The notes below the pieces were generated by a model, which saw nothing but the letters and a program-made list of their open reading frames with translations, was not told the origin of the DNA and searched no databases. From Mesotoga sp. Brook.08.105.5.1 (GTDB taxonomy: Bacteria > Thermotogota > Thermotogae > Petrotogales > Kosmotogaceae), in assembly GCF_002752635.1 (NCBI RefSeq), contig NZ_AYTW01000028.1, positions 1-64,000 of the forward strand: a stretch of DNA of 64,000 bases, in the 5' to 3' direction. Shown piece by piece: positions 1-64,000 of this stretch. The translations under genes were made by a program, and so were the position numbers. Within the stretch, counting starts at the first letter, position 1. Each line of letters opens with the position of its first letter.

Positions 1-227
1 GGAGTCTTTCCTACGGATACTTCTCTCTTAAAGATGGCTTATCTAGCAATAATAAATATAACAAAGAAATGGACAGTAAGAACCCTTGAATGGTCAAAGA
101 TCCTAACTCAACTTGTGATAAAGTATGAAAGATTAGCTAAGTACATAAGCTGATTCTTAAACCCATTACAAAAAAGGGGTTTACACAAAAAAAGAGACAG
201 AACCGCGTCTGAATTTGAAGTGGTTCT
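1..227. other. Left-edge sequence without recognised gene
   Basis: No reading frame here has a convincing ribosome-binding site or a recognisable protein. The stretch contains a run of seven A residues around 187-193 and ends where the hairpin array begins. It may be the tail of a repeat or an eroded spacer; I see nothing else in it. Confidence 0.4.
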
Positions 228-457
228 CATCCCCGCGGAGCGGGCCTTGCGTCCCCGGATGAATCTCCGGGCATTGCGACCTGGCGTGGTCTTCGCCAGC
301 CTTGCGTCCACTGAGAGCTTTTCAGTGCAATGCGTCCCACCGAAGGTGGCATACTCTCACTTCCGCCGATGATTCTCGGCACATCACTTCCTGCGCAGCA
401 GCATCACTTCCTCGCGCCAGCGAGCCTCACTTCATGCCGAAGGCAGCCTTGCGTATT
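228..457. repeat. Array of nine short variable-stem hairpins with conserved spacers
   Basis: Nine consecutive hairpins lie at about 232-244, 255-270, 282-298, 310-326, 337-349, 365-380, 392-400, 412-423 and 435-445. Each has a 3-5 bp stem and a 3-7 nt loop. The stems differ (CCCGC, CCGGA, TGGCG, ACTGA, CCACC, GCCGA, TGC, TCGC, TGCC), but the 10-14 nt between them follow two related forms, CCTTGCGTCC-like (first half and last unit) and CATCACTTCC-like (second half). The period is about 22-30 bp. Unlike in CRISPR, the variable parts are self-complementary and the constant parts are not palindromic. No protein-coding potential is convincing across it. Function unknown; a structured RNA, a protein-binding array or a REP-like element are all possible. 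Confidence 0.75.
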
Positions 458-536
458 ATCCGCTCTTTCCTACCCCCAATCTGCCACCTGCTACCACGCT
501 TCTGCTCGCGAACACCTTGCCTTGGACTCTCACATC

Positions 537-1607
537 TCACTGGGGATACTCCTTCACTCTTGCTACGGAGCTCCTCTCTATCAATTCTGGTTTGTGAACA
601 ACTCTGTGAGTATTGGAGCCATTTAGCATATCTAGAAGAATCTCGACTGATTTCCTTCCTACCTCTTCTTTAGGGTGGGCAAAGGTGGTGAGGACTTCTC
701 TGAAATCCCCGATTGGTCCGTCATCGAATCCGATTACGGAGATATCTTCGGGTATATTCAAGGCCAGTCTTTTGGCTACTAACTGAAGCTGAAGAGCGGT
801 CGCGTCATTGTAGCAGAATACTGCTGTCGGACGCAGCTGAGCGGGGAGAGACATGAGTTCGTGAGCTATCTGCATAGGCGCTCCAGTGAATTCCGAGACG
901 TTGAAGGACTTCTCGTAAATCTTTGTGAACCCAAGCTGCTTGCAACGGTCGACGAAACTCTTAGCCCTTATGACACCAGGCAGATGTGTTGACTTGTAGA
1001 TTACAGCAACTCTCTGGTGACCGTATTCAAAGAAGATTTCCGATGCCTTTTCTCCTCCATAGGCGTCATCGAGGACATTGCAGCTTACGTTATCAATATT
1101 CCAGTCACTGTGGACGAGAACGATCTTCACTCCAGATTTGGCCATCGACTTTACGAGATCCTTGTTTGACCTCTTAGTCGCGCTGTAGACTGGGTCGATT
1201 ATCAAGCCCTTCACTCCTGATTCGATCCACTCTGAAAGAATCTGCCTCTCCTTCACTGGATCTTCAGCCGAATTACCTAACAACATCTTGTATTCGTTCC
1301 GGAAGAGATGGTCTTCAGCTCCGAGAACAATATAAGGGAATATGTAGCTGGTTATCTGTTGCACAAGAATGCCGACAAGGTGGTTGTCGTGTCCATAACT
1401 GACGAAGGTTCCAAGGCCCGGTCTTCTTACGATAGCCGCTTCGAAAGAGAGCCGATCCAAAGCTTTTCGGACTGTCTCTCTGCTGGCACTAAACTTGTTC
1501 ATCAATTCCTTCTCTGTGGGGAGTTTATCCCCGACGGAATATTTCCCGGACTTGAGTTCTTCGAGTAAGTAACGTTCAATGAGAGTGTACTTCGGAGTGA
1601 TGGCAAT
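537..1607 (-). CDS. GntR-type HTH / LacI-type sensor transcriptional regulator, AraR-like
   Basis: A DNA-binding repressor for a sugar-utilisation regulon, by family resemblance. The first ~70 residues carry a GntR-type winged HTH (residues near GDKLPTEKEL and SRETVRKAL). The rest is a LacI/periplasmic-binding-protein-like sensor domain (VGILVQQI, VSVIGFDDG-like), the architecture of Bacillus AraR. A start at the TTG at 1505 would delete half of the HTH. The frame stays open to 1616 and codes the missing HTH, so translation must begin upstream. The best candidate is an ATT codon at 1607-1605 right after a GGGGGCG ribosome-binding site, with CTG at 1616 as the alternative. A promoter and a palindromic operator lie directly upstream, implying autoregulation. 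No sugar genes adjoin it, so its inducer cannot be read from context. About 356 residues. Confidence 0.8.
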   Translation of the reverse strand: MAITPKYTLIERYLLEELKSGKYSVGDKLPTEKELMNKFSASRETVRKALDRLSFEAAIVRRPGLGTFVSYGHDNHLVGILVQQITSYIFPYIVLGAEDHLFRNEYKMLLGNSAEDPVKERQILSEWIESGVKGLIIDPVYSATKRSNKDLVKSMAKSGVKIVLVHSDWNIDNVSCNVLDDAYGGEKASEIFFEYGHQRVAVIYKSTHLPGVIRAKSFVDRCKQLGFTKIYEKSFNVSEFTGAPMQIAHELMSLPAQLRPTAVFCYNDATALQLQLVAKRLALNIPEDISVIGFDDGPIGDFREVLTTFAHPKEEVGRKSVEILLDMLNGSNTHRVVHKPELIERSSVARVKEYPQ

Positions 1608-1621
1608 CGCCCCCAGTTAGA

Positions 1622-1633
1622 ATGTACGTACAT
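1622..1633. promoter_or_regulatory. Palindromic operator ATGTACGTACAT
   Basis: This perfect 12-bp palindrome lies between the -10 box and the start of the AraR-like gene. Its TGTACGTACA core matches my recollection of the core of AraR operators in Bacillus. It probably mediates autorepression by the adjacent regulator. Confidence 0.65.
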
Positions 1634-1638
1634 ATAGG

Positions 1639-1667
1639 ATTTTACACTTCAATGTTAGTTGAGTCAA
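1639..1667 (-). promoter_or_regulatory. Promoter of the AraR-like regulator gene
   Basis: On the minus strand TTGACT (1667-1662) is followed after exactly 17 nt by TAAAAT (1644-1639), a near-consensus sigma-70-type promoter. The operator starts 6 nt downstream of the -10 box, where a bound repressor would block initiation. Confidence 0.7.
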
Positions 1668-1839
1668 GTTTTCTTAGCAAGGACCTAGCCTCGATCGATA
1701 TTTGCCTTTCAAAGGTTATACGGAGAACAGTCCTTTCTGACAGAAAAGAGAACACCTGCCGGTGAGAATAGCCGTAAGGTCCTTTCTGAAGATTCTTTTC
1801 GAGAAGATCGAGATGATATACTTCAATCGGGAGGTGGAA

Positions 1840-2355
1840 ATGATGAAGAAATTACTGCTTGTAGTATTGATGGTTGTGGTTCTTTCTGTTTCTGCGTATG
1901 GATACACTTTCAACTCAAACAATATCGGAGCTTCAATCGCATACTTTCCCTTCATCCTTCAAACCTACTCGGCAAGGGGATATTATCACTTCGGTTTCAA
2001 GATAACGAATCCCTGGAGTATTGGCCCGATAGATTTTACTCAAGTTATGTTGTATGCCGGTCCCACAGTTTCCTACAGCTATGACAACGTTCATCACAGT
2101 TTTGAGGCAGGCATCAGCGGAAGACTCTTTTCTGGAATCGAAAATCTTTCTTTCAATCTTTTTGGCAGAAGATTCATGATTGCCGTGGGCCTAAGAGGTT
2201 CATCTACCTTCTCTTTCTCGACACTGAAGCTTGCAAAGCCTCAAATATCACCGGCTCTGAGCATTATCGATGTCACCAAAATGACAGACAGAATGAATTA
2301 CTCGTTGTTCTTCTGGCCGCTGCCGGTGCTCCTGGGATTTGATCTGTACTTCTAA
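1840..2355 (+). CDS. Small exported protein of unknown function
   Basis: The start ATG at 1840 (or 1843) follows the strong site GGGAGGTGG. Upstream in-frame ATG codons have no such site and would bury the signal peptide. The 171-residue product begins MMKKLLLVVLMVVVLSVSAYG, a classical signal peptide with likely cleavage after residue ~22. The mature part has about 150 residues rich in aromatic, Ser and Gly residues, with alternating hydrophobic patterns that suggest a small beta-barrel or beta-sandwich in the cell envelope. I do not recognise the family. It stands alone: the regulator upstream is divergent and the next gene is about 130 bp downstream. Confidence 0.65.
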   Translation: MMKKLLLVVLMVVVLSVSAYGYTFNSNNIGASIAYFPFILQTYSARGYYHFGFKITNPWSIGPIDFTQVMLYAGPTVSYSYDNVHHSFEAGISGRLFSGIENLSFNLFGRRFMIAVGLRGSSTFSFSTLKLAKPQISPALSIIDVTKMTDRMNYSLFFWPLPVLLGFDLYF

Positions 2356-2482
2356 TTGTTCAATGATGTTGTTCCTCAGTGCTCTTGCTTCCTACAATAA
2401 TAGGAGTTCGCAGAGAAGAATGAGCTCTTCCGGGTGAAGGATTTTTCTGATATGAAAATTACTAAGAGGATGTGATCCGCTT

Positions 2483-3022
2483 ATGAGAGTATTCTCTGTT
2501 ATGGGCAGTCCAAGATTGAAGGGCAATACTATGCTTGTCCTGGATAATTTCATGAAGGGAATTAGAGATGGACATGATAAGCTGGAACTGAAATCCGTCT
2601 TTCTTCATGGTAAAAAGATCGAACCGTGTGCGGGTTGCGACAAATGCAAGAATGATGGCGAATCCTGCGTAATTGAAGATGACATGCTTGATCTTTATGG
2701 TGAAGTCGTTGCCGCCAATGTGATTATCTTCTCTACGCCTATTTACTGGTGGAACATGAGTGCTCAGTTGAAGACTTTCCTCGACAGATTGTACGCGCTC
2801 GACTACGAAAAGGCCTTCAAAGGAAAGAAGTTTGTTCTTCTCATGACTTACGGTGGTGAGGATCCTAATTCTGGAGCCGAGATTGTCGAAAAGAGCATGA
2901 GAGAGATCTGTGACTTCGTTTCTATGGAGTTTGTTGCGAGCTTTGGAATGTGCAGCGAATTGAGTGAAGATGAAAGAGCGGAGGCTCTTGTAAAGGTCTA
3001 CAATCTTGGTCTTGACCTTTGA
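2483..3022 (+). CDS. Flavodoxin-family NAD(P)H-dependent FMN oxidoreductase
   Basis: A cytoplasmic FMN-binding reductase of the NADPH-dependent FMN reductase / iron-sulfur flavoprotein superfamily. The N-terminus has the phosphate-binding loop (GSPRLKGNT, residues ~8-16). A four-Cys stretch PCAGCDKCKNDGESC (~48-62) is typical of this superfamily; in iron-sulfur flavoproteins such Cys bind a 4Fe-4S cluster, but the spacing here is closer to the plain reductases. TPIYWWNMSAQLKTFLDR (~85-102) is the isoalloxazine-contact region. The length of 179 residues is normal. The substrate cannot be inferred; quinones, azo or nitro compounds are usual. It appears to be a single-gene unit with only a weak ribosome-binding site. 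Confidence 0.85.
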   Translation: MRVFSVMGSPRLKGNTMLVLDNFMKGIRDGHDKLELKSVFLHGKKIEPCAGCDKCKNDGESCVIEDDMLDLYGEVVAANVIIFSTPIYWWNMSAQLKTFLDRLYALDYEKAFKGKKFVLLMTYGGEDPNSGAEIVEKSMREICDFVSMEFVASFGMCSELSEDERAEALVKVYNLGLDL

Positions 3023-3164
3023 GCTCTATGCAGAACCAGTAGAACTTTGAAAGAATCTATTTGGCTTGAGTCCTTTCAGAGTCGAAGATAGCGTTGAATT
3101 CATTCCAAGGGCATTATGAGATTCGAATCTCTGCCACATTCAGATAGTGCCCCTTTCTATTCCA

Positions 3165-3570
3165 ATCATTACCCACATCATCTTCTATGAAGCTCGTCCG
3201 TCTCTTGCTCTCTCATCATCTCGCGGTTTTTGACTAAGAACCCGGACACGAAGTGTCGGATGAACCAATCTTCTGCTCTTGATCTTAAATCCCCTCTCGA
3301 GAGGGGTGTCGACGGCTTCATCGTCGACGGGGTGTGTGCTCTTAAGATCGGTGGAGCGTGAAGCTAGAGAAAGGGCATTTTCGAGACGTTCGCTTCGCTC
3401 ACGAGAGGACGAGAACTCCCTCTCTCCTGTTTCTCGTACTCTCTCCTCATCTCGTACTCTCGATGCTCTTCTTTGAAACAGACACCCTCCGCCACTTCGC
3501 GGACCTCCTCCCTCAAGAGAGGACTTAAGATCAGGATGATCAGGAGCAAAATACGAATTCACACAAGGAC
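3165..3570. repeat. Dispersed hairpin-rich repeat, copy A
   Basis: About 400 bp that recur, with strong identity, in the 13.5-13.95 kb region. The repeat contains successive stem-loops: GACACGAAGTGTC (3245-3257), CCCCTCTCGAGAGGGG (about 3292-3307), a TCGACG...CGTCGA stem (3308-3328) and a GC-rich stem near 3485-3500. These are separated by conserved non-palindromic stretches such as TTCTGCTCTTGATCTTAAATC. Open frames across it (for example 3185-3562) have low-complexity Arg/Ser/Glu products and are not credible genes. Confidence 0.8.
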
Positions 3571-3894
3571 CGGCTTGTCAGTGGCGTTAACTCCCTTGAA
3601 CGAAAAAAACGTCGCGATTACTGTCATTACAACTGCCGGTTCAGAAGTTCCCTATGTCTAACGAAGACACAAGAGAGAGTCTTGGAAAACTGATCAATCG
3701 AGAATCGGGAGACTGACGATCAAGGAAACACTCCTGTCCACTGGCGGAGCTGATTAAAAGGCTGTTCTTGAGTCTTAGAGTGTTCCTGAATGAAAATACT
3801 TTATCCGGGCGTTGAATTCCCTTGTTCTCCGCAGCAAGAAACGCACTCAGTCTTTAAATCACAGTTTCTGCGAAACTAATCCTAGGATTGCTCC
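3571..3894. other. Intergenic stretch, no gene seen
   Basis: Sequence between the repeat copy and the 3' end of the FAD oxidoreductase gene. Neither strand shows a ribosome-binding site with a plausible reading frame, and I saw no strong terminator hairpin. It may be eroded coding sequence. Confidence 0.4.
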
Positions 3895-5387
3895 TCATGC
3901 CGGCGGCTTTTCACTTTGCCCAAAGACCATGCCGAAATCCTTGCACAGGAACTGAACAGCTCTTCTTCCGGAATCCAGGGCAACCGGAAGCCCGCCGGGT
4001 GCTCTGAGTCGCTGGCCAGCAAAGTACAGATTCCGGATGTTTTCAGGCTTCGAAGGATAGTATTCCATCTTATACTCCTTGGTTGCTACAGTCATCCAGG
4101 ATCCTTTGAATGATCCCAGATACCTCTCATAGGTTAGTGGTGTTGCCACATCCCAAACGGCAGTCTTCTCGGCGGTCTGGGGTAACTTCTCAGATAATAT
4201 CTTAATGAAGTCCTTTGCCAGCTTTTCTTTTTCAATCTCGTACGTGCCGTCTTCCTTTCGGGCTTTCGAGTAATCATAAGTATCTCCAATAATTGCCGAG
4301 GTGACTGCCGTACAGCCTTTGGGCGCGTATCCCTCGTAGCCGGCGTAATTGCAGATCTTAATAACTTGTTCCTCCTTCCCACCGCACATAAGTGGCCTCA
4401 TAGGCACAAAACCCATTTTCTCCGGCAGCCCTTCCAGGTCGACCTCAATGCCGAGACAAATGAATGTGTTAAGCAAAGGTTTTGTGACTTTGCGCATCCT
4501 TTCTGTCCATGGTTCTCTAATGGGGAAATCGAATAAATCGTCGATTGCTGAGAGAGTGTCCCTGGTGACAATCACGGCCTCCGATTGAAGGAGTTCACCA
4601 TCCACGACAACACCGTCGGCGATGCCGTTTCTCACCGAAACTGTGTTTACCCGCATTCCGTAGCGAATCTTGCCGCCCAGAATATCGAATTTCTTTGCCA
4701 TACGCAAAGCCATACTGAGGGAGCCACCTTCAGGATAGCCGCCGTCGCCGGAGGCCAGAGTCGCGAAGGTGAAAACCAGGGCAGTAGCACTGTAATCGGG
4801 GCCTATGATGTTCTCGAACAGGCGCTGTAGTAGTTCGCTCTTGTATCTCATGCCATATTCTTTAGCCGACTGTCTTGCATAGTAGGGCATTTTGGGTAAT
4901 GCTGGCAGCATCCTCAAGATCGTACCCAGGGACATGAATGACTTCTTCTTAGTCTTCAATCCCTTGATGTCGGTCACCGGCATATTGAGCTTTGCGAATC
5001 TCTTCAAATCGCAGCATAGTTTGCTGATTTCTCTTCCATCCTCAGGTGAAAGCTCGATAAGATGATTGTGGAGTCTCTCCACATCACGGTAAAGGCGTGC
5101 TGTCCCTCGTATTCGAATGTGAGAAACACATCGCGATAGTGTACTGCGACGCTATCGTCTATAGCGCCAACTTCCCGCCAGAGTCTGTTAAGAGGTATAT
5201 CCGGGGATGAGCCGGTGAGCCAATGCATTCCACCTTCGAATAGATACCCCTTCCTTTTCCAGCTTGTCGAAGCTCCGCCCGGAATAGTGTGGCTCTCGTA
5301 AATAGTGACGTCGAATCCGCTTTGGAGAGCGTAAATCCCTGCTGTCAAACCTGCAATACCCGCACCGACTATGGCTATGTTTCTCAC
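3895..5387 (-). pseudogene. FAD-dependent phytoene-desaturase-like oxidoreductase, frame-disrupted
   Basis: Two overlapping reading frames together form one protein of about 495 residues. The N-terminal part (5387 down to about 5095) starts MRNIAIVGAGIAGLTAGIYA, the Rossmann GxGxxG motif for FAD, with IYESHTIPGGAS and GGMHWLTG following. The C-terminal part (about 5095 down to 3895) supplies YRDVERLHNHL and ends with the FAD-binding signature FAGQRLRAPGGLPVALDSGR. Family knowledge (CrtI / NAD(P)/FAD carotenoid oxidoreductase-like) expects these in a single chain. A net one-base shift near 5085-5100, around CACGCCTTTACC, separates them. Whether it is a true mutation or a sequencing error cannot be decided here. 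If repaired, it would be a cytoplasmic or membrane-associated polyprenoid or retinol-type oxidoreductase of unknown substrate. Confidence 0.8.
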
Positions 5388-6783
5388 ATTTTCCTCCTAT
5401 GTGTCGACTATCCAACTGCTTTCGAAATCCTGAAAGTCCAGGCTTATCACAGCTTGCTCTTCAATCCCGAATTGAGTCTAGTAAGCTCCGAGATGACTCA
5501 CTTTCTCTCATACTTGATCGATGAGGACTCTTGATCAATTGTTTTCACACATTTCGATGCCGTTCCCCACCAGTATGTAATTCACCCTCAACGACGAAAC
5601 AGAGGTGCGACCAGTCGCGTCCAATCAGGACTACTAGAGGGCAAAAGCGCTGTTCTTAATGCGACTGTACGCTAGCGAAACTTACAAGAAGCACGAAAGG
5701 GTTCTCGTTGACTCGCATCGAATACTGGTCGCGCCGTAATGTACATGGTGAGTTCCGAATACGCTTATCGTAAAATCAAATGTGTGGCGAGCCGACTCTC
5801 CGCTTCGTAAACTGCCCGACAACGGCAACTGTCTTTGTCTAGAGTCGCTTCATGCGGACAAGAGACTCTTTTGCAGTCTCAAGAATCTCTTCTTATGACT
5901 CCAGCAGAGCGAAATTCCTTCTGAATTATATGGCGTTTCCCGAATACACGTCTAATGATATACCCTTTTTGATATTGTGAGAACAGGTCTGAAATCGATT
6001 CTAAGGAAGACTTTGCGAAAACAGATCGTCAAATGCGGCAGGTATTCCAGCCTCCGAAATCATTTCATCATCTTTCAGACCTCGGGGAAATCCCGAAGCA
6101 TCGAGTCTCTTGAGATGTTCGCAAATCTAACCTAAAATGTCTGGAAGAAACCCACCGTCTCAGGAATCTGCTTATCTTCAACTGCATGGCGCTCCACCAG
6201 CGAGTCCTATTTCATTGATAATCATTGTCTCGATGAAATCTGACCTGGAAGAACGATCAGAACCAAGTCTTGCACCCTTCACGCAAAACATCAATTCATT
6301 CTCCTCTCGTTCAAACCAAGTTTTGCGCTCAACTCATCTGATAAGAAAGACAAGTCAACAAAAAAGACGCCTGAAAACAAATGAAGAAACTGTCGAGGAT
6401 GTGAAAGATCTCCTATGGAATTAGATATACCGAAACCCCAAACTTTCGATAATTGCTCTGAAATTAGAGCATTGTCAAACACCAAACCAAGGAAATCTCT
6501 TCATCTGTATTCGCCCTATTTCCAGTGTGCGGTGGAAGTCTCGATATTGATTACCTGAACGTAGGCAGGAGTCTCAATAGCCAAGAGCCTCGACTGTCCT
6601 CAAACAGCGCAAATCGAGAATCCAGAAGAGGGTGTAAACTCTTCGGACAAAGACCCGGAGGATGCCTGAAATGAAGAAGGCAGATGCTGATTAGTAGTAG
6701 GGCAAATGATTAAGTATTAAGATTAAGTCATTAAGTATAATTAATCCATTGATTATGATAAGATTGATTAAAGAGATAATGTT
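5388..6783. other. 1.4-kb gene-poor stretch upstream of the fibre-like locus
   Basis: No frame longer than about 95 codons is open, and none has a ribosome-binding site plus a recognisable product. Stops are frequent in all frames. The last 80 bp are AT-rich with repeated ATTAAGT units (6713-6735) and a TATAAT at 6736-6741, and probably carry the promoter of the downstream exported protein. Confidence 0.45.
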
Positions 6784-6798
6784 TTGGAGGTGAGACTA

Positions 6799-7332
6799 AT
6801 GAGAAAGACGCTACTATCGGCAGTGTTCGTCACCTGCCTCGTGATGATAGTCTTCAGTGCACAAAACACTGCTTCTCAGGAACTGAGAATCATCGTTGAA
6901 TCTGTGGCTTTGCTAGACGTCTCGAACTCATCAGTCTCTTTTGAGATCCCCCAGGAGATGATCGTACCCGGGTCAGCAATCTTTCTCCAGAACATTGAAG
7001 GTGGCCACTTGAAGTACACTTCTCTTACGGAAGCTGGGAGTTTGAGAAAGATTACCGCTTCGCTCTCCGACTTCTCGTTGCTGGAAGTGCTCGAGATTGG
7101 TATTACGGTCAGTGCGCCCGATAGTGGAAGGGGAAGGGTTGGAGTTTCCAGTGGAAGAGTCTTGCTCACGGCTGACCCTCAACCTGTGGTTGAAGGTATT
7201 GGCAGCGGATGGACCGGTACTGAAGATGCAGATGGTGCAATGGTGGTTTATGATATCAACATGTTCTCCGCGGAAATGCTAGTAGATGGTGTGGTAAATC
7301 TGGAAGTCTTATTCACTCTTACAGAAGGTTAA
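6799..7332 (+). CDS. Exported beta-rich protein, putative fibre subunit (paralogue 1)
   Basis: The ATG at 6799 lies 8 nt after GGAGGTGAG. The TTG at 6784 would start inside the ribosome-binding site. The 177-residue product has a signal peptide (MRKTLLSAVFVTCLVMIVFSA) and a mature part rich in beta-strand patterns. It aligns by eye with the 204-residue protein encoded at 11327-11941: ESVALLDV versus NEIALLAV, LKYTSL versus LRYTSL, RKITA versus RKVTT, TGTEDADG versus TGTEANAG, and the end LFTLTEG versus IFTLVDES. This makes the two secreted paralogues. The gene is convergent with the outer-membrane barrel gene and their stop codons overlap (TTAA). I infer a pilin- or coat-like subunit handled by the chaperone-like and barrel proteins; the family itself is not recognised. 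Confidence 0.7.
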   Translation: MRKTLLSAVFVTCLVMIVFSAQNTASQELRIIVESVALLDVSNSSVSFEIPQEMIVPGSAIFLQNIEGGHLKYTSLTEAGSLRKITASLSDFSLLEVLEIGITVSAPDSGRGRVGVSSGRVLLTADPQPVVEGIGSGWTGTEDADGAMVVYDINMFSAEMLVDGVVNLEVLFTLTEG

Positions 7333-9944
7333 TCGAGAACTCCCGAATCAATAAAGATTATTTCCTCGCTCTTCTTTCTTATTTCAAGAGTTACTTCTAT
7401 TATGTCGCCGGGCTTCAACTCCAGCTCGACAGAATCCCTGTCTGCCACAAATCCTTTGGGAAGTGTTCCGGCCTCAAGGCGCAGTAGCCATTTGCCGGGC
7501 CTTAGATTTGGAACCGAAATCTCCCCATTGTCTCTGGTTACAAGTCTGAATCTCTCATCTTCACTTTCCAGTACGAGATTCACGCCTCTGATGGAGAGGG
7601 GAGTCTGTTCCATGTTCCTTACCCTAACCCTAAGAGCCGCCGATTGGACCAGTGTTATTGAAAGATCCTTTTCTTCATTTGCCGAGATTGTTATCTCAAT
7701 CGGCAGCCTATCGCTGCTTATCAAGCCTCTCTGAAGAGAGTCATTGTCAATGTCAAAGAAATAAGTGCCGGGCTTCAGCCCGCTAAACATGAATCTCCCG
7801 TCTTCGCCAGTTATTGCTACGAGGTTGTTGAGTTTTAGAACAGCTCCCTCTAAAGGTATTTCGTTTCCCTCTGAAGAGATTACGATCTTCCCTGAAAGCG
7901 AACCCAGGTCTCTTCTTGGCCAAAATGGGATTGAAAAGGGGAAGGAATAACCTGCAGTGAAAGCCCCTGAAGGAATCCAGTTTGTCTTATCCGTCATTGC
8001 GATACTGGCCGAAGCGTTAATCGAACCGCCGTTTTGAAGGATCTTCGAAAAGGATATTCTGGCCGTGAGCTTCACAGGATCAAAGTTGTTCATCACATAT
8101 GTCAGTGATCCGTCGAATCTGTATCCATCTTCCATCAGAAGAGTGCCGACTAATGCAGCCGTGGTCTCGAATCTTTCCTTGACGTAGTCTTTGAGGGTAA
8201 GCCTCGCGTTTAGATAGGCGTTTCCCGATAATCTGTAAGATCCGTAGACATCAAGCTGAATGGTTTTCTTATCAACGTTCTCAATCCGACTAAGCTGAGC
8301 GGAAAGAGAGCCAAATAGGCTGAAACTCCCTGGATAGTATGAGGCTGCCAGATTTCCGCCCAGGGTGGCGGCCGGAGTTGTCAGGCTCCTGCTGCCGCTT
8401 GAATTGTAGTAACCCCCCATGCTTATCCTCAGTCCGGAAAAGGTTGGAAAGTCAAACCTGCCGCGAAGAGAATAGCTGTTCAACAACCCCTGCAGAGCGA
8501 GATCGAAGGGATTATCGCGCTGGACCGTTCCCTCGAAAGAGATCCTGTAGGAATCAGGTTCCTGCCATACGACAGCGGCATCGAGTTTGAGCGCTTCGCT
8601 TCCGGGCTGTCCGCTGATCTTCTTCGAGTAATCTGCGGCCGATCTCAGCTGAAAGTAGCCGAGGCGGCTGGAAAACACATATCCCAGCTTCAGCCCGTCG
8701 TACTTCCCATCTAGGAAGGAGACTCTTAGAAGGGAGCTTGTCGAGACCGGTTCCAGACCGGACTCTATTGCCAGAGATGAATGAATTATATTCGACGAGC
8801 CGAAGCTTCCGTCAACAGCAACCCCTGCCGATAGATTTTCCAGGAGATTCCAGTCTGCGAAGAGCCCCAAAATGGACAGGTCTTCCGAGAGTATTGCGCC
8901 CATTCTAAGAGAGTCAAGACTTAGATTGAGATCGAAGCCCCTTGCTGACGTTCCAAGATTCACCGAGGCCAGGCCCGCTCTGCCGAGAACTCCGTATCCG
9001 ACTTCAAGCAATTCCCCTCTGTAACGTAGATCTAATGAAAATCTGTTGTCTTCATCTTTGCCAATTATCGGCAGAGAGCCGTTCAGACTTATGCTTCTGG
9101 TTTTCGCGTCATTCAGAAAGCCGTCAATCTTCAAAGCCGCGTTCAGCAAGAAGCCGTCTGAATAACCGGCAGTGATCGACAGCCTGGTGGGCAGTACTCT
9201 GAATCTGTTTGCCAGGGAATCGGCCGGAGGAAGAAGAAGCACCGAAGATCGACCCGACACGAGGCCTGCCTCTCCCGACTCCCCTGTCGCCGTTAAAATG
9301 ATAATGTGATTTCGCTGTTCTGTGAGGAAAGCGGAAGTTTTCACGGTGACCTTCACTTCGCCGGAAGCCGAAGGCTGGAGCTGAAGTCTTTGTATACTTA
9401 GCCTTAGAGTGTATGACATATTGTCAATGGCTCCCAGCTCAAGATAGGCAGGAACGTTGCCGTTATTGGCAACCGAGAATACGACCGAGTATTCTTCCCC
9501 AGCAGTTACATAAGAAGGAGCCTCAACAAGCCGGATTGCTAAAGACATGCTCGCGGCCACTCTGACAGTGAAATTCAGCTCAGCCGACTCGCCTCTCTTA
9601 TCTTTGACTTCATAGCGTACATCATACTCTCCGGCTAGAGGTGTGGAGGGCACGAGGAAGCTTAGAAGGCGTATCTCGAAGGAGTCGGCCCCCACCTGAA
9701 AGGCTGATACGCCAAAAACGTTTCGCCAGCCGGGCGGCAGCGACAGCTCCTCAGCGAAGTCTAGATCATCATGGGTGTTGTTTGTTACAAGAACAGCAAT
9801 CGTGACTATCTGACCTGGCACGACTTCTCCGGGAGGAGGAGTCGAGAGAACCAGTTCAAAATCTACTGCACCTAGCAGCGCGGAAAGTGAAAGCAGAAGA
9901 AATATAAGAAAGGAGGCTCTTATACGAGACTGAACATCTCTCAC
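7329..9944 (-). CDS. Large outer-membrane barrel protein, usher-like
   Basis: An 871-residue exported protein. After a signal peptide (SFLIFLLLSLSALLGA) come two Ig-like/NEW3-type domains (about residues 25-130 and 135-235). A central stretch of ~450 residues has alternating aromatic and polar strands (for example LDLRYRGELLEVGYGV, LAASYYPGSFSLFGSLS) typical of a large outer-membrane beta-barrel. Two carboxypeptidase-regulatory/SdrD-B-like domains follow (GSLSGKIVISSEG..., DGRFMFSGLKPGTYFFDI). The barrel followed by GxLxGxV...GRxxFxxLxPGxY domains resembles ushers and usher-like secretion barrels. The GTG at 9944 overlaps the stop of the chaperone-like gene as GTGA, so it is the preferred start. 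ATG 9974 is an alternative. The role as a secretion and assembly channel is inferred. Confidence 0.7.
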   Translation of the reverse strand: MRDVQSRIRASFLIFLLLSLSALLGAVDFELVLSTPPPGEVVPGQIVTIAVLVTNNTHDDLDFAEELSLPPGWRNVFGVSAFQVGADSFEIRLLSFLVPSTPLAGEYDVRYEVKDKRGESAELNFTVRVAASMSLAIRLVEAPSYVTAGEEYSVVFSVANNGNVPAYLELGAIDNMSYTLRLSIQRLQLQPSASGEVKVTVKTSAFLTEQRNHIIILTATGESGEAGLVSGRSSVLLLPPADSLANRFRVLPTRLSITAGYSDGFLLNAALKIDGFLNDAKTRSISLNGSLPIIGKDEDNRFSLDLRYRGELLEVGYGVLGRAGLASVNLGTSARGFDLNLSLDSLRMGAILSEDLSILGLFADWNLLENLSAGVAVDGSFGSSNIIHSSLAIESGLEPVSTSSLLRVSFLDGKYDGLKLGYVFSSRLGYFQLRSAADYSKKISGQPGSEALKLDAAVVWQEPDSYRISFEGTVQRDNPFDLALQGLLNSYSLRGRFDFPTFSGLRISMGGYYNSSGSRSLTTPAATLGGNLAASYYPGSFSLFGSLSAQLSRIENVDKKTIQLDVYGSYRLSGNAYLNARLTLKDYVKERFETTAALVGTLLMEDGYRFDGSLTYVMNNFDPVKLTARISFSKILQNGGSINASASIAMTDKTNWIPSGAFTAGYSFPFSIPFWPRRDLGSLSGKIVISSEGNEIPLEGAVLKLNNLVAITGEDGRFMFSGLKPGTYFFDIDNDSLQRGLISSDRLPIEITISANEEKDLSITLVQSAALRVRVRNMEQTPLSIRGVNLVLESEDERFRLVTRDNGEISVPNLRPGKWLLRLEAGTLPKGFVADRDSVELELKPGDIIEVTLEIRKKSEEIIFIDSGVLD

Positions 9945-10720
9945 TCTATCTTCATTGAATACTGAGCGCCCCATACGTCTTCACCGTCTCTTATAAGAGC
10001 AAGGACTCTGTAGTCTCCTGGAGAAAGACCTTCAAAGGGTACAACGAAGCGGCCGGAGGTCTGAGGATATAATCTCAGGGTGTTACCCATGAATTCGCCG
10101 ACAACTTCTCCCGCTTGATTGAAGATGCTGGCCGATACCTCGGGTCTCATCCACCAGTCAGAGGTATTCTTGATATCCATGATCAAGGAGTAGACTCCGT
10201 CGTTATTCGAGAGACTTCTTCCAACAATCTCGATGCTTCTGGATTCAGGTTCGCCGAAATTTGTGACGACCTGGACAGCGTAGCGCGTCTTAGTTCTGAC
10301 TGTAATTCCCTCCAGCTCTTCATCTGCGAAAGCGATAATGGGCTCGACCATGATGACTCCCCAGTAAGTGCCGGAAAGATTCTCGTCTGATGGAACAATA
10401 ACCGAGAAGGAGTAGGTCATGTTCGAATTTCCGGGCACTGTTACTTCCGGCGCCTGAAGTTCGATCCAGTTAGCATTTGATCGTTGCAGGCTTCCGGCTT
10501 CGGGATATTCCGTCGAACCCGTGTGGTGAAAGAAGTAATCTGTCAAGTAGAAGCGAACTATCGCCGGCTCGCTCGCGTTGTTTTGGAGTTCGATTCTTCC
10601 CGAAAGCACCTGGCCTGAGGAAGCAGCGAATATATGAGTTAGACCGTTTATTATGAGAACATCTGCCCTCAACGTGATCACCGAAAGCATTAGGAGGAAC
10701 AGGACGAACTTCTTTGACAT
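9941..10720 (-). CDS. Periplasmic chaperone-like exported protein
   Basis: The product has 259 residues with a signal peptide (MSKKFVLFLLMLSVITLRA), preceded by CGGAGCTG. The mature protein reads as one or two Ig-like beta-sandwiches. The first has the series GRIELQNNASEPAIVRFYLTD, a conserved Asn-flanked strand, VTVPGNSNMTYSFSVIVP and LSGTYWGVIMVEP, which resembles the G-x-I-x-V-x-N ... Y-x-V-x-VP layout of PapD-like periplasmic chaperones and chaperone-like proteins in alternative fibre systems. It sits between the putative subunits and the barrel protein, and its stop is coupled to the barrel gene start. The assignment rests on pattern and context, not on a family match. Confidence 0.6.
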   Translation of the reverse strand: MSKKFVLFLLMLSVITLRADVLIINGLTHIFAASSGQVLSGRIELQNNASEPAIVRFYLTDYFFHHTGSTEYPEAGSLQRSNANWIELQAPEVTVPGNSNMTYSFSVIVPSDENLSGTYWGVIMVEPIIAFADEELEGITVRTKTRYAVQVVTNFGEPESRSIEIVGRSLSNNDGVYSLIMDIKNTSDWWMRPEVSASIFNQAGEVVGEFMGNTLRLYPQTSGRFVVPFEGLSPGDYRVLALIRDGEDVWGAQYSMKIE

Positions 10721-10754
10721 GTTTATCAGCTCCGTTTTAACAACACTAACAGTA

Positions 10755-11321
10755 TTATATTTCGCCCAGATCTATAACCGTGAAGGTAATTACACTGTCA
10801 CCCAAGAAGCTCACATCGTCCGGGTCCAATAGATATTGAACATAGAAGGTTATGACTTCCCCTACTGGATGAAAAACGATATCCAGGAAATCGCTGGCGA
10901 CTCCTTGGGTGGCAAGCGTCAAATATCCGTTGTAGAGCAGCGTAACAGAACCCCTTTTGTTTGAGGGGTTCCAAAGGATCGGCTCCGACGAGAGCCTGAG
11001 AGAAATCTGAGCACCGGAAGAGAGAGTCGCCATGACTCTGAACTTTCTGTCTTTCCCTTGACCGCCTGCGATCTCAGGGCGTTCGATAACGATCATCGTT
11101 GCATCCTCGGGGCTGACAAGAGATCCCGAGCTGAAAGCAGGGCCGTCTCCCGCTAACTCCGGTGAAGCCGAGACAAGCTCCCAGGCTACGTCAGTTGTGA
11201 CCTTGCCCGTTGCTGAAAGCGTCACGGCCTGAAGAGAAACGGCAAGAATCAGAATGCCAAGACAAAGAAGCAGCGCTTTGCGCTGCTTCAATGCAATGTA
11301 TGTCCTGATAAGGAAGATCAT
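10755..11321 (-). CDS. Exported beta-rich protein, putative fibre subunit (paralogue 2)
   Basis: The product has 188 residues. The N-terminus MIFLIRTYIALKQRKALLLC... continues into a hydrophobic segment (LCLGILILAVSLQAVTLSA), an uncleaved anchor or a long signal peptide. The mature region ends SVITFTVIDLGEI, like the ends of the two other subunit candidates, and contains RKFRVMATLSSGAQISLRL, matching RKVTTEFSPIPAGFSISLA in its upstream neighbour. The start lies 5 nt after the stop of that gene without an obvious ribosome-binding site, suggesting translational coupling. The function is inferred from this resemblance and operon position. Confidence 0.6.
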   Translation of the reverse strand: MIFLIRTYIALKQRKALLLCLGILILAVSLQAVTLSATGKVTTDVAWELVSASPELAGDGPAFSSGSLVSPEDATMIVIERPEIAGGQGKDRKFRVMATLSSGAQISLRLSSEPILWNPSNKRGSVTLLYNGYLTLATQGVASDFLDIVFHPVGEVITFYVQYLLDPDDVSFLGDSVITFTVIDLGEI

Positions 11322-11326
11322 TTACT

Positions 11327-11941
11327 TTATGACTCATCCACCAGTGTGAAAATAACCGTAATAATTGTGTTTACTGCATTCAAGAAATCACCGTCAAGCA
11401 GATCGTTTCCTAGATCATTCAGCGCGGTTATGTCTGCAGTGTAGGTCAGCGGATGGCCGGCGTTTGCCTCAGTTCCTGTCCTAGCAAGACCTGGGCCAAT
11501 TGCAGTGACAAGATCACCACTAAGCGTTGTTCCTACAAACTCAAGTGTAGTACCGCCAGCTCCAACGTTTCCCTTAGCAGAACCGTCGGTAGCGCCTGCA
11601 GCAAGAGATATTGAGAAACCAGCCGGAATCGGGCTGAACTCAGTCGTTACCTTTCTCGTGAGACCCGCAAATCTCAAAGATGTATACCTGAGATATGTGG
11701 GATCGTGTTCGACAGAAACAACAGGGGCCGCACCGGCTAACTCTGGCTGAGTTACAGCGATCGTCACGCCTGGAGCGTCAGCAGTTGTTGGCCCAGTAGA
11801 TGCCTCCTCACCAGTTACCGCAAGAAGCGCAATTTCATTCATCGTGATCGTGATCGTTTGCGTGTCTGTGTTAGTGTCCAGCGCCATTACAAAAGCACCC
11901 ACTAGAATCGACATTGCTAGAATTACGAAAAACTTTTTCAT
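11327..11941 (-). CDS. Exported beta-rich protein, putative major fibre subunit (paralogue 3)
   Basis: First gene of the minus-strand locus. The ATG at 11941 follows GAGGTGGG; an in-frame start 12 nt upstream lacks spacing to a ribosome-binding site. The 204-residue product has a signal peptide (MKKFFVILAMSILVGAFVMA). The mature part is very rich in Ala, Thr and Gly (about 180 residues, few charged residues), a composition common in pilins and coat proteins. It shares the YTSL, RKVTT, TGTE and terminal VIFTL motifs with the gene at 6799-7332. Being first in the operon fits the most abundant product. A palindrome upstream may be its operator. Confidence 0.65.
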   Translation of the reverse strand: MKKFFVILAMSILVGAFVMALDTNTDTQTITITMNEIALLAVTGEEASTGPTTADAPGVTIAVTQPELAGAAPVVSVEHDPTYLRYTSLRFAGLTRKVTTEFSPIPAGFSISLAAGATDGSAKGNVGAGGTTLEFVGTTLSGDLVTAIGPGLARTGTEANAGHPLTYTADITALNDLGNDLLDGDFLNAVNTIITVIFTLVDES

Positions 11942-13440
11942 TACCCACCTCATCTAATTTGAATGATCTATATTAGTTGATACTAATACGCAATTTCATT
12001 TCCGGATTTCTTCGCGAGCATCTGAACCCAGCTCACAAATCAATTATAGATCAAACGGCCAACTGACTGATGTCTTTTTCATTAAGGTTAAACGACTGTG
12101 TTCTCGCGTAGCGATTACAAACAGTAACATTTTCACTCTAGGGAGATGCCCGAAGAAGTTGAAGACTGCACAAAAGATCGTGGCAACTGGTCGATCCGCA
12201 AAAAGATAAACTTGAATTCGAGTATTCTACTGCTTGTCATAACCAGTTCGTGCAGGTTATCGACGCAGTTCATATTTTTGAAGAAAGCGAAAGGATTCGA
12301 GCGAGAAGCTCTTTACGGTCGAAGAGCAGCTTACACTTCCTTCTGAAAACAGTCCCTTATCTCGCCCGGCGGGAAAAGGGTTGCCTGTGCGTTGAAACAG
12401 GCGGGCTGGAGCGGGGACATGCTTTCGAAAGCCGTCGCAGCCTTTGAGTTAATTTATTAGACCAGTATTAGTGTAATAAACGTTCGAACGATTATTTCGT
12501 TATTAGTTTTGCTACTTGGGATCCTGCTCAAATAGACCTGTATTTCTCAGAAAACCGGTGGAGAAAGAGAGAAGAACATAGGCCAGTTGAAATGGAGTCA
12601 GAAGAATTACGTTTTGTTCTCGTTGCAGCCTTGCCGGGAAGCAGGGAGAATGAAGAAAAGAAAGCTGTTTAGACTGCCGGTACATAGATGAAGAACCTAT
12701 GAAAGGCTCACATTCTTCGTATATCGCTAGTACGCGCAATGAACAGATATTCTTCAAGGTTCCAGCTGCCGAAGAGCGATGTGAAAGACTTCGATAAGGT
12801 CAAAGTGTTCCTCATAAGCTCTGAGAGAGCTCCAGGAACTTTCGTTGACATATGCGAGAGGTTGTGTCTTATCCTCTGATTCGAAGCAAGCTGCGTGCGT
12901 TGTGTCGGACGGAGACGATTCATGAATTGATAACGGCTTGCTCAAAATTATGAATCTCTCTGATCTGTAAAGAAAGCGACTTGGAGTTGAACATGATCTC
13001 ATCATTTAACTCGTTGTCCGGGCAGAGTAGGGTTTTTTGCTGAGCCGAATTGAATACTGGACCGTTCAGTATGATTGTTCAACGAAGATAATTATATCGA
13101 GCTTTTGAAGAAGAAACTGCTGGCGACGGCACCGAATGTAACTCCACAGAGAATCGCCGGTTTGCCTCTACAGCCAACAGAACCGAGATTTCTAAGCTCC
13201 ATCTCGATGGGAATAAGATAGCAGATATCTCAGCTCAATAGCCCCAAGAGGGCAAGAGTCCAGAAAGGAAGACTTCACTGAAAAGTGTTGATGGAACAGA
13301 GATCGATGGCGTACTGAATCTGCCTGTCGGTTTCGATGATTCAAGAGATATTTTCTCGCAGTCCCGGTTCAAGGAGGGTTTACCAGGACGGCCTTTGCAG
13401 CGATGATAGCGAGTAGCTACTAACCGATCGAATGACTAGT
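11942..13440. other. 1.5-kb gene-poor stretch upstream of the fibre-like locus
   Basis: No convincing gene. The first 100 bp carry the presumptive promoter of the minus-strand operon (TTGCGT, then TATAGA about 15 nt later). Around 13,285-13,390 one frame reads SVDGTEIDGVLNLPVGFD, which faintly resembles the start of a prolyl-oligopeptidase-type domain. It is too short to call and could be a relic. The remainder looks like eroded sequence. Confidence 0.4.
11971..11988. promoter_or_regulatory. Inverted repeat TATTAGT-N4-ACTAATA
   Basis: A perfect 7-bp inverted repeat with a 4-nt spacer, 30 nt upstream of the first fibre-subunit gene and between its possible -35 and -10 elements. It could bind a repressor dimer; no regulator is encoded nearby. 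Confidence 0.45.
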
Positions 13441-13890
13441 GTCTAAAGCTCATCATCTCGTGGCTCTTTGCTAATAACCTGGACACGAAGTGTCTGATGA
13501 ACCAATCTTCTGCTCTTGATCTTAAATCCTCGCTCGAGCAGCTCATCATTACCCACATCATCTTCTATGAAGTTCGTCTCTTGCTCTCTCATCATCTCGC
13601 GGTTTTTGACCAAGAACTTGGACACGCAGTGTCAACGATGAACCGCTCTTCTGCTCTTGATCTTAAATCCCCGCTCGAGCGGGGGGGACCGCTTGCGGTG
13701 GGGTGTGTGCTCTTAAGATCGGTGGAGAGTGGAGCGTGAAGCTAGAGAAAGGGCATTTTCGAGACGTTCGCTTCGCTCACGAGAGGACGAGAACTCCCTC
13801 TCTCCTGTTTCTCGTACTCTCTCCTCATCTCGTACTCTCCATGTTCTTCTTTGAAACAGACACCCTCCGGCACTTCGTGGCCCTCCTCCC
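13441..13890. repeat. Dispersed hairpin-rich repeat, copy B with a partial extra unit
   Basis: A partial unit (about 13,447-13,540) is followed by a full unit (13,541-13,890) nearly identical to copy A. The hairpin at 13,669-13,684 reads CCCCGCTCGAGCGGGG where copy A reads CCCCTCTCGAGAGGGG, so paired bases changed together. The next stem is ACCGC-TT-GCGGT where copy A has a different stem of TCGACG type. The GACAC...GTGTC hairpin is kept in all units (13,486 and 13,621). Reading frames over the block are repeat by-products. Confidence 0.8.
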
Positions 13891-14240
13891 TCAAGGGAGG
13901 ATTCAAGATCAGGATCATCAGGAGCCAAATACAGTTACACTGCCAAAGGAGAAGGAGCATAATGTGATTTCTTTTTGGCTCCCCAACTAATGGGTAATGA
14001 TGAGCGCCTTCAAGGGAGGACTTAAGATCAAGATCATCAGGCGCCAAATACAGTTACACTGCCAAGGGGGAAGAAGCATAATATGATTTCTTTTTAGCTC
14101 CTTAACTTATGGGTAATGATAAGCCCTCAAGGGAGCACTTAAGATCAAGATCATCAGGAGCCAAATACGAATTCGCGCAAGAATCAGCATATTTATGGCA
14201 TTTGACTCCCTGACTTATGGATAATGATAAGATTTCTAAG
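13891..14240. repeat. Three tandem ~118-bp units at the end of the dispersed repeat
   Basis: The string GATCATCAG recurs at 13,913, 14,032 and 14,149 (spacing 119 and 117 bp) within units that share TCAAGGGAG...TTAAGATCA, GCCAAATAC, and a closing TATGGRTAATGAT. Copy A at 3.5 kb has only one such unit, so the tandem array is a local expansion. Confidence 0.75.
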
Positions 14241-14313
14241 AGCTGAGGTGGCCCATTCTTTTAGTGGTAGTCTCGTTTTCTCCAATCAATTTTCCCAGCC
14301 ACTTTTCCATCTA

Positions 14314-14341
14314 TTGACAGTCAGCAATAACGGTATATAAT
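14314..14341 (+). promoter_or_regulatory. Promoter of the TetR-family gene
   Basis: TTGACA (14,314-14,319) and TATAAT (14,336-14,341) are both exact consensus hexamers separated by 16 nt. This is the strongest promoter match in the window, placed directly before the operator and the TetR gene. Confidence 0.8.
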
Positions 14342-14346
14342 CTTTT

Positions 14347-14360
14347 TGACTAACCAGTCA
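14347..14360. promoter_or_regulatory. Operator TGACTAACCAGTCA
   Basis: An inverted repeat TGACT-N4-AGTCA located just after the -10 box, followed by a further AGTCA. It is typical in form of TetR-family operators and is likely bound by the product of the next gene. Confidence 0.65.
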
Positions 14361-14375
14361 GTCAGGAGGTCGAAA

Positions 14376-15101
14376 TTGAAATCCTCAGATGTCAACGAGG
14401 CTCGAGAAAGAATAATAAAATCATCGATTGCGTTGTTTTCTCAAAAGGGATTTCACGCCACAACTGCAAGCGAGATAGCGGAAGCTGCGGGCGTAACCAA
14501 AGGTCTCATATACTATTACTTCAATAGCAAGGAAGAGATTCTTAGCCACATCGTGGATTCTCTGCTAAAAGACGCGACGACGATAGCGATGGACTTCGTT
14601 CAGGCAAGTATTATCCAGATGATAAGAGATGGCGAGCTAGATATAGAGCATGACAGGATGAAGTTCATCGATGAAGACTCGGTTGCGCGTTTCGTGAAGA
14701 GGTCGCTCTTCTATTACAGCAGGGTACTCGATTATCTAATTGAGAACAGGCTAATTCTGAGAATATTGATGTTCGAATCCTTGAAAGAAAGCAAACACCA
14801 CGACGACCTCTTCAGATTGCTTGATCTCACAAGAGATACCGAGGACAACCAGATTTTCAAATCGATTTCCGAGGCAGATAGCGACTTCAACTACTCGTCA
14901 GAAATGACGCTTTTCAAATTCTTCTTCTCGATAATTCCACTTGTAACCTTTGCGGCTTACTACGACGACCTCAAAAAGAAGAGTCTGATGAGTGATGAAG
15001 AGTTGCGCAATTCGTTTTTACAATCATTTCGAGTTGTTCTCTCTTCTCTGATAAAAGGGACCGAGATTTCTTTGAGGAAAGGAAATCTTGGTCAATCGTG
15101 A
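14376..15101 (+). CDS. TetR/AcrR-family transcriptional regulator
   Basis: The TTG at 14,376 follows AGGAGGT by 5 nt and is preferred over an in-frame TTG in the operator. The product has 241 residues. The N-terminal HTH has the family signature: ARERIIKSSIALFSQKGF, TTASEIAEAAGVTKGLIYYYF, NSKEEIL (about residues 8-55). The C-terminal ~180 residues are helical with no recognised ligand. The perfect promoter and overlapping inverted repeat upstream indicate autorepression. The next gene in the same direction, 112 bp downstream, is a P-type calcium pump. Co-regulation is possible, but no copy of the operator was seen in front of the pump gene. Confidence 0.9.
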   Translation: MKSSDVNEARERIIKSSIALFSQKGFHATTASEIAEAAGVTKGLIYYYFNSKEEILSHIVDSLLKDATTIAMDFVQASIIQMIRDGELDIEHDRMKFIDEDSVARFVKRSLFYYSRVLDYLIENRLILRILMFESLKESKHHDDLFRLLDLTRDTEDNQIFKSISEADSDFNYSSEMTLFKFFFSIIPLVTFAAYYDDLKKKSLMSDEELRNSFLQSFRVVLSSLIKGTEISLRKGNLGQS

Positions 15102-15213
15102 TCGGAGCTCGCCAGCGAGAAGTTTTCACGAAGCTTTCTGGTGGGACTTCCTAGTTTTAGACGATTCTCATCTGGAATGAATAGTTAGATAAATGAAAAT
15201 TGTGGAGGATACT

Positions 15214-17826
15214 ATGACTTGGCATTTCATTGAGATAAAAGCAGTTACCGAACAACTTGAAGTCGATCCAGAAGTAGGCCTTAGCTTTTCTGAAGCGGAA
15301 GAACGTCTGGGCAAATACGGCGAAAACATTCTCCGCGAGGAGAAAAAGAAGACGAATCTTGAACGCTTTGTAGAGCAGTTCAAGGACGTTATGATAATCA
15401 TTCTGATTGCCGCCGCGGCGATTTCGTTTCTTGTCTCGATCTTCGAAAAGGAAGGGTTCTTTGAGCCGGTTCTGATAATGCTTATTGTCATCTTGAACGC
15501 TGTTATCGGTGTAATACAGGAGAGCAAGGCAGAGAAGGCTCTGGATGCCCTGAAAAAGCTTTCCTCGCCAAACGCCAGGGTAATCCGTGACGGAGAACAG
15601 AAGTTGATTCAAGCATCGAAACTGGTGCCGGGAGATATTATCCTAATTGAGGCCGGTGATTTTGTTCCTGCCGACGCGAGAATCATTGAAAGTGCGAGTT
15701 TGAAGGTCGACGAGTCTGCCCTGACCGGTGAATCGGTCCCCTCCGAGAAATCGGCAGATGCAATCGTTAAGGAAGAGGCCTCTATCGGTGATAGACACAA
15801 CATGGTTTTCTCGGGATGCGGCGTCAGCTATGGAAGAGGGAAGGTCGTCGTCGTTGAGACTGGAATGAAGACAGAAATGGGAAAGATCGCAGGCCTGCTT
15901 TCAGGAGAAGAAGACACTCAGACTCCTCTTCAACATAGACTGGCCGCTCTTGGGAAGTATCTCGGCATCGCCGCTCTTATCGCCTGTGGAGTGATTTTTC
16001 TTGTCGGGCTTATTGAAGGTATTCCAATAATGGAGATCTTCATGATCTCTGTTTCGCTCGCGGTTTCAGCGATTCCGGAAGGGCTTCCGGCGATTGTGAC
16101 CGTTGTGCTTGCCATTGGAGTCCAACGAATGGTGAAGAGAAACGCTATTATTCGGAAGCTGCCCGCCGTGGAGACTCTCGGAAGCGCTACGGTAATCTGT
16201 TCAGATAAGACGGGAACTCTCACACAGAATAAAATGACCCTGGTCAAGGCCTTTTCGGCTTCTTCGTCAGTTACTGAGGAGATCAGCGATGATAACTCGT
16301 CTGACATAAAGGACCTCTTGCTGTACGCTACGCTTTGTTCTGACGGCAGAGTCGTTATTGAGGATGGAGAAGAGAAGCACATCGGTGACCCGACTGAGAC
16401 CTCTATAGTGCTGGCAGCCATGAGAAATGGGATCCTAAAAGATGAGATAGAGAAGAAGTATCCGAGACTGGCCGAGATACCGTTCGATTCTGAACGGAAA
16501 ATGATGACAACTATTAACGGCATCGATGGAAAAAACGTAGTAATTGTAAAAGGCGCAATAGATTCAGTTTCCACAAGATGCACATCAGGAGATGTTCAAA
16601 AGGGTAGAGAGATCGCGGAGGAAATGGGTAGCAGCGCGCTTCGAGTTCTTGCCGTCGCCTACAAAGAAATCCAAAAAATTCCTGCGACCCTCGATCCAGC
16701 TGAGATTGAGAGTGGTCTTACGTTTCTCGGTCTCGTAGGTATGATAGATCCGGCGCGTCCCGAGGCGAAAGAGTCCGTCAGACTGTGCCGGCAGGCAGGG
16801 ATCAGGCCGGTTATGATCACCGGCGATCACAAACTCACAGCTGCGGCTATTGCCAGAGAAGTCGGCATCTTGCTTGATGGAGATGAGATTGTAACCGGAA
16901 TTGAGCTGTCAAAAATGCCTGATGATGAACTGGACAGGAGGGTAAGAAATATCTCGGTCTATGCAAGAGTGTCGCCGTCAGACAAAATCAGGATCGTTCA
17001 TGCATTGCAAAAGCAGGGTGAAGTCGTTGCAATGACGGGGGACGGGGTGAACGACGCTCCAGCTCTAAAAGCTGCCGATATCGGATGCGCGATGGGAATA
17101 ACCGGAACAGATGTTGCGAAGTCCGCGGCCGACATGACCCTTACCGACGATAATTTCGCGACGATTGTATACGCCGTTAAGGAAGGCCGCGGCATATACG
17201 ACAATATCAGAAAAGTGGTCGGTTTCCTTCTGGGAACAAACATTGGAGAGATACTTACAGTCTTCACCGCCATGATGATCTGGAGAGAAGCCCCGCTGAT
17301 ATCTGCGCAACTGCTCTGGATAAACCTCGTGACCGACAGCCTGCCAGCGATCGCGCTCGGCATGGAGCCAGTGGAGAAGGATGTCATGAATAGAAAGCCT
17401 AAACCTAAGAATGAAGGCATTTTTGCCGGGGGACTGGGACTTCAGGTTCTTCTTCAAGGAGCTATGTTTGCCATTCTCACTTTGATTGGCTTTGCGATTG
17501 GCTGGAAGAGCACCGGAGATGTTATTGCAGGAAGAACCATGGCCTTTGTGATTCTTTCTTTGACTCAGATCTTTCACTCGTTTAATATGCGGTCAAGTCA
17601 CTCGCTGTTCAGAATCGGGATCCTTTCAAACAAAGTGCTATTTCTTGCTGTGCTGACTTCGTTTACGATGGTGGCTGCCGTTGTTTTCATCTCTCCTTTC
17701 GCGACAATCTTCGGATTGGCTCAACTGGAGACACCGATGTACGTTCTGGCTCTCCTTCTCTCGCTGGTGCCTATTCCCGTAATTGAGATTGCGAAGTTGA
17801 TTGGACTGATTCGCCACAAGCGTTGA
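15214..17826 (+). CDS. P-type Ca2+-transporting ATPase (type IIA)
   Basis: An 870-residue inner-membrane pump that couples ATP hydrolysis to cation, most likely Ca2+, export. The ATG at 15,214 follows GTGGAGG; an earlier ATG at 15,193 has no such site. An N-terminal cation-ATPase domain (residues ~1-70) is followed by the actuator loop with LTGES (~169-173), the conserved transmembrane helix 4 motif PEGLPA (~287-292), the phosphorylation site CSDKTGTLTQNKMT with Asp ~331, the hinge MTGDGVNDAPAL, and a C-terminal domain with the helix NLVTDSLPAIALGMEP. PEGLP plus NxxTD matches the SERCA/PMR1-like bacterial Ca2+ pumps. The length is normal and the gene is intact. Confidence 0.93.
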   Translation: MTWHFIEIKAVTEQLEVDPEVGLSFSEAEERLGKYGENILREEKKKTNLERFVEQFKDVMIIILIAAAAISFLVSIFEKEGFFEPVLIMLIVILNAVIGVIQESKAEKALDALKKLSSPNARVIRDGEQKLIQASKLVPGDIILIEAGDFVPADARIIESASLKVDESALTGESVPSEKSADAIVKEEASIGDRHNMVFSGCGVSYGRGKVVVVETGMKTEMGKIAGLLSGEEDTQTPLQHRLAALGKYLGIAALIACGVIFLVGLIEGIPIMEIFMISVSLAVSAIPEGLPAIVTVVLAIGVQRMVKRNAIIRKLPAVETLGSATVICSDKTGTLTQNKMTLVKAFSASSSVTEEISDDNSSDIKDLLLYATLCSDGRVVIEDGEEKHIGDPTETSIVLAAMRNGILKDEIEKKYPRLAEIPFDSERKMMTTINGIDGKNVVIVKGAIDSVSTRCTSGDVQKGREIAEEMGSSALRVLAVAYKEIQKIPATLDPAEIESGLTFLGLVGMIDPARPEAKESVRLCRQAGIRPVMITGDHKLTAAAIAREVGILLDGDEIVTGIELSKMPDDELDRRVRNISVYARVSPSDKIRIVHALQKQGEVVAMTGDGVNDAPALKAADIGCAMGITGTDVAKSAADMTLTDDNFATIVYAVKEGRGIYDNIRKVVGFLLGTNIGEILTVFTAMMIWREAPLISAQLLWINLVTDSLPAIALGMEPVEKDVMNRKPKPKNEGIFAGGLGLQVLLQGAMFAILTLIGFAIGWKSTGDVIAGRTMAFVILSLTQIFHSFNMRSSHSLFRIGILSNKVLFLAVLTSFTMVAAVVFISPFATIFGLAQLETPMYVLALLLSLVPIPVIEIAKLIGLIRHKR

Positions 17827-17834
17827 CAGAATGA

Positions 17835-18350
17835 AAGTAAGGCAGCTGCCTGTATCTGGGTCGGCTTTGCTCTCAAGTTTCTTCGCGCGACACAGTACTA
17901 CTGTTACAACGAGTCGCCAGTCGATTCTCTTGTCCATATGGTTGCAATCGCGGGCTGGGACGATTTCATATCGGTTGCGCGTGCGCCCGTGCCGAGAGCG
18001 TGGCTTATAGGAGACAGCTTGAGTGAAGATCTCCATGACGGAGAGTATCTCTGGATTTCTTACTATGACACGGTCTTTCTCAAGGGAAATAGCTATGCGG
18101 TAAGTTTTGTCCAGCCAGCGGTGAAGGATACGATCGAATGAGCTATCAATCCAGTGAAGGAGCCTTTTCAGAACCGGTGACAACGTCGTCAATGTACAAG
18201 AGCCATGGCTACAGTTCTTTGGGTTTTGATTCTTGGGGAAGTTCCCGTTTTATTGCCAGAGAAGACGGTTCTATCAAAACTGTTGGCCTCATACTGCCAA
18301 CACATAGAATGAAAGAGATTAGAATTGTGGCTCTGAAAAATCGAGTCTGA
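17835..18350 (+). pseudogene. Relic of a C1A (papain-like) peptidase with lectin-like C-terminal domain
   Basis: One frame (to 18,141) reads HMVAIAGWDD and YLWISYYDTVFLKGN, matching the His-containing H-x-V-x-I-x-GWDD and GYFWISYxD motifs of C1A peptidases. The expected catalytic NSWG is degraded (IGDSLSED). The second frame (18,138-18,350) reads EGAFSEPVTTSSMYK and then EDGSIKTVGLILPTH, resembling the lectin-like domain that follows in such proteins. There is no start codon, no N-terminal half with the catalytic Cys, and a frame change near 18,140. It is a 3' remnant directly downstream of the calcium-pump gene. Confidence 0.65.
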
Positions 18351-18358
18351 TTTTCTTT

Positions 18359-18781
18359 AGAAAAAGTACTTCCGGGGGCAGAAGTTACTTCCGATATAGG
18401 AAGTAGTTTCCAATCCTTTGTGGTCCTTCGGAGTTCCGTTTCTTTCCATTGCGTTGATGCTCCGTCCTGTAAATCCGGATAATGTCGAGAGCTGTTTCAT
18501 GTTGCTGGCCTGAAAGAGCGACATGTCATCATTTTGTACGTGTTTCCGCATCTTGCTCTTTGACGATAAACATAGAACGGCTTTCATGTGAACCATAGTG
18601 GCATAATCTTTTTGTATTAGGTATCCTCTAGGGAGGAGCAGATGAAGAGCCCTGCTTGACTTTTTTTTCTGTCCGTAGGAATAATCTCGCAGATTTTTGT
18701 TTTCTATTTCTCGTTTAGTCTGAAAAATGGAGTCTGACCCTATTTAATTTGACCAAAAAATGGAGTCTGACCCTATTTAAT
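18359..18781. repeat. ~390-bp dispersed element, copy 1, with two GGAGTCTGACCC ends
   Basis: Bases 18,359-18,748 are nearly identical to 30,142-30,526. The element opens with AGAAAAAGTACTTCC followed by inverted GGAAGTA-type repeats, and closes with GAAAAATGGAGTCTGACCC plus TATTTAAT. In this copy the closing motif is doubled (18,722 and 18,755). On the minus strand an 80-codon frame contains LSTLSGFTGRSINAMERNG, HTH-like and possibly the remnant of a transposase tail. I regard the element as non-autonomous mobile DNA, possibly related to IS200-like/REP-associated transposases, whose surroundings often carry a TGGAGTCTGACCC motif as I recall. Confidence 0.7.
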
Positions 18782-19064
18782 CTACGCTCTATTCAACAAT
18801 CGACGCCTTTCCTGGCGCAGTTGCAACAAGCATTCTTGGCATTTCGCCTTACCCCCTGTTCAAAAACTGTTTTCTCGTTTCGATTATTATCCCATACGAT
18901 AAACTACATGCTTCGGTTCTTGAAGACAATTCCATGAATTGAAGAATCGTAAGTGTTTTTGGGGTGATAGCGAAAGCATTGAATTTGTTGAAGGAAGCAA
19001 TCAACCATGGTTTTTTCCAGCTGCTTCTTTTGGACTCGTAACCTGCCAATCCTAAATCCAGGCT
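18782..19064. other. Spacer downstream of the ABC-transporter operon
   Basis: No ribosome-binding site or recognisable protein on either strand, and no clear terminator hairpin for the minus-strand operon that ends at 19,065. Confidence 0.4.
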
Positions 19065-19892
19065 TTACTTAGAGCTTCCCATTGTAAGGCCCCGAACGAG
19101 GTCGTTTTGCACAAGGAGACCGAAAACTATCATAGGGAGTACGGTGATTATTGCCGCTGCGCTCATTACACCCCATTCAATATTTCTTTCGCTAACGAAC
19201 ATGTTGACCAGAACGGGTAGAGGTCTGGTGTCTCTGCCTGTAAGAACTAGGGCAAACAGGAACTCGTTCCAGGCGATGAGGGCGCATAGTATGGACGTGG
19301 CCGAGAGACCGGGCATGACGAGGGGGAGGACAACTCTCCTCAAAGATTGAAATCGCGTGCACCCATCTATCATGGCAGCTTCTTCGAGAGAATTGGGGAT
19401 CTCCTGAAAGAAACCGCGCATCATCCAGATTGCAAACGGGACGCTGAAAAATGAAAGCGCCAGTACGATAGGGAGGTAAGTGTTTGATATTCCTAGATAT
19501 CTTGCGATCATAAAGAAGGGCAGAACCATGACAATCGGCGGCGTCATTCTCGCCAGCAGGACGACGAAAGCGATAGTGTTTGCATGTTTCCAGTCAAACC
19601 TTGCCAGAGCATAAGCCGCAGGCACCCCAAGCAAAAGCGCTATGACTGTCGAGAAAAACGTTATCATAACACTGTTGATCAGAGAACGGACAAACTCGGA
19701 ATTTCCGAAGAACTTCGCGTAATTCTGGAAGGTGATACGTGCTGGAACCCACTTGGGTGGCATCGAGAACTGGTCGGCCTCAAATTTGAAAGAGGAAAGC
19801 AGTATCCACGCCAGTGGTACCAGAGTCCAGATTAGCGCCATAGCTATGACCACAAAAACCACTATTCTGGTGAAAGGTTTCTTCCTAAGCAT
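19065..19892 (-). CDS. Carbohydrate ABC transporter permease, MalG/UgpE type
   Basis: The second inner-membrane permease of a CUT1-family importer, 275 residues, with six predicted membrane helices and the EAA loop EEAAMIDGCTRFQSLRRVVLP (about residues 184-204), which contacts the ATPase. The ATG at 19,892 overlaps the end of the other permease gene (ATGCTTAG); a GTG 12 nt upstream is less likely. The ABC ATPase is absent from the operon, so a shared ATPase elsewhere must energise it, as is usual for CUT1 systems. Confidence 0.92.
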   Translation of the reverse strand: MLRKKPFTRIVVFVVIAMALIWTLVPLAWILLSSFKFEADQFSMPPKWVPARITFQNYAKFFGNSEFVRSLINSVMITFFSTVIALLLGVPAAYALARFDWKHANTIAFVVLLARMTPPIVMVLPFFMIARYLGISNTYLPIVLALSFFSVPFAIWMMRGFFQEIPNSLEEAAMIDGCTRFQSLRRVVLPLVMPGLSATSILCALIAWNEFLFALVLTGRDTRPLPVLVNMFVSERNIEWGVMSAAAIITVLPMIVFGLLVQNDLVRGLTMGSSK

Positions 19893-20772
19893 AGTTCTTT
19901 CCACCGCCTATTATCTTCATGTAGAGTATTGTGAAGAAAACCGCTATGGCGAAAGTAAGCATGTTAATCGCCGAAGAAAAGCCGACGTTATACGCCTGAA
20001 AGGCAGTTCTGTAACCGTAGAAGGCGAGAGTCTCCGTAGCAGTTCCGGGACCTCCTCCAGTCATTATAAACACAATATCGAAGACACGCAGAGATGTGAG
20101 GGTCCTTATTACCACTGCGACCAGTATAGAAGGCCTGAGAAGCGGCAGCGTTATGTAATGGAATCTCTGAAGGGAACTTGCTCCATCCACAAATGCCGCT
20201 TCATACGGTTCGTAAGGGATTGATTTGAGCCCTGCAAGCAAGACGAGAGTCACAAATGGAATGTACTCCCACGCATCTGCAACAATCAATACAGGCATCG
20301 CCGCAGAAGGATTTGACAGAAGGGGTTTTTCGACAAGTCCTCCAAGCCCGAGCTGTCTCAATATATGAATAATTGGTCCATAGTCACTGTTTAGAACAAA
20401 GCGCCAGACATACCCCACAACGACGGGAGCGATCATGAATGGAACGAGCAAGACCGACTGAACAATCTTCCAGCCTTTGAATTCCGTATCCAGGGCAAGA
20501 GCTATGCACAGCCCCGCAATCAGCTCTATTAAGACCGCCCCCAAAACAAAGTAGAAGGTCCTTCCCACAGTGTCCAGCGTGAAAGGGTCGGTGAATAGCC
20601 TGACGTAATTGCTGAAGCCTGCCGCTCTTATGCCCAGATCCGGCCTGAGCAGATTCCACCGCAGAAAGGACATCACGATAGTATAGGTCAGTGGTATCAT
20701 GAAGATTATGACTATAAAAACCATTGAAGGAAGAATATACCAATAACCTCTAGATCTACGTCTCGACTTCAT
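19885..20772 (-). CDS. Carbohydrate ABC transporter permease, MalF/UgpA type
   Basis: First permease of the importer, 295 residues. The ATG at 20,772 is preceded by GGTAGGTG; the upstream ATG at 20,787 lacks a site. A short cytoplasmic start (MKSRRRSRGYWYILPS) leads into helix 1, and the EAA loop reads EAAFVDGASSLQRFHYITLPLL (about residues 195-216). It is separated from the binding-protein gene by a strong hairpin that likely lowers permease expression relative to the binding protein. Confidence 0.92.
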   Translation of the reverse strand: MKSRRRSRGYWYILPSMVFIVIIFMIPLTYTIVMSFLRWNLLRPDLGIRAAGFSNYVRLFTDPFTLDTVGRTFYFVLGAVLIELIAGLCIALALDTEFKGWKIVQSVLLVPFMIAPVVVGYVWRFVLNSDYGPIIHILRQLGLGGLVEKPLLSNPSAAMPVLIVADAWEYIPFVTLVLLAGLKSIPYEPYEAAFVDGASSLQRFHYITLPLLRPSILVAVVIRTLTSLRVFDIVFIMTGGGPGTATETLAFYGYRTAFQAYNVGFSSAINMLTFAIAVFFTILYMKIIGGGKNYA

Positions 20773-20794
20773 TTGATCACCTACCATAGAAAAT

Positions 20795-20814
20795 GCCGGG
20801 CCTTTCGACCCGGC
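20795..20814 (-). terminator. Intra-operon hairpin between binding-protein and permease genes
   Basis: GCCGGG (20,795-20,800) pairs with CCCGGC (20,809-20,814) around an 8-nt loop. No long U-tract follows, so it is more likely an mRNA-stabilising or attenuating stem-loop than a full terminator, as is common behind solute-binding-protein genes. Confidence 0.6.
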
Positions 20815-20825
20815 TCCGTATCAAA

Positions 20826-22106
20826 TCAATAGTAGCCTCCGTCTCTCATAAGTCTGTCAACTTCCTTGACTGCGTCATTCAAAGCCTTTTCGGCAGTTTT
20901 CGTTCCCGCCAAGAATTCCGAGACGGCCGGAGCTATTATGCCGCTCACAATGCTTCCGCCTTCGGGAATCAAAGGTACTATTGGCGTCGGGATGCACTTT
21001 TCCATAGCAGCAGCGAAATCGCCGATCCATGGGAAAGACTCTGCGAGCTCCGGACTGTTCAGAGCAGAGAACCGTGCAGGAATGTTGCCAGTAGGCGCTG
21101 CTTCAACCTCGTTCTGCGTCTCTGTTACATAAAGTAACCACTCCAACGCCGCTTCCTTGTCCGGAGCGGCACTGCTGACCGAGAACCCCCAGGAAATGTA
21201 GAGCATCGGAAGCTTCTCTCCCAGTTTTTCTTCTGGTCTCGGGAATCCAACGAAACCACCCTTGCCAACTACAGACGACCTCGATTGATCTTCGACGTAG
21301 AACATTCCAGTTGTCCAAACCTCTGCCATTGCGCTCCGCCCACTTATGAATTCGTTCAAGGCTTCCTGGAAGTCATAGTTCATTGCAGCGGGATTGGCGA
21401 ACTGGAACATGTACTTCACTTCTTCCAGAGCCTCGATGCCGGCTTCGGAGTTGAAGATCGGGCGCATGTTCAAATCGAGCAATGCTCCGCCTTTTGCCCA
21501 CAGCCTCTGCATGAAGTGGGTTGCAAGAAAGATGCTTCTTCTTCCCATGAGAGTTACCCCGTAAAGATCAGGCGGCCTGTTGAAAAACTCTGCGACATCT
21601 CTGTATTGCTCTAAAGTCTGCGGCGGCTGAAGTTCGTAGCCGTATTTGGCAATGAAATTAGCCTTTTCAGTCGGGTCTTCGAAAAGGTCCTTTCGATAGA
21701 TTATTCCTCCGAGTTCGTTCATGTAGGGCACGATGTACGTCTTTCCATTCAGCTTCGCGTTTCTTATTCCCGGAATATCCGACTCGTCGATCTTCTCGTA
21801 TCCGGGAATATCGCTGATCGGATAGATGTAGTTCCCAATCGAAAGAGCGGGGTACCAGAGCATAGAAATGTAAGGTACGTCTATCTCTACCCTTCCGGAA
21901 GTGTACCCGAGCATTAGTTGATCAAGGTAATTTGCATAAGGAAACTGCTGAATCTCCACTTCGATTCCGGTCTCTTTTGTAAACCCCTCCATTCTGGTCT
22001 TCCAGGCGTCTGTGTGAATTCCAACCTCGCTTGAGAGCTGAAGCGGAACCGCGAAACATGAAACAGTCAAGAGAACAACAAGAAAAAGCAGAAATCTGTT
22101 TCTCAT
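20826..22106 (-). CDS. ABC transporter extracellular solute-binding protein, family 1
   Basis: A 426-residue periplasmic substrate receptor. The signal peptide is MRNRFLLFLVVLLTVSCFAV. The mature chain follows family 1 layout: FTKETGIEVEIQQFPYANY, KLNGKTYIVPYMNELGGIIYRKDLF, and a C-terminal AEKALNDAVKEVDRLM. The ATG follows GGGAGGGG. The substrate is not evident from sequence; the adjoining nucleoside-phosphorylase gene suggests a nucleoside or ribosyl compound. Confidence 0.9.
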   Translation of the reverse strand: MRNRFLLFLVVLLTVSCFAVPLQLSSEVGIHTDAWKTRMEGFTKETGIEVEIQQFPYANYLDQLMLGYTSGRVEIDVPYISMLWYPALSIGNYIYPISDIPGYEKIDESDIPGIRNAKLNGKTYIVPYMNELGGIIYRKDLFEDPTEKANFIAKYGYELQPPQTLEQYRDVAEFFNRPPDLYGVTLMGRRSIFLATHFMQRLWAKGGALLDLNMRPIFNSEAGIEALEEVKYMFQFANPAAMNYDFQEALNEFISGRSAMAEVWTTGMFYVEDQSRSSVVGKGGFVGFPRPEEKLGEKLPMLYISWGFSVSSAAPDKEAALEWLLYVTETQNEVEAAPTGNIPARFSALNSPELAESFPWIGDFAAAMEKCIPTPIVPLIPEGGSIVSGIIAPAVSEFLAGTKTAEKALNDAVKEVDRLMRDGGYY

Positions 22107-22127
22107 AGAATCCCCTCCCTTCGGTCG

Positions 22128-22916
22128 TTATACAAGATCTTCGCTGTACATCTTCTCTATTGCAGTCAAGGTTATTTCGATCGCATCTTTCACTGAGTCT
22201 TCGATTTGGTCTCTCCTCGGATTTTTAACGGAAAGATCAACCTTTGAGCCGGCAGATTGCCTGTATCTGTTCGCATAGCATACACCTATGAATCCAGCCT
22301 TTACGCCACGCAGGTAAGAGATCACAAATAGTGCCGAAGCCTCCATTTCGAGTGAGACTACCCTTCTTCTGCTCCAGCTCTGAAAGTATTCGGGATCGCG
22401 TTTGTAAAAGCAGGAATGAGTCCAGTTGATTCCCGTAATGATCTCTCTTCCAAGAGTTCTTGCCGAAGCCGTCAGAGATGAGTAAACATCTGGAGAAGGC
22501 ACTGCGGGAAAATTCGCCGGGACGTAGTAGTTCGAGGCTCCATCATCACGTACGCAACCATACGGCACAACGATGTCCCCCTCATTTACGTACTCCTGCA
22601 GTCCGGCTACGCTGCCGATCCTTATCAGCACCCTCGCCCCCACATTGATAAGCTCTTCATATGCAATACTTGCTGAAGGGCCACCCATGCCGGTAGAAGT
22701 AACGGAGACTGGTTTGCCGTTGAACTCACCTGTATAGGTGATAAGACCTCTGTTTTCCGCAATCTTTTTTGTGCTGCTAAGTCTACTGACAATCTTCTCA
22801 ACTCTTCCCTGATCTCCCGGGACGATAACTACTGGCGCTATGTCTCCCGCCTGGCACTCGATGTGATACTGAAGCTTTCCTTCAAGTCCGACTGGCTCTC
22901 TGTAATCCTCCATCAT
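22128..22916 (-). CDS. Nucleoside phosphorylase, uridine-phosphorylase-like (PNP/UDP family 1)
   Basis: A cytoplasmic enzyme catalysing phosphorolysis of a nucleoside to ribose 1-phosphate and free base. The 262-residue sequence has the family blocks VIVPGDQGRVEKI (phosphate loop, ~30-42), STGMGGPSASIAYEEL (~74-89), IRIGSVAGLQ (~98-107) and VSLEMEASALFVISYLRGVKAGFIGV (~187-212), where the Glu-Met-Glu binds ribose. The GMGGPS plus RxGSxAGLQ pattern is closest to uridine phosphorylases. It lies between the GntR regulator (9-nt gap) and the binding-protein gene (21-nt gap), so uptake and breakdown of one compound are coupled. Confidence 0.87.
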   Translation of the reverse strand: MMEDYREPVGLEGKLQYHIECQAGDIAPVVIVPGDQGRVEKIVSRLSSTKKIAENRGLITYTGEFNGKPVSVTSTGMGGPSASIAYEELINVGARVLIRIGSVAGLQEYVNEGDIVVPYGCVRDDGASNYYVPANFPAVPSPDVYSSLTASARTLGREIITGINWTHSCFYKRDPEYFQSWSRRRVVSLEMEASALFVISYLRGVKAGFIGVCYANRYRQSAGSKVDLSVKNPRRDQIEDSVKDAIEITLTAIEKMYSEDLV

Positions 22917-22925
22917 AATGTCACC

Positions 22926-23669
22926 TCAAATCTTCTTTCTGAGAACGTGTATTCTGAACACCGCCGTGTTTATGAAATCCTCCGAGTAGAGCATGGGAAC
23001 GTTTTTGATATCCCTGTGAACTTCCTTCAGCAGCACTATTGATGAGCCCGGTCTCATTTTGAGCAGTCCGGCCAACTCTTCGTCGACAAGTCTCGATTCT
23101 ATTTCGGCAATTGCGTATCTGATTGGATCCTTGAAGTTTTCTTCCAGAAGATCAAATAGAACCAGTTCCTTTGCCTTCCTTCCCTCAAGCGTCTTTAACA
23201 GGGCTTCGGTTTTTCCGGGAATCCTCTCGGATGCGATGTAAGTTCTGGCAAATATTGCAGGTACGCCATCGGCTGCATAGACCCTCTCTGTGAGCACCAG
23301 GCTCACGTTTTCAGGCATCTCTAGCTTTTCTGCCAGCCTTTCATCGGCCTTGACCTCGCAAAACTTGTCATAGATGAGCTCGGGGTTCTTTCCCGAGCTG
23401 GAGATGATTCTCGTCAGACCCCTCAAGTATTCAATCCCCGTATGAACAAGCCCGCTGTCTTTCACAACAAAGGTTCCGAGACCCTGCCTTCTTACGACAA
23501 GGCCGTCCTTTTCCAGCGCCGTTATTACTTCTCTTAGAACGGTCTTGCTTGCACCATAATCCTCGCAGAGCTTCTCTATTGAAGGAAGCTGCGTCCCGTC
23601 GCTCATCTTCTGGACTTCTCTCTCTATTTGCGAATATATGATCTCGTAAAGTGATTTTCTTCTTGCCAT
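22926..23669 (-). CDS. GntR-family regulator with UTRA ligand domain (HutC subfamily)
   Basis: The product has 247 residues. The N-terminal winged HTH reads QLPSIEKLCEDYGASKTVLREVITALEKDGLVVRRQGLGTFV (about residues 26-68). The C-terminal UTRA domain has VLTERVYAADGVPAIFARTYI and ends MLYSEDFINTAVFRI. It is the first gene of the transporter/phosphorylase operon and presumably senses the imported nucleoside, sugar or a phosphorylated product. A palindrome lies 33 nt upstream. The start follows GGGGGTAG. Confidence 0.9.
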   Translation of the reverse strand: MARRKSLYEIIYSQIEREVQKMSDGTQLPSIEKLCEDYGASKTVLREVITALEKDGLVVRRQGLGTFVVKDSGLVHTGIEYLRGLTRIISSSGKNPELIYDKFCEVKADERLAEKLEMPENVSLVLTERVYAADGVPAIFARTYIASERIPGKTEALLKTLEGRKAKELVLFDLLEENFKDPIRYAIAEIESRLVDEELAGLLKMRPGSSIVLLKEVHRDIKNVPMLYSEDFINTAVFRIHVLRKKI

Positions 23670-23701
23670 GAATTCGATCTACCCCCAATAACTCTAGTCA
23701 T

Positions 23702-23718
23702 CATACGTATTATGTATG
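23702..23718. promoter_or_regulatory. Inverted repeat CATAC-N7-GTATG upstream of the GntR gene
   Basis: The palindrome sits in an ATAC/GTAT-rich 40-bp stretch (23,702-23,737) that includes GTATAC at 23,730. Such GTAT-type half-sites suit GntR/HutC dimers, so this is probably the operon's promoter-operator region. Confidence 0.55.
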
Positions 23719-23739
23719 ATGTATTATGAGTATACAAAA

Positions 23740-24278
23740 TAAAGTCTTCATTTCCGTACTTAATTTCTGGCGATGTCGACCGATTCCAATTGCCTAGGCG
23801 TGATTATTTGGATTGTTCTTATCTTCAGGCATTATTGCAGCCACAATGAAGAGCTTTTGATTTCGGCCTTCGATTCACAGCAGAATTATTTTCTCAAAGA
23901 GCCGTTCCTGTGTCCATTGAAATACAAGACCCACGCACTTTCATGTAAGGAACAAGGGTTAACGAAGATTTGTAGGAGGAAGATGGGTTTTTTCGAGAAT
24001 AGAGAAATCATCTCTAACATTTTTACGACTCGACTACGGTTCAAGAGAGAAGAGTGAAAGTGATTAGTTGTCAAATCCTGCTTGTAGGATCCGCGCCGTC
24101 GAGCCAGATTGCCCTTTGGCATTGACGCTTCAAGGGCTATAATTCAATTGAATTAGTTAGTAGTTTTTATTTACCAACTGGAATGATGTCCTTCTGGTGT
24201 TTTCTGTAAGCGATCTCCCGGTTGTCAGTCATGAATCGGCGGAGAAGAAAATGAAGGAAGGAAGCGGGGGGGGAAGAA
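23740..24278. other. Intergenic region between divergent sugar operons
   Basis: No gene supported. It holds the regulatory DNA for the leftward nucleoside operon and the rightward ROK operon. Features seen are the palindrome near 24,141 overlapping a TATAAT (24,138-24,143) and a run of eight G before the ROK start. Confidence 0.5.
24141..24154. promoter_or_regulatory. Palindrome AATTCAATTGAATT overlapping a -10-like TATAAT
   Basis: A perfect 14-bp palindrome about 125 bp before the ROK regulator gene. It overlaps TATAAT, but no good -35 element is at the right distance. It could be the ROK operator; this is weak evidence. Confidence 0.4.
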
Positions 24279-25445
24279 GTGGTATCGAAACTTACTGAGA
24301 TCAGAACGAGCGAAATTCTGAGGATAATTAGAGAAAGGAAGAGTACTTCTCGAGTCCAAATAGCGAAACTGACCGGACTCAGCAAACCGACCATATCTTC
24401 AATTGTCAACGACCTTGTTGAAGAGGGAGTTGTAAGAGAGAACGGGCTCGGACAGAGCAAATCTTCCGGTGGCAGGAAACCTATAAATATCTCTTTCGCA
24501 AAAGATTACAGAAACGTACTAAGTGTTGACATAGGCGGAACCAAGACTATCTTCGCGTTGATCGATCTCGACGGAAATATCTTGAAACGCGACACTATAG
24601 ACACTGACCTTCTTCGAACCGAGAGGGGTCTAGTAGATGAGTTGAATGAGAGGCTCGAGAGTTACATAGAGGGAGTCGGAAAAGAGAAGGTACTGGGAAT
24701 CTCTTTAGGCATTCCCGGTACGGTAGACAGGGCTACGCAGAAGATAAAATACATGCCCTCCTTCGACATCGGCAATCTTGATCTCAAGACGCCGGTCGAG
24801 AAGAAGTTCGGGATTTCGACGCTGATCGAAAACGATGTTACACTTGCCGCCTTCGGGGAGTCATGGATCGGTTCTGCAAAGGAGTACAATGATGTGATTC
24901 TGGTTTCGATCGGAACCGGTATAGGCTCAGGTATCGTCATAAATGATTCGGTTTACAGAGGATGCGTCGGTGGAGCCGGCGAAATCGGCGAATTTGTCAC
25001 CGACTGGTCTACGGAATCAAAGATGAATGCTGGATTTGGAAGGCTCGAACAGTGGTTCTCGGGATTTGCTCTCGAGTCTTTCTGCAGGAAAAACGGCTGG
25101 GAATTCAGCGTAAAGGACCTATTCGAGAAGATGGACTCCGATGAGAGAATCCTCAAAAGAATTGTGGGAGGCTGCGAACATCTTGCGCTTGCATTTGCCA
25201 ATGCAATTATGCTTCTCGATCCGGCAAGACTTTTGATAGGGGGTGGTATTGGCTTCAACCAGTATGACCGGATTTTCCCGATAATCGACAGCACTCTGAG
25301 GAAGGTTCTTCCTCAAGAGCTTTACAGACCTGATCTACTTGTCAGAGCGGCTCTTGAGCCTTACAGTGTTGTCATCGGCGGAGCTTATTTTGCTCAGAAA
25401 GAGTTGCTCCTTAAAGAGGTTCTAGGGGGAACTTCGGGATTTTGA
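24279..25445 (+). CDS. ROK-family transcriptional regulator (NagC/XylR type)
   Basis: The product has 388 residues. The N-terminal winged HTH (SRVQIAKLTGLSKPTISSIVNDLVEEGVV, about residues 24-52) precedes a ROK sugar-kinase-like domain: VDIGGTKTIFALIDLDG (ATP loop, ~84-100), LGISLGIPGTVD, IENDVTLAAFGES (catalytic-Asp region, ~188-200), VSIGTGIGSGIV, YRGCVGGAGEIGEF. The usual GHx(9)CxCGxxGCxE zinc motif after this is not visible (VTDWSTESKMNAGFGRLEQW instead), so metal binding may be lost. The GTG start is preceded by a G8 run acting as ribosome-binding site. It heads the RbsB/A/C-type operon that it presumably controls. Confidence 0.9.
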   Translation: MVSKLTEIRTSEILRIIRERKSTSRVQIAKLTGLSKPTISSIVNDLVEEGVVRENGLGQSKSSGGRKPINISFAKDYRNVLSVDIGGTKTIFALIDLDGNILKRDTIDTDLLRTERGLVDELNERLESYIEGVGKEKVLGISLGIPGTVDRATQKIKYMPSFDIGNLDLKTPVEKKFGISTLIENDVTLAAFGESWIGSAKEYNDVILVSIGTGIGSGIVINDSVYRGCVGGAGEIGEFVTDWSTESKMNAGFGRLEQWFSGFALESFCRKNGWEFSVKDLFEKMDSDERILKRIVGGCEHLALAFANAIMLLDPARLLIGGGIGFNQYDRIFPIIDSTLRKVLPQELYRPDLLVRAALEPYSVVIGGAYFAQKELLLKEVLGGTSGF

Positions 25446-25474
25446 ACGGCAGGAAACTACAAGAGGAGGTACTT

Positions 25475-26401
25475 ATGAGAAAGATTACTGTTCTACTGGC
25501 TTTGATCTTCGTTCTAACGGCAGGAATTCTATTTGGGACGGACGTTGCAGTTTTGCTTCCCGGAACCGTTGAATTCTTCAGCGTCCAGAGAGTAGGGTTG
25601 GATGCGGCCGCTAAGGAGTTTGGACTGAACCTGATCTATGCGGACGCAGAATGGGATGCAGGCAAGCAACTGTCTCAGGTTGAGAACTTCATTGCAAGAG
25701 GTGTAGATCTCGTGCTACTTTGCGCGGCGGATAACATGGCCCTTCGAACGGCGGTAACTCGCTGCGACGAAGCCGGAATTCCATTGATAACATTCACAAA
25801 CAGCATCGGAACAGATCCTGAAGGCAAGTATCCGGGTGTCATTAGCCACATAGGTCGTTCTGAGATAGGATCAGGCGTTGTCCAGGCAGAATTTGTCGAG
25901 AAGCTCTTTGGGAACGCCGACATCGACATAATTCTTATAGAAGGTAATCCAGGTACAACTGCCCAGAGAATGAGAGAAGAGGGTTTTCTCTCCGTTGCTG
26001 AAAGAAATCCTTCCTGGAGCATAATTGAGAAGCGCCCTATCGACGGCTGGACAAAGGAAGGAACGCTTGCGTTCATGGAGGCTTTCCTCCAGAGCGGCAG
26101 AAATGTCGACGTCATTGCCTGCCAGTGGTGGTCGGGAGCCATAGCGGCATCGATGGCGCTCAAGGAGAGAGGAATCACCGACGTAGTGGTTTTGGGCCTG
26201 GAGTATGCGAAAGAGCTCGTTCCTTACATTGAAGCCGGAGACGTTTACGCTTCCACGTATTTCTCGGTTATTGAAGAAGGCTACAAAGCAGTTGAGGCCG
26301 CCCATCTATACCTGACCGGCCAGGAAGTGCCAAAGTTCATCGAGATCCAGCAAGTAATGGTTACAAAGGATAACGTGGCCGATTTCGAACCGGAAATGTA
26401 A
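25475..26401 (+). CDS. Sugar ABC transporter substrate-binding protein, RbsB type
   Basis: A periplasmic sugar receptor of the type I (LacI/RbsB) fold, 308 residues. The ATG at 25,475 follows GAGGAGGT; earlier in-frame codons would precede this site. The signal peptide MRKITVLLALIFVLTAGILFG is followed by TDVAVLLPG and the repeated half-domain pattern (GVDLVLLCAADNMALRTAV, AGIPLITFTNSI, IDIILIEGNPGTTAQRMREEGF, VDVIACQWWSG). It belongs with the ATPase and permease genes downstream. The specific sugar cannot be told from sequence. Confidence 0.9.
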   Translation: MRKITVLLALIFVLTAGILFGTDVAVLLPGTVEFFSVQRVGLDAAAKEFGLNLIYADAEWDAGKQLSQVENFIARGVDLVLLCAADNMALRTAVTRCDEAGIPLITFTNSIGTDPEGKYPGVISHIGRSEIGSGVVQAEFVEKLFGNADIDIILIEGNPGTTAQRMREEGFLSVAERNPSWSIIEKRPIDGWTKEGTLAFMEAFLQSGRNVDVIACQWWSGAIAASMALKERGITDVVVLGLEYAKELVPYIEAGDVYASTYFSVIEEGYKAVEAAHLYLTGQEVPKFIEIQQVMVTKDNVADFEPEM

Positions 26402-26425
26402 GAGAAATACGATAGGAGGTCGCTG

Positions 26426-27637
26426 ATGTCTGAAGCAGGTAAGATCAATATCCTCTCACAGCTGTTCTTTAACGAGGAGCTGTCCAGGGATAATTCAGGA
26501 AGCCTTACAGAGAAACTTTCGAAGGCAAAGAAGGCAGGACTTGAGAAGCTCATTATCTGGTCGGTCCGGCCCGAATATCTTTCCCCGCTTGTCTCGATTT
26601 GCAGAGACGTCGGGGTCTCTCCGCATCTCTGGTATCCCATGCTGGCAGACACGCCAGTAGATTTCGATACGGACGCCTTCAAGATAGTCAGAACGATAGA
26701 AAGCGGCCGGTCGGAGATACTGGAATCCCAAAAGGCCGGCGGTGAGGAGTTTGAATTTCTTTGCCCCAACAAGATAAGTCAGGAGGAGGCCTTTCTAAGC
26801 CGCTTCGAAGAAATCCTTGGTCTTGCCGACTTCGACGGTGTCTTTCTCGACAGGATCCGTTTTCCTTCGCCGGCCAACGGGATAGGAGAGATGCTTACCT
26901 GCTTCTGCGACACCTGCAAAGAGAGATCGAGCGCAACGGGTTCAGCCTTTGAGGAGGCAATTCACGGTTTTTTAAGAAAGCTCGGTTCGAAGAGGGGAAT
27001 GGACGAAGTACTTGAAACTCTCAAAGAGTTTTACATAATTACCGGGGAATTTCTCGAGTTCAGAAGGTCATCGGTGCTCCAGCTGCTAACTCAATATTCC
27101 GACAGGGCGAAAAACGTGGGCCTTGAAGTGGGCGTGGATCTTTTCTCCCCTTCTCTTAGAAATATCGTTTCGCAGGATTACGAGAGAATATCCAGGCATG
27201 TGGATTGGATGAAGCCGATGATTTACTGCAAAACAATGGGGCCGGCCGGACTTCCGATGGAACTTCTCTCTCTGGCGCAAATTCTCGTGGATCACGCCTT
27301 GCGGCTTTCGGAGAGAGAAGCGCTTGAGATTATCGGAGAGCTGACCGGCCTTCTGTTGCCTGAAAGCTTTGAAGAAATAAGAATGAGCGGCATCGATCAG
27401 AAGAACTATGTACTCGAGCTGAATAAGATCGACCAGATGAATCTCAATCCGGTAACCAGGATCTTCCCAGGCTTTGAGGCGGTCAATATTCCACCTGTAT
27501 GTTCGGTCGGACTGGACGAAGTCGGGAATTATGTAGAGGCAACTCTTAGAAAAGGCCATGATGGGTTTGTTCTCTCGTGGGATATAAGGCACATAAGCGA
27601 TAAGATTCTCGAGTATGTGGGTGATTTAGTTGAATAG
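26426..27637 (+). CDS. TIM-barrel hydrolase-like protein of unknown specificity
   Basis: The product has 403 residues with no signal peptide and a good AGGAGG site. Motifs such as FDGVFLDRIRFPSPANG (about residues 136-152) and DWMKPMIYCKTMGPAG (~262-277) are typical of TIM-barrel glycoside-hydrolase-like proteins in which an Asp ends strand 4 (FLDRIRFP) and a second acidic site lies in WMKPMIY. A CFCDTC motif follows the first block, a common feature of these proteins. I cannot assign a CAZy family. Its place between the binding protein and the ATPase (with an 8-nt overlap into the latter) implies action on the imported sugar inside the cell. Confidence 0.65.
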   Translation: MSEAGKINILSQLFFNEELSRDNSGSLTEKLSKAKKAGLEKLIIWSVRPEYLSPLVSICRDVGVSPHLWYPMLADTPVDFDTDAFKIVRTIESGRSEILESQKAGGEEFEFLCPNKISQEEAFLSRFEEILGLADFDGVFLDRIRFPSPANGIGEMLTCFCDTCKERSSATGSAFEEAIHGFLRKLGSKRGMDEVLETLKEFYIITGEFLEFRRSSVLQLLTQYSDRAKNVGLEVGVDLFSPSLRNIVSQDYERISRHVDWMKPMIYCKTMGPAGLPMELLSLAQILVDHALRLSEREALEIIGELTGLLLPESFEEIRMSGIDQKNYVLELNKIDQMNLNPVTRIFPGFEAVNIPPVCSVGLDEVGNYVEATLRKGHDGFVLSWDIRHISDKILEYVGDLVE

Positions 27638-29171
27638 AGATACTACCGGCTCTAGACTCATTCTAGAAGTGAAGGAATTATCCAAGAGCTTTCCCGGTGT
27701 TCAGGCTCTTGACAGGGTAGACATGGACGTGAGAGAGGGGGAGGTCCACGCTCTTCTGGGAGAGAACGGATCGGGAAAGTCGACGCTCACAAAATGCATT
27801 GTCGGAGCTTATCAGAAAGATGCCGGGACTATTCTCTACGACGGGAAGGAAACAAGCTTCTCATCTCCAACGGAATCTTTCAGGCAGGGAATAAGTGTTA
27901 TCTATCAGGAGAGGAGCCTCATTCCCAAATTCACTGTCGAGCAGAACATATTCCTCGGTGACGAGATGCAGGTCTCGGGCCTGCTTTCAGAGAAGAATAT
28001 GAGAAAGAGATTTCGCAGCCTTTGTGAATCGTATGGATTTGATCTCTCACCGGACGAGAAGATATTCAGGCTCGGGGTGGCACAGCAGAAGGTTGTGGAA
28101 ATCATGAAGGCACTTTCCAGGAATTCGAGGGTAGTGATTATGGATGAGCCGACGGCCTCGCTTTCGAAGGAAGAGTCGGATCATCTCTTCAAGATAATCT
28201 CGCAACTTAAAAGCAGGGGAATCTCGATTCTGTATATCACACATATCCTGGAAGAGGTCTTCAGAATTACAGATAGAATTACAGTCCTCAGAGACGGCAG
28301 AAAGGTCTCCACTCTGAATACTGCTGAAACTGACAGAGAAGAAATCGTCAATTTAATGGTCGGTGAAGTCTTTCATGATATCGAAGATATTTCGAGCTCT
28401 GCAAACTACGATCTTCCACCCGTCATATCTGTGAAGAACGTTCAAAAGTTGCCTAGAGTCAGGGATATCTCATTCGAAGTCTATCCCGGTGAAGTGCTTG
28501 GAATTACCGGTCTCACCGGCTCGGGAAAAACAGAGCTGGCCAGGGCGATTTTCGGCGCCGAGAAAGCAGACAGCGGCGAGATAACTGTCGAGGGCAAGAG
28601 AGTGAATCTGAGCTCGCCGGTAGATGCCATAAATGCAGGGATAGCGCTGATCCCAGAAGACAGGAAATCCGATGGCCTCATAATGCTTTTCGAGGTCTTC
28701 AAGAATATTACTCTCCCTGCGATAAGCGATTTCACTGTGACACCCGGATTGATCCTGACAAAGAGAGAGTATGTCAAGGCGAATGAATACAGGGAAAGGC
28801 TTAATATCCGACTTGCTTCGATACATCAGCAGACGAAGTTTCTCAGCGGAGGCAACCAGCAGAAAGTCGTAATCGCAAAGTGGCTGCTGACCAGCCCAAA
28901 ATTGCTGATCATGGACGAGGCGACACAGGGAATCGATGTGAAGGCAAAGAGTGAGATTTACTCGATTGTGAGAGAGCTTGCCGAGAACGGCTTCTCCGTT
29001 ATCTTCATTTCCTCGGAAGTGCCGGAAGTTCAGAGAGTATCCGACAGAATCCTTGTAATTGCAGATGGAGAGGTCGTGGGAGAATTCAAACGCGGAGCTC
29101 GCCAGGACGAGATCCTGAAGAAGGCGTTGAGCGGAAAACAAGAGCATCTAGATAATCAGGTGGTGAGTTGA
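27630..29171 (+). CDS. Sugar ABC transporter ATP-binding protein, RbsA type (double ATPase)
   Basis: A 513-residue cytoplasmic ATPase with two fused nucleotide-binding domains, as in the CUT2 family. The first has Walker A GENGSGKS (~48-55) and Walker B IMDEPTASLS; the second has GLTGSGKTE (~296-304), signature LSGGNQQK and LIMDEATQGIDVKAK. In CUT2 proteins one site is usually degenerate: here the first domain's signature reads LGVAQQK rather than LSGGQ. The TTG start overlaps the previous stop by 8 nt, indicating coupling. Confidence 0.95.
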   Translation: MNRDTTGSRLILEVKELSKSFPGVQALDRVDMDVREGEVHALLGENGSGKSTLTKCIVGAYQKDAGTILYDGKETSFSSPTESFRQGISVIYQERSLIPKFTVEQNIFLGDEMQVSGLLSEKNMRKRFRSLCESYGFDLSPDEKIFRLGVAQQKVVEIMKALSRNSRVVIMDEPTASLSKEESDHLFKIISQLKSRGISILYITHILEEVFRITDRITVLRDGRKVSTLNTAETDREEIVNLMVGEVFHDIEDISSSANYDLPPVISVKNVQKLPRVRDISFEVYPGEVLGITGLTGSGKTELARAIFGAEKADSGEITVEGKRVNLSSPVDAINAGIALIPEDRKSDGLIMLFEVFKNITLPAISDFTVTPGLILTKREYVKANEYRERLNIRLASIHQQTKFLSGGNQQKVVIAKWLLTSPKLLIMDEATQGIDVKAKSEIYSIVRELAENGFSVIFISSEVPEVQRVSDRILVIADGEVVGEFKRGARQDEILKKALSGKQEHLDNQVVS

Positions 29172-30122
29172 ATGTCAGGACCCGCTGTTAAGTCGAGGTT
29201 GGTAAGCTTTCTGGGAAAGTACAAAATCATCATAGCATTCTTTGTGTTGGCGCTGGTCATCTCGCTTATGACACCCAATTTTCTGTCTTGGAGAAATATC
29301 ATAAACATATTCAGGCAGAGCTCGATAATCGGCATAATGGCTATCGGCTCCACCTTTGTCATTATCGGCGGCGGGTTCGACATCTCGGTCGGATCACTGC
29401 TGGCTCTTTCCGCCGCTATGGCGGTTGGACTGCAATCTTCTATGCACTGGTTCCTCGCAGTGATTGTTGTTTTGCTTGTTGGTGCCGCCTTTGGAGCGGT
29501 AAATGGATTCCTTAGCTCGAAAATCCATATCCCGCCAATCATTGCCACTCTGGGGACTATGACGATTATAAGAGGGATCGTTTATATGTATACGGGCGGC
29601 TATCCTCTCTATGTCGATTCAGAAGGGTTTGCTTTCATCGGCAACGGCTACATAGGGCCGATTCCCTTTCCAATAATTTTGCTGCTGATCCTAGTAGCTC
29701 TCGGTCAGTTCATTCTTGTCAAGACGAAATTCGGCCGGTACTCCTGTGCCATCGGCGGCAACAAAGAGGCGGCAAGACTCTCAGGAATCAAAGTCGACTT
29801 CTACATAACCCTGACCTTCGTTGCCGGAGGAGTAATGGCTGCAATGTCAGGAATCGTCTACGCCTCAAGGCTGCTTTCAGTTACACCTCTTGCCGGCCAG
29901 GGCTATGAGCTGGATGCGATAGCTTCTGCGGTAATCGGTGGTACAAGTGTGTCTGGGGGAGAAGGTTCAGTCGTAAGAACTCTCATCGGGGCGTTGTTGC
30001 TGACGATGATAACCAATGCGTTCAACCTGATTGGGATAGATCTCTATGTTCAATATGTGTTCAAAGGACTTGTAATTCTGGCAGCGGTTGGATTCGATTC
30101 ATTCTACAAGGCCCGTGGCTAG
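29172..30122 (+). CDS. Sugar ABC transporter permease, RbsC type
   Basis: A 316-residue inner-membrane permease with 8-10 hydrophobic segments. Family landmarks are GSTFVIIGGGFDISVGSLLAL (about residues 56-76), GAVNGFLSSKIHIPPIIATLGTM (~107-129) and YELDAIASAVIGGTSVSGGEG (~240-260). Its ATG directly abuts the ATPase stop codon (TGAATG). It completes a CUT2 importer with the binding protein and ATPase upstream. A dispersed repeat begins only 20 bp after its stop codon. Confidence 0.95.
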   Translation: MSGPAVKSRLVSFLGKYKIIIAFFVLALVISLMTPNFLSWRNIINIFRQSSIIGIMAIGSTFVIIGGGFDISVGSLLALSAAMAVGLQSSMHWFLAVIVVLLVGAAFGAVNGFLSSKIHIPPIIATLGTMTIIRGIVYMYTGGYPLYVDSEGFAFIGNGYIGPIPFPIILLLILVALGQFILVKTKFGRYSCAIGGNKEAARLSGIKVDFYITLTFVAGGVMAAMSGIVYASRLLSVTPLAGQGYELDAIASAVIGGTSVSGGEGSVVRTLIGALLLTMITNAFNLIGIDLYVQYVFKGLVILAAVGFDSFYKARG

Positions 30123-30141
30123 AAGGTGAACTCTGCATACG

Positions 30142-30526
30142 AGAAAAAGTACTTCCGGGGGCAGAAGTTACTCCCGATATCGGAAGTAGTTTCCAATCCT
30201 TAGTGCTTCGGAATTCCGTTTCTTTCCATTGCGTTGATGCTCCGTCCTGTAAATCCGTATGATGTGGAGAGCTGTTGCATACTGCTGGCATGAAAGAGCG
30301 GCATTTCATCATTTTGTACGTGTTTCCGTATCTCGTTCTTCAACGATGAACTTAGATGGCTTACATGTGAACCATAGTGGCATAATCTTTTTGTATTAGG
30401 TATCCTCTAGGGAGGAGCAGATGAAGAGCCCTGCTTGACTTTTTTTCTGTCCTTAGGAATAATCTCGCAGATTTTTTGTTTTCTATTTCTCGTTTAGTCT
30501 GAAAAATGGAGTCTGACCCTATTTAA
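30142..30526. repeat. ~390-bp dispersed element, copy 2
   Basis: The same element as at 18.36-18.75 kb, in the same orientation, with the same opening (AGAAAAAGTACTTCC) and closing GGAGTCTGACCC motif. Small indels, for example in the poly-T run and around the CTTAGTG stretch, break the HTH-like frame present in copy 1. The sequence right after it is the 5'-truncated reading frame described next. Confidence 0.75.
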
Positions 30527-30805
30527 TCTTCGATAATTAAGACCATAAAGGCTCTCGCAGTCATAATTATTCGGAAGAACTATCTAGCAGTCGATGATGC
30601 AGAAGAAAGGGAACTTGATGATCTTTTCGATAAGTGGTTGAATAATCTGAGTGACATTCGAGTATCAACGATAAGAGACAGTATCAATCTTACGAGAAGG
30701 AACTACCCAAAGATATATCTTGCTTGCAAGAAGTTCTTTGCGAATCTGGAGGAAGCTTTGTCACAGAGAGGTGTCTTCAGCCAGACAAGGTCTCAATGTT
30801 TCTAG
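30527..30805 (+). pseudogene. 5'-truncated reading frame abutting the dispersed element
   Basis: Ninety-one sense codons run from immediately after the element's closing TATTTAA to a TAG at 30,803. The product is coding-like: charged and helical with DDAEERELDDLFDKWLNNL and NLTRRNYPKIYLACKKFF. It has no start codon and no ribosome-binding site. The simplest reading is a gene fragment cut by the arrival of the element or by an adjacent deletion. The family is not recognised. Confidence 0.5.
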
Positions 30806-31059
30806 GTTTTGCAAGTTCGTAAAGCTTTCACAGGTAATCGAGTATGTTTATAGGATACTAGTACTCACGGCAAGGCTGGCAGTGGACTACAAACGAGATA
30901 GGGTAAAGTCTGTAGATCAGCGTGAAGAAGCAGTAACACCTGTGAGATAATATATTCCTTGGGCATCTGAAGATTCCACAGAGATGCCCACAGCAGTAAC
31001 AAGAGAATCAAATGAAGCCTGAACAGGTAAAAAAAGCAGTGATCTAAAACGAGGTACGT
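30806..31059. other. Spacer with one inverted repeat
   Basis: GGGCATCT (30,961-30,968) pairs with AGATGCCC (30,982-30,989). No T-run follows, so terminator function is unlikely. Otherwise nothing is seen before the ribosome-binding site of the DUF5685-like gene. Confidence 0.4.
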
Positions 31060-31905
31060 ATGCTTGGATATTTCAAACCGGGGAACTCGATTTCGCCCGA
31101 AGCGAGAAGACAGTATCAGGTTATCTACTGCACGCTCTGCCATAATCTCAAGAGGCTATACGGAACAAGGGCTTCAATGCTTTTGCAGCATGATCCGATT
31201 TTCTTCTCGATTCAGTCAGGTTTTCTGCCTTCGATCGATGAAGAAAAGGTAATAAAAAAGAGCTGTATTATACAACCCAAGAAAGTTGAAGTATTGGCAG
31301 GGTATGAGGCTTACTTTGATCCATTGTCTGATCTTTCTGTATTGATGATCCTTATAGCCCTATGGGACAAGGAGTTTGACAATGAGATTACTATAAGAAA
31401 CAGGATCTTCTTGAAGATCCTTGGCAAGGTCTTCAGACTATCCGAGAGGAAACTTGCGGAGAGGGAGATATCGATTTCCGATCTGAAATCAGAGTGCTTA
31501 GCCGCGCTGGAAGTCGAACGAGATCCAAAGCTTAATCCTTTGGACAGGCTAAGCAAATTCATAGAGTTCGGGGGAAGATTGACCGCTGAATTCTTCCCTG
31601 CTAATGGAAACTCAGAACGCAGCGAATCTATTTCCATAAATATGCTGAAAATCATGTACCTTGTCGATGCGCTGGAAGACTTTCATTCTGACGTAGCTAA
31701 AGGGTCTTTCAACCTCTTACAGGGTCAGAACCGTGAAGACATGATAGGTTTAGTCGAGAATGGCGTGGAGTCTTCGTTGAAGGCCATATATCTTCAAGGA
31801 AAACCTTCACTGGACACTTATTATAGAGAGATCGTATCAAGCGCAATGAATACTGTGATGAACAGTCTTGAGATAGCGAAAGAGAAATTCGATAAGGAGG
31901 GCTGA
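31060..31905 (+). CDS. DUF5685-family protein
   Basis: The product has 281 residues. The N-terminus MLGYFKPG...ARRQYQVIYCTLCHNLKRLYG is the signature of DUF5685 (M-x-G-Y ... Y-x-x-x-YCxLCxxL), with the CxxC suggesting metal binding. The rest is largely helical with one hydrophobic stretch near LSVLMILIAL. From memory, members often sit beside DnaJ-domain genes, as here, where the next gene starts 3 nt after the stop. The biochemical role is unknown; a partner or client of the J-domain protein is a reasonable guess. Confidence 0.7.
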   Translation: MLGYFKPGNSISPEARRQYQVIYCTLCHNLKRLYGTRASMLLQHDPIFFSIQSGFLPSIDEEKVIKKSCIIQPKKVEVLAGYEAYFDPLSDLSVLMILIALWDKEFDNEITIRNRIFLKILGKVFRLSERKLAEREISISDLKSECLAALEVERDPKLNPLDRLSKFIEFGGRLTAEFFPANGNSERSESISINMLKIMYLVDALEDFHSDVAKGSFNLLQGQNREDMIGLVENGVESSLKAIYLQGKPSLDTYYREIVSSAMNTVMNSLEIAKEKFDKEG

Positions 31906-31907
31906 GA

Positions 31908-32702
31908 ATGGCCAATTATTACGAGGTGCTCGGCGTAAAGCCAGATGCAACTCAGTCTGAAATTCGGAAACGTTATCGTGAACTCGTAAGTCTTTATCAT
32001 CCCGACAAACATTCCAACAATCCGCTTCGTGAACTCGCAGAACAGAAGATGAAAGAGATAAATGAAGCCTACGAAGTCCTCGGGACTCCGGAAAAACGCG
32101 AGGAATACGATTCGGGAGTCCATACGGAAAGAAGTTATCATTACAGTGACAGGGCTTCCCAGAATTACGATATTCTGATCGCCAACGCAACCGAATCATA
32201 CTCTCAAAGGCTCTGGGGGAAAACCATCGAATACTGCACGCAAGCGATAGCTATCGACAGCTCGAGATATGAAGCGTTCGGAATAAGAGGAATTGCGCAA
32301 AGCAGCCAGAACAACCACTCGAAAGCGATTGAGGACTTAGAAACCGCAATCAGGAATGGTGGACAAGACGATTGGATATTCGCTCAACTGGCCTTTAGCC
32401 ACGCCGAACTTGGTAATCACGCTGAAGCGATAACATATATCAAGAAAGCTATGCAAGTGGGTTCCAGAGAGCCGAACTATCTGGCTTTTCTAGCTATCCA
32501 GTACGAAAAGCTAGGTAGCCAAACCGAGGCTTCGAATACCTGGAATGAACTGAGGTCTGTAGATCCAAACAACGAAACACTCAAACAAAGAGATCAGGTC
32601 TGGAAAGTGGGCGGTGCCTACGTCAACAAGAAAGACGTGGGAACTACTGCCGCTGCTTGTGCCACCTGTATCTTATGTGATCTCCTCTGCAACTGCTGTT
32701 GA
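31908..32702 (+). CDS. J-domain protein with TPR repeats and Cys-rich tail
   Basis: The product has 264 residues. The J-domain occupies residues 1-70 (YYEVLGVKPDATQSEIRKRY, with the HPD motif in YHPDKHSNN), so it should stimulate an Hsp70/DnaK ATPase. Residues ~85-220 form TPR-like helical pairs (SYSQRLWGKTIEYCTQAIAID, AFSHAELGNHAEAITYIKKAM). The tail AACATCILCDLLCNCC has six Cys in 16 residues and could bind metal, be lipidated or sit at the membrane. There is no zinc-finger or CTD, so it is not a canonical DnaJ. It is co-transcribed with the DUF5685 gene. Confidence 0.85.
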   Translation: MANYYEVLGVKPDATQSEIRKRYRELVSLYHPDKHSNNPLRELAEQKMKEINEAYEVLGTPEKREEYDSGVHTERSYHYSDRASQNYDILIANATESYSQRLWGKTIEYCTQAIAIDSSRYEAFGIRGIAQSSQNNHSKAIEDLETAIRNGGQDDWIFAQLAFSHAELGNHAEAITYIKKAMQVGSREPNYLAFLAIQYEKLGSQTEASNTWNELRSVDPNNETLKQRDQVWKVGGAYVNKKDVGTTAAACATCILCDLLCNCC

Positions 32703-32709
32703 CATTGAT

Positions 32710-33291
32710 ATGGATAGAGCCCTGGAGCTTTTGAGAGAGTATGGATACTTGGTTGTCTTCTTTGGTACAGTAATAGATCAGTCTGGCATTCCGGTCTTTA
32801 TCGTGTCGGGCGGGATACTCATAGCCGCAGGCATACTTAAACCGGTACCCGTTATACTCTTGTCCATTCTCTCTCTGCTCTCCACCGATATTCTGTTTAT
32901 TCTGGTGGGTAATTACTTCAGAAATGCAGTCAGCGGCAATTACTCCAGCTCAAAAAGTGTATCTTGGCTAAAGCGTTTTCTGGTTCTGGGAACAGGCCTT
33001 TTTCTCTCTTCACCGCGACTCTTCTACCTATTCTCGAAAGTGATTCCCCTAATAGGGAAATATGTGCCCGTGTTCGCCGGATTCAGCGATTCACCGAAAG
33101 CGACCGCTATCTCTCTGTTCGCAGTCGGAGACCTGATATGCACAATTCTGTTTCTGGCGGGCGGCTTTTTCTTAGGAGACTTATTTATTAGCTATTCCAG
33201 GAGCATAGCCGTCCTAACAGGTCTAGCTTTTCTGATAATATTCCTCGTAATCAGCAGGGCTATGAAGAGAGAAGTGAAGAAGAAGATCTAG
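32710..33291 (+). CDS. DedA-family (VTT domain) integral membrane protein
   Basis: The product has 193 residues with four to five hydrophobic segments. The N-terminal pattern FFGTVIDQSGIPVFIVSGGILIAAG (~18-42) is the DedA signature: acidic residue, then P and G-rich reentrant loop. SPRLFYLFSKVIPLIGKYVPVFAG (~103-126) corresponds to the R-x3-P...G second half. Bacterial DedA proteins act in membrane lipid (undecaprenyl-phosphate or phosphatidylethanolamine) translocation; the specific lipid here is unknown. The start at 32,710 lacks a strong ribosome-binding site and follows the J-domain gene stop by 7 nt, suggesting coupling. Confidence 0.8.
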   Translation: MDRALELLREYGYLVVFFGTVIDQSGIPVFIVSGGILIAAGILKPVPVILLSILSLLSTDILFILVGNYFRNAVSGNYSSSKSVSWLKRFLVLGTGLFLSSPRLFYLFSKVIPLIGKYVPVFAGFSDSPKATAISLFAVGDLICTILFLAGGFFLGDLFISYSRSIAVLTGLAFLIIFLVISRAMKREVKKKI

Positions 33292-33299
33292 TGTAGACT

Positions 33300-33390
33300 G
33301 AACTCGACCGATCTTAAGAGCACACTCCCCGTCGGCAGGAGCATGACGCCACCCCGCTCAAGCGGGGACTTAGATCAGAAGCGTCAAGAA
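33300..33390. repeat. Short fragment of the dispersed hairpin-rich repeat
   Basis: It shares GATCTTAAGAGCACAC (reverse complement of the GTGTGCTCTTAAGATC of copies A and B) and contains CCCCGCT-CA-AGCGGGG (33,352-33,367), equivalent to the C/G stem in those copies. It is inverted relative to them and covers only the stem region. Confidence 0.65.
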
Positions 33391-33463
33391 GATCCGCTGT
33401 GAGCTTAAGAACAAAGACCGGCTGAAGGCTAATAAGAAGATAGAAAGAAGAACACATTTGATC

Positions 33464-33739
33464 TTATCTGTAAGCGTCTCCACTTCTGACTATCTGAATT
33501 ACGAGCACCAGAAATTGACCGCCTTTCAATTGAAATATTACTCTATAACTGCCGACTCTCAATCGAAGAAGGCCATTATACTTCCCAGTAAGAGGCTTAA
33601 TGTCTGGTTTCTTGTTCGACGAACCATCATAGAACTCACAAAGATCTAGTAAAGTATCGTTTTTCCTGTCTTGCTGCTTCTGGTCCAGTTTTTCAAGTTG
33701 CTTGTCGGCCGCGTTTGTGAGTTCAACGATGTAGTTCAT
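33464..33739 (-). CDS. RelE/ParE-superfamily toxin
   Basis: The product has 91 residues of RelE-like fold: AADKQLEKLDQKQQDR (N-terminal helices), KPLTGKYNGLLRLRVGSYRVIFQL (~49-72), the central strand block with the conserved Arg residues of mRNA interferases, and VLVIQIVRSGDAYR (C-terminus). It is expected to cleave mRNA on ribosomes when the antitoxin is lost. It overlaps the antitoxin gene by 17 nt, the usual coupling for such pairs. Confidence 0.88.
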   Translation of the reverse strand: MNYIVELTNAADKQLEKLDQKQQDRKNDTLLDLCEFYDGSSNKKPDIKPLTGKYNGLLRLRVGSYRVIFQLKGGQFLVLVIQIVRSGDAYR

Positions 33740-34010
33740 ATCTTCTGACTACTTTTAGATCTTCTTCTGTCATCTGATCTAGTATTCTCGTTAGCTCTTC
33801 GTTTTCTTGTGGATCACATGGTTCAGTTGTTGCCATTATCTTGAAGTACATAGAATTATATCCTTCTGTTTTTATAAGGTTCCACAAAGCATGCTCTATG
33901 ATTTCGCTGGCACTTCTGCCCTGAACTTTTTTCAACTCTTTGAGTATCTTCCACGATGAGGGTTTCAACATGATGTTATGCCTTTCCTTAGTTTCTCTGA
34001 TATTTTCCAT
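33723..34010 (-). CDS. Antitoxin partner of the RelE-type toxin
   Basis: The product has 95 residues. The ATG at 34,010 follows GGTGGTG; an upstream in-frame ATG at 34,049 overlaps the promoter and is rejected. The N-terminal region HNIMLKPSSWKILKELKKVQGRSASEIIEHALW looks like a ribbon-helix-helix DNA-binding domain. The acidic tail EPCDPQENEELTRILDQMTEEDL probably wraps the toxin. Its operator overlaps the promoter just upstream, so toxin-antitoxin autoregulation is expected. Confidence 0.82.
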   Translation of the reverse strand: MENIRETKERHNIMLKPSSWKILKELKKVQGRSASEIIEHALWNLIKTEGYNSMYFKIMATTEPCDPQENEELTRILDQMTEEDLKVVRRYELHR

Positions 34011-34023
34011 GGCTTCACCACCG

Positions 34024-34046
34024 TTACACATCGTGTGTAAATTATA
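34024..34046 (-). promoter_or_regulatory. Promoter -10 and operator of the toxin-antitoxin operon
   Basis: On the minus strand TATAAT (34,046-34,041) is immediately followed by the inverted repeat TTACAC-N5-GTGTAA (34,040-34,024). Repressor binding there would occlude the start site. The -35 region (TTAGAA near 34,070) is weak. Confidence 0.65.
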
Positions 34047-34099
34047 CACCCATCATTCCTTCTTTTCTAAAGTCGTGCGGTTGGTTTGTTTTCGACACT

Positions 34100-34460
34100 C
34101 GAATGTTCATTTTTTCTTGCTAAGGCCTTCCATTGAATACATTCTAAAATGCTTTGCACAGGCTTCTTGGGAGATACCTGTTTCTGCTTTCGATTTCTCA
34201 ACCATCTTCTTGTAGTGTTCGCAGCGGTGAAAAATGGAGTCTGACCCGTTTATTTCGTTTATTTACACTTTTTCAATTCCATGTAAGTCCGCAGGCAGCA
34301 TGGTTTTCAATTGTGCGGACAGTGTCCCCACAATTTGAGGATAAAGCCGGTAAAAACGCAGGTAACGATAGAGCTGGCGGCGATTGCAATTACTCACATA
34401 GCAGTGAAAAATGGAGTCTGACCCTATTTATTTGTTCTCTATTTATTTGTTCTTTTTTTG
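34100..34460. repeat. Degenerate mobile-element remnants with two GGAGTCTGACCC motifs
   Basis: Two copies of GAAAAATGGAGTCTGACCC lie at 34,229 and 34,406, both preceded by GCAG and followed by TTTAT. They match the closing motifs at 18.7 and 30.5 kb. Upstream of the first, the minus strand reads RCEHYKKMVEKSKAETGISQ, possibly a transposase fragment. The stretch is otherwise without intact genes. Confidence 0.55.
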
Positions 34461-34797
34461 CTGAGGAAACCACTTCCTCAAGCCTTCGCCTTTCTTCTCC
34501 TCAGGGCATTCGCCTTCCCGAAGCAACTACCGCACTGAAATGGCCGACAACTATCACAGCGGAGTCAAAGAAGAGACAGAACTCCATGAAACGATTCTAA
34601 TGGGTTCAAGAAATGCTGTTTTCAGTTGCTAGTACTAATAATAGTCATTCCAAAAGAACGCGCTTATCGAATTTCTTTACAGGAAAACGGGAGCAGCAAC
34701 TTGACGCTTCTGCTTGCTTCTGGGGAATCGCAGTCAATGAATTCGGACAGCACCGAAAATCGCTCACAGATCGAGTGATCGTCGGATTAATTCACTC
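34461..34797. other. Spacer downstream of the GH172-type gene, no gene seen
   Basis: Short frames on the plus strand have no ribosome-binding site and give low-complexity products. No clear terminator was found for the minus-strand operon ending at 34,798. Confidence 0.4.
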
Positions 34798-35898
34798 CTA
34801 ATCAGCATAGGGCAACCTATCTTCAGGTGGCAGCAGTGATTCGAAACTTTTGTGAGGTTCTGCCTGGTACCAGAAAGCAACAGATGAATAGTCGTCAAAG
34901 CGATTGTTGTTATGCCCCTTTTCTATGGTTACTTTCAACGACTTGCTGAAATAAATCGGATCCTCTATATGAAATCTGTACATGCTCATGTAACCCTTCC
35001 AGTTGCTATCTCCCGGAAGTACCAGTCCAAAGTAATCTGACGCATATCTCTGAGATGGACACCAGGCCATACTGAAGTAATCTTCAGTGCCCGTACCGTG
35101 GAGGGAAGGCGGCCACGAATCGTCATCGATGAAAATCATGTCGTCGCCTTCTCCGTACCAATCCCACTGATCTGTCTCTCGCATGTTATGAACATAGAAG
35201 AAGCAACCGACGTAATGACCTTTGCCTTGAGCATCAAGAACGACGTAGTTGTTCCTGCCGGTCTTGTTCTGGCCTTGAAACTCGAAGATGTTGTTCGCTA
35301 CAAACGGCTCCAGAGCAAAATCCTTTAGATTATTGGGAGCAAGTGTCTTCACCAGAACACTTTCATCTCTCGAAACGCCCTGCTTTCTTCGCCATTGCGC
35401 ATGGAAGTAAGCTATGTTCTCTGGCAACTTTGGCCAGAGTTCGTAATCAATATAGTAATAGGCAACAAGATCTTGGGAAGAATTCTCATTAGTAATCTCT
35501 ATCCGTGCCCTTTTTCTGAATGGCATAGGAAAGAAGCAGTTGAATCCACGACCATCTTCGGGCGACATTTGTATGGGCAGCGAAGAGAAGTTAACTGTCT
35601 TCCCATGACCGGCACCGAAAAAATCCCCTATTGGAGTCTCAACACTTGGCGCACTTTCGTCATCCCAGAAGACCCGGAGTATGCCCTTGCGCAAGAAGTG
35701 CTTCTCAGTAGACCTGAATGTCATCCAAATATGGCTGACAACTCCTGGTCCTTCAATTTCTCCCAGAACCAATGTCTCTCCTGCTGCTATTGCTTTCCAG
35801 TCCCTGTTGCCGCCGCTTTCATCGTAAGATGATATTCTTCCTCTCCTTGCATCTTTTAGTGTCATCAGGTTTCTAAGAGTTCCACTAGAAAAGTCCAT
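34798..35898 (-). CDS. DUF2961 protein, glycoside hydrolase family GH172
   Basis: The product has 366 residues with no signal peptide, so cytoplasmic. The start follows AGGAGGTTTAGG. DUF2961 hallmarks are GPGVVSHIWMTF (~50-61), LRVFWDDESAPSVETPIGDFFG (~73-94), FNCFFPMPFRKRARIEI, and HGTGTEDYFSMAW (~267-279), whose TED Glu is likely in the active site. Characterised GH172 members act on fructofuranose dianhydrides or D-arabinofuranosides. Being the last gene of an operon with a sugar importer and an exported DUF4185 protein, it probably trims imported oligosaccharides. Substrate assignment is inference. Confidence 0.88.
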   Translation of the reverse strand: MDFSSGTLRNLMTLKDARRGRISSYDESGGNRDWKAIAAGETLVLGEIEGPGVVSHIWMTFRSTEKHFLRKGILRVFWDDESAPSVETPIGDFFGAGHGKTVNFSSLPIQMSPEDGRGFNCFFPMPFRKRARIEITNENSSQDLVAYYYIDYELWPKLPENIAYFHAQWRRKQGVSRDESVLVKTLAPNNLKDFALEPFVANNIFEFQGQNKTGRNNYVVLDAQGKGHYVGCFFYVHNMRETDQWDWYGEGDDMIFIDDDSWPPSLHGTGTEDYFSMAWCPSQRYASDYFGLVLPGDSNWKGYMSMYRFHIEDPIYFSKSLKVTIEKGHNNNRFDDYSSVAFWYQAEPHKSFESLLPPEDRLPYAD

Positions 35899-35908
35899 CC
35901 TAAACCTC

Positions 35909-37540
35909 CTATCTGACTAATCTGGCTTTCATTAAATAGACGTTGTATGGCATCCATAATGACATAATGAAGTAAATGTACTCTCCTTCGTTTTCAACTA
36001 ACAGAGGATTCAAAAAGGCCCCGTACAAGCCCGGATACTCCCTGGAAGAAACAAGCTGATATGGTTTACTCCAGGGCCCCCATGGATTGGCAGATTCTCT
36101 TATCTCAAGATCGTGACTGTGCTCATTCAAATAAGTTATTATCCACTTCCCGAGGAAGTGATTGTACATTGCAGAACATTCGCCAACTGGAGCCTCAATA
36201 ATTATCGCTGCGTCTTCTTCTTTTCCTGACCACTGAGGAATTCCTGAGTTATCTAAGCCTGAGAAGTATTCATACGCACCAATTTTCTCTATTTCTTCGC
36301 CATTCACTTTCATTAATTTGACTCCACCGAACCTTCCGCTAGGGATGCCAAAGAAGAATAAAGTATCACTGTTCACGTCACATCCATCAGGAATCTTTAG
36401 CCATTGGGATGCCTTCGCAATGCCTACCTGGGCAAAGTTACTCTCCGAACTCCATTTCACTGAGTCAAGTATTTCCCAGGTCTGTCCGCCGTTCTCTGAA
36501 ACCGCCAGTCCAGAATAGCTCGTGTTCCATCTCCCCGGTTCTCCCCAGCGGTTGACCATCATATAGTGGATATACAGTTTGGAGTTCACCGCTACTCCGT
36601 TAGTAGGAATCGCGGTAATATTTCCGGGCATTGAATGAATCAGTTCTTTTGCTGCTCCGGAAGATTCTTCTGGTCCTCCCCAGTAGAAGGCTTCGCGAAG
36701 CTCTTGCGCTGCAAAGTTCACAGAATTCTCGGTAATATCCGCAAAGATCACTTCATAGTCGGAAGTGCCCCACTCTTTTGCGCCAATCCCATACCTTGCC
36801 GAATTCAGAAAGCCCTCTTTGTCATCGAAAGTGCCCGCTTCAATCCAGTTCTTTCCATCCTGGCTGTAGCTGAAGACGTAAACATTGGAGAATAACCTGT
36901 TTTCAATTCTCAGGTATGGATATAAGGAATTCACTTCAGCGATTTTAACGAATTCTCCTCCGATGATTCCGCTAGCTTCCATTCTCTTGTTGCCCAAATG
37001 GCCCCACATAATCCAACTCCGCATTCCGCTGAAGAAAAGTAATCCACACAAATTCGTTGCTCCAACAGGAGCAGAGTTGCTTTCGATTCTTGTTTCTATT
37101 GACCATCCTCCGGGTAGCTGCGATTTCAGAAGTTTCGGCGCGAGATCAACACTAGACCATAAATCGGCTCCTTTTCCGACATTGAGTTTGATTTTGTTTT
37201 CGGAAAATTCGTATGTCGAACCTCCATCACCTGTTATGAACCCTTCAAAAATGATACCGTCACTTGGATCTTGGTCGGTGGTGAATGCCATAACATTCTT
37301 GCGCCAGTTTGTGTTGTTGATTCCAAAAGTGTCACCAAAAACAAAGAATGTGATCTCACCATCGTTGAAACTGTGACCAAGATCGGTTCCGAAGACGTCA
37401 TACTTGAGCGTGTTGTTGATTGCGTTGGGGCCTGTAAGCTTTGCTACCATTTCCAGTTCTGAAACATCCTTAAGAGATGTGGCAAGGAGAAACGAGCAAA
37501 TCAACACCACGCTTAATAGGAGTACCGCTACTCTTATCAT
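35909..37540 (-). CDS. Exported DUF4185 (GH183-type) protein with inserted DUF1349/LamG-like domain
   Basis: The product has 543 residues. The ATG at 37,540 follows AAGGAGG. The signal peptide MIRVAVLLLSVVLICSFLLATS implies secretion. The DUF4185 five-bladed-propeller start is visible at residues ~45-70 (FGTDLGHSFNDGEITFFVFGDTFG) and resumes after ~290 (GNITAIPTNGVAVNSKLYIHYM, SGLAVSENGGQTWE, YNHFLGKWIITYLNEHSHDLEIRES). Between them, ~110-275 is a beta-sandwich of DUF1349 type (GGWSIETRIES, VYVFSYSQDGKNWIEAGTF). DUF4185 founded GH183, whose characterised members are endo-D-arabinanases. An insert this large within the propeller is unusual. Function is inferred from family and operon. Confidence 0.8.
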   Translation of the reverse strand: MIRVAVLLLSVVLICSFLLATSLKDVSELEMVAKLTGPNAINNTLKYDVFGTDLGHSFNDGEITFFVFGDTFGINNTNWRKNVMAFTTDQDPSDGIIFEGFITGDGGSTYEFSENKIKLNVGKGADLWSSVDLAPKLLKSQLPGGWSIETRIESNSAPVGATNLCGLLFFSGMRSWIMWGHLGNKRMEASGIIGGEFVKIAEVNSLYPYLRIENRLFSNVYVFSYSQDGKNWIEAGTFDDKEGFLNSARYGIGAKEWGTSDYEVIFADITENSVNFAAQELREAFYWGGPEESSGAAKELIHSMPGNITAIPTNGVAVNSKLYIHYMMVNRWGEPGRWNTSYSGLAVSENGGQTWEILDSVKWSSESNFAQVGIAKASQWLKIPDGCDVNSDTLFFFGIPSGRFGGVKLMKVNGEEIEKIGAYEYFSGLDNSGIPQWSGKEEDAAIIIEAPVGECSAMYNHFLGKWIITYLNEHSHDLEIRESANPWGPWSKPYQLVSSREYPGLYGAFLNPLLVENEGEYIYFIMSLWMPYNVYLMKARLVR

Positions 37541-37544
37541 GAAA

Positions 37545-38573
37545 TCAACCTCCTTGCTTTTCTGAAGAGAGATCATTAACTGAATCACGAATTATCAATT
37601 CACCTTCGACGACTACGATTTGAGAGTTTGATTCATTGTTCTTCATCTCTCTTTTCAAAAGTGCCACGGCGTTCATCGCCAAGGACTCGATAGGCTGTCG
37701 GAATGCAGTAATTGGCGGAGACGTTACTTCAAGCCATTCAATGTCGTCAAAGGAAACAAACGAAAGTTCTTGTGGAATCTCTACCCGAAGGGTTTTCAAT
37801 GCCTGAAGAAAAGCCTTTGTTATGACAAGGTTACCGGTTATGAGTGCCGTTGGTCTATGAGAGAGGATTTCAATAGTTTGGGACTTGACATCCTTTTCTA
37901 TGAATAATCCGAATCTTTCGAGGGTGAATTCTTTACTGAGACCAAAATCCTTCATTGCCTCTCTGTAGCCAGCTAATCTCTCTTCTCCCATTGACGTGTT
38001 GGGAACACTCTCTACAAAAGCAATTCTTCTATGACCCTTACGGTACAAGTATCTAACTATCATGTAGACTGCGCTTCTGTTGTCCACATTCACCTGACTT
38101 ACACCAAGCCCTTCAACGTTTCGATCAAAGAAGACTATAGGGATATCCATCCCTTTCACCCTCTTGTAGATTGAAACATTACCGGTTCTATCCACAGGCG
38201 CTGCAAGGATACCGGTAACGTTCTTGGAGACCATTATCTCAAGATACTCACGTTCCTTCTCAAGAGACTCCCTTGTCGTAGAAAGCAGTATCTCATATCC
38301 AGAATCATAAAGAAGCTCTTCTATCTTTGTCACAAAATGTGCAAAGAATGGGTTGAATGTGTCCGGAACCAGCACGCCTATAAGATTTGTCTTCTGATGC
38401 TTGAGGCTCCTGGCAGAATAGTTGGCTATATATCCAAGTTCATCTGCCTTCTGCAAAATTCTCTTCTCCAGAGTCTGACCAACTTCACCCTTCCCGTTAA
38501 GAGCTCTTGAAACAGAAGCTACCGAGACACCCAGTTCTTCGGCAATTGCTTTTATGGTAACCCTTCGCGCCAA
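37545..38573 (-). CDS. LacI-family transcriptional repressor
   Basis: The product has 342 residues. The TTG at 38,573 follows GGAGGAGG by 6 nt; the TTG at 38,588 overlaps that site and is rejected. The HTH reads VTIKAIAEELGVSVASVSRALNGKGEVGQTLEKRI (residues ~5-39), with the hinge ANYSARSLKHQKTNLIGVLVPD, then the periplasmic-binding-like sensor domain. Perfect LacI-type half-palindromes with AAACGTTT cores lie in front of the operon's first gene, so it likely represses its own operon. It sits inside the operon, between permease and glycosidase genes. Confidence 0.92.
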   Translation of the reverse strand: MARRVTIKAIAEELGVSVASVSRALNGKGEVGQTLEKRILQKADELGYIANYSARSLKHQKTNLIGVLVPDTFNPFFAHFVTKIEELLYDSGYEILLSTTRESLEKEREYLEIMVSKNVTGILAAPVDRTGNVSIYKRVKGMDIPIVFFDRNVEGLGVSQVNVDNRSAVYMIVRYLYRKGHRRIAFVESVPNTSMGEERLAGYREAMKDFGLSKEFTLERFGLFIEKDVKSQTIEILSHRPTALITGNLVITKAFLQALKTLRVEIPQELSFVSFDDIEWLEVTSPPITAFRQPIESLAMNAVALLKREMKNNESNSQIVVVEGELIIRDSVNDLSSEKQGG

Positions 38574-38588
38574 CGATTCCTCCTCCAA

Positions 38589-39413
38589 TCAGAGTTTCAT
38601 TCCGGTCATTTTTATGCTCTGCATTAACTGTTTCTGCAATACCACAAATACTATCAAAGTGGGAATAAGAGCTACCGTGCAAGCAGCCAGTTGAATAGCC
38701 CATGGATTATTATACTCTCCACCATACTGGGCGATTCCCAGTTGCACTGTCCTCATTTCCGGCGAATTAATTATCACAAGCGGCCACATGAATGAATTCC
38801 AGTTTGCAAGGAAAAAGAAGACCGCAAGTGCTGAGAGCACGGGCTTTGAGAGCGGCAGTACGATCTTGAAGAAAACCCTCACCAATCCGCTTCCGTCAAT
38901 TATTGCCGCTTCTTCCAGTTCTCTAGGGAACCCCAGATAGAACTGCCTCAAAAAGAAAATCCCGAAAGCGTGAGGAATAGCCGGTATTATAAGCCCTCTG
39001 TAAGAGTCGATCCAGCCGAAGTTTCTCACAATAAGAAACAGCGGGATTAGGATTGCAGAAAACGGAATCATCAGAGTACTGATCACAAGAATAAATAGAA
39101 AATTTCTGCCTCGATAATTGAGTCTCGCCAGTGAATATGCGGCCATTGAGTGAAGAAGAAGTGCAACTATAGTAACAACGGAGGCAACAAAGAAAGTGTT
39201 TAGCATATATCTGGCGAAAGGTACTTGCGAAAATACCTTTGTATAGTTTGACCACACCGGGTTCTCGGGGATTAGTTTCGGCGGGAAAGCGAAGATCTCG
39301 CTAGGTGACTTCAGAGAACTCACGAACATCCAATAGATTGGAAAGAGGAAGAACATCGCTAGAATCACTAGCAAAAAATACCTCAGAATTCCCTTCACTC
39401 TTCTGGTCTTCAT
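38589..39413 (-). CDS. Carbohydrate ABC transporter permease, MalG type
   Basis: The product has 274 residues, six membrane helices, and the EAA loop ELEEAAIIDGSGLVRVFFKIVLPLSKP (about residues 163-190). The start follows GAGGGGG. It partners with the permease encoded 10 bp upstream and ends 15 nt before the LacI start. Confidence 0.93.
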   Translation of the reverse strand: MKTRRVKGILRYFLLVILAMFFLFPIYWMFVSSLKSPSEIFAFPPKLIPENPVWSNYTKVFSQVPFARYMLNTFFVASVVTIVALLLHSMAAYSLARLNYRGRNFLFILVISTLMIPFSAILIPLFLIVRNFGWIDSYRGLIIPAIPHAFGIFFLRQFYLGFPRELEEAAIIDGSGLVRVFFKIVLPLSKPVLSALAVFFFLANWNSFMWPLVIINSPEMRTVQLGIAQYGGEYNNPWAIQLAACTVALIPTLIVFVVLQKQLMQSIKMTGMKL

Positions 39414-39423
39414 AATTACCCCC

Positions 39424-40302
39424 TCACGATCCTGTGGAGACGTTACCGCCTCTCAGTGCTCTCAGCATGAAATAAGATACTCCAAGAAGAATCGCAAATA
39501 GCGTGAAAGCCTGAGCCGATGAGTAACCGAACTGGTACATGTTAAAAGCAGTGTAATAGATGTAGAATGCCGCTGTTGAAGTACTGTAGAATGGACCTCC
39601 CCCTGTAAGGATGTATATCTGATCGAAAACCTGGAAGCTCTGCAAAAAAGTCATTACGAGAACAAAAGCGACAGTTGGTTTCAACAGAGGAAGAGTAATG
39701 TTAAAGAACTTCTGTACACCTGACGCACCATCTATTTCAGCAGCTTCATAGTATTCATTCGAAATCTCGTTCAGGCCTGCAAGAAAGATTACCATGTAGT
39801 AGCCAACACTCATGTATAGACTAACCACAGCAATGCTGTAAAGAGCTTGAGACATAGAGCCAAGAAGTGGTTGTCTAGTTATTCCAAAGAATGACAGAAA
39901 GTAGTTGACGAAACCATAAGGCTGAAACATGTATTTCCAGACGAAAGAAACCGCAACCATAGACATGGCGGTGGGCGCAAAGAAAATGGCCCTGAAAAGC
40001 CCTATTCCAGGCCCCGGCTTCTGAACAAGCATTGCCAAGAGAAGAGCAAATACGAAGTTCAACGGAACAAAGAAGACCGAGTACTTTAGAGTCACAAGGA
40101 TACTGTTTCGCCACTGTGGGTCTTGAAACATTGTCCTGTAATTGTCCAGACCGACAAAGAGCATATCACTTAAGCCATTCCAAGAAAAGAAGCTTATTAC
40201 AAGAGCTACAATAGCAGGGACAATCGCGAAAATTATCAGTCCAGTTATGTCTGGACCTATAAAAGTGTATCCAACCAGTCTTTCCCGATTTTTTCTATTC
40301 AC
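39424..40302 (-). CDS. Carbohydrate ABC transporter permease, MalF type
   Basis: The product has 292 residues with six predicted membrane helices. The EAA loop is YYEAAEIDGASGVQKFFNITLPLLKP (about residues 184-209). The GTG start follows GGGAGG. It is separated from the binding-protein gene by a 21-nt perfect hairpin. No ATPase gene is present, so a shared MsmX-like ATPase is expected elsewhere. Confidence 0.93.
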   Translation of the reverse strand: MNRKNRERLVGYTFIGPDITGLIIFAIVPAIVALVISFFSWNGLSDMLFVGLDNYRTMFQDPQWRNSILVTLKYSVFFVPLNFVFALLLAMLVQKPGPGIGLFRAIFFAPTAMSMVAVSFVWKYMFQPYGFVNYFLSFFGITRQPLLGSMSQALYSIAVVSLYMSVGYYMVIFLAGLNEISNEYYEAAEIDGASGVQKFFNITLPLLKPTVAFVLVMTFLQSFQVFDQIYILTGGGPFYSTSTAAFYIYYTAFNMYQFGYSSAQAFTLFAILLGVSYFMLRALRGGNVSTGS

Positions 40303-40323
40303 AGCAATCCTCCCGAAAAACCA

Positions 40324-40344
40324 GCCCGGGATTCAATCCCGGGC
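40324..40344 (-). terminator. Intra-operon hairpin after the binding-protein gene
   Basis: GCCCGGGATT and AATCCCGGGC form a near-perfect stem with a minimal loop. There is no T-run, so as with the hairpin near 20.8 kb it probably sets the higher expression of the binding protein relative to the permeases. Confidence 0.6.
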
Positions 40345-40357
40345 CAAGAAAATTCAC

Positions 40358-41602
40358 TTACTTTCCGGGAACTCCACCTGTGTATCTACTAAGATATGCA
40401 TCGATAGCCGCAGAAGCCCCTTTTGCAGCAGCCTTGGGATCCATGCCTGCAAACATAACGGCTTGCAAAGCGTCTGATACGGCCTTAACCATTTCCGGAG
40501 TGAATGTCGGCTCCGACTTCGACGTCTTCAGAATCTCCAGAAATACATCATTTGGTGGAGTACTGTAGAACACTTCTCCTGCATCGAGAACAGAGTATCT
40601 GGGTGAGAACTTACTATTAGTTACTGTGCACCAGTCAAGCGGGAAGTCTATCTGCTCTGCTACCAGCCATTTGGCAAACTCGGCGGCTATGTCTGTGTTC
40701 TCTCCTCTGGCATTTAGCATCATCTTCCAACCACCATATACGCTGATGCTCTCTCCTCCCTTTTCGTAAGGAGGAATTGGAAATACTCCAAAGTCGAATT
40801 CAGGGAATTCTGTCTGTAATTGCTTGACGCCCCAGAATCCACAGACGATCATGTCGGCAAGCCCGTTTCCGAATATACCAATATCATTTGCTCCAGCTGG
40901 AAGCGAGGACGGAGCCAACTCTTCTTTGACAAATGATCCCCAAAGATCAAGAGCAGCAACGGCGCCCTCTGAATCGAATGTCGATTTCTCCCAGTTTTCG
41001 TCTACGACGTCTCCACCCGCAGTCCACAGGAACGGATACCATGTGAAGTTCTGATAGTAGCCAGGTACAACTTCAACGATGATTCCGTGGCGGTTGGGAG
41101 TTGTAAGTTTTGCTGCAATTTCCGTCAACTCCGCCCAATCTTGAGGCTGGGCGATCCCCTTCTCTTCGAAAGCAGTCTTGTTGTAAAACAAAGCTACTGG
41201 CTCCATTTCAAGTGGAAGGGCATATATTTCCCCTCCAACAGTTACAGCCTCAATCGTCTCGGGCAAGAAGTCCGAAATGATATCTGCAGTCAAGTATTCA
41301 CTGAGCGGCAGAGCAATTCCAGCATTGACGTATCTGAGAAAATCACCTGGACTTATGAAGAAAACATCAGGTCCTTCGCCAGTTGCAAAGGCAGTGGTGA
41401 GTTTAGTCCCAGTGTAGTCTCCCCAGGGGAAAGTCTCAAATACCACTTTCTTGTCCGGGTTTTCTTCATTCCAGAGATCAACAAATCTCTGAATTGTAGC
41501 ATCTGCGTATGTGTCAGTAAACTTCCAAAAAGTGATCTCTGCAGATACCGCAGTAACAACAAGAAGCGCAGAAACTAGAAACAGTAACAAGAACTTTTTC
41601 AC
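40358..41602 (-). CDS. ABC transporter extracellular solute-binding protein, family 1
   Basis: The product has 414 residues. GTG start after AGGAGGGG; signal peptide MKKFLLLFLVSALLVVTAVSA. Family 1 landmarks are ITFWKFTDTYADATIQRFVDLWNEENP, TAFATGEGPDVFFISPGDFLRYVNAG (~72-97), IYALPLEMEPVALFYNKTAFEEKGI and the closing AVMFAGMDPKAAAKGASAAID. It is the first gene of the operon with LacI operators upstream. The ligand is presumably an oligosaccharide released by the secreted DUF4185 enzyme. Confidence 0.93.
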   Translation of the reverse strand: MKKFLLLFLVSALLVVTAVSAEITFWKFTDTYADATIQRFVDLWNEENPDKKVVFETFPWGDYTGTKLTTAFATGEGPDVFFISPGDFLRYVNAGIALPLSEYLTADIISDFLPETIEAVTVGGEIYALPLEMEPVALFYNKTAFEEKGIAQPQDWAELTEIAAKLTTPNRHGIIVEVVPGYYQNFTWYPFLWTAGGDVVDENWEKSTFDSEGAVAALDLWGSFVKEELAPSSLPAGANDIGIFGNGLADMIVCGFWGVKQLQTEFPEFDFGVFPIPPYEKGGESISVYGGWKMMLNARGENTDIAAEFAKWLVAEQIDFPLDWCTVTNSKFSPRYSVLDAGEVFYSTPPNDVFLEILKTSKSEPTFTPEMVKAVSDALQAVMFAGMDPKAAAKGASAAIDAYLSRYTGGVPGK

Positions 41603-41638
41603 TTTGACCCCTCCTTTTCAGCTCGAAGATATTCTCAG

Positions 41639-41648
41639 TAAACGTTTG
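41639..41648. promoter_or_regulatory. LacI-type half-conserved operator TAAACGTTTG
   Basis: AAACGTTT core, 37 nt upstream of the binding-protein start. It shares the TAAACGTTT sequence with the stronger site 55 bp further upstream, allowing looped or cooperative repression. Confidence 0.6.
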
Positions 41649-41693
41649 GGACATAGATATCACTAATAGTCTGCTATTGCTTTCTGGATAATA

Positions 41694-41707
41694 CGTAAAC
41701 GTTTACG
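41694..41707. promoter_or_regulatory. LacI-type operator CGTAAACGTTTACG
   Basis: A perfect 14-bp palindrome with the central CG and flanking A/T typical of LacI/GalR operators. It lies about 92 bp before the first gene of the GH172/DUF4185 operon and is the likely binding site of the operon's own repressor. Confidence 0.75.
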
Positions 41708-42177
41708 ATATATCATAACAAGAAACCACTGTTTCAACAAAGTCTTACTACAGTCGATTATTCACAGACTGGACGAAATACAACCAACCTAGGCACCCAG
41801 TTGATCTATTGCTCCATTAGCCGCCAGTAATTTACTGAAAGCAAGAACTTAGTTACAGCATTCTCTGCAGACCACTTAAACACTCAGAAATCGTTGCAGA
41901 CAGTTTTATCACGTCGTTGAAGATCCCTTGATGCAGGAAAAGACAGATGTCAACCTCTTGAAATTCCCTGTTACCTAACCAGTGTTTAATAGCTAGCGAC
42001 CCAGAAAAGAACATTTCAACCCAAAACACCGAGAGGAGTAACAGGAGTCTTTCATACGCAACATGAAAGATAACACTCACTGTATGAAGACGAAAACTCA
42101 CATCCGGATTCTACAGTGACTTCTAGAAAATAAACATAGAAATAACTGTGTTGACAATCCGAAGAAGAGAGACGGTC
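41708..42177. other. Spacer between the sugar operon and the defence island
   Basis: No gene is supported; one 82-codon minus frame (41,853-42,101) lacks a ribosome-binding site and family resemblance. The boundary between metabolic and defence genes falls here. Confidence 0.4.
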
Positions 42178-43386
42178 TCACCAATCTTTCAGTTTGCTCC
42201 AGGAGGCCATAAGGGATTCCAGAGTGTCGTTGTTCATCCTTCCCTCGATATCTTTCTCTGTGTAACTTGATCCCCAATTTAATGCTCTTATCACAGCCTT
42301 TGAGAGGAGAATCCGCGCCTTTCTGTCCGTTATGCCTGTGTTCATTTGCATTTTGGTTTGCTCGCAGAAGTCTGCCCATAGCTCGTTAAGTGTTTCCTCT
42401 GGAAGATCTTCGCAAGAATTGTAGAAGCTCATGAGATCAACAACGTCATCACAATTCTCAAGCTGAAGCTTAAGCGTTTCAATGTTTTCTGCCCCTAAGA
42501 ACTCTCTAATTGCGGCATAGTTATACTCATCAAAATAGAGACCTACGGGTGGACTTACACCCCACTTCCTGTACTTGTCTACCGGAAACAATGAAGTAGG
42601 GTACGCCAGAACGAACAGGAAAATTACCTGCCTAAGGACAGAACTGGCCACAGCCAGGTAGAAGAGAACACTTTCAGCTGAGATCGAGAGATTTCCTTTG
42701 TTCATAGTCGAAATGCTTTCGTCGAGTTGAGGAGAGTGATTGTAAGCGCAGAGGCTTTTGAATGCCTTTTTAAGTGATTCTTTCAACAGATTCAGCCTTT
42801 CAGTATTGCAGAATTCTGCCGCTGCCATGTGTTCTATACTCAAGTCAACCATTGCATGAAAGTTAGGTTTGTTCTTCTTTCCATGAACCCACTCGAGATG
42901 CTTTTCGTGCCCATTCTTGTCAGCAGTTACATGTCGGTATATGTGCAAGACAGAAAGCTCCAGAAATGGTCTCAACAATGCCAAGGAAGCGAGCATATTC
43001 CCGTCCAGCCATGACGATATGCTGTCGCGCAAATACAAGAGACTCTCATGGAAGCAGTAATGCCTGTTCCATACATGCATTCGCAGGATCTCAGCAGCGG
43101 TCCTTGGTTTGAAATCCAGTTGAGCATTAATAGAGATGTCCAGAATATCCTGGAACTCAAGGTAAGCCTGAATGCCATTAACTAGTTCTGAGAATTCCTG
43201 ATTATCTCTAAAAAGAGAGAAAAGATCTTCAGTATACGGTTTCAGATTCTTTCTGCTTATTCCAATTATTGTCAGAAGAATCCTGTCTGGGGAACCTTGA
43301 TAATCCGGGTCTCTAACTATGCTTAGATATTCCCTCTGCTCAGTAAACCACTTCTTGAATCTTTCGAATTTCGTCTTGTCCGCCGT
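42178..43386 (-). CDS. Uncharacterised ~400-residue helical protein at the edge of the CBASS operon
   Basis: The first ATG in frame (43,080) is not the true start: the frame stays open for 102 more sense codons (TADKTKFERFKKWFTEQREYL..., DPDYQGSPDRILL) up to a GGAGGTGAAAAAACGG sequence. No ATG, GTG or TTG is in frame there. The nearby GTG would be in frame if the A6 run had seven A, giving MKKTADKTKF. So either an ACG is used or a one-base slip separates start and frame. The product is helical and Leu-rich with no membrane segment of note (one hydrophobic stretch near VLFYLAVASSVLRQVIFLFVLA). I do not recognise the family. It lies 240 bp downstream of the phosphatase-like gene on the same strand. 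Confidence 0.6.
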   Translation of the reverse strand, partial: TADKTKFERFKKWFTEQREYLSIVRDPDYQGSPDRILLTIIGISRKNLKPYTEDLFSLFRDNQEFSELVNGIQAYLEFQDILDISINAQLDFKPRTAAEILRMHVWNRHYCFHESLLYLRDSISSWLDGNMLASLALLRPFLELSVLHIYRHVTADKNGHEKHLEWVHGKKNKPNFHAMVDLSIEHMAAAEFCNTERLNLLKESLKKAFKSLCAYNHSPQLDESISTMNKGNLSISAESVLFYLAVASSVLRQVIFLFVLAYPTSLFPVDKYRKWGVSPPVGLYFDEYNYAAIREFLGAENIETLKLQLENCDDVVDLMSFYNSCEDLPEETLNELWADFCEQTKMQMNTGITDRKARILLSKAVIRALNWGSSYTEKDIEGRMNNDTLESLMASWSKLKDW

Positions 43387-43628
43387 TTTTTCACCTCCTC
43401 ACGTAAGTATACTGCCGAAATGGCTGCTTTCCCGACTGACAATCACCATTTCAAGAGGTTCTATTTCTTAGTCCAGAATTGTCTCGAATGTTTATTAGCA
43501 GATGCCACATACCAATTTCGCGAATCACATATACTATCGATCAAATTGGAGCATACATAGCTGTGTTGAGATCTTTCACTCATAACATCCCATACCACTT
43601 ACTGATAACTCCACGCAATTTGCATTAA

Positions 43629-44111
43629 TCAGGTTTCTTTTCCCAGTTCGTTCCAGTTATCGGTGAAATATGTGGAGATACCCAAGCCGGGCATGTATTC
43701 GGGATAGATCAGCTGAAACTCCTTTCGTGCTTCTTCATAACTTCTATCGGAGATCACGTGCAGACCCTTAGCCATGAAAAGCAGTGCCAGAGAGGGAGCT
43801 CTTGATTCACCAAGGTTGCAGTGAATCAATAGATTCATGCCTTCGCTATAATGCTTCTTGGCGAAGTTCATGAAATCAACAAAGGTCTGTGGCATGAAAA
43901 GAGGAATATCTGGATCAACGATGTTCAGATAGAGATTAGCTCCTCTCTCAAGACTCAGGTAATTGGGGTGGTTCTTTGGTAGTGAACCTTTGTACCCAAC
44001 TGCAATGACGTGACATGGATGCTTGCAGGCATGAACTACAGCCCATCCCGGTCTGGAATGGAAGCAATCCGCTTCAGAGCCAACATAGAGACGATCATGT
44101 ACTTTGGTTAT
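43629..44111 (-). CDS. Cys-based (dual-specificity-type) phosphatase-like protein in the CBASS operon
   Basis: The frame contains IHCNLGESRAPSLALLFMA, the H-C-x5-R-(S/A) active-site loop of Cys phosphatases (Cys ~98, Arg ~104), with candidate general-acid Asp residues in NIVDPDIP (~66-68). The nearest ATG (43,895) leaves only 88 residues and cuts the fold. The frame continues back to the stop of the preceding gene, reading VHDRLYVGSEADCF. The upstream end is an ATA codon (44,111) overlapping that stop as ATAA, exactly where the other genes of this operon use GTGA and ATGA. I take ATA, or a decayed ATG, as the start (160 residues). Substrate could be a phosphoprotein, nucleotide or phospholipid. 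Confidence 0.62.
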   Translation of the reverse strand: MTKVHDRLYVGSEADCFHSRPGWAVVHACKHPCHVIAVGYKGSLPKNHPNYLSLERGANLYLNIVDPDIPLFMPQTFVDFMNFAKKHYSEGMNLLIHCNLGESRAPSLALLFMAKGLHVISDRSYEEARKEFQLIYPEYMPGLGISTYFTDNWNELGKET

Positions 44112-45109
44112 GTTGGATTGCCTTCCTTCAATTTTCTTTGCTGAAACTCAAGGGCAGTCCAGAAAATGTTCCATGCGAGGGATTGATAACTCCACAATTC
44201 TATAATCGTAATCTTTCTATTTTCAAGATTGGTTGATCCGTGGGCCGAATAGTCATCCCTTAGCTTATTGAACTTTCTTACAAGCTCATAATAAGACCTT
44301 TCAACGAAATCCCCAGTACCACTATCGTACTTCTTCATCTTCTTAAGTGGATCAATCCCTGCATTTACAAACTTTCCAAGGAACTTCTTTTCATTTTTTG
44401 GTGGATCTCCAATTATCGCCTCAACTGACTTATAGGCATTATGAAGAGCATTTTCAAAGGCACATTTCTCAAATCTGGTGGGCGGCACGAAATCAGGATC
44501 ACTCAGTATTTCTGTACCTCTCGGCATACAGAAGTCTCTGTGGCTCATTGCAAGGAAACCCGCGCTCAGAAGAAGCTTTTCACTGGAGACCAAAACCGGT
44601 ACCAAACGAAAGACATTTCTGAGTCTGTCTTCGCCAATAGCCAGACTGTTATGCATAATTGTCTCGAAGCTTAACGGATCAAAGTACTCAATATTCACCG
44701 TATGATATCGCATAAGAGATTGAAGATGCAGAATGCTCTTAGTGTTTATTAAGTTCAGAGGGAACTTGAGTAAGTAAAAAGGCTCTTCGTGAGGTAGAGA
44801 ACCCATCGAGAGTAGAAATGCTCCCTGGAATGCATCGGCGATCCTTTCAGAAAGGTTGTCCGATTCCTCGCCATCACCAAAGACAATCACATGACGTCTT
44901 GAATGAGTTTCGTTACCCAAAAAAGGGTTACCTTGCTCATCGACAACAAGAACTGTCTTCAATAAACATCCTATCGCTTTGAGGGCTTTCCGAGAAGCTC
45001 GAAGATAATGCTGTGTTACTTTGCGACCACTACGCATAATATAGGTGCTCTTGTGGTCTTTGCTGCCTTCTGGAACGCTTAAACCAGTTACTAGATAACC
45101 GTATTTCAT
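44108..45109 (-). CDS. Uncharacterised protein co-translated with the CBASS genes
   Basis: The product has 333 residues. Its ATG overlaps the E2-like gene stop (ATGA), so it belongs to the operon. The N-terminal half is alpha/beta (MKYGYLVTGLSVPEG, RRHVIVFGDGEESDNLSERIADAFQGAF). The C-terminal third is helical with ENALHNAYKSVEAIIGDPPK and LRDDYSAHGSTN, which resembles the R-x4-6-H region of HEPN-type domains (for example ApeA/Abi-like proteins). No E1, JAB or nuclease signature was seen. I infer an accessory or second effector of the system, with the HEPN-like tail as the most testable clue. Confidence 0.6.
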   Translation of the reverse strand: MKYGYLVTGLSVPEGSKDHKSTYIMRSGRKVTQHYLRASRKALKAIGCLLKTVLVVDEQGNPFLGNETHSRRHVIVFGDGEESDNLSERIADAFQGAFLLSMGSLPHEEPFYLLKFPLNLINTKSILHLQSLMRYHTVNIEYFDPLSFETIMHNSLAIGEDRLRNVFRLVPVLVSSEKLLLSAGFLAMSHRDFCMPRGTEILSDPDFVPPTRFEKCAFENALHNAYKSVEAIIGDPPKNEKKFLGKFVNAGIDPLKKMKKYDSGTGDFVERSYYELVRKFNKLRDDYSAHGSTNLENRKITIIELWSYQSLAWNIFWTALEFQQRKLKEGNPT

Positions 45110-45585
45110 GAAAACCTACCCGGTCTTATGGTACGGAAGGCTTTGGTCTTTAAGGGAGTACGGTCTCTCTTCTTATTTGAAGTTGGATGTACTCCCTTGC
45201 CAAACCATGTACCTGTAGCAATCCAGACTTCATAATAGAAAAGCCATAGGGATGTCCAGGGGATTATTGTCTCACCAATAAGCATAGTTGGTTTCCATTC
45301 ATAGTGTTTCGGATAATATAGGCAGAGCGATCCATCAGAGAACAAATGAGGAGGATTTCTCCCATCCGATTTCTCCAGTTGTGGTTTAGTAATTCGGACT
45401 CTAGGGCGTGATTGGAGACGATAGTTCAATGTGAATGTGTACGTTGATGAAATCGTTGTGGGAGATATTTGCCCGCTTATTCTCAGTTCACCGCATTTAG
45501 CTATACATTTGAACCCTGGGAATGTTTGTTTCAGGTGGCTGTATTGCTCCATAATTGTCAAGGGTTTCAGTATGTTCTTCTTCAC
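45106..45585 (-). CDS. E2-like (ubiquitin-conjugating-fold) CBASS ancillary protein
   Basis: The product has 159 residues. The GTG start overlaps the CD-NTase stop as GTGA. The block LFSDGSLCLYYPKHYEWKP places a single Cys (residue ~88) in the position of the E2-like active site, followed by the PW...WLFYYEVWIATGTWFGKGVHP block typical of the bacterial E2 proteins that accompany CD-NTases. No E1/E2 fusion or JAB peptidase gene is adjacent, which corresponds to the short (E2-only) type II CBASS layout. Its expected role is modification or priming of the CD-NTase. Confidence 0.8.
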   Translation of the reverse strand: MKKNILKPLTIMEQYSHLKQTFPGFKCIAKCGELRISGQISPTTISSTYTFTLNYRLQSRPRVRITKPQLEKSDGRNPPHLFSDGSLCLYYPKHYEWKPTMLIGETIIPWTSLWLFYYEVWIATGTWFGKGVHPTSNKKRDRTPLKTKAFRTIRPGRFS

Positions 45586-46742
45586 CTGCTCTCTCCAAAG
45601 AATGTATTCTTCCTCACAGTAGTTGAATTCAGCTCAGAATCCCCCACACTACTGAGATTACCTGTTGCGTTTCCCATAGTCAGACGCTCCGCTTCCCTAA
45701 GTGCCTGAATGTCTTCAGAGTATTTGGTCAAAGCTTCTTTTGTCTCAGTCTCACCAAACATCTCTTCAAGATGTCTAGATATATCATTGATTCCCCTAAT
45801 AGAGCTAAGGGTTTTCCACCGATTCGCGAAATCAGAGACAAATTCCTTAAAGGCCCTGAATTCAGCAGAATTAGCCTTCCAAGATTCTGCAAAGTTTTCT
45901 CCGTTTTCTATAGGATTAAAAACAGCGGGAGGAGACTGCAGACTGCACACATTGGAAAGAATTGAGTCAAGAATATGGCCCATATCATCAAACAAAGAGC
46001 CCTTATCCTGATAGTACATACCAGCCAAGGTTGTCAGAATTATACTCCTAGGCGCTTCATCATTTTTCGTTGAGAAATAGAAATCTCTTCGTCTCTTTAT
46101 GAGTTGTACTGAACGTTTGAGAGTGGGTTTGACTTCAAACGGAAGGTCGTGAGGAAGTGGTTCCTGCTGAGCTACCTCAATAATCTTTCTCTGCAGTTTA
46201 ATGCATCGATCTTCAAACCACTTTGCATATAGCCTTGGAGCAGATGGCACCCAATGATTGAGTTGCTTATCCGGAACTCGCAGTCTTTCTGACTCAATAT
46301 TCGCAAGTGGGTAAGCAGGTAGAATGTCCATATGAAAGTCATCAACATACTTGATGCGAACACATCTTCGCTTTTTCTCTACCATGTTGGCGTATCTATC
46401 ACTATCCCTGAATTTCCTGTAAAGCTTATCAAGCAAAACGTTTGGGCTCAAATCGGAATGCCATATTTGTTTTATCTTCAACACAATGTCAAGATCATAC
46501 TCCTCACCAGACAAAGGTTTTACAGTAGTGCCTATTTTGTAGGAGCCTTGCGGAAAGACATCGATATCGTTCCCCTGAAATAGATCTTCATCACTATCAA
46601 GGAAATTGAAAATTGCATCATAGGTCTGACTTGCCTTTTCTCTTTTTGTTTGCGGCAGTTGTAGTTCATTTCCAATACGTTGGAGTAATTCATCCATTAC
46701 AGGTTTTGAAGTAACAAAATAAGCTTCATACAGCACACTCAT
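45582..46742 (-). CDS. CD-NTase (cGAS/DncV-like nucleotidyltransferase) of a CBASS system
   Basis: The product has 386 residues. The ATG at 46,742 follows GAGGAG. The nucleotidyltransferase core is clear: PQGSYKIGTT (GS motif at ~66-67), the metal-binding EYDLDIVL (Asp 83 and 85), and the third acidic strand FHMDILPAYPL (Asp ~139). The following helical domain has DFYFSTKNDEAPRSIILTTLAGMYY, typical of this superfamily. Upon phage infection such enzymes make cyclic di- or trinucleotides that activate the effector encoded just upstream. The exact clade and product cannot be set by eye. Confidence 0.92.
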   Translation of the reverse strand: MSVLYEAYFVTSKPVMDELLQRIGNELQLPQTKREKASQTYDAIFNFLDSDEDLFQGNDIDVFPQGSYKIGTTVKPLSGEEYDLDIVLKIKQIWHSDLSPNVLLDKLYRKFRDSDRYANMVEKKRRCVRIKYVDDFHMDILPAYPLANIESERLRVPDKQLNHWVPSAPRLYAKWFEDRCIKLQRKIIEVAQQEPLPHDLPFEVKPTLKRSVQLIKRRRDFYFSTKNDEAPRSIILTTLAGMYYQDKGSLFDDMGHILDSILSNVCSLQSPPAVFNPIENGENFAESWKANSAEFRAFKEFVSDFANRWKTLSSIRGINDISRHLEEMFGETETKEALTKYSEDIQALREAERLTMGNATGNLSSVGDSELNSTTVRKNTFFGESR

Positions 46743-46748
46743 CACTCC

Positions 46749-47552
46749 TCACAGAATCCATAGGCTATTTTCCGAAATCTTGGCGCTTTGTGAATTGATT
46801 TCTACACCCTCTGACTCAATCTCATTCTCTGAACACCATTTATAATGATCTTTCTCGTTGCTCATAGTACTTCTCAATGCGATTTCTTGTTCATCTGTAG
46901 GTAGGAACTCATATATTTCAGCCAACAGGAATTCATTGGATTTGGGATTCAGTTTTGACATTTTCTTTGGTTTGTATAGCATTATTGTCCTCAGATACCG
47001 AAATTTCAATATCCGAAAAGGCTCCTTTGGAAGAATCCCAGACTCGAGAAGCTCCTCGCGGAATTCTCTTTCAACGGTAACCTCCCTATCTTCCCTGCCA
47101 TAAAACCACTTAAGAAAATACCTTAGTTTCCATCCCGGAATTCGAATCCTCAGATCGTCTTTGCTATCTTGATCAATTGGCATGCAATTATCGTCTTTTG
47201 CGTTCATCTTCGTGAACGTTGAGGTAGCTCCAGGGTAATATTTAATGACGCCTCCGACTGGCTGAAATTGCTTGTTGATTCTATTCCCTTGAACAAGAAG
47301 GTATCTGTCATCAATCTTAATTCTAAACAGATATGAGATAGAGAGCCTAACCTCTTTTTTGAGTAAGCACCTAAGAATGATCAAGATCGAACGAAACACG
47401 AAATTCTCGAGACCAAGAAACCAGGTCAAGGCGAACGAGATTAATCCCGAAATCAATGCAGTGAGCAATAAATTCATCAGGATTCCTGACATTAGCGACA
47501 GAACAAAAAAAACGAGAAACAGCACCGACATCTTTACAATGAAACCAGCCAT
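46749..47552 (-). CDS. Two-transmembrane NUDIX protein, CBASS membrane effector
   Basis: The product has 267 residues. The ATG at 47,552 follows AAAGGAGG. Two closely spaced hydrophobic helices (residues ~8-28 and ~30-48) are followed by a NUDIX-like domain: PVGGVIKYYPGA (~99-110), then VEREFREELLESGILP (~166-181), a diverged NUDIX box with the REFREEL core. This matches the SMODS-associated NUDIX family predicted as membrane effectors of CD-NTase systems. Nucleotide binding would lead to membrane damage. It is the first gene of the operon, 6 nt before the CD-NTase start. Confidence 0.85.
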   Translation of the reverse strand: MAGFIVKMSVLFLVFFVLSLMSGILMNLLLTALISGLISFALTWFLGLENFVFRSILIILRCLLKKEVRLSISYLFRIKIDDRYLLVQGNRINKQFQPVGGVIKYYPGATSTFTKMNAKDDNCMPIDQDSKDDLRIRIPGWKLRYFLKWFYGREDREVTVEREFREELLESGILPKEPFRILKFRYLRTIMLYKPKKMSKLNPKSNEFLLAEIYEFLPTDEQEIALRSTMSNEKDHYKWCSENEIESEGVEINSQSAKISENSLWIL

Positions 47553-48155
47553 CAACAGTCCTCCTTTGAAAAGAATACTCTTTTCAGGAAACTCAAAGTC
47601 TCTCGAAACATCTAGGTCCTATTCAGCAATATTCAAACGTTTACTTGGTCTGAACCACTCCCTATTCAGGAGTCTCATGCTGGTGAGATTCATTTGAGTC
47701 TGGAGAAGTGTGTGGAAAGAGAGTGATTTGGAGAAGGATATCCAGTACACTTGTAGTGACAGTTTTATTTGCACGAAACTCGTTTCTCAAATCCTGGAGC
47801 CCCAGCTCTAGGATTTCTATTAAGAATGATACTACTATTTACACAGTTTGTCAAGCGATGAATTGTCGTAAGATACTTACAATTTATATATTGCTTCAGT
47901 CATAGTTAGATTGTGCTATACTAATAACAGATTGGCAGTCGCTTCCTGAGACCTATCAGTTCATTTTAGCACTCAGTCGGTTGTTTTCTGATGAGTGTCA
48001 ATCCGTAAAAAATTTTTAACAAAGGATTCTGTCAAAAGGGGCCTGATGAGCGTCGATTGGTGCAACCTCCGAGAGCGTAAGAAATTAGCGATAATAGATT
48101 ACGTTGATCCATGCTGAAAACTTACGTCGATTTCGTTTCTATTTGGGAGCTACAA
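47553..48155. other. Divergent promoter region between CBASS and restriction-modification genes
   Basis: No gene is supported. It must carry the promoters of both defence operons. TATACT at 47,917-47,922 is a -10 candidate for the rightward operon. A TCAAACGTTTAC (47,633-47,644) resembles the LacI sites near 41.7 kb but lacks its symmetry. Confidence 0.45.
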
Positions 48156-48737
48156 ATGAGGATAACTGAGAGAAAACTCGAGGAAATCGCCGATGTAATA
48201 ATCGGTATAAATGAGGCTAGAGGTAAGAAGACGGGGGAATTCACTTATCACATAGTGAACCCAGCTGATCTGGATGATTCGAACGACTTCGATAGGCTTG
48301 AACCCGTAAACCTTGAAACGGAGGTCGGAGATCATAACCTAGTCCATCGGGACGATTTACTAATAAAGAGAGTCAGTCCTAACTTTGTAACGTTAGTCAC
48401 GGGTGAAGTCTCCAACGTAGTTGTTTCAAGCAACATGTTGATTATTCGCTGTCATCAAAGCGTTGTACCAGTATTTCTTGCTGGATATCTAGAGCTTAGA
48501 GGGCTAGAGGCTCTGAAACACTATACGGAAAGAGGAATGACAATGCACTCGGTAAGCAAGAAGGAGCTGAATGAGTTCTTGATCCCCTTGCCGGATTTGA
48601 AGACTCAGGAGATCCTTGGAGAACTCTGGTTTCTGAACAAGCAAAAGCGGGACTTGCTCTCGAGGCTTTCGGAAAAAGAAAGCGATCACATAAAATCTAT
48701 ATATATCAGAGCACTAAGTGAGGGGAGAGGCAGATGA
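48156..48737 (+). CDS. Single-TRD type I restriction specificity-like subunit
   Basis: The product has 193 residues. The ATG at 48,156 follows GGGAGC. It has one target-recognition-domain-like region (KLEEIADVIIGINEARG, DLLIKRVSPNFVTLV, VVVSSNMLIIRC, TMHSVSKKELNEFLIPLP) and one coiled tail (LKTQEILGELWFLNKQKRDLLSRL), which is half of a normal HsdS. Its 3' end overlaps hsdM by 4 nt (ATGA). A second full-length HsdS follows hsdM, so this half-subunit is additional. It may form alternative specificities as a dimer or modulate the complex. Confidence 0.7.
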   Translation: MRITERKLEEIADVIIGINEARGKKTGEFTYHIVNPADLDDSNDFDRLEPVNLETEVGDHNLVHRDDLLIKRVSPNFVTLVTGEVSNVVVSSNMLIIRCHQSVVPVFLAGYLELRGLEALKHYTERGMTMHSVSKKELNEFLIPLPDLKTQEILGELWFLNKQKRDLLSRLSEKESDHIKSIYIRALSEGRGR

Positions 48738-50287
48738 CGACTAGAAAAGACATCGAAAACGTATTATGGAGAGGAGCAGACACCTTCAGGGACACGATCG
48801 ATGCGGCCAACTACAAAGACTTCGTTCTTTCGATTCTCTTTGTGAAGTATCTTAGCGATACTCACACGGAGTTACTGGAAGAACTCAAAAGCAATTATGA
48901 CGACGATGTAAGACTAGAACGTCAACTAAAAAGGCTTCCGGTTGTCATGGACGATGAGCACAAGTTCGATTACCTCTACAAAAACAAGAACAGCGATGAC
49001 CTTGGCCAATTAATCAACGCCTGTTTGAGAGGTATAGAAGATAAAAACTTCGAGCAGCTCAACGGTGTTTTCAGAAGCATAGACTTCAACAGTGAGAGTC
49101 TTCTGGGAAACAAGCCTCATAGAAACGCCATACTGAGAGAACTGTTAGATGATTTTGTAAACCTCGATCTACGCCCTTCACAGATAGAGACAAAACCCAG
49201 TCAAATTCCCGCAGATGTCATAGGCGACGCATATGAATACATGATCGGCGAATTTGCCAGCAGAGCCGGAAAAAAGGCAGGAAGCTTCTTCACTCCTACG
49301 GCGGTCTCTGAACTAATGGCTCGTCTTGTTGAACCAAAACCTAATGACAGGATATACGATCCCACATGCGGTTCAGGCTCTTTACTGATTCACGCGGCAA
49401 AGAGAGCCGGAACGGAAATGGACAAGGTCCAGATCTACGGGCAGGAACTCAATGGATCGAGCCTCTCGATGGCGAAGATGAACATGTATATACACAGGAT
49501 CCTGGACGCAAAGATCGCCTGGGGCGATACTCTTGCCAATCCGCTCCATCTGGACGAAAACGGTAACCTTATGCTCTTCGATGTCATCGTTGCAAATATG
49601 CCCTTCTCGAAAGATAAGTGGGCCTCGGGCTTCAATCCGGGCGGTGAGAACGCTGGAAACGGGAAGAAGTTCTCAATGGAAGCCGCACGCGACAAGTATC
49701 ACCGTTTCGACTGGGGAGTGCCTCCCGCCAGCAAAGGTGATTGGGCCTTCCTGCTTCACATGATTCACAGCATGTCCGAGCGGGGAAGGATAGCCGCAGT
49801 TGCTCCTCATGGAGTTCTATTCAGAGGCTCTTCAGAGGGGCGAATTAGGAAACAGGTGATCAAGAATAACCTTCTGGATGCCGTTATTGGGCTACCTTCA
49901 AATCTCTTCTTCGGAACATCGATTCCGGCTTGCATAATGGTATTCAAGAAGAACAGAGACAGGAACGACGTAATCTTCATCGACGCCTCAGGAGAAGACC
50001 ACTACGAGAAGGCCAAGAACAAGAACACCCTGAAAGAAAAGCATATTGAAGAGATAGCGAAGGCCTACTTTGATAGAAACGACATCCCGAAGTTTGCTCA
50101 CATTGCCACTCTCGAAGAGATAAAGGAAAACGACTACAACCTCAACATCCCCCGCTACGTTGATACCTTCGAGCAAGAAGAGTTCATTGACATAGAAGCG
50201 GTACAGAAGAACATAAGAGAAATAAATGTCGAGCTTGAAGAAGTGCAGAAGAAAATGGACGAATATCTCAAAGCGCTGGGCTTATAG
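48734..50287 (+). CDS. hsdM: Type I restriction-modification DNA methyltransferase subunit
   Basis: The product has 517 residues. The N-terminal HsdM domain (RKDIENVLWRGADTFRDTIDAANYKDFVLSILFVKYLSD) is followed by the S-adenosylmethionine site DPTCGSGSLL (~209-218) and catalytic motif IV, here ANMPFS (~287-292) instead of the usual NPPF/Y; NMPF variants are common in HsdM. It methylates adenine N6 in the target chosen by the S subunit. The stop TAG is followed almost at once by the hsdS gene. Confidence 0.95.
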   Translation: MTTRKDIENVLWRGADTFRDTIDAANYKDFVLSILFVKYLSDTHTELLEELKSNYDDDVRLERQLKRLPVVMDDEHKFDYLYKNKNSDDLGQLINACLRGIEDKNFEQLNGVFRSIDFNSESLLGNKPHRNAILRELLDDFVNLDLRPSQIETKPSQIPADVIGDAYEYMIGEFASRAGKKAGSFFTPTAVSELMARLVEPKPNDRIYDPTCGSGSLLIHAAKRAGTEMDKVQIYGQELNGSSLSMAKMNMYIHRILDAKIAWGDTLANPLHLDENGNLMLFDVIVANMPFSKDKWASGFNPGGENAGNGKKFSMEAARDKYHRFDWGVPPASKGDWAFLLHMIHSMSERGRIAAVAPHGVLFRGSSEGRIRKQVIKNNLLDAVIGLPSNLFFGTSIPACIMVFKKNRDRNDVIFIDASGEDHYEKAKNKNTLKEKHIEEIAKAYFDRNDIPKFAHIATLEEIKENDYNLNIPRYVDTFEQEEFIDIEAVQKNIREINVELEEVQKKMDEYLKALGL

Positions 50288-50296
50288 GTGGCTGCA

Positions 50297-51703
50297 ATGA
50301 GGGATGATATTAAAAGGCGGATAGAGCAAATCAGGCGGGGAGAGGTGCCTGAGGGGTATAAAAGAATCGGTGGTAGAATTTTTCCTGAATCGTGGTCATT
50401 GAACAAAATCAAAGACTTCGCAAAAACAAAGAGTGGCAAGACACCTGATAGGGACAGACATTCCGAATTCTATCAGGGTGGAAATCTGAACTGGTTCAAA
50501 ACAGGAGAGCTTCTCACAAAATACCTTAGTAACAGTGAAGAGAAGATAACTCCTAAAGCATTAGCGCTGTGTGGAATGCCTGTCTTTCCCAAGAGGAGTA
50601 TAATCCTTGCTATGTATGGAGCAACAATTGGTAAAGCTTCTATACTAGATGAAAACTCGACTACAAATCAAGCATGTTGCTGCATCTTTCCGTCTTCATC
50701 ATATGATACTGAGTATATTTTCTATCAAATCACGTTTAATAGAGAAGCGTTTGTCAAGATCTCCGCGGGAGCTGCACAGCCAAATATAAATCAAAGTCTA
50801 GTACAGAACTTCTGTCTTCCACTCTGCGAAACTAATGAGCAAAACCGAATAGCAGAGATTTTGTCAACTTGCGACAGGGTTATCGACCTGAAGAAGAAGC
50901 TGATAGAAGATAAGAAAAAGGTAAAGAAGTGGCTCATGCAGACGCTGCTAACAGGAATGATCCGCGTCAAGGATATTGAAAACGGGACCCCATACGAAGA
51001 ACTCAAGAAACGAATCGAGCAGATAAGAAGGGGGAAAGTTCCTCAGGGATACGACAGAAATGGCATTCTTGGTATTATTCCTGAGGAATGGCAGGTTTTC
51101 CAAATGTCAAGAATAATTTCTACATTAACCGATTTTGTGGCAAACGGAAGTTTTGCTTCATTAAGAGCTAACGTCAAATATCTGAGAAAGCAAGATTATG
51201 CAGTGCTTCTCAGATTGGAAGATCATAGCAATGACTACAAAGGTGAGTTTGTGTATGTTGATATGTATTCATATCAATTCTTGAGAAAATCAGTACTTAA
51301 ACCGGGCGATATCATAATAGCAAATGTAGGAGCGCGTTGCGGTTTTGTGTTTAGGGCGCCAAGCTTGAAGCTTCCAATGACTTTGGGTCCTAATGCGATT
51401 CTACTGAGAACAAATCAAGATGATTACTGGGTTTACTACTTTCTTTCGAGTTCTATTGGTCAGTCACAACTGAGCCAGATCAAAGGTACTTCAGCTCAAC
51501 CGAAATTCAATAAGACAGATTTCAGATCTCTATCCATATGTTTGCCGGAAATAGCTGAGCAAATTAGAATCGCCGAAATTCTCTCAACCGCTGACACAGA
51601 GATTGATCTACTGAACAAAGACCTCGAACAATGGGAGCTAAAGAAAAAATCACTCATGCAGCTACTTCTAACAGGTATTGTAAGGGTTAATGCAGAGAAC
51701 TGA
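50297..51703 (+). CDS. hsdS: Type I restriction-modification specificity subunit
   Basis: The product has 468 residues with clear internal duplication. Each half opens with IEQIRRG(E/K)VP(E/Q)GY and ends with RIAEILST...LMQxLLTGxxRV, the coiled spacer. Two target-recognition domains therefore read a bipartite sequence. The ATG at 50,297 after TAGGTGG is preferred to the GTG at 50,288. The two recognition domains differ strongly, as expected. It lies between hsdM and hsdR, whose ribosome-binding site lies just after its stop. Confidence 0.93.
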   Translation: MRDDIKRRIEQIRRGEVPEGYKRIGGRIFPESWSLNKIKDFAKTKSGKTPDRDRHSEFYQGGNLNWFKTGELLTKYLSNSEEKITPKALALCGMPVFPKRSIILAMYGATIGKASILDENSTTNQACCCIFPSSSYDTEYIFYQITFNREAFVKISAGAAQPNINQSLVQNFCLPLCETNEQNRIAEILSTCDRVIDLKKKLIEDKKKVKKWLMQTLLTGMIRVKDIENGTPYEELKKRIEQIRRGKVPQGYDRNGILGIIPEEWQVFQMSRIISTLTDFVANGSFASLRANVKYLRKQDYAVLLRLEDHSNDYKGEFVYVDMYSYQFLRKSVLKPGDIIIANVGARCGFVFRAPSLKLPMTLGPNAILLRTNQDDYWVYYFLSSSIGQSQLSQIKGTSAQPKFNKTDFRSLSICLPEIAEQIRIAEILSTADTEIDLLNKDLEQWELKKKSLMQLLLTGIVRVNAEN

Positions 51704-51719
51704 AGCCGGGGGTGAGCTC

Positions 51720-54700
51720 ATGCTTGACCACAGAATCTTCAACGAAAGACCGGAGAGCCAGGAGAGGATGATAAAGCTCCTCCAGAAGCTGGGATATGAA
51801 TACGTTCCAAGGGCCGTGGCCGAAGAGAAACGCGGAAGCAAGACTAAGGTCATTTTTGAAGACGAACTGGTCAAGTTTCTCGGAAGACAGATCTTTGATT
51901 ACAAGGGGGAGAAGCTACATTTTTCAAGTGAGTCCATAGGCAAGGCTATTAGAGAGCTAGACGCTCCCATCACCAACGGCCTAATGATGACTAGTAAAGT
52001 CATATATGATCTTCTCTGCATGGGAAAAAGCCTGGAGCAGACTCTTCCAGACGGAGCGATGCAGTCTTTCGATATCAAGTACATCGACTTCGACAACCCT
52101 GCAAACAATATCTGGCAGGTAACTGACGAGTTCGAAGTAGAGAGGCCAAACGGCAAGTTTGCACGGCCGGATATTGTGCTTCTTGTCAACGGTATCCCCC
52201 TTGTAGTTATAGAATGTAAGAAGTCAAGTGTAGATGTAATCGAGGGAGTAAGACAGAACATCAGAAACTGGCACCCTGATTACATACCCCACCTATTTAA
52301 GTTCGCTCAAATTGTAATAGCAACCAATTCGAACGAGTTTTTGTATGGCACATGTGGAACAGCCGAAAAGCACTTCAGCAGATGGAAGGAAGAGCAGAAG
52401 GACTGGCAGGAAGAACTCTGCAAGAAATGCTCCCCTGATGGAAAGATAGTAGAGCAAGACAGAGCAGCAGTTTCTCTTCTGTCAAGAGAAAGGTTGCTGG
52501 AGCTTACCAGAAGCTTCATTATATACGACGCCAATATAAAGAAGATAGCGAGGTACAAGCAGTTCTTCGCAGTCAAGAAATGCATGGACAGGATCAAAAT
52601 GAAGGACGGCAAGGGAACAAAAAACGGGGTGCTCTGGCATACGCAGGGCTCGGGAAAGACTATAAGCATGATTATGCTCGTCAAAATGATCCAGCGTGAC
52701 AAAGATTTCGAGAATCCACGTTTCATACTCGTTACTGACAGGAAGAACCTCGACAAGCAGATACTTGAAAACTTCAGCAACACGAAGATGCATCCGACAA
52801 GGGCAACTACGGGCCGTGGTCTGGTATCTCTCATAAAGGACGACGGAAAGACTGTAGTTACTACCATAGTTAACAAATTCGAGACAGCCATAAAGATGAA
52901 CTTCAGGAAAGAAAACAAGAACATATTTCTGATTATCGACGAAGGTCATAGAAGCCACTACGGGAGACTGAATACATATATGAACGTGGTGCTTCCGAAT
53001 GCAGTAAAACTCGCCTTCACGGGAACACCACTAATCAAAGAGGAAAAGAAGAACACCTATGACAAATTCGGACCCCTCATAGATTCTTACACGATGGAGG
53101 ACGCAATCAGCGATGGGGTTACTGTTCCGCTTGTGTATGAAGGAAGAATAATACCTCAGGGAATTTCTAACGCGAAGATTGATGAGATTCTCAAATACGT
53201 CACCGCCCCACTTAGCGAAGAAGAGAAAGAGAAACTCAAGAAGAAGTACAGTACATTCTTCCATCTCTCACATACAACAAAGAGGTTGGAAATGGTTGCA
53301 GTGAACGTGTACGAACACTTCATACACTATTGTCGGCCAAAAGGCTTCAAGGCGATACTGACTTGCTCCTCCAGAGCTTCTGCGATCGATATGTATCACG
53401 AACTCGAAAGTCTCGGAGATCTCAACTCAGCGGTAGTAATAAGCCCATCGGATACCAGGGAGGGCGATGACGATGATCTTTCGAACTCGAGCAGAGAGAA
53501 AATAAATAGCTTCTTCAGCAAAATCGTGATCCCCCTTCACGGTGATTCGGAGACATACGAAGAATACGTAAGAACCACCTTCAACAGAGAAGACAATGAT
53601 ATTGAGCTCATCATTGTGAAAGATAAACTTCTTACGGGTTTCGACGCCCCAATAGCGGCTGTTCTTTACGTTGACAAACCCATGCGGGATCACAACCTCT
53701 TGCAGGCAATTGCAAGGGTTAACCGTGTCTATCCTGGGAAGGACTTCGGGCTCATCGTCGATTACTATGGAATCTTCAAGAAGCTTCACGGTGCGCTAGA
53801 CCTCTATTCAGATGAAAAGTCAGGGATGAATCAGTTCGATAAGGACGATATAAGAGATGTCCTGAGCGGGCCTCAGGAAAACAGCAGAGAACTGCTTAGA
53901 GTGAGAGATAACCTTCTCAATCTTTTTCCTTCTATCCCAATTGATGAGAGACGGACTATCGTTTGGCAGGAATGTCTTGAGAAAGACGATCTCCGGAAAG
54001 AATTCTACGAAAGGCTCAAAGAGTACTCAAAGATGGTCGATCTTCTCTTTTCGAGTTACGAGTTCTTCAACTTCGTCGGAGTAGAGAAAGCAGAGGAGTA
54101 TAGGCGTGAGCTGCTCTTCTTCACTAAACTTAGAAATTCCGTCAGTTTAATTCATGATGATAGTGGAGAAATGAGCACAAAGGAATACGACGACAAGATC
54201 AAGAACCTTTTGAACAAATACGTGATGGCAAATGATGCCTGGACTGTACAGGAACCGCTTGACATAATGTACAAAGCGAAAATGGATGAGCAACTCAAAT
54301 CGCTTGCTGACAGCAAGTCAAAAGCCGATGCCATAAAGACCAGAATGATAGCGGAGATAAGCTCGAGAGAACACGATGACCCAGCAATATACATGGAGTT
54401 CTCGGAGAGAATAAAAGAGACAATTCGCAGATACGAAGAAGAAAGGAACACTGAGAAATACCTCGCAAATATGGAGAAGCTGGCCGAAGATCTCCGAGAA
54501 GGTCGATCTGGAAAGTCATATCCTGCACGGATAGACAACGACAGCGACTCGAAAGCCTTCTACAGTACAGTGCTACATGAGTTACAGGAGCACTCAGGAC
54601 TAAAAGCGAACGAAGCAATCGAAGAGGATATTGCCATTCTCTCCCAGGGAATAAAACGGGCAATAACCGGAAATACGAAAATTGATTGGCGTGACAATGT

Positions 54701-54839
54701 AACAGTGCACAAGAGGATCATGGCGGAACTCGACGATCTAATCTTCGATTTCATTGAAGCGCATGGATTAAAGATTTCAACGGATATCGTAGATCTTATT
54801 CTAGACAAACTACTTATCGTAGCAAAGAAGAGGTACTGA
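51720..54839 (+). CDS. hsdR: Type I restriction endonuclease subunit R
   Basis: The product has 1039 residues. The ATG at 51,720 follows GGGGGTGA; an earlier in-frame start would overlap hsdS. The N-terminal PD-(D/E)XK nuclease reads FARPDIVLLVNGIPLVVIECKK (~143-164). The SF2 motor has Walker A HTQGSGKT (~307-314), DEGH (~407-410, in place of DEAH), AFTGTP, and motif VI LLQAIARVNR. It translocates DNA by ATP hydrolysis and cuts unmodified DNA. The stop overlaps the next start by one base (TGATG). Confidence 0.95.
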   Translation: MLDHRIFNERPESQERMIKLLQKLGYEYVPRAVAEEKRGSKTKVIFEDELVKFLGRQIFDYKGEKLHFSSESIGKAIRELDAPITNGLMMTSKVIYDLLCMGKSLEQTLPDGAMQSFDIKYIDFDNPANNIWQVTDEFEVERPNGKFARPDIVLLVNGIPLVVIECKKSSVDVIEGVRQNIRNWHPDYIPHLFKFAQIVIATNSNEFLYGTCGTAEKHFSRWKEEQKDWQEELCKKCSPDGKIVEQDRAAVSLLSRERLLELTRSFIIYDANIKKIARYKQFFAVKKCMDRIKMKDGKGTKNGVLWHTQGSGKTISMIMLVKMIQRDKDFENPRFILVTDRKNLDKQILENFSNTKMHPTRATTGRGLVSLIKDDGKTVVTTIVNKFETAIKMNFRKENKNIFLIIDEGHRSHYGRLNTYMNVVLPNAVKLAFTGTPLIKEEKKNTYDKFGPLIDSYTMEDAISDGVTVPLVYEGRIIPQGISNAKIDEILKYVTAPLSEEEKEKLKKKYSTFFHLSHTTKRLEMVAVNVYEHFIHYCRPKGFKAILTCSSRASAIDMYHELESLGDLNSAVVISPSDTREGDDDDLSNSSREKINSFFSKIVIPLHGDSETYEEYVRTTFNREDNDIELIIVKDKLLTGFDAPIAAVLYVDKPMRDHNLLQAIARVNRVYPGKDFGLIVDYYGIFKKLHGALDLYSDEKSGMNQFDKDDIRDVLSGPQENSRELLRVRDNLLNLFPSIPIDERRTIVWQECLEKDDLRKEFYERLKEYSKMVDLLFSSYEFFNFVGVEKAEEYRRELLFFTKLRNSVSLIHDDSGEMSTKEYDDKIKNLLNKYVMANDAWTVQEPLDIMYKAKMDEQLKSLADSKSKADAIKTRMIAEISSREHDDPAIYMEFSERIKETIRRYEEERNTEKYLANMEKLAEDLREGRSGKSYPARIDNDSDSKAFYSTVLHELQEHSGLKANEAIEEDIAILSQGIKRAITGNTKIDWRDNVTVHKRIMAELDDLIFDFIEAHGLKISTDIVDLILDKLLIVAKKRY

Positions 54840-55561
54840 TGGAAATGATAACTTTGAAGCTCAATAACAACAAAGAAATAGAAGTTGCCGTTACAAGACG
54901 TCAGATGAGAAACGTGAGACTGAAAGTCTTCCCCAACGAAGAGGTTTCAGTTTCGGCGCCTCACGGGGTATCCCTTGAGTGGATCGAGAAGTTTGTAGAG
55001 AAGAAACGAGAATGGATTGAAGGTAAACTAGGCTTTTTCAGAGAGAGTAATGCTAACGATAAACTGAATTTTATAAAGAGCGGGGTCACTGTAAGGATTC
55101 TAGGAGAGCAAATCATGATTATCGTTCGAGAATCCTGGCAGAAGAATGTAATTCTGGAAGACGCGAAGCTCTTCATTTACACACCAGATCCAAAGGATGA
55201 GGAAACGCTCTCAAAACAACTTGAGGTCTGGATAAGGAAAAAGCAGAAGTGCCTCTATGAAAGTCTACTTGATAAGCTCTACCCAATAATCGGTAAGTAT
55301 GGATACCAAAGGCCCACAATAAAGGTCAGAAAGATGAAAACACTCTGGGGAAGCTGCAACAGAAAGAAGGGAATCATTACGATGAACTATTATCTCTACA
55401 AAGCCAAGAAACCCTGTATAGAATACGTAATGCTCCATGAACTAGTGCATTTCATCTATGCGGGGCACAATAGAGAATTTTACGAGTTCTTGAGTACACA
55501 CATGCCCGGCTGGAAAGAGCGAAAGAAGATTCTTGACTATGAGGTTGTTCTGGGAGTGTGA
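54839..55561 (+). CDS. YgjP-like metallopeptidase (M48-superfamily-type HExxH)
   Basis: The product has 240 residues. The zinc site is HELVH (about residues 200-204) with downstream YAGHNREFYEFL supplying the third ligand, and the family block TLWGSCNRKKGIITMNYYLYKA precedes it. YgjP/DUF45 proteins often travel at the 3' end of type I restriction operons, as here with a 1-nt overlap with hsdR. The proteolytic role in restriction is not established. Confidence 0.9.
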   Translation: MEMITLKLNNNKEIEVAVTRRQMRNVRLKVFPNEEVSVSAPHGVSLEWIEKFVEKKREWIEGKLGFFRESNANDKLNFIKSGVTVRILGEQIMIIVRESWQKNVILEDAKLFIYTPDPKDEETLSKQLEVWIRKKQKCLYESLLDKLYPIIGKYGYQRPTIKVRKMKTLWGSCNRKKGIITMNYYLYKAKKPCIEYVMLHELVHFIYAGHNREFYEFLSTHMPGWKERKKILDYEVVLGV

Positions 55562-55594
55562 AATACAGATTTTGAAAGACTGGAGAGGTGAAAA

Positions 55595-56470
55595 ATGAAA
55601 CCATTCTCTGAAAGATATGGGTACAAGCAACCAAAGGTAGATATTCAGACCGATTCCATGGATGACGATTTGCGAAATGCCTTGTGGAACGAAGTATATG
55701 CCGAGTTTACTGGGGTTCTTTATACTCATTACGAATACTTAGTCATGAGTTCATCAGACGAAAAATTATTCACTGAACTCTGGAAGTCGTTCTTTAAGTT
55801 GCCACTTGATGAAATGCCAAGAGACAGCACTAATTACCTTGTGTCTCTCAAAAAACTCTTCTACAGGCTCGAGTGGCATGAAGTATATGATCTCATAGAG
55901 TTCATGCTTGACTGGATTGCCAAAGATTCCCGCTACAAGTTCCATCTTAGGGCTTTTAAGAACAAGTTGAATAACGTTCTTGAAAGCAATCTGTCGGGAT
56001 ACAGGATTATTGACACCTGTGTAACTCCAATAGTAGATGATGCAGAGATCGAAGAGATAGAAAGTGCAATATGCCTAGCAGATCTACTGAACGGTGTTAA
56101 GAAGCATCTCCAAACTTCTCTGGAATTCTTCTCCAGAAAGCATGATCCTGACTATCGGAATTCGATAAAGGAATCAATAAGTGCTGTAGAATCTCTTTGC
56201 AAAATCATCTGTGGTAATCCGAAAGCAACTCTTGGCGAAGCACTAGAATCCATAGACAAAAAGGGGTTAGTCCCGTTTCATAAGGCCCTAAAATCAGGAT
56301 TGCTCAATCTATACGGATATACAAGTGATGAACAAGGTATAAGGCACGCCTTCACAGATGGTAAGAGTGAGGTATTTCAAGAAGACGCACGCTTCATGCT
56401 GGTCTCTTGCTCTGCATCTGTCAATTATCTCATTGTGAAAGCTGACAAAGCGGGAATAACAACATCTTAA
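55595..56470 (+). CDS. AbiJ-like abortive-infection protein
   Basis: The product has 291 residues. The start MKPFSERYGYKQPK and DLRNALWNEVYAEF match the AbiJ N-terminal domain type 4 pattern (FSERYGYxP...LRxxLWN). The C-terminal half is helical with SISAVESLCKIICGNPKATLGEAL and GIRHAFTDGKSEV, where R-H-A-F fits the RxxxxxH-type RNase site of HEPN domains found in AbiJ. AGGTG precedes the ATG. It forms part of the restriction operon, 33 bp after the YgjP gene. Expected role: RNA cleavage that aborts infection. Confidence 0.8.
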   Translation: MKPFSERYGYKQPKVDIQTDSMDDDLRNALWNEVYAEFTGVLYTHYEYLVMSSSDEKLFTELWKSFFKLPLDEMPRDSTNYLVSLKKLFYRLEWHEVYDLIEFMLDWIAKDSRYKFHLRAFKNKLNNVLESNLSGYRIIDTCVTPIVDDAEIEEIESAICLADLLNGVKKHLQTSLEFFSRKHDPDYRNSIKESISAVESLCKIICGNPKATLGEALESIDKKGLVPFHKALKSGLLNLYGYTSDEQGIRHAFTDGKSEVFQEDARFMLVSCSASVNYLIVKADKAGITTS

Positions 56471-56532
56471 CTATTTTCGCAGTTTTTTCTTCGTTTGCAT
56501 TTCTACTTAAGAATGACTTGGCTTGAACGGTT

Positions 56533-57067
56533 TCAGGGCAGGAGTGCCTGCACAATGCTAAATATTGCGTACAGCGCTATGCTTCCATAAACTAAATCAA
56601 GACCCCTTGAGTGGGAAGAAGTTATCCGCTTAAGAGAGCGGTTCTTAGTTTTTTTCATCTCCTCCTTCAAAGATTCTGGAAGAGACTTCTTTATTTCCTC
56701 CGGTAATTCGTTTATGCGAAACCTAGAGAATAGGGGCAATGACAAATCTTGACTATCCCTTCTGTTGAGATTCCAGTGAAGTCTCTCAATTTCCATTGCC
56801 CTCTTGCTCATTTGTGTGAAAAGAACTCTGTTGCGCCTTTCTGCAAAATACATACCAATGGTAATGGCTAACAGCAATGCTGATTCTTTAAGCCCCATCG
56901 ATTCTCTAACAAAAAGACCGACTGCATAACAAAAATCCCCAACAAGCTGAATCTGTGTGCGTTACTATGTCATTGTGATATGCGATCAATGAACTATACT
57001 CCGTCCGAACGTCTTCTGCATTCGTAAAAACGCCATTTTCAGAACTAATCGCCGACTTTTCCTCCAT
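56533..57067 (-). pseudogene. Frame-disrupted small membrane protein gene
   Basis: A good ribosome-binding site (GGAGGTAATTAG) precedes the ATG at 57,067, whose frame reads MEEKSAISSENGVF...EYSSLIAYHNDIVTHTDSA and stops at about 56,912. The neighbouring frame continues DFCYAVGLFVRESMGLKESALLLAITIGMYFAERRN and ends at 56,533 with a second hydrophobic helix (LVYGSIALYAIFSIVQALLP). The two join at the GGGG/TTTTT runs near 56,930-56,940. Repaired, it would be about 178 residues with EYxxLIxYHNxIV followed by membrane helices, a layout I associate with small membrane proteins in defence loci. Confidence 0.6.
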
Positions 57068-57132
57068 TCTAATTACCTCCGATTTCTAGCTGATTCAGAT
57101 GCCATCTCCCGATATAGTCATTTAGAGCATTC

Positions 57133-58608
57133 TCACTGCCCAGAAAGATCTTTCTTCAGCTGTGCGAAGCTTTGGAACACACTTTTGCTCGAAAGCCTAT
57201 TTAAGCTTGTTTCCATCCTAGATACGTCTTCTATGACAATCAAGTTGGTGTGGGCAGCCCTATTTCTTTCTTCTAGAATTATCTCCCACTCCTCGCTAAG
57301 AACATTCAGTTCCACTCTTGTGAAGTGCGGGGGTATTCTTGCTTCATGTGTAACTCTGTGAACGAATGATAATCTTGTCTTTCCTAATTCTGGCGGTCTC
57401 CACGCTCCACAATATTTAGTATTGAAATTGACAGCTCTTCTTCCAAACGTATGTACTCCGCTTACCCCCGGTTCCGTACACAGCTTGTTGAAAAACGTGG
57501 GCATTTCTATCGGATTATCCAGGAGTGTTCTCAGCCACTGAACTATCGATAGCCTGATCTCGTTCTCGAACACTTTCGCGAATGGCATTAAAACAGGGGT
57601 GTATTCAGGCTTAAATTGAGTACTCAAATCAGGGTAAGCTGAGTCCAAAAATATACATGCGCCGCTCTGAAAGAAATCCTTAACTCTCTGCGCATTATGG
57701 AGCCAAAGAGAAGACTGCCAATCAAGGTAAGTCTCATCGATTGCCACTGTTTGGGACTCATCTGTATAAGAGCATAGAGTTGATATTGCATTGGAGATAC
57801 TTATAGATAAATCCTCGATAGTCCTGACAAAGTTCTTTTCATTACTAGGATTTCTGCTTAGCCCTTGTTTTATCCGGTCAAGCTGTGCAAACCCTGAGTG
57901 CAAAAGACTGACAGTCTCTGTTTGAGCCTGTTTCCTTACATGATAATTCTGACAGTTAACCGCTGCTAGGCAACTAACTAGACCGTTCAACAAATCAGCA
58001 AGAGATTTGAATTCTCTCTTCCAGTCAATCACTACTTTCTCTTCTTTAAAGCCTTCATCTATTAATCGGAGCCTCTTCCTTTCCTGACAGTCCATGCTGG
58101 CAATCAAGCCAAGATTAATCAGCTGTGATTTGATTGATTGAGTACTTGTCTTAATGGCTCGAAAAGATCTGTAAGCGAAGTCTTCCGTAACAACAATCAG
58201 TGGAAGATCATTGTAATCTAAACCAAGGGTGCTACAGATAAGCTTAACTGTTCTGGAAGCTTCTTTGGTTCTGATAGTATTGTCTTTCTCAAATACACCG
58301 ACTGCGTCATACTGCTGAATTGCTGAGTAATATTCTCTTGCAGCTGCTTTCTTCATCCAGTTCTCCGGTGGATCCACAAGAGCAAAGAAAAGAAGATCTT
58401 TGCCACTTCTTCTATCGAGAGATTCGAAGATGTTTCCCAAAAACGCTCCAAACTCTGCATCTATTTCCGGATCGAACAGAATGAAAGCAAAAAGCTTGAA
58501 ATCTCGGAGAGCTTCCCTAACGTATCTATATTCAAGTTCCTTCTGACCCGTTTTTCTCTGACGGGATAGATTTTTGATGATTGTGTAACTTGTTATTGGG
58601 TAACCCAT
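57133..58608 (-). CDS. Large orphan protein in the defence island
   Basis: The product has 491 residues, with a good GAGGTGA site. I do not recognise it. The N-terminal ~190 residues look alpha/beta (FKLFAFILFDPEIDAEFGAFLG, LLFFALVDPPENW, DLPLIVVTEDFAYRSFRAIK) and might be thioredoxin- or Rossmann-like. The middle is helical. The end contains EERNRAAHTNLIVIEDV, resembling the R-x3-5-H corner of HEPN-type helices. There is no signal peptide or membrane segment. It lies between abortive-infection genes and the integrated-element region and is transcribed alone, so a defence role is plausible but unproven. Confidence 0.6.
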   Translation of the reverse strand: MGYPITSYTIIKNLSRQRKTGQKELEYRYVREALRDFKLFAFILFDPEIDAEFGAFLGNIFESLDRRSGKDLLFFALVDPPENWMKKAAAREYYSAIQQYDAVGVFEKDNTIRTKEASRTVKLICSTLGLDYNDLPLIVVTEDFAYRSFRAIKTSTQSIKSQLINLGLIASMDCQERKRLRLIDEGFKEEKVVIDWKREFKSLADLLNGLVSCLAAVNCQNYHVRKQAQTETVSLLHSGFAQLDRIKQGLSRNPSNEKNFVRTIEDLSISISNAISTLCSYTDESQTVAIDETYLDWQSSLWLHNAQRVKDFFQSGACIFLDSAYPDLSTQFKPEYTPVLMPFAKVFENEIRLSIVQWLRTLLDNPIEMPTFFNKLCTEPGVSGVHTFGRRAVNFNTKYCGAWRPPELGKTRLSFVHRVTHEARIPPHFTRVELNVLSEEWEIILEERNRAAHTNLIVIEDVSRMETSLNRLSSKSVFQSFAQLKKDLSGQ

Positions 58609-58898
58609 ACTTCACCTCAGGAACAACAATCTCTAATACCGCTTTTGGTACTGATACCCAAACAAGTACTAATGAAAGCCGCACACTTCCCAAATTATTA
58701 TAATCATTGTTACAGTAAAAACCAAATTCAACCAAACTGACTTACTATAGCAGAATAAGTATTAGCCAGTCTTCCAAGTTATTAGTCATGACAACTGCTT
58801 CATGCTTACTCCTTGTAGTTTATTCATAAGCATCAGTTCATAATTAAGAAATCCAGAAAGTCATGAAAGGCCTGATAACGAGCGAAAATAACTGCAAA
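58609..58898. other. Spacer, no gene seen
   Basis: AT-rich with repeated ATTATT/TTAGTC runs. It contains the promoter of the minus-strand orphan gene but no recognisable coding sequence. Confidence 0.4.
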
Positions 58899-58920
58899 GA
58901 GCCCCGGAAATCTGGGGCTC
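58899..58920 (-). terminator. Stem-loop terminator of the small-protein operon
   Basis: GAGCCCC (58,899-58,905) pairs with GGGGCTC (58,914-58,920). On the minus strand it is followed by TTTGC, a short U-tract, and lies about 100 nt after the stop of the 80-residue gene. Confidence 0.6.
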
Positions 58921-59017
58921 ATAGAAAAAACCTTTCATCTGAACTTGATTAGCCATTAGTGGCCACTTGGGGAAGCGGAATCTGTCCATATGAAAATATT
59001 TTTCGATGTGAAGCTTC

Positions 59018-59260
59018 TTAATTCACCAACACCTTCATCGCCGTCTTCCAAAGGCCCTTGTTCAGGAACATGACGACTAGGTCAATCAAGACGTCCAGGA
59101 TGAAGTCGAAGAATTCTGGATCGATCTTCCATTCTTCATCCGGAAGCGCGTCCTTTATCATCTGTTTCACTTTCTCTTTCTTCTCAGCCCCGTTGCCGGG
59201 ACTCTCCACATAACTTGCGAAGACGGTTATTAGAGAAATCAATTGTCGTATGAAATCCAT
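59018..59260 (-). CDS. Small hydrophobic-ended protein, possibly holin/YvrJ-like partner
   Basis: The product has 80 residues and starts after AGGAGGTAGTT. There is a hydrophobic N-terminal segment (FIRQLISLITVFASYV), a charged middle (EKKEKVKQMIKDALPDEEWKI) and a hydrophobic C-terminal helix (FFDFILDVLIDLVVMFLN). I do not recognise it. Its position downstream of DUF2922 and DUF1659 genes parallels mobile-element clusters in which a small membrane protein follows them. Membrane localisation is inferred. Confidence 0.55.
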   Translation of the reverse strand: MDFIRQLISLITVFASYVESPGNGAEKKEKVKQMIKDALPDEEWKIDPEFFDFILDVLIDLVVMFLNKGLWKTAMKVLVN

Positions 59261-59280
59261 AACTACCTCCTGTTGATTTC

Positions 59281-59320
59281 GTCCTTCGTCCAGGATCGTG
59301 AACCCGTCCCTCGTCCTTGG
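59281..59320. repeat. Left 40-bp inverted repeat around the four-helix-bundle gene
   Basis: Its reverse complement aligns without gaps to 59,748-59,787, with roughly 30 of 40 bases identical, including both ends (CCAAGGACG and GGAC) and GGACGGGT. It lies 51 bp before the four-helix-bundle start. Confidence 0.65.
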
Positions 59321-59370
59321 ATAGACACTGAGAGCATCTTTGAGCTATCATTTCTCTGGAGGTGGTCTTA

Positions 59371-59805
59371 ATGGCCGATTCTTATCAGAATCTAGATGTC
59401 TATAAGCTTAGTATGAAGTTTGCCTACGACGTTTATCAGATTGTCTCCACTTTCCCTGACTTCGAGAAATTCGGCCTTTCTTCCCAGCTTAGGAGAGCCG
59501 TTATCTCCGTTCCCTCTAATATCGCCGAAGGATCAGGCCGTCAGTACAAGAAGGAGTTTGTGCAGTTTCTCTTCCTGGCAAAGGGTTATCTCAGAGAAGC
59601 AATGACACAGCTCGAACTCTCGAAGATGTTTGGATATATAGATGAAGAGACTTTCAGTCAGATAAAGGATCAGGCGAACAGACTCCATAAGATGCTTAAC
59701 AGGTTGATCTCCAGACTGAAGAACCCGGGTGGCTCAGCCACCCGGAGCCAAGGACGCCGGACGGGTCCTCGGGTTTGGACGATGGACGGTTCTAGATCAG
59801 ATTAA
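59371..59805 (+). CDS. Four-helix-bundle protein (23S rRNA intervening-sequence/bAvd type)
   Basis: The product has 144 residues. The ATG at 59,371 follows GGAGGTGG. Family signature: YQNLDVYKLSMKFAYDVYQI, SSQLRRAVISVPSNIAEGSGR (~45-65), FLFLAKGYLREAMTQLELS. The last ~27 residues (NPGGSATRSQGRRTGPR...) are encoded by repeat DNA and are unlike the family, so the original gene probably ended earlier. The family occurs as rRNA intervening-sequence proteins and as relatives of the diversity-generating-retroelement accessory protein. No reverse transcriptase is seen here. Flanking inverted repeats suggest a mobile cassette. Confidence 0.88.
   Translation: MADSYQNLDVYKLSMKFAYDVYQIVSTFPDFEKFGLSSQLRRAVISVPSNIAEGSGRQYKKEFVQFLFLAKGYLREAMTQLELSKMFGYIDEETFSQIKDQANRLHKMLNRLISRLKNPGGSATRSQGRRTGPRVWTMDGSRSD
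59748..59787. repeat. Right 40-bp inverted repeat, inside the 3' end of the four-helix-bundle gene
   Basis: Partner of the left repeat. A separate hairpin, GGGTGGCT-CA-GCCACCC-like, precedes it (about 59,728-59,743). Its translation supplies the atypical C-terminus of the gene product. Confidence 0.65.
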
Positions 59806-60001
59806 ACAACTCATTCTTCTGGGTATCGATCACTGCCGCGTAGTCAACCGCATAATTTGAAGGGATCACCTTCAGAGTTATGAGGTTTCCCATCACAGTC
59901 TCGACTTCAGATTGAGTGAGACTCGCCTTGGGCTCCTTTATGTAGAAGCCCTTGGACTTCTTCGCGGCTGAATCGTACCACCTAACGCTCAGGTTTCTCA
60001 T
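59792..60001 (-). CDS. DUF2922-family small protein
   Basis: The product has 69 residues and an AGGAGG start site. The pattern KEPKASLTQSEVETVMGNLITLKVI followed by AVDYAAVIDTQ corresponds to DUF2922 (L-T-x-x-E-V-x-x-x-M-x-x-I ... A-x-V-x-x). Such proteins are known mainly from Firmicutes mobile elements and plasmids beside DUF1659 genes, as here. Function unknown. Its 3' end overlaps the 3' end of the convergent four-helix-bundle gene by 14 nt. Confidence 0.75.
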   Translation of the reverse strand: MRNLSVRWYDSAAKKSKGFYIKEPKASLTQSEVETVMGNLITLKVIPSNYAVDYAAVIDTQKNELFNLI

Positions 60002-60022
60002 GTGAGTTCCTCCTTTCGAGTA

Positions 60023-60062
60023 ACGGTTCTCAGTTGACCGTTATCCGTCCTCCGAAAGAGCT
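60023..60062. repeat. Short dispersed repeat, inverted copy of the one near 63.18 kb
   Basis: The reverse complement reads GCTCTTTCGGAGGACGG and then AACGGTCAAC, closely matching 63,163-63,199 (GCTCTTTCGGAGAACGG, AACCGTTGAC). It is one of several elements shared within this 4-kb region. Confidence 0.6.
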
Positions 60063-60197
60063 ATAAAGTGCAGTGGCATTGCATTTTCGATCCTAATCGG
60101 CGAACGGACTACGGCCTACGGTTACATTGTTTCACCGGTCAGAGGTAAGAAGTTCCCAACTTCAAACCTCCAGCCTCTACCCTCTTACATCAGTCTC

Positions 60198-60434
60198 TTA
60201 ATCGATCGGTCCGAGGGTCTGGGTTTCAACTAGCTTGATATCGGCGATGATGTAATCGGTGAGGCCTGCGATGTTATAGGCTGCGTCATAAGCCTCCTGC
60301 GCAGTCATTGCCGAATCGACTTTGAGAGTCTGCCTCGAGAGGACTGGTTTGTCGTCCTCAATAACACCTGTATCCCAGGTGATCGAGAGTGCCTTCTCAG
60401 TTCCTACTACCATTACAGTTGTGCCAAGTCCCAT
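60198..60434 (-). CDS. DUF1659-family small protein
   Basis: The product has 78 residues and an AAGGAGGAATTTTC start site. It reads KALSITWDTG...PVLSRQTLKVDSAMTAQEAYDAAYNIAGLTDYIIADIKLVET, the DUF1659 layout (L-x-x-x-F-x-x-G...R-x-x-x-x-V...A-x-x-x-D-x-x-x-x-A-x-x-I-x-x-L). It forms a small-protein set with the DUF2922 and 80-residue genes and is probably the first of that operon. Role unknown. Confidence 0.75.
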   Translation of the reverse strand: MGLGTTVMVVGTEKALSITWDTGVIEDDKPVLSRQTLKVDSAMTAQEAYDAAYNIAGLTDYIIADIKLVETQTLGPID

Positions 60435-60491
60435 GAAAATTCCTCCTTGATCTAGAGACCGGGGTCAGAGGTAGGGGGGTTAGGGGTTTGA

Positions 60492-60515
60492 AAGATCTTA
60501 CCCACCCGCTACCAC
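60492..60515. repeat. Short repeat, inverted relative to copies near 62.25 and 63.08 kb
   Basis: AAGATCTTAC...CCCGCTACCACG is the reverse complement of the GGTAGC(G/A)GGTT...GTAAGATC element. A related CTGCTACCACG also occurs at 489-499 near the hairpin array. Confidence 0.6.
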
Positions 60516-60860
60516 GTTCCCGCAACCTCCGTTTTTTATTCGTGGCCACGTGAGATGAATATATATCACCGGGTCAAAAATCTCCAAGCTCAGGTGAAAA
60601 ACACCTGACTTTGGCTCTGGAATTACGGGAATGTATAATCAGAATGTGGAAGCAAAGGCTCGTTTCTCGAGAGTGACGGCCGTTAATTCTAAGAGCGGTT
60701 CGACACAAAAAACGAAATAAAATCGATGAAAGAACAAGAAATAGAATCAAAGAAATCGAGCAAAGAAAATAATCCGATCTAATCAGCAATAATCATGAAT
60801 AATAAGCTGTATTTGAAAATCGCTCCGGTCTCTCAATACTGAAAAGCTCATGAATAGTTA

Positions 60861-60890
60861 TTGACAGCATTTATGGGAATGAGATAGAAT
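60861..60890 (+). promoter_or_regulatory. Promoter upstream of the XRE regulator gene
   Basis: TTGACA (60,861-60,866) and TAGAAT (60,885-60,890) are separated by 18 nt. This is the best promoter for the rightward genes starting at 61,239. Confidence 0.6.
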
Positions 60891-61238
60891 ATATACAACC
60901 TGTTTTGATTGACTTACGGAGCTTATGGAGGTTCTTCAAAATATGGATAGTTTTGAAAAAACTGCTTTTATCTTTTGTTCTCTTTGTTTAAGGGTTTCTT
61001 TCTTGAAGAACTCAACTTCAGGTTTGTCCCCGTAGAATGACATTGGAATTCCTGACTGCACAGGAAACAAGTCCGTTCAAGTTTCAAGCATACTACTGCG
61101 TTTCAAAGCTAAAGACAGTCCGGTAATATCAGCATGAATATGAAGAGATGATTTGAAGTATATCGAAGGCTTCGAAGCCGATGCATTCAGAAAATAGAGT
61201 TCTGAATGAACTGCTTCCATGCAGAGAGGAGGTGATTT

Positions 61239-61526
61239 ATGGGCAACCTGCGCGATGAGAGGATCATGAAGCAGCTTAGCCAGAGGGAGCTTGGAGAGGT
61301 GATCGGGAAGGACCAGAAGTATATCTCCGAGGTCGAATTTGGAAGGATAATTCCCTGTTTCCAGAAAGCGGATACGCTTGCCCGTTTTCTCGAGGTTCCG
61401 GTGGAGAGGATCTTTCCCTGTTTCACGAGAACTTCCCGCTTTCCCGGCTACAAGGATATCATGTATCTCTACAGTCTCGGATATGACATAGGGGTATATG
61501 AGAACGTTCTGAGAGAACTAACATGA
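61239..61526 (+). CDS. XRE-family helix-turn-helix regulator
   Basis: The product has 95 residues and the start follows AGAGGAGGTGATTT. The HTH spans residues ~3-58: LRDERIMKQLSQRELGEVIGKDQKYISEVEFGRIIP, then LARFLEVPVERIFP. The last 35 residues are unusual for a phage repressor. It is the first gene of the rightward element operon and likely controls element gene expression. Confidence 0.85.
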   Translation: MGNLRDERIMKQLSQRELGEVIGKDQKYISEVEFGRIIPCFQKADTLARFLEVPVERIFPCFTRTSRFPGYKDIMYLYSLGYDIGVYENVLRELT

Positions 61527-61538
61527 AGGAGGCACAGT

Positions 61539-61607
61539 ATGACTAACGAGAACAGGGTTATTAAAAGGCAACCGAATAGGAAGACACACAAGGGAACCGG
61601 GAGGTGA
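61539..61607 (+). CDS. Tiny basic peptide (22 residues)
   Basis: The ATG follows GAAGGAGGCACAGT and encodes MTNENRVIKRQPNRKTHKG plus three residues. The stop overlaps the GGGAGGTGA ribosome-binding site of the next gene. The strong site and tight packing argue for translation, either as a peptide or as a leader coupling the next gene. Confidence 0.45.
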   Translation: MTNENRVIKRQPNRKTHKGTGR

Positions 61608-61613
61608 TACACC

Positions 61614-63062
61614 ATGAATCCGGCAGTAAAAAACGAGAACGGATCCCCTGCACGAGACCCGCTCTCAAGAAACAAATGTAACAACACGCAACTAAATACT
61701 ACCACTTTCAGGCGGGAAAGGTCTAATTCTGTTTACCCTTTTTGCAACAGTGATATTACTTCGGCAATTCACGCAGAAGAAGCGTCAGGAATAGGACAGA
61801 ATTTCTCTTGTCCATACATTTCCAGGCAATTAGCTCCTGAGAAATCGGAGAACGGAGAACGGCTGACGGAGAACCGTCACCCGTTCCCCTTATCCTACTC
61901 CCGAATCAAAGCCTTCGTGGAATGCCCTCACAGGTTCTATCTCCGTTATTTTGAAGGCCTGCCAGAAGCTCAGGGAGAGGGAAGAAAACATAACGGTCTC
62001 ATCTTGAGGGCTGTGTTCAACGCTTATCTCGGTAATTCTCCTACTCCATTGCTCTTTGGAGAAAACCTCAAGAGGGATATGGAGCAGATAGAGTTCGGAG
62101 TTCAATTCCTCAAGAGCAAAGAGGTTCTTGCCCTCAATATCCCCTTCGCTCTGGACAGATTCTCCAATCCGGTACCCTTCGACGAACCAGAAGTCGTGTT
62201 TAGGGGCATAGCGCAGTGTCTTTACACTGCGCCGGGGTCGGAGACAGGTGGTAGCAGGTTCGTAAGATCACAATTCAATTCAAATGGAGGAAATGATGAT
62301 CAGGGAACGTCATCCGATGTCCGTTCACCGTTCGCCGACAAAGCTGTAAGGAGCTTTGAATCTGATTTTCTTGGTCTTTCGGATGACGGAGGACCTGAGA
62401 CGGTCAACCAGGCTCTTACCCTCTGTCACTTCAAGGCGGGGTTTGGCGATCCCGACTGGGAGAGGCTTCTTATATACGCCTGGGCCTTATCGAGAGGGGG
62501 ATATAACATAGGCAGGATAGAATGGGTCTCTCTTTCTGCGGGGGCTTCCTTCTCGAAAGAGATAACGAAAGAGAACCTCGAAGAGGCGGGAATCAATCTC
62601 TATGCCTGGATAAACCAGATTCTTCAGAGCGACTTTTCGCCCGAAGCCGGAGATCACTGCTCCTACTGCCTGTATCATTCACTCTGTCCTCTCATGGAGA
62701 AGCTTGGAGAGGATCTCACGATAAGTGACAGTGACTCTTTGAAGAAGACCCTTCAGAAGACAGTCGCCTTTCAGGAAGGGGCGAAGAAGATGAAGAAGCT
62801 CGCGGATGAGTTCATAGACAGGGAAGGGATAGGAAAGGTTGAGCTAAATGACTATGAATACGCTAGCGATGAAGCTCCAACTCAGATAAGGCTTCTGGAT
62901 AGAGAGGCGGCTCTGGATACAGTCGTCGGGCTTCCAGATCCATTCAAATTCATCACGTTCAAGAACCTTTCGGAGCTGGTCGACTATCTTCCCGAAGAAG
63001 CCTACGAGAAGAAAGAGAAGCTGAAGCCGGTGAGGAGGTTTCGAAGGGCCGCTGAGCGCTGA
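61614..63062 (+). CDS. RecB-family PD-(D/E)XK nuclease with in-frame repeat insertion
   Basis: The product has 482 residues. The domain starts only at ~94 with LSYSRIKAFVECPHRFYLRYFEGLPE, the Cas4/RecB-type entry motif. FDEPEVVFRGIAQCLY, LCHFKAGFG and LLIYAWALSRGG correspond to the nuclease strands, where the expected D and E-x-K residues appear altered. CSYCLYHSLCP (Cys 349, 352, 358) resembles the C-terminal iron-sulfur cluster motif, with the first Cys probably the one in VECPHRF. Residues ~1-90 and ~210-245 are Ser/Asn/Arg-rich, and the second matches an intergenic repeat. A phage- or element-type recombination nuclease is likely; activity is uncertain. Confidence 0.7.
   Translation: MNPAVKNENGSPARDPLSRNKCNNTQLNTTTFRRERSNSVYPFCNSDITSAIHAEEASGIGQNFSCPYISRQLAPEKSENGERLTENRHPFPLSYSRIKAFVECPHRFYLRYFEGLPEAQGEGRKHNGLILRAVFNAYLGNSPTPLLFGENLKRDMEQIEFGVQFLKSKEVLALNIPFALDRFSNPVPFDEPEVVFRGIAQCLYTAPGSETGGSRFVRSQFNSNGGNDDQGTSSDVRSPFADKAVRSFESDFLGLSDDGGPETVNQALTLCHFKAGFGDPDWERLLIYAWALSRGGYNIGRIEWVSLSAGASFSKEITKENLEEAGINLYAWINQILQSDFSPEAGDHCSYCLYHSLCPLMEKLGEDLTISDSDSLKKTLQKTVAFQEGAKKMKKLADEFIDREGIGKVELNDYEYASDEAPTQIRLLDREAALDTVVGLPDPFKFITFKNLSELVDYLPEEAYEKKEKLKPVRRFRRAAER
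62240..62345. repeat. Repeat element carried in frame inside the nuclease gene
   Basis: Contains GGTAGCAGGTTCGTAAGATC (62,250-62,269) and CCGTTCACCGTTCGCCG (62,331-62,347), in the same order as the intergenic copy at 63,077-63,130. The encoded residues are low-complexity (GSRFVRSQFNSNGGNDDQ), interrupting the otherwise conserved nuclease chain. Confidence 0.65.
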
Positions 63063-63221
63063 ACGCTGGGGGTATGGGGTAGCGGGTTCGTAAGATCTTG
63101 ACCAACCCCAAGAGAGTTAACGGTTCACCGAGAGGACATAAGAGCGGTTAGGCCATTGACCTGGCTCTTTCGGAGAACGGCGAACCGTTGACGGACAACT
63201 ATTTCTAATGGAGGTTTTACC
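63063..63221. repeat. Intergenic copies of the element repeats
   Basis: GGTAGCGGGTTCGTAAGATC (63,078-63,097), CGGTTCACCG (63,121-63,130) and GCTCTTTCGGAGAACGG (63,164-63,180) lie between the nuclease gene and the initiator-like gene. Each has a counterpart elsewhere in 60.0-62.4 kb. Confidence 0.65.
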
Positions 63222-64000
63222 GTGAATTACATAGAACTTATAAACAACTTTTGGATAGCGAACAAGATACACAAGTTCAACTCTCTCGAGACATCTCTTT
63301 ATTTCTTCATACTAGATTACGCCAACAACGCTAGATGGCCCGAGAGTTTCATAGTTCCAAACGGGATAGTTCAGAGCGTATACGGATGCACGAAGGGACA
63401 GCTCACAAGAGCTAGAAGAAGACTTTGCAAGGCGGGACTCATTTCCTATGAATCGGGCGACAGATTCAACCCCGGAAAATACTCGATTTCCGCGTTCCCG
63501 ATGGATACCCGACACGTCCCTGACGCGTCCTTGACAGATACCCCGACGCGTGCCGAGAATCAGATTTCAACAGCCGCAGATGACGAGGAAATGAATGCTC
63601 TCGACCAAAGCACGGTTGATCGCGATGAGAGCCCGAAGAGTCCCCGATGCGTTCCCGATACGTTCTCGACTGATCCCAATAATATAAACAAAACTAAACC
63701 AAAGAAAACTAAAGAAGAAAGTACACAATTACCTAACGGTAATTCGTCAGTGAGACTGACGGGTGAGAGTCGGATTTCCGGTGGATTGTCGGCTTTTTCC
63801 GGTGTTGAAGAGAAATCAGAAGAGGAAACGGATCGAGAAGAGCAGACGACATTTTATGTGAAAGATGAGTCGTACGATGAAAAGGGAGTCACTTCTTTTT
63901 GCGGAGCCCAAACAGACGACGACTCTCCGCCTTTCACATCGGATGAATCTCAGTTCCAGCGGAGATCGGCCGACTTTTGCGTACCGTACGAGAAGATCCG
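63222..64000 (+). CDS. Winged-helix replication-initiator-like protein (partial, runs off window)
   Basis: A GTG 7 nt after TGGAGG opens a frame that stays open to the window end (259 codons). The first ~90 residues read MNYIELINNFWIANKIHKFN, LYFFILDYANNARWP, CTKGQLTRARRRLCKAGLISYESG, the pattern of N-terminal winged-helix domains of phage/plasmid replisome organisers of the DnaD/GntR-like type. It is followed by a long Ser/Asp/Glu-rich linker containing NNINKTKPKKTKEE. The C-terminal domain is beyond the window. Its position fits the replication module of an integrated element. Confidence 0.75.
   Translation, partial: MNYIELINNFWIANKIHKFNSLETSLYFFILDYANNARWPESFIVPNGIVQSVYGCTKGQLTRARRRLCKAGLISYESGDRFNPGKYSISAFPMDTRHVPDASLTDTPTRAENQISTAADDEEMNALDQSTVDRDESPKSPRCVPDTFSTDPNNINKTKPKKTKEESTQLPNGNSSVRLTGESRISGGLSAFSGVEEKSEEETDREEQTTFYVKDESYDEKGVTSFCGAQTDDDSPPFTSDESQFQRRSADFCVPYEKI

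Follow-up and report, generated by a model that had tools for sequence, protein, structure and literature searches.

A conserved gene cluster of Mesotoga with chaperone–usher-like anatomy and a putative WxLIP-type chaperone

Gene layout and genomic setting

The stretch of 64,000 nucleotides analysed here, the first of contig NZ_AYTW01000028.1 of Mesotoga sp. Brook.08.105.5.1, is termed the window throughout the paper, and all coordinates refer to it. Four coupled genes were found on its minus strand and a third subunit gene was found converging on them, as an earlier sequence-only reading had described. The minus-strand open reading frames (ORFs) extend over 11953-11327, 11321-10755, 10720-9941 and 9974-7329, the convergent plus-strand ORF over 6784-7332. 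From sequence reading, ATG 11941 and ATG 6799, both of which have a Shine-Dalgarno-like sequence, were preferred as starts of the two outermost genes, and 11321, 10720 and GTG 9944 for the others. In this order the minus-strand genes encode a type A subunit of 204 aa (11327..11941), a type B subunit of 188 aa (10755..11321), a putative two-domain periplasmic chaperone of the WxLIP type of 259 aa (9941..10720), and a usher-like outer-membrane barrel of 871 aa (7329..9944; 881 aa for the full ORF). The plus-strand gene encodes a second type A subunit of 177 aa (6799..7332). Gaps of 5 and 34 bp separate the first three genes, followed by a 4-bp overlap in which the start of the barrel gene and the stop of the chaperone gene share the sequence GTGA; the same junction reads ATGA in the relative from a second genus of the family (G010). 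The stop of the plus-strand gene overlaps that of the barrel gene. Signal peptides were recognised at all five N-termini, and the five proteins are predicted to be exported. The nature of the products was likewise confirmed: two exported proteins rich in beta structure, an Ig protein with two domains, and an outer-membrane barrel of 871-881 aa.

At 11289-11267 (minus strand), just past the first type A gene, the beginning of the second subunit gene contains a perfect 10-bp hairpin with a T-rich stretch after it. The hairpin is identical in the congeners G002 and G003, and a function as attenuator setting the subunit ratios is possible.

The cluster lies in a region of about 10 kb (3165-13932) bounded by direct repeats of about 400 bp with 89% identity, the left copy at 3165..3554 and the right copy at 13545..13932. 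In a sister species (G009) the sequences corresponding to 509-3195 and 14124-16700 are only about 550 bp apart, compared to 10.9 kb in the window; a single repeat-like stretch was found between the joined flanks, and the cluster region is absent. In G003 the cluster has neighbours that differ from those in the window. Because the flanks are joined in one relative and the neighbours differ in another, the cluster is considered variable and was probably gained or lost as a block. Within the bounded region, a FAD/amine-oxidase-like gene (3895-5387, minus strand) is split into two overlapping frames of 127 and 395 aa and is apparently frameshifted. The DNA of this FAD oxidoreductase left flank was unmatched in all seven congeners searched.

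Subunits and the two-domain chaperone

Type A subunits are encoded at both ends of the cluster. The protein encoded at 11327..11941 consists of a signal peptide, an amphipathic N-terminal extension (TDTQTITITMNE), a beta domain and the C-terminal strand ITVIFTLVDES. The family comprises more than 130 paralogues in the fetched loci, with up to five or six per locus; their mature N-termini alternate (e.g., TQTITITMNEIALL, SHKVNIEIPEVALL) and their C-termini end in strands such as VTYTLTD or VTYTLTDN-like sequences. No Pfam or NCBIfam family was found for type A, none of the families hit by 57 type A subunits was a WxL domain, and a search of the PDB with the subunit profile yielded nothing significant. 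Type B is present as a single copy and is devoid of the amphipathic N-terminal extension. At profile level (hhalign) it matched at 91% a type B set from other phyla, which occurs once or twice per locus there. Type B is a candidate for the tip or base subunit.

For the 259-aa protein the sequence-only reading had suggested a comparison with PapD-like chaperones. At the sequence level it does not belong to the PapD family: PF00345 (PapD_N) matched neither the window protein nor 50 homologues at an E-value of 0.01, and PapD entries remained unmatched when the PDB sequences were searched with the chaperone profile. Instead, the family profile matched WxLIP1 of Enterococcus faecium (EfmWxLIP1; PDB 9i25, 9i1y) over both domains (profile positions 41-264, E-value 8.5e-11). 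The window protein by itself gave weak Pfam matches to WxLIP_PGBD and WxLIP_HBD (0.019/0.035). Among 50 family members PF06030 was found in 10 and PF11797 in 3, the latter with E-values down to 1.7e-9 in single members.

The two-domain chaperone fold was found in a homologue. The folded chain was L125, a subunit-plus-chaperone stretch of Maribellus luteus, which is in frame with one stop codon read as Q. As a single chain it was predicted with a pLDDT of 83 and a pTM of 0.73, with about 390 of 492 residues ordered. With so many ordered residues a pTM of this height would hardly be expected if subunit and chaperone were not packed together, and it is read here as a predicted interface. The first fold match of its chaperone half was WxLIP bound to WxL (E-value 4e-14, Z 14.4, rmsd 6.2 over 230 residues). 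CfaA (Z 11.1), CsuC (10.4) and FimC (10.3) followed, matching over both domains, and Caf1M was also found within this group of pilus chaperones at Z 9-11. For the subunit half of the chain, VIA listed no fold. In profile–profile comparison the chaperone matched archaic pilus chaperones at 96%, compared to at most 0.5% for reversed or shuffled columns. The same profile also matched the two Ig domains of the barrel protein at 97.6%; the tandem-Ig similarity is therefore generic.

In the Gram-positive WxL clusters, composed of WxL proteins and a WxLIP (DUF916-DUF3324), WxLIP is predicted to supply the strand that completes the WxL sandwich, and it was proposed as part of a surface complex, not as a chaperone (PMC10599100). 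The chaperone described here is a full-length homologue of WxLIP, however, in diderm hosts and with an outer-membrane barrel as nearly constant neighbour. This kinship, together with the proposed role of WxLIP and the small number of subunits per locus, would fit a diderm counterpart of the WxL complex, static at the surface or in the periplasm, in which the barrel only anchors or displays the proteins and nothing is polymerised. We regard such a complex as unlikely, since WxLIP possesses a C-terminal transmembrane helix whereas the window protein ends with WGAQYSMKIE straight after its second domain, since WxL domains were not recognised in the subunits, and since as many as five or six type A paralogues at one locus, together with the N-terminal extensions, suit a polymer better.

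The outer-membrane barrel

The barrel protein, numbered according to the 881-aa ORF, consists of two Ig domains (40-240), a barrel of about 26 strands (258-686) and two C-terminal transthyretin-like domains (690-870). Pfam assigned NEW3/Ig domains, followed by CarboxypepD_reg (702-775) and a SpaA-like domain (794-864). A model calculated from 54 sequences (pLDDT 86.7, pTM 0.63) showed two Ig sandwiches, 26 long strands and two small C-terminal sandwiches. The usher signature PF00577 was without match in the whole genome, where an E. coli control was detected by the same search, and in the Pfam scan of the barrel. An inserted plug is absent: the longest insert of the barrel has 24 residues or less in all 53 homologues, and the model contains no plug-sized loop. 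A GD...RG motif in common with ushers was looked for and was absent from the archaic ushers compared.

Using Foldseek, the best eight matches of the barrel model were FimD, with E-values down to 8.7e-17 over 764 columns, followed by PapC, with a whole-chain TM of only 0.29 for the FimD match. VIA gave MtrB as best match (Z 22.5, 403 residues, rmsd 4.3), ahead of LptD (Z 18.1), PapC (17.8), FimD (16.4), TonB receptors and porins. MtrB, the 26-stranded barrel of the Mtr electron conduit, gives the best superposition, but the cluster described here was seen without a cytochrome gene and its barrel carries additional Ig and transthyretin-like domains. In profile–profile comparison with archaic ushers the C-terminal part matched at 94.5%, the barrel part at 1.5%, close to the reversed control with 1.3%. 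The earlier proposal of a usher-like barrel thus held for the two C-terminal domains and for the top rank of FimD by Foldseek, but not for the PF00577 signature and the inserted plug.

Overall, the locus shares with the known chaperone–usher pathways (Csu, CfaA/CFA-I, Fim, Pap) an operon of exported beta subunits, a two-domain Ig chaperone and a large barrel followed by two C-terminal sandwich domains, and at fold level it matches CfaA, CsuC, FimC and FimD. In contrast to these pathways, the PapD and usher sequence families are unmatched, the plug is absent, about 26 strands replace 24, an N-terminal Ig pair takes the place of the usher N-terminal domain, and the subunits fall outside the known pilin families. 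The anatomy resembles that of a chaperone–usher pathway; membership is contradicted by the two unmatched sequence families and by the missing plug. A true archaic chaperone–usher member, with the usher plug lost and the sequence drifted past recognition, would account for FimD as top Foldseek match over most of the barrel protein and for the matches of chaperone and usher C-termini to archaic profiles. It is nevertheless quite improbable in view of the differences in Pfam matches, Ig domains, plug and strand number, and in view of a chaperone whose relative by sequence is WxLIP.

Distribution and proposed assembly pathway

Within the genus, the cluster is intact in G002; G003 also has it, the barrel frame being interrupted solely by unread N bases. 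G010 carries it on a contig that starts partway through the second subunit gene. In the other seven congeners searched, the barrel was unmatched over most of its length. A first contig scan by tblastn with the barrel alone as query yielded zero relatives, whereas the chaperone profile did find relatives. The 75 chaperone loci obtained span Bacteroidota, Chlorobiota, Deinococcota, Armatimonadota, Synergistota, Aminicenantes and others; in 71 of them a barrel gene on the same strand lies within 1 kb downstream, with a median gap of 9 bp. The components previously proposed to belong together, namely the subunits, the Ig chaperone of two domains and the usher-like barrel with its pair of C-terminal domains, form a conserved unit. 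As the arrangement is kept in G002, G003, G010 and 71 of the 75 loci, it is far from chance. Ordinary outer-membrane porin or adhesin genes located beside unrelated exported proteins might be considered, given that several large barrels resemble the one described here with comparable Z; coupled genes with the same partners in the same order, recurring across phyla, contradict this explanation and make it extremely improbable.

The gene set recurs in at least seven phyla, unnamed there, and is not specific to Thermotogota. The chaperone profile matched named loci in Bacteroidota, Chlorobiota, Aminicenantes, Spirochaetota, Armatimonadota, Synergistota and Thermus, and matched 56 of 111 Deinococcota genomes and 70 of 390 genomes sampled over the domain, the latter tally including secretin-linked relatives of Thermotogota. 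In the chaperone tree the Kosmotogaceae form one clade (100/100) beside the chaperones of Bacteroidota (join 88/87). Pfam ushers were absent from the Thermotogota genomes searched, except for one sub-threshold match. A published survey of secretion systems, which omitted chaperone–usher systems, singled out the Thermotogae as the one diderm clade lacking all of those considered (PMC4793230). A plasmid collection searched with the barrels of Thermus and Chryseobacterium yielded only three Deinococcus records. On the Deinococcus plasmid NZ_CP026517 (L165) the genes for the barrel homologue and those around it carry the annotation hypothetical, with a BTAD regulator nearby.

Considering gene content, conservation and folds together, the locus probably encodes a chaperone–usher-like fibre-assembly pathway of a class not yet described, with a chaperone of the WxLIP type. 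A description of such a system was not found in the literature searched. The former suggestion of a possible distant or independent variant proved right, with a WxLIP family chaperone and a barrel devoid of the usher signature. From genes and models, by which the system is known here, we infer the following scheme. All five proteins would be exported by Sec. In the periplasm the WxLIP-type chaperone would bind each subunit, most likely by donating a beta strand of domain 1, and would carry it to the barrel, where the N-terminal Ig pair may receive the complex. Subunits would then be joined by donor-strand exchange, in which the next type A subunit inserts its amphipathic N-terminal extension in place of the chaperone strand, and the growing polymer would exit through the wide barrel as a fibre with a presumed adhesive role. 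Type B, without an extension, would be located at the fibre tip or base.

More tentatively, the system may represent a third, independently organised chaperone–usher pathway, widespread in non-proteobacterial diderms, with a chaperone of common ancestry with the Gram-positive WxL-interacting proteins. If true, strand-donating assembly of surface proteins would be older than, and common to, the monoderm and diderm lineages. Common environmental phyla appear to contain an entire class of fibre machinery without annotation, as with the “hypothetical protein” entries in Deinococcus. The system would also connect the pilus chaperones, in a way that can be tested, with the Gram-positive WxL system and its unsettled role.

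A related but different gene set was observed in Thermotogota and one other phylum (L037:3399-9687, L029, L030, L034, L035, L036). It comprises a protein of about 550 aa with WxLIP-like domains (PF06030 with 34 bits in L037) and a secretin (PF00263, E-value 1e-37 in L037). Two or three further genes encode small exported beta proteins, some of which end in AGNYTGSITITI-like strands; a regulator-like gene often adjoins. The same class of chaperone may serve a secretin exit there.
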